DNA of 6,671 nucleotides from Candidatus Heimdallarchaeota archaeon (GTDB taxonomy: Archaea; Asgardarchaeota; Heimdallarchaeia; JABLTI01): assembly GCA_023128635.1 (NCBI GenBank), contig JAGMDP010000041.1, forward strand, positions 1-6,671. The letters run 5' to 3'. Below, in pieces: positions 1-6,671 of this stretch (positions within the stretch are counted from its first letter, which is position 1; each line of letters begins with the position of its first letter). The notes under the pieces are model-generated. The model did no database searches, was not told the origin of the DNA, and worked only from the letters and a program-made list of their open reading frames with translations. The translations under genes were made by a program, and so were the position numbers.

Positions 1-333
1 TTCAACGAACTCACTTAGAGCTCCAAGACCATCAAAACTAGTACCATCAACTAGCAAGTTTTCGTCATATATTCCTCGGTATTCAGCACATATCGGACAG
101 GATACAACTGTAACACCTTCCTCAGTTAACTCCTTAAACAAATCAGCAATATTCCTATCTCGTTCATCTGATGGTTTTATAGTATTAACAACATTGTAAG
201 CACCATCAGTATAGAGATAAATACCTGTGACTTCATGACCAGCTTTGACAGCAGCCTTAGCCAGCTTTATCACAGTATCTGAATTCTGAAATGTATATGG
301 GGAAGTCATTAGTAAAAATGCAATTTTACCCAT
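1..333 (-). CDS. DsrE/TusD-like sulfur-carrier protein, C-terminus cut by window edge
   Basis: Translating the minus strand from the ATG at 333 gives 111 residues, open to the left edge (MGKIAFLLMTSPYTF...). The N-terminal beta strand (KIAFLLMTSPY), the helix with regularly spaced alanines and lysines (VIKLAKAAVKAGHEV) and the GIYLYTDGAYNVV segment fit the DsrE/DsrF/TusD fold. The CPIC-AEYRG segment at residues 79-87 places Cys79/Cys82 where DsrE/TusD proteins carry their persulfide-bearing cysteine. Members of this family are small cytoplasmic proteins that pass sulfane sulfur between partners such as TusA. The usual length is about 115-130 residues, so only a short C-terminal end is missing. 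The start is supported by GGTGA five bases upstream of the ATG. The gene is divergent from the dsrE2-tusA pair, which suggests one sulfur-relay module. The exact partner (DsrC, Hdr or a thiolation enzyme) is not visible. Confidence 0.85.
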   Translation of the reverse strand, partial: MGKIAFLLMTSPYTFQNSDTVIKLAKAAVKAGHEVTGIYLYTDGAYNVVNTIKPSDERDRNIADLFKELTEEGVTVVSCPICAEYRGIYDENLLVDGTSFDGLGALSEFVE

Positions 334-390
334 AATATTCACCGTTTTTCCTACAAATATGGAAATCTAGTCAATGTATAAGTGAAACGG

Positions 391-400
391 TTTAAAAAGT
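391..400 (-). promoter_or_regulatory. Candidate TATA box of the DsrE-like gene
   Basis: On the minus strand this reads ACTTTTTAAA, a good archaeal TATA-box match. Transcription would start about 25 bases downstream, near 370, giving a leader of roughly 35-40 bases that contains the GGTGA ribosome-binding site. A second weaker box (CTTATACA, around 375-383) could give a shorter leader. Only the sequence match and spacing support this. Confidence 0.4.
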
Positions 401-468
401 AAACTAAAAAAATGCCTTAGAAAATAAGTGCTCAGCTTTATAAAATCCCTAGTTAAAGTGGTAATCGG

Positions 469-477
469 CTTAAAGTA
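469..477 (+). promoter_or_regulatory. Candidate TATA box of the dsrE2-tusA operon
   Basis: CTTAAAGTA lies about 30 bases before the ATG at 506. With the usual archaeal spacing, transcription would begin around 498-502, giving a nearly leaderless mRNA. That agrees with the lack of a clear ribosome-binding site in front of this ATG. Confidence 0.4.
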
Positions 478-481
478 AAAT

Positions 482-495
482 AAACCTATAGGTTT
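482..495 (+). promoter_or_regulatory. 14-bp perfect palindrome, candidate operator of dsrE2-tusA
   Basis: AAACCTATAGGTTT is a perfect inverted repeat without spacer. It sits between the candidate TATA box and the start codon at 506, over or just before the expected transcription start. Perfect dyads at this position are typical of sites where a dimeric regulator blocks archaeal transcription. No regulator gene is in the window, so the ligand and protein are unknown. It could be chance in A+T-rich DNA, although the CC/GG core makes that less likely. Confidence 0.4.
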
Positions 496-505
496 TTGAT
501 TAAAA

Positions 506-925
506 ATGGCTGAAACTAAAAAAATGGCTATCGTTGTACATTCAGGTACACTTGATTTAGCCTATCCACCATTAATGCTCGCTGCAGCAGCAGGAGCCAG
601 TGACATTGAAGTAGATATCTTCTTCACTTTCTGGGGCTTAAACCTCTTAAAGAAGAAAGGACTCAAACGAGCAAAGCTCGGTGGTGCTTGGAGACTAGGT
701 ACTGGTATGATGAAAATGATGATCAAACGAACCGGCATGGCAACCTTACCAGATCTATTAGAAGCTGTTATGGAAACAGGCAAAGTAAGACTTTGGGCTT
801 GTACCGCAACCATGGATATAATGATGGTCAAAAAAGAACAACTCATTGACGGATTAGAAGGTTACATGGGAGCAGCAGGATTTTTAGATATTGCTGCAGA
901 TTGTGACATACAATTATTCATCTAA
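506..925 (+). CDS. dsrE2: DsrE2-like (DsrE/DsrF/DrsH-like family) sulfur-transfer protein
   Basis: This 139-residue protein matches the DrsE_2 type of the DsrE/DsrF/DrsH superfamily. The N-terminal strand MAIVVHSGTLDLAYPPLMLAAAA leads into a membrane-facing helix. EVDIFFTFWGLNLLKK (residues 35-50) is the family hallmark. LWACTATMDIM (residues 96-106) holds Cys99, the expected sulfur-binding cysteine, followed by the typical KKEQLIDGLEGYMGAAGFLDIAADCDIQLFI end. A second cysteine, Cys133, is near the C-terminus. DsrE2 proteins are thought to pass persulfide sulfur to or from TusA, often near the membrane, in sulfur-oxidising and other sulfur-trafficking systems. The methionine-rich stretch at residues 68-78 (MMKMMIKRTGM) is a variable region. 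The stop is 12 bases before the tusA ATG, so both are probably co-transcribed. Family assignment is firm; the physiological sulfur pathway is inferred. Confidence 0.9.
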   Translation: MAETKKMAIVVHSGTLDLAYPPLMLAAAAGASDIEVDIFFTFWGLNLLKKKGLKRAKLGGAWRLGTGMMKMMIKRTGMATLPDLLEAVMETGKVRLWACTATMDIMMVKKEQLIDGLEGYMGAAGFLDIAADCDIQLFI

Positions 926-930
926 GGTGA
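926..930 (+). promoter_or_regulatory. Ribosome-binding site fixing the tusA start
   Basis: GGTGA follows directly after the dsrE2 stop codon and lies seven bases before the ATG at 938. It matches the archaeal 16S rRNA 3' end and favours ATG 938 over the in-frame ATG at 947. Confidence 0.7.
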
Positions 931-937
931 CTTTTAA

Positions 938-1177
938 ATGACTGATATGCCAACTGCGGATAAAACAATTGATTGTCGTGGTATGCAATGTCCTATGCCA
1001 ATCCTAAAAGCTAAGAAAGAGATACTAAAAATCGAAATAGGCCAAACATTGGAAGTTCTTTCTAATGATGCTGGTTCTAAAGAAGATTTTCCACGGTGGG
1101 CTAAACGCACTGGCAACGAATTTCTTGGCGTCTTTGAAGACGATGACACTCATTACTTTATAAAAAGAAAGGTATAA
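938..1177 (+). CDS. tusA: TusA/SirA-like sulfur-carrier protein
   Basis: This 79-residue protein has the diagnostic TusA signature DCRGMQCPMPILKAKKEI at residues 12-29. The CPxP motif is at 18-21, and Cys18 is the persulfide-carrying residue. IGQTLEVLSNDAGSKEDFPRWAKRTGNEFLG (residues 34-64) is the conserved second half of the two-layer alpha/beta fold. The length is typical for the family. TusA proteins are central sulfur carriers that exchange sulfane sulfur with DsrE-type proteins in tRNA thiolation, cofactor synthesis or dissimilatory sulfur metabolism. The gene follows dsrE2 with a 12-base gap holding a GGTGA ribosome-binding site, and a long U-tract follows its stop, so the two form an operon. 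No rhodanese, Hdr or tRNA-thiolation gene is visible to show which pathway is served. Confidence 0.93.
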   Translation: MTDMPTADKTIDCRGMQCPMPILKAKKEILKIEIGQTLEVLSNDAGSKEDFPRWAKRTGNEFLGVFEDDDTHYFIKRKV

Positions 1178-1183
1178 CCTACT

Positions 1184-1209
1184 TCTTTTTTATTTTTTCT
1201 TTTTTTTTA
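1184..1209 (+). terminator. U-tract terminator after tusA
   Basis: Starting seven bases after the tusA stop, three runs of T (lengths 6, 6 and 9) occur nearly without interruption. Archaeal RNA polymerase terminates on such U-tracts without a hairpin. The site separates the sulfur operon from the 5S gene downstream. Confidence 0.65.
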
Positions 1210-1244
1210 TTACATTTTGATAAGTAGTTGATATACCATAAAAA

Positions 1245-1260
1245 CGGTAAACTTTAAAAG
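1245..1260 (+). promoter_or_regulatory. TATA box and BRE-like element of the 5S rRNA gene
   Basis: CTTTAAAAG at 1252-1260 is a strong archaeal TATA-box match, preceded by a purine-rich CGGTAAA that could be the TFB-recognition element. The expected start, about 25 bases on, is near 1280, immediately before the terminal stem of the RNA. This supports independent transcription with a very short leader. Confidence 0.6.
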
Positions 1261-1281
1261 CGAAAGAAGAAACGAAAGACT

Positions 1282-1437
1282 CGCAGAAACTCATCACCGG
1301 AAGTTAAGCCTTCAAACGTAGTGGTAATTACTGATCTGAGCGATCGTTCGGGAACATCATTAAGCTGCGTTGCGACGCGGTCAAAGCTGGAGGGTAACAC
1401 CCGGACTCGTTCGATCCCGGAAATGGTGAGTTTCGTG
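1282..1437 (+). ncRNA. Precursor of the permuted 5S rRNA with terminal stem and likely bulge-helix-bulge splice site
   Basis: The new ends of the RNA pair with each other: 1286-1296 (GAAACUCAUCA) with 1424-1434 (UGGUGAGUUUC), 11 pairs of which one is G-U. Three more pairs follow outward if A1285 is bulged. Inside this stem, CCGG 1297-1300 pairs with CCGG 1417-1420, leaving AAA 1421-1423 bulged on one strand and AAG 1301-1303 on the other. That is a 3-nt bulge, 4-bp helix, 3-nt bulge, the motif cut by the archaeal tRNA-splicing endonuclease after the second bulge base. The predicted cuts are 1302/1303 and 1422/1423. Joining the inner ends gives CCGGAA|GUUAAGCC, the normal 5S sequence. No inner helix follows the AAG bulge, so the motif is of the relaxed bulge-helix-loop kind. 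The stem and spacing are seen in the sequence; cleavage and ligation are inferred. Confidence 0.8.
1303..1422 (+). rRNA. rrf: Circularly permuted 5S rRNA (predicted 120-nt mature circle)
   Basis: All five 5S helices can be drawn, in rotated order. Helix I is 1364-1370 with 1375-1381, closed by loop UGCG 1371-1374 where normal 5S has its free ends. Loop A (CAAAGC, 1382-1387) matches the usual CAUAGC. Helix II is UGGAGG 1388-1393 with CCUUCA 1309-1314. Helix III is CCGG 1401-1404 with CCGG 1417-1420, bulged AA 1421-1422, then C1400-G1303 and A1399-U1304 across the junction, with a 12-nt loop C at 1405-1416. Helix V is 1319-1325 with 1356-1362. Helix IV is 1331-1339 with 1344-1351, with a bulged U1337 and a GCGA tetraloop at 1340-1343, as in other archaeal 5S RNAs. 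The loop E strands are AAUUA and GAAC. 1303-1422 is exactly 120 nt, the usual 5S length. 5S rRNA sits in the large-subunit central protuberance with uL18 and uL5. No 16S or 23S gene is adjacent. The RNA may stay circular or be opened at the UGCG loop. Confidence 0.88.
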
Positions 1438-1438
1438 C

Positions 1439-1457
1439 CTTTTGATCTCTCTTTTTT
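1439..1457 (+). terminator. U-tract terminator of the 5S gene
   Basis: CUUUU and, after GAUCUCUC, UUUUUU follow the terminal stem of the 5S precursor within 25 bases. The strong stem followed by U-runs is a convincing end point for the transcript. It lies just before the stop codon of the convergent minus-strand gene. Confidence 0.6.
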
Positions 1458-1462
1458 AATTT

Positions 1463-1819
1463 TCAGAATTCGTCTTCTACATCGAACGCTAATTTTCCAG
1501 CTTCTTTTGTGAGTAAATTGAATTCAATTTTGTGTTTCCCAGGTTCTATATTACCTTTTATTCTAAAAGTAAAAGTATCTCCTTTTGTTAACTTGAAGGG
1601 GTTTTCTTTATTGACATCCACTAAATTGACAACTACATCATCATTGATTACGACTTTTATTTTATCAACATCAAAATCTTGCTCATCTATCTTTATTGGA
1701 TCTAGTCCAATTATAGTTGCGGGATAGATATTATTCTGCAATTGAAAGATAATTTCATCTGCATCTTGCTTCAAACTACCATTTTTATAGAGTTTTCTCA
1801 ACATCACTTTAGGTATCAT
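1463..1819 (-). CDS. Conserved-looking hypothetical protein, beta-rich, 118 aa
   Basis: I do not recognise a named family with confidence. The protein begins MIPKVMLRKLYKNGSLKQDADEI and then alternates short hydrophobic strands (IIFQLQNNIYPATIIGLDPIKI, KIKVVINDDVVVNLV, DTFTFRIKG), which suggests an all-beta sandwich. The C-terminal half contains EPGKHKIEFNLLTKEAGKLAFDVEDEF, where the PGxHxIEF segment resembles the turn and strand of Ig-like or sugar-isomerase-associated beta domains. There is no signal peptide, membrane segment or cysteine. The ATG at 1819 has AGGAG nine bases upstream. The gene lies 58 bases downstream of the GtrA-GT2 gene on the same strand, so it may be co-transcribed, though a TATA-like stretch in the gap could serve it alone. 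It converges on the 5S gene and no terminator of its own is evident. Confidence 0.75.
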   Translation of the reverse strand: MIPKVMLRKLYKNGSLKQDADEIIFQLQNNIYPATIIGLDPIKIDEQDFDVDKIKVVINDDVVVNLVDVNKENPFKLTKGDTFTFRIKGNIEPGKHKIEFNLLTKEAGKLAFDVEDEF

Positions 1820-1859
1820 AGAAGTATACTCCTGTTATTTCATACAAATCTCTTAGTGG

Positions 1860-1870
1860 TTTTTATATTT
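1860..1870 (-). promoter_or_regulatory. Possible TATA box of the 118-aa gene
   Basis: On the minus strand this reads AAATATAAAAA. Transcription would start about 25 bases downstream, near 1840, leaving a short leader with the AGGAG ribosome-binding site at 1829-1833. The element is weak evidence because the gap is A+T-rich and read-through from the GtrA-GT2 gene is equally possible. Confidence 0.3.
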
Positions 1871-1877
1871 TATTGAC

Positions 1878-3176
1878 TCACGGAAAAGCTGATTTTAGGA
1901 ATTCAAAAATGTGTTTCCTGGATATCTTTGATTCACCCCTTACTCGAGGGCTAAAAACAAAGCCTACTCTTCCAACTTTTGTTTCTTTCTTGCGAGAGTG
2001 TTTTAATAATTCAAACATGACTTTGTAACCCTTTGGGCGGAAACCTTTCGGATGTTTTTCTATAACCATTTTGGAATATTCAGTTTCTCCACCGAAGAAT
2101 CCACTCATAACATCTCCACAACTCGCAGAGCGATGAATCCAATGAGAAAATTTCCCTATAACGCTTGCCCCCCAAGATATTACTCGTCTTGAGAAAGGCC
2201 AATCGGGGATTTCATCTCTTTCACCTATGACGAAATTAAATCCTTCCCGGAGTCTAATAGCAATCTCTCCTACCTTCTCTGGTGGGTGTTGAAAATCACA
2301 ATCCATAACAATATAGTATTCAGTTTTAACCATCTTGATGGCATCAAGCACACTAATAGTTAATCCATGAATTTCTTCTTTTTCTCTATCTAGTAAAAGG
2401 AAATCGGGATTCGTTTCACTGAATTTGCGAACTTGTTCTCTCGTACCATCTTTTGATCCATCATCAGCAACAATGAGTTTTATTCCTTTGTAATTCTCAT
2501 TCATGTGTTCCATTAAAGGACCAATGTTTTCATTTTCATTAAAAGTTGGAGTGACTAATGTAATATCGCTAAAATCCATATCAGGAGGAACTACTATTGG
2601 TTCTTCCGGAACTTTTTCCAACACATCAAATGTCCAAACTTCATTCCACATATAATTCCAGAATACTGTAATAATGAATGCAATTGCACTTGCAGGCACA
2701 GTTGCCCATCTATCTGATGAAATTACCATTAAGAATAGTGTTTTGAAACCTGTAGTCAATATGTATTTTAGTATGGCTCCTGATGCACCAACTAAAGCAT
2801 ACTTAAGGAACTGTGTAACAACTTTTTCTGATTTGGCTTCGCCGAAAGTCCAAACTTTGTTAAGGACATAATTAGACAAAGTAGCAGCTGCAATGCCAAC
2901 AGCAATTGCCATCAAATCAATATATGTAAAACTAAAGATTCCCCATAAATTATGAGGTACTTCTATAACAGGAGAGTTAAACTTATACAAAATGAATTCT
3001 GCAAGATTAAGAAACGCTAAATTAATTCCCAATCCTATTAATGATACAATTGAGAATTTTAGCAACCGATTTTTAAAACCAACACCTAATCGTTTGAAAC
3101 GATCCTTAATACTGGTTTTTGGAACCTCATCCTTAGTAACTGAGTCATTTGTTAACTGGGATTGCTCATCCTGCAT
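1878..3176 (-). CDS. GtrA-like membrane domain fused to C-terminal GT2 dolichyl-phosphate-sugar synthase domain
   Basis: This is a 432-residue protein. After a charged, hydrophilic N-terminus (about residues 1-40), residues 42-183 form a four-helix GtrA-like domain with its internal two-fold repeat. Each half ends in a matching motif, NYVLNKVWTF (102-111) and NYMWNEVWTF (174-183). After a proline-rich linker, a GT2 domain runs from about 204 to the end: TPTFNENENI, VADDGSKDGT (236-245), the metal-binding DCDFQHPPE (292-300), GERD, DVMSGFFGG and GESKIS. These are dolichol-phosphate mannose synthase motifs, predicting transfer of a sugar from a nucleotide sugar to a polyprenyl phosphate for glycosylation. 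Archaeal relatives commonly have GT2 first and GtrA last, so the order here is reversed. ATG 3176 is preferred because AGGAG lies 10 bases upstream; a TTG at 3203 would add nine residues but has no ribosome-binding site. Confidence 0.88.
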   Translation of the reverse strand: MQDEQSQLTNDSVTKDEVPKTSIKDRFKRLGVGFKNRLLKFSIVSLIGLGINLAFLNLAEFILYKFNSPVIEVPHNLWGIFSFTYIDLMAIAVGIAAATLSNYVLNKVWTFGEAKSEKVVTQFLKYALVGASGAILKYILTTGFKTLFLMVISSDRWATVPASAIAFIITVFWNYMWNEVWTFDVLEKVPEEPIVVPPDMDFSDITLVTPTFNENENIGPLMEHMNENYKGIKLIVADDGSKDGTREQVRKFSETNPDFLLLDREKEEIHGLTISVLDAIKMVKTEYYIVMDCDFQHPPEKVGEIAIRLREGFNFVIGERDEIPDWPFSRRVISWGASVIGKFSHWIHRSASCGDVMSGFFGGETEYSKMVIEKHPKGFRPKGYKVMFELLKHSRKKETKVGRVGFVFSPRVRGESKISRKHIFEFLKSAFP

Positions 3177-3220
3177 GTTTGTGTTTCTCCTGAATGTAGT
3201 CAAAATCTAACAAGCTATTA

Positions 3221-3237
3221 TGTAATAAGGTATTACA
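3221..3237 (+). promoter_or_regulatory. 17-bp inverted repeat between divergent GT2 and ABC genes
   Basis: TGTAATA-AGG-TATTACA has 7-bp perfect arms and a 3-base spacer. It lies 45 bases upstream of the GtrA-GT2 start, where transcription of that gene might begin, and about 135 bases upstream of the ABC ATPase start. The form is that of a dimeric winged-helix regulator site. No regulator gene is nearby, and A+T-rich chance dyads cannot be excluded. Confidence 0.35.
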
Positions 3238-3325
3238 AAATTCATTATTAAAACTATTCAATAAAATTAATGCATACACACCATGATTGGTTCATCTTCT
3301 CTAATTTTTCCAAGAAATTTTGAGC

Positions 3326-3336
3326 GTATAAATTTA
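3326..3336 (+). promoter_or_regulatory. TATA box of the ABC exporter operon
   Basis: GTATAAATTTA is a strong archaeal TATA-box match. Transcription would start near 3355, leaving a leader of about 18 bases before the ATG at 3373. A second box-like stretch (ATTTTAAAG, 3338-3346) would give a leaderless message. No clear ribosome-binding site precedes the ATG. Confidence 0.5.
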
Positions 3337-3372
3337 TAATTTTAAAGAACTTATTTTGATATGATGAACTAA

Positions 3373-4110
3373 ATGTCGGATTCGGCAGTTATACTAACAA
3401 ACTTAACAAAGGAATTCGGAGAACTTAGAGCTGTTGACACCTTAAATCTGGACATAGCTGAAGGAGAGATTTTTGCCTTAGTCGGTCCTAATGGAGCTGG
3501 GAAAACAACTACAATAAAGATGATTTTAGGTATTCTTGCTCCAACAATGGGTGAAATTCAGGTTTTAGGATGGAGTATTCCAAAAGAACGAAAGAAGATA
3601 AAACGAGATATTGGCTATTTAGCACAACAAAGAGCGCTATATGATTCTCTAACTACTCGAGAGAATATCGAATTCTTTGCTGGTATTAAGGGTATGGCAA
3701 ACGATGATATCAGAGAGAAAACCGATGAGCTGATTCAGGTATTAGATCTCGTTGAATATGAAAAAGTTCGTGCCAGCAATCTTTCTGGTGGTACACAGCA
3801 AAGATGTGCTTTAGCGTGTGCTTGTGTAAACAATCCGCGATTATTACTTCTTGATGAAGCTACGGTTGGTTTAGATCCTGTTTTACGGAAAGATGTTTGG
3901 GATTACTTACGTAATTTCAATAAAAAAATGAAAGGGGCAATAATAGTTACTACTCATTTTCTTGATGAAGCAGATTATGCTGACAGAGTTGGATTTATGC
4001 GAGGAGCGAAAATGATTGCGTTGGATGCTCCTGATGTTTTAAAGAAACAGACCTCTTCTGTTACTATGGAAGAGGTTTTTCTGAAATTAGTCAAGGGAGA
4101 GATCTATTAA
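3373..4110 (+). CDS. ABC-2 type exporter, ATP-binding protein
   Basis: This 245-residue protein has every ABC ATPase motif: Walker A GPNGAGKTT (38-46), Q-loop YLAQQ (82-86), signature LSGGTQQR (137-144), Walker B LLLLDE (157-162), D-loop GLD (166-168) and the switch histidine in TTH (193-195). The signature is followed by RCALACACVNNPRLL, and the Walker B segment reads DEATVGLDP instead of the more common DEPTVGLDP, a tolerated change. The protein ends with a short regulatory tail (SSVTMEEVFLKLVKG) of the type seen in DrrA/CcmA-like ATPases of drug, lipid or polysaccharide exporters. It powers the permease encoded directly downstream, with which it shares one base (TAATG), implying translational coupling. 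The substrate cannot be read from sequence. Closeness to a divergent glycosyltransferase gene allows a cell-envelope role, but this is weak evidence. Confidence 0.95.
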   Translation: MSDSAVILTNLTKEFGELRAVDTLNLDIAEGEIFALVGPNGAGKTTTIKMILGILAPTMGEIQVLGWSIPKERKKIKRDIGYLAQQRALYDSLTTRENIEFFAGIKGMANDDIREKTDELIQVLDLVEYEKVRASNLSGGTQQRCALACACVNNPRLLLLDEATVGLDPVLRKDVWDYLRNFNKKMKGAIIVTTHFLDEADYADRVGFMRGAKMIALDAPDVLKKQTSSVTMEEVFLKLVKGEIY

Positions 4111-5246
4111 TGCGTATGACTTGGCTAGTTACAAAACGAGTTACAAAATTTATTCTCAGAGATAAGCGATTAATTGCTTTAATGTTAATTGTTCCTATAG
4201 TAATGTCTCTGGTAATTGGTTATGGCTTCAGTGGCGAGATAAAAAATGTCAAAGTGGTTATTGTTAATCTTGATGATCCAACTCTAATCCCACTTTCTGC
4301 AACAAATAATCTCACAGATTATTTGAAAACCAAAACAGATCTAGTTGAAGTCACTGAAATAAGTTTTCCAACCTTACAAGATTGGAATGAAAGTAAACAA
4401 GCAGTTCTGAATGGGGATTACAAGGGTGCTATCTTGTTTCCAGAGAATTTTACAGATACACTAATTGGTCGACTTCTGAACATAAGCAATGATAATACCG
4501 CAATAGAAGTTTATCTAGATAATTCAAACCCGCAAGTTAGTGGTAGTGTAATAAAAGCTTTGAGTGAAGGATTTCAATTCGCATTTGGTTCTAATATGGG
4601 ATTAGCAATTGTTACAGAGTTTGCATTTGATCAAGGTTTAACTCAACTACAATATATGATGCCATCAATACTTCCTTTTGCAGTTTTCTTCATGTCATTT
4701 ATTTTATCGATTATCTCATTAATTAGTGAACGAAAAGCAGGAACATTAGATTTGCTACTTCTTTCACCATACAGAAAAGTCAACATAATTCTGGGTTATT
4801 TAATCCCCTTGTCAGCTGTCTCTGTTGTTCAAGCATCAATACTCATATTGTTGACGATTTTTGCATTTAATATACCGATTCTTGGTGGAGCTGGTGCATA
4901 TTTTGCGATCTATTTTATGCTGTTATTAAGTGGTATGTCTGGAATGGTCCTAGGATTTTTCCTGTCGACATTTGCAAAAACGGAATTACAAGCTATACAA
5001 TTTATTCCAATGATCACATTTACGATGCTGTTACTATCAGGTATTCTTGTTCCTTTGGAAACACTCCCAAGATGGTTGCTCCCGATTTCCTATATGCTAC
5101 CATTAACATACGGAGCAGAATATCTTAGAACAGTAATGATTGAAGGAACAGGATTTCTGTGGCACTGGCATATCGCTCCAGTTATTGCTTTCATATTAAT
5201 TATGCTGTTCTTGTCCTCTCTAACGTTAAGAGAAAGTAAATTATGA
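4110..5246 (+). CDS. ABC-2 type exporter, permease
   Basis: This 378-residue protein has the ABC2_membrane_3 layout. Residues 21-40 form one membrane helix. A large, mostly polar domain outside the membrane follows (about 45-180), and then five helices at roughly 183-206, 226-253, 260-289, 297-314 and 353-372. The cytoplasmic coupling segment SERKAGTLDLLLLSPYRK (206-223) is the conserved element that contacts the ATPase. The LLLSGILVPLETLPRWLLPISYMLPLTYGAEYLR stretch (307-340) is the characteristic C-terminal motif of this family. Two copies probably pair with two ATPases. The start overlaps the ATPase stop by one base, with GGGAG 10 bases upstream; an in-frame ATG two codons later is a possible alternative. 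The substrate is unknown; family members export drugs, lipids or sodium. Confidence 0.92.
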   Translation: MRMTWLVTKRVTKFILRDKRLIALMLIVPIVMSLVIGYGFSGEIKNVKVVIVNLDDPTLIPLSATNNLTDYLKTKTDLVEVTEISFPTLQDWNESKQAVLNGDYKGAILFPENFTDTLIGRLLNISNDNTAIEVYLDNSNPQVSGSVIKALSEGFQFAFGSNMGLAIVTEFAFDQGLTQLQYMMPSILPFAVFFMSFILSIISLISERKAGTLDLLLLSPYRKVNIILGYLIPLSAVSVVQASILILLTIFAFNIPILGGAGAYFAIYFMLLLSGMSGMVLGFFLSTFAKTELQAIQFIPMITFTMLLLSGILVPLETLPRWLLPISYMLPLTYGAEYLRTVMIEGTGFLWHWHIAPVIAFILIMLFLSSLTLRESKL

Positions 5247-5268
5247 TTAAATTATAGTGCTTTTACAG

Positions 5269-5307
5269 AAAAAAAAAGAGATAAATGAGGTTGGCTTAAA
5301 CAACCTC
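5269..5307 (-). terminator. Hairpin and U-tract terminator of the DUF6159-like gene
   Basis: GAGGTTG (5287-5293) and CAACCTC (5301-5307) form a perfect 7-bp stem with a 7-base loop. Read on the minus strand, it starts five bases after the stop codon of the membrane-protein gene and is followed, after nine bases, by nine U residues (complement of 5269-5277). The orientation of the U-tract assigns it to the minus-strand gene, not to the converging permease gene. Confidence 0.65.
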
Positions 5308-5312
5308 TAATC

Positions 5313-6671
5313 CTACCTTTCGACAAGGCCAGCAATAGATCTTTCTTTGTTGCTTGATAGTCTTGCGTCCTTGAGTTCTCCTCTGAGATTCTTGGGCATT
5401 CTTGTGGGTAAACTGAATCTGGTTTCTTCATCTTGAGCATATGCGAAGACAAAGGTCAAGTAAGCTGTTTTCATTGGTCTAAAGATAAAGAAAGTTGGAA
5501 TGAAAGCGAAAATTATTGTTGAGAGAATAGCAAGTGGATAAGCTAATACCGGATCAAGTCCATAAGCGAAATGAAGTACCATACCTAAAATTGCACCAAT
5601 AACACCGTAAAGAAAGAATGCGATAAACTGCAAGATACTAAAAGCTCTTTGAACACCAGTTTCTCTTATTAAAACATCCATGTAGTATTTCTTGAGTAAA
5701 TTGAAGCTTCTTTTGACACCATCTTTAAATCCATGCCCTTCAATAACAATTGCGGGTAAAGTAAAATATGTGAGATATTTGAAAATGATTCCCATCACTG
5801 CCGCTAACATTCGAGCAAGTATAGCTAAAACAATTCCGGCAACATTACCTTTCTGTTGTGAACGTGATGCTGCATTTCTCAACATACTTTGTATCCACTG
5901 AACAAGCGCAGTTACTATCCCAAATGTAAGGATTGGTCCAAATTTGCCTGCAACATTTTTTCTGCAGAATTTGAAATCGGGATCTCTTTTTCGGTACCAT
6001 TCATAGGCATAAGTGGTATTAATTGCTTCAGCAGCGTAGAATATTCCATAGTAGATTATGAGTTGTACTAATGTAATTACTGTACCAATGAGATAGCCTA
6101 GCCAAGGCATCGCTGCTAATGCTACAACACTGAAATAGCCGTAAATAGATGCGATTGTTAAGAAATTCATAATAGATACAAATGAAACAAAAAGTGGGGC
6201 AACCATCATACCTTTCTCAGCCATAACTACTTGCCCAGTGAATTTCATGAATTCACCTGCTCTTCTTATTTTATTAAAACTAAAAATCATTGTAAGCAAT
6301 AGTAGCCCTCCTGGAATCAAACCAGGTAAAGCGAATAAAATTCCTCCACCAAGGAGGAATCCAGCTAATAGGCCACCTACAACACTTCCTATTATGAAGA
6401 ATATACTTCCAGCGATAACTAGAATATCTCCAAATTTCGAAGTTAAAAATAATAGTAACCATCCTACTAGAAAACCTACAACAACTAGTCCAACGAAGAT
6501 AACTACTAGAATCCACCAGTATTGAACAAATGTACTTCCTAAACCAAATATTAACACAATAAAGGCATCTAAATAAGGTTGTACAGTCGAGTTCATCAAC
6601 AGCAAAACTAAGAATGTTACACCAGTTCCGAAGAATAACAATGTGAAAATTGTAAAGAAGGCAATTGCTTT
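5313..6671 (-). CDS. Polytopic membrane protein, DUF6159-like, N-terminus cut by window edge
   Basis: The reading frame is open to the right edge, giving 452 residues. A TTG at 6641 is only an internal codon, since hydrophobic sequence in frame (KAIAFFTIFT) continues upstream. About ten membrane helices are visible, the first half being very glycine- and leucine-rich. The C-terminal half resembles the uncharacterised DUF6159 family: an interfacial helix with YYGIFYAAEAINTTYAYEWY, then TYFTLPAIVIEGHGFKDGVK followed by RSFNLLKKYYMDVLIRETG, a conserved amphipathic region in that family. The last 40 residues are charged and probably cytoplasmic. The function is unknown. The gene ends convergently with the ABC permease gene, 66 bases apart, and has its own hairpin/U-tract terminator. 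The family link comes from motif memory, not a search. Confidence 0.75.
   Translation of the reverse strand, partial: KAIAFFTIFTLLFFGTGVTFLVLLLMNSTVQPYLDAFIVLIFGLGSTFVQYWWILVVIFVGLVVVGFLVGWLLLFLTSKFGDILVIAGSIFFIIGSVVGGLLAGFLLGGGILFALPGLIPGGLLLLTMIFSFNKIRRAGEFMKFTGQVVMAEKGMMVAPLFVSFVSIMNFLTIASIYGYFSVVALAAMPWLGYLIGTVITLVQLIIYYGIFYAAEAINTTYAYEWYRKRDPDFKFCRKNVAGKFGPILTFGIVTALVQWIQSMLRNAASRSQQKGNVAGIVLAILARMLAAVMGIIFKYLTYFTLPAIVIEGHGFKDGVKRSFNLLKKYYMDVLIRETGVQRAFSILQFIAFFLYGVIGAILGMVLHFAYGLDPVLAYPLAILSTIIFAFIPTFFIFRPMKTAYLTFVFAYAQDEETRFSLPTRMPKNLRGELKDARLSSNKERSIAGLVER

Follow-up and report, generated by a model that had tools for sequence, protein, structure and literature searches.

A circularly permuted 5S rRNA gene with a predicted splicing signal at its ends in Heimdall-type Asgard archaea

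Introduction

Asgard archaea are the closest known relatives of complex cells. In a stretch of 6,671 nucleotides from a Candidatus Heimdallarchaeota archaeon (assembly GCA_023128635.1, contig JAGMDP010000041.1), referred to here as the window, a 5S rRNA gene had been predicted from the letters alone, with its structural elements in rotated order. This locus raises the question of whether a 5S gene opened at loop C can be the working gene of an archaeon and, if so, how its transcript would regain the conventional 5S sequence. PMC8813620 states that 5S genes "could not be predicted" in closed Heimdallarchaeum genomes; in our reading, a rotated gene order is the likely reason.

A 5S rRNA gene in rotated order

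The 149-nt element at window positions 1286–1434 is a 5S rRNA gene, holding the conserved sequence and helices I–V in rotated order. Along the DNA, an outer helix strand, CCGG and AAG are followed by the 3' strand of helix II and the helix V/IV arm, then by the 3' strand of helix I, UGCG, the 5' strand of helix I, loop A and the 5' strand of helix II, and finally by loop B, helix III with loop C, AAA and the other outer helix strand. Every element named in the original prediction was found there, and all 40 drawn pairs (outer helix 1286–1296/1424–1434 plus helices I–V) are standard. One assignment had to be corrected: CCGG at 1297–1300, taken for the 3' strand of helix III, is really a second copy, helix III being possible locally between 1401–1404 and 1417–1420. 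The prediction had included neither this second copy nor the probable splicing signal formed by the ends, and it had not mentioned that the permutation is widespread in the phylum and has more than one break point. The features of the window are the following.

506..1177, + strand: dsrE-like gene (506–925) and tusA-like gene (938–1177), conserved upstream neighbours
1253..1258, + strand: TATA-box-like TTTAAA, a putative promoter element 50 nt before the predicted exon start
1286..1296, + strand: outer (intron-side) helix, 5' strand, 11 bp, pairing with 1424–1434; double changes at all 11 pairs in the wide set
1297..1300, + strand: CCGG, 5' strand of the 4-bp central helix, predicted to be removed; pairs with 1417–1420 in the minimum-energy fold
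1301..1303, + strand: bulge AAG, 3 nt; predicted cut between 1302 and 1303, giving a linear-type 5S as product
1303..1422, + strand: predicted mature circle, 120 nt (5S rRNA); R2 match 1302–1422
1309..1314, + strand: helix II, 3' strand, pairing with 1388–1393 (pairing and covariation)
1320..1361, + strand: helix V / loop E / helix IV arm with GCGA apical loop at 1340–1343 (pairing and covariation)
1365..1380, + strand: helix I with tetraloop UGCG at 1371–1374, the site of both ends in linear 5S
1381..1400, + strand: loop A, helix II 5' strand (1388–1393) and loop B (pairing; R2 match)
1401..1420, + strand: helix III (1401–1404/1417–1420) and loop C (pairing, folding and covariation)
1421..1423, + strand: bulge AAA, 3 nt, unpaired between two helices in the precursor's minimum-energy fold; predicted cut between 1422 and 1423
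1424..1434, + strand: outer helix, 3' strand (pairing and covariation)
1452..1457, + strand: T-run read in the sequence, possibly an archaeal terminator

Positions 1417–1420 have a double role, as a strand of helix III and as the 3' strand of the precursor's central helix. The family names given to the two upstream genes are those we presume from their likeness to dsrE and tusA. On the minus strand, an ORF at 1878–3203 encodes what we take to resemble a GtrA-like membrane domain fused to a family 2 glycosyltransferase.

The call in the window is independent of permuted sequences, since the covariance model on which it relies (R2) was built from linear Asgard 5S genes only (15 of the 26 extracted) and then rotated at loop C. 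This rotated-order scan, a check of the kind that the prediction had proposed, gave a single match in the window, at 1302–1422, with a high score (73.2 bits, E 8.9e-24), and R2 matched 19 of the 19 sources tried, the window among them. In normal order, Rfam yielded no family over the window at E≤1, linear-order RF00001 included; the prediction had been that a linear-order search would report two partial hits or nothing. The presence of a permuted 5S gene in the window is practically certain.

Conservation of the locus among close relatives

An exact gapped pattern run over genome contigs gave 10 hits, nine in Asgard MAGs (eight Heimdallarchaeota and one Asgard group) and one in Nocardioides, the latter being interpreted as a pair of linear 5S copies that meet near an N and set aside. 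For archaeal phyla other than the Asgards, coverage consists of this one exact-pattern contig scan. The same permutation, which it had been proposed to look for in related genomes, is thus present in nine of them and, as described below, across the phylum. The window and its nine relatives align without gaps at 95% mean column identity, and dsrE- and tusA-like genes adjoin the 5S in 9/9 related loci, with protein identities of 65–94%. RF00001 exceeded its cut-off in none of the nine relatives; weak matches occurred in three, all on the permuted locus itself, and among 14 control genomes the same family was matched in 12 and exceeded the cut-off in 11. In G012, a genome of 3.3 Mb without an RF00001 match over the cut-off, the permuted 5S sits on a contig of 3.33 Mb.

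Upstream, AAACTTTAAA is found in the window and in all nine related loci, and the TTTAAA at 1253–1258 would correspond to a transcription start near 1280. When TATA boxes were sought in every clade, no sharp peak emerged, the box being clear only in the window's clade, and a scan for bacterial-type promoters and terminators gave nothing useful. Of 92 distinct loci, 71 have at least five T in the 80 nt that follow.

Pairing, covariation and folding

Within the first ten sequences (nine distinct), 360 of 360 cells pair and seven pairs show double changes. Phylum-wide, in an alignment of 91 distinct sequences that had been fitted to the structure, 95.1% of the cells pair (shuffled mean 59.4%) and covariation scores 0.796 (0.204 when shuffled), neither value being reached by any of 500 shuffles; changes on both sides affect 39 of the 40 pairs (shuffled mean 36.3; reached by 8/500 shuffles). 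Helix I of locus L008, for instance, carries a compensatory change to CUGCAC-AAUG-GUGCGG. The earlier view that all helices pair and that the RNA looks like a working one is borne out by pairing, covariation and conservation, which support a permuted 5S gene under selection in archaea.

Free-energy folding alone did not yield the whole 5S fold, either for the precursor or for the 120-nt circle. The minimum-energy fold of the precursor comprises the outer helix, an unpaired AAA and the CCGG/CCGG helix, with the 5S interior absent, and the precursor's stability exceeds that of shuffled sequences only moderately (z -2.5; equalled by 5 of 200). Folding of the circle recovers helices I–III and not IV–V, the drawn 5S structure reaching -19.6 kcal/mol against -30.6 for the best circular fold; helices IV and V therefore rest on covariation.

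A relaxed bulge-helix-bulge and the junction it predicts

The ends of the element form a relaxed bulge-helix-bulge, so classified because the exon-side helix of the full motif is missing. An 11-bp outer helix abuts a 4-bp helix between CCGG (1297–1300) and CCGG (1417–1420), and three bases stay unpaired 3' of each strand (AAG and AAA). In a bulge-helix-bulge, the canonical cut falls after the second bulge base. Applied to the window, canonical cuts give G1303–A1422, a product of 120 nt whose junction ...GAUCCCGGAA^GUUAAGCC (^ marking a cut or join) restores the conventional 5S sequence and is present among 18 distinct linear junctions. Because of the direct repeat CCGGAA, several cut registers would lead to the same product in the window. 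L007 and L010 have CUGG in place of the 5' CCGG, and in L054 the removed bases would be AC and the kept bases AA, as in linear 5S. The central helix shows compensating changes, appearing as CCGG/CCGG, CUGG/CCAG, CGUG/CACG, CAGG/CCUG, CCGA/UCGG and others.

The agreement between motif and junction was assessed on 97 sources, which gave 98 aligned matches, 89 of them distinct in the junction region, after exclusion of two truncated loci and of near-copies belonging to the window's clade. As null, 5' and 3' pieces were dealt among genomes; it does not fall to zero because relatives share sequence. Judged by pairing alone, a strict motif (4/4 central pairs and at least three outer pairs) is present in 66 of the 89 distinct loci, against a null mean of 15.0 and at most 24 in 200 deals. 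In 57 of these 66, the cut pair set by the motif ranks first among 81 at restoring a linear 5S junction (chance about 4.0%), against a null mean of 11.6 and at most 21 (200 deals); in the other nine it is not the best one. A looser motif (3/4 central and at least five outer pairs) gave 64/89 and an agreement of 55/64, with nulls of 12.3 and 5.6 (100 deals). These figures come from a sliding junction score, which replaced a fixed-register one (agreement 40/67) because loci with the motif one base away had been miscounted. The strict motif was not found in 23 of the 89 loci, several of which have 3/4 central pairs, and in one Heimdall subgroup a leader hairpin seems, by eye, to lie inside a more distant outer helix.

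The enzymes that such a motif would call for are encoded in the relatives: among the 14 related genomes tried, the splicing endonuclease (PF01974) was matched in all 14, with two matches in 11, and RtcB in 13. Such a pair of genes would be compatible with an endonuclease of the heterotetrameric kind, whose specificity is relaxed (PMC4731332).

Proposed route to a circular 5S rRNA

A short precursor, from about 1280 to 1450, would be transcribed from its own promoter, and its ends would pair into the relaxed bulge-helix-bulge made of the outer helix, CCGG/CCGG and the 3-nt bulges. The tRNA splicing endonuclease would cut after 1302 and 1422, RtcB would ligate A1422 to G1303, and the 3' CCGG could then re-pair with 1401–1404 to form helix III. 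The product would be a 120-nt circular 5S rRNA whose helix I hairpin is capped by a UNCG tetraloop. Splicing of the permuted 5S to a ring is strongly suggested by the motif and its junction; transcription, cutting, ligation and the persistence of the circle in the ribosome are steps that we infer. Taken as a whole, the element is very probably the gene that supplies a Heimdall-type Asgard archaeon with its 5S rRNA, permuted at loop C and with a transcript that is spliced to a ring.

In 69 of 87 distinct cores the helix I loop has four nucleotides, and in 55 of 87 it is UNCG (UUCG 36, UGCG 11, UACG 7, UCCG 1); 56 of 87 cores measure 120–122 nt. Some cores carry insertions of about 30 nt. These sit in the helix I cap, loop C or helix IV, and related genomes combine them differently (L154, L156, L160, L163 and L166–L173).

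Distribution over the phylum

Among 227 genomes of the phylum, 120 carry a permuted and 59 a linear 5S, and 48 were assigned to neither; because the filters were strict and many genomes are incomplete, the last number does not equal 48 genomes without a 5S. In the window's (Heimdall) class, 55 of 58 genomes are permuted. A model built from ten sequences, namely the window and its nine relatives (R1), matched 54 of these 58 at E≤1, with only a partial match at a contig end in G025, and found no permuted 5S in G022, G028 and G048; G036 was counted on the strength of copies truncated at contig ends. In the same 58 genomes, RF00001 gave a match at E≤1 in 40, three of them over the cut-off (G045, G034 and G017).

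Over all 227 genomes, R1 matched 114 at E≤0.01, and RF00001 matched 94 at E≤0.01, with 64 over the cut-off. The permuted count leaves out six R1 matches on linear genes (G064, G065, G066, G068, G207 and G219) and takes in G093, G094, G097, G162 and G036 and, as read by eye, six genomes with the second break point and one with the third. The linear count leaves out five RF00001 genomes (G017, G034, G045, G110 and G134), and its 59 members rest on the RF00001 score, 28 of the sequences having been inspected. Absences are uncertain because the class and phylum searches used stricter filters that lose weak matches, R1 missing G093, G094 and G097 in this way. Two other Asgard MAGs are described with a 5S gene in PMC9723677, which fits the occurrence of linear genes in some of the phylum's genomes.

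Some hits required a decision of their own. Native linear 5S genes were rejected for G045, G110 and G134, where the hits lie beside bacterial LSU rRNA and represent contamination, and for G034, where the hit overlaps a permuted copy. Contigs L015, L082 and L333 are bacterial 23S-5S rRNA contigs binned into Asgard MAGs, that of L082 with a group I intron in the bacterial 23S gene. G017 holds a linear 5S of 48.3 bits on a 9 kb contig (L016), with a tRNA match 115 nt long nearby, in addition to permuted copies; this linear gene may be native or a contaminant. Copy number also varies: three linear 5S genes stand in tandem on a 4.36 Mb contig of G087 (L104), at a spacing of about 375 nt, G058 (L053) has permuted 5S in tandem copies, and several permuted copies lie at contig ends in G034 (L110/L070/L017) and G036 (L334–L336). 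Permuted units in tandem also spell out units in linear order, which is a possible route between the linear and the permuted form.

A quick, unrooted RpoB tree was made from 140 of the 201 genomes with a match (86 rows permuted at the first point, six at the second, 35 linear and 13 unlabelled). On it, permuted versus linear takes five changes, the labelled rows of the Heimdall class are all permuted, and the second break point arises twice, among first-point rows. The tree has long branches, an unresolved base and a Heimdall class that is not one branch, and gain and loss of the permutation cannot be separated because it has no root. In G034, G189, G104 and G179, a single in-frame TAA or TAG lies inside the RpoB match; such stops may reflect error or stop-codon recoding, the latter being named for two Asgard lineages in the title of PMC9723677.

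Other break points

Seven genomes open the 5S elsewhere, again at such a motif as judged by eye, six at a second point and one at a third. In five of them (G118, G119, G122, G124 and G125; L180–L184), the gene starts inside loop C and ends just after the 5' strand of helix III, with the motif CUGG-AA^C-CAUCCGAACCCGG ... CCCGG-UC^A-CGC and, by eye, a contiguous outer helix of only 3 bp next to it. The canonical join, CCCGGUC^CCAUCCGAACCCGGAA, equals the stretch that stays uncut in relatives opened at the first point (L139, for example). G099 (L179) resembles these five, its motif being CUGG-AA^A/CCAG-AA^U and its outer pairing AACA/UGUU, and in G084 (L186) the break lies in loop B, with CCGA-AAA/UCGG-AAA. 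R1 gave weak matches to L179, L180, L184 and L186 and did not find L181–L183 at all.

There is, in our view, an even chance that the ribosomes of most Asgard lineages, and perhaps already those of their common ancestor, normally contain a 5S in the form of a covalently closed circle, the break point being movable once the RNA was a ring (3' side of loop C, 5' side of loop C, loop B) and some clades having gone back to a linear gene.

Alternative explanations

It is scarcely conceivable that the element is a rearranged pseudogene, an assembly error or a chance likeness, the work being done by a normal 5S gene. Most of the genomes are indeed metagenome assemblies, and the linear 5S of the permuted genome G017 scores over the cut-off; however, the covariation is strong, the ten loci keep 95% mean column identity against 65–94% for the neighbouring DsrE and TusA proteins, the G012 locus is on its 3.33 Mb contig in a genome where RF00001 gave nothing over the cut-off, and three linear hits in permuted genomes adjoin bacterial 23S rRNA as contamination. 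Quite improbable, too, is a permuted RNA that undergoes trimming alone and functions in linear form, both ends lying in loop C and the outer helix serving as a processing or stability stem. Permuted mitochondrial 5S rRNAs are reportedly linear molecules of this kind, with ends in loop C. That permuted organelle 5S rRNAs exist (as cited in passages of PMC10085705 and PMC7283268) favours such a molecule, as does the finding that E. coli can grow with a 5S whose native ends are linked by 4 nt and whose loop C is opened, when it is tethered to 23S rRNA at H84 (PMC7283268). Trimming without splicing nevertheless leaves unexplained the 3-nt bulges, the compensating 4-bp helix and the linear-type junction, together with the similar motifs at the second and third break points. 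A splicing-free counterpart of the mitochondrial form was rejected on the motif statistics (66/89 and 57/66), which it leaves unaccounted for.

A circle that is an intermediate, its helix I loop later being cut out to give a mature 5S with normal ends, is possible but rather unlikely. Permuted tRNA genes mature in this manner (PMC10085705, in its relevant section), by a widely held view the circular 16S and 23S rRNAs of archaea are opened again before they are assembled (PMC12918454), and the helix I loop varies in length and sequence. On the other hand, the predominance of 4-nt loops (69/87) and of UNCG (55/87) on a compensating helix I looks like a kept cap, circular 23S rRNA with a GNRA tetraloop cap is described inside ribosomes in the same source, and no second processing motif was noticed in an inspection that was unsystematic. 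A retained cap would point to a ring in the mature ribosome, which we consider likely.

Implications

If a circular 5S is the normal form in most Asgard lineages and eukaryotes arose within or beside the Heimdall lineages, then the eukaryotic linear 5S either descends from a circular one or branched off earlier. The presence of the permutation and the position of the break point are rare genomic changes, and as such can test Asgard relationships and Heimdall-origin models of eukaryotes. A circular Asgard 5S would also show that tRNA-type splicing was adopted for a universal rRNA, and that nature uses a topology engineered in E. coli.

Comparison with known systems

Neither an archaeal permuted 5S gene nor a 5S maturing as a ring from one was found in the openly licensed literature searched, and the original prediction, too, knew of no described archaeal case. 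As far as that literature goes, a permuted archaeal 5S gene that would make a ring by splicing is new. Circular 5S as such is not new in archaea, since circular isoforms are reported in Halobacterium, where they were validated by RT-PCR, and in two Sulfolobus species, one isoform spanning the whole 5S (PMC12558985, selected passages). Their ends vary, and they are possibly degradation products, as proposed by Danan 2012; the genes are apparently ordinary, and those passages describe no permuted gene or splicing motif.

The topology of the permuted gene was engineered in E. coli cp5S, where the native ends are joined by a 4-nt connector and the RNA is opened in loop C or D; two constructs support growth, but they differ in being artificial and tethered to 23S rRNA (PMC7283268, in the portion on these constructs). 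In some mitochondria, which are organelles of eukaryotes, the order of the 5S gene is rotated likewise (through mentions in PMC10085705 and PMC7283268). The relatives of the window's element lie on Asgard MAG contigs, beside dsrE/tusA-like genes. The permuted mitochondrial 5S of Valach 2014 is said to have been described with neither a splicing motif nor a ring.

Archaeal 16S and 23S rRNAs have the bulge-helix-bulge, the endonuclease and RtcB in common with the proposed 5S route, whereas their genes stand in normal order (passages of PMC12918454 and PMC7758197). Circular 23S rRNA in ribosomes and circular 16S and 23S transcripts in Asgards are reported there; such processing is shown for 16S and 23S, not 5S rRNAs, in the corresponding part of PMC12918454.

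The closest precedent is the SRP RNA of Thermoproteus, which, as described in sections of PMC4731332, is permuted and circular and which, like the Asgard 5S, was a "missing" universal RNA with a rotated gene. In T. tenax, leader and trailer form a bulge-helix-bulge that is cut by the tRNA splicing endonuclease, and joining restores a functional loop. The TATA box of that gene lies 26 nt before the start, followed by a 23-nt leader, a spacing that resembles the upstream arrangement in the window. The two cases differ in that the SRP RNA is not an rRNA and that its circularity and cleavage were shown by experiment, whereas those of the Asgard 5S are predicted. Unlike the SRP RNA of T. tenax, the permuted 5S is spread over a phylum and opens at several break points.
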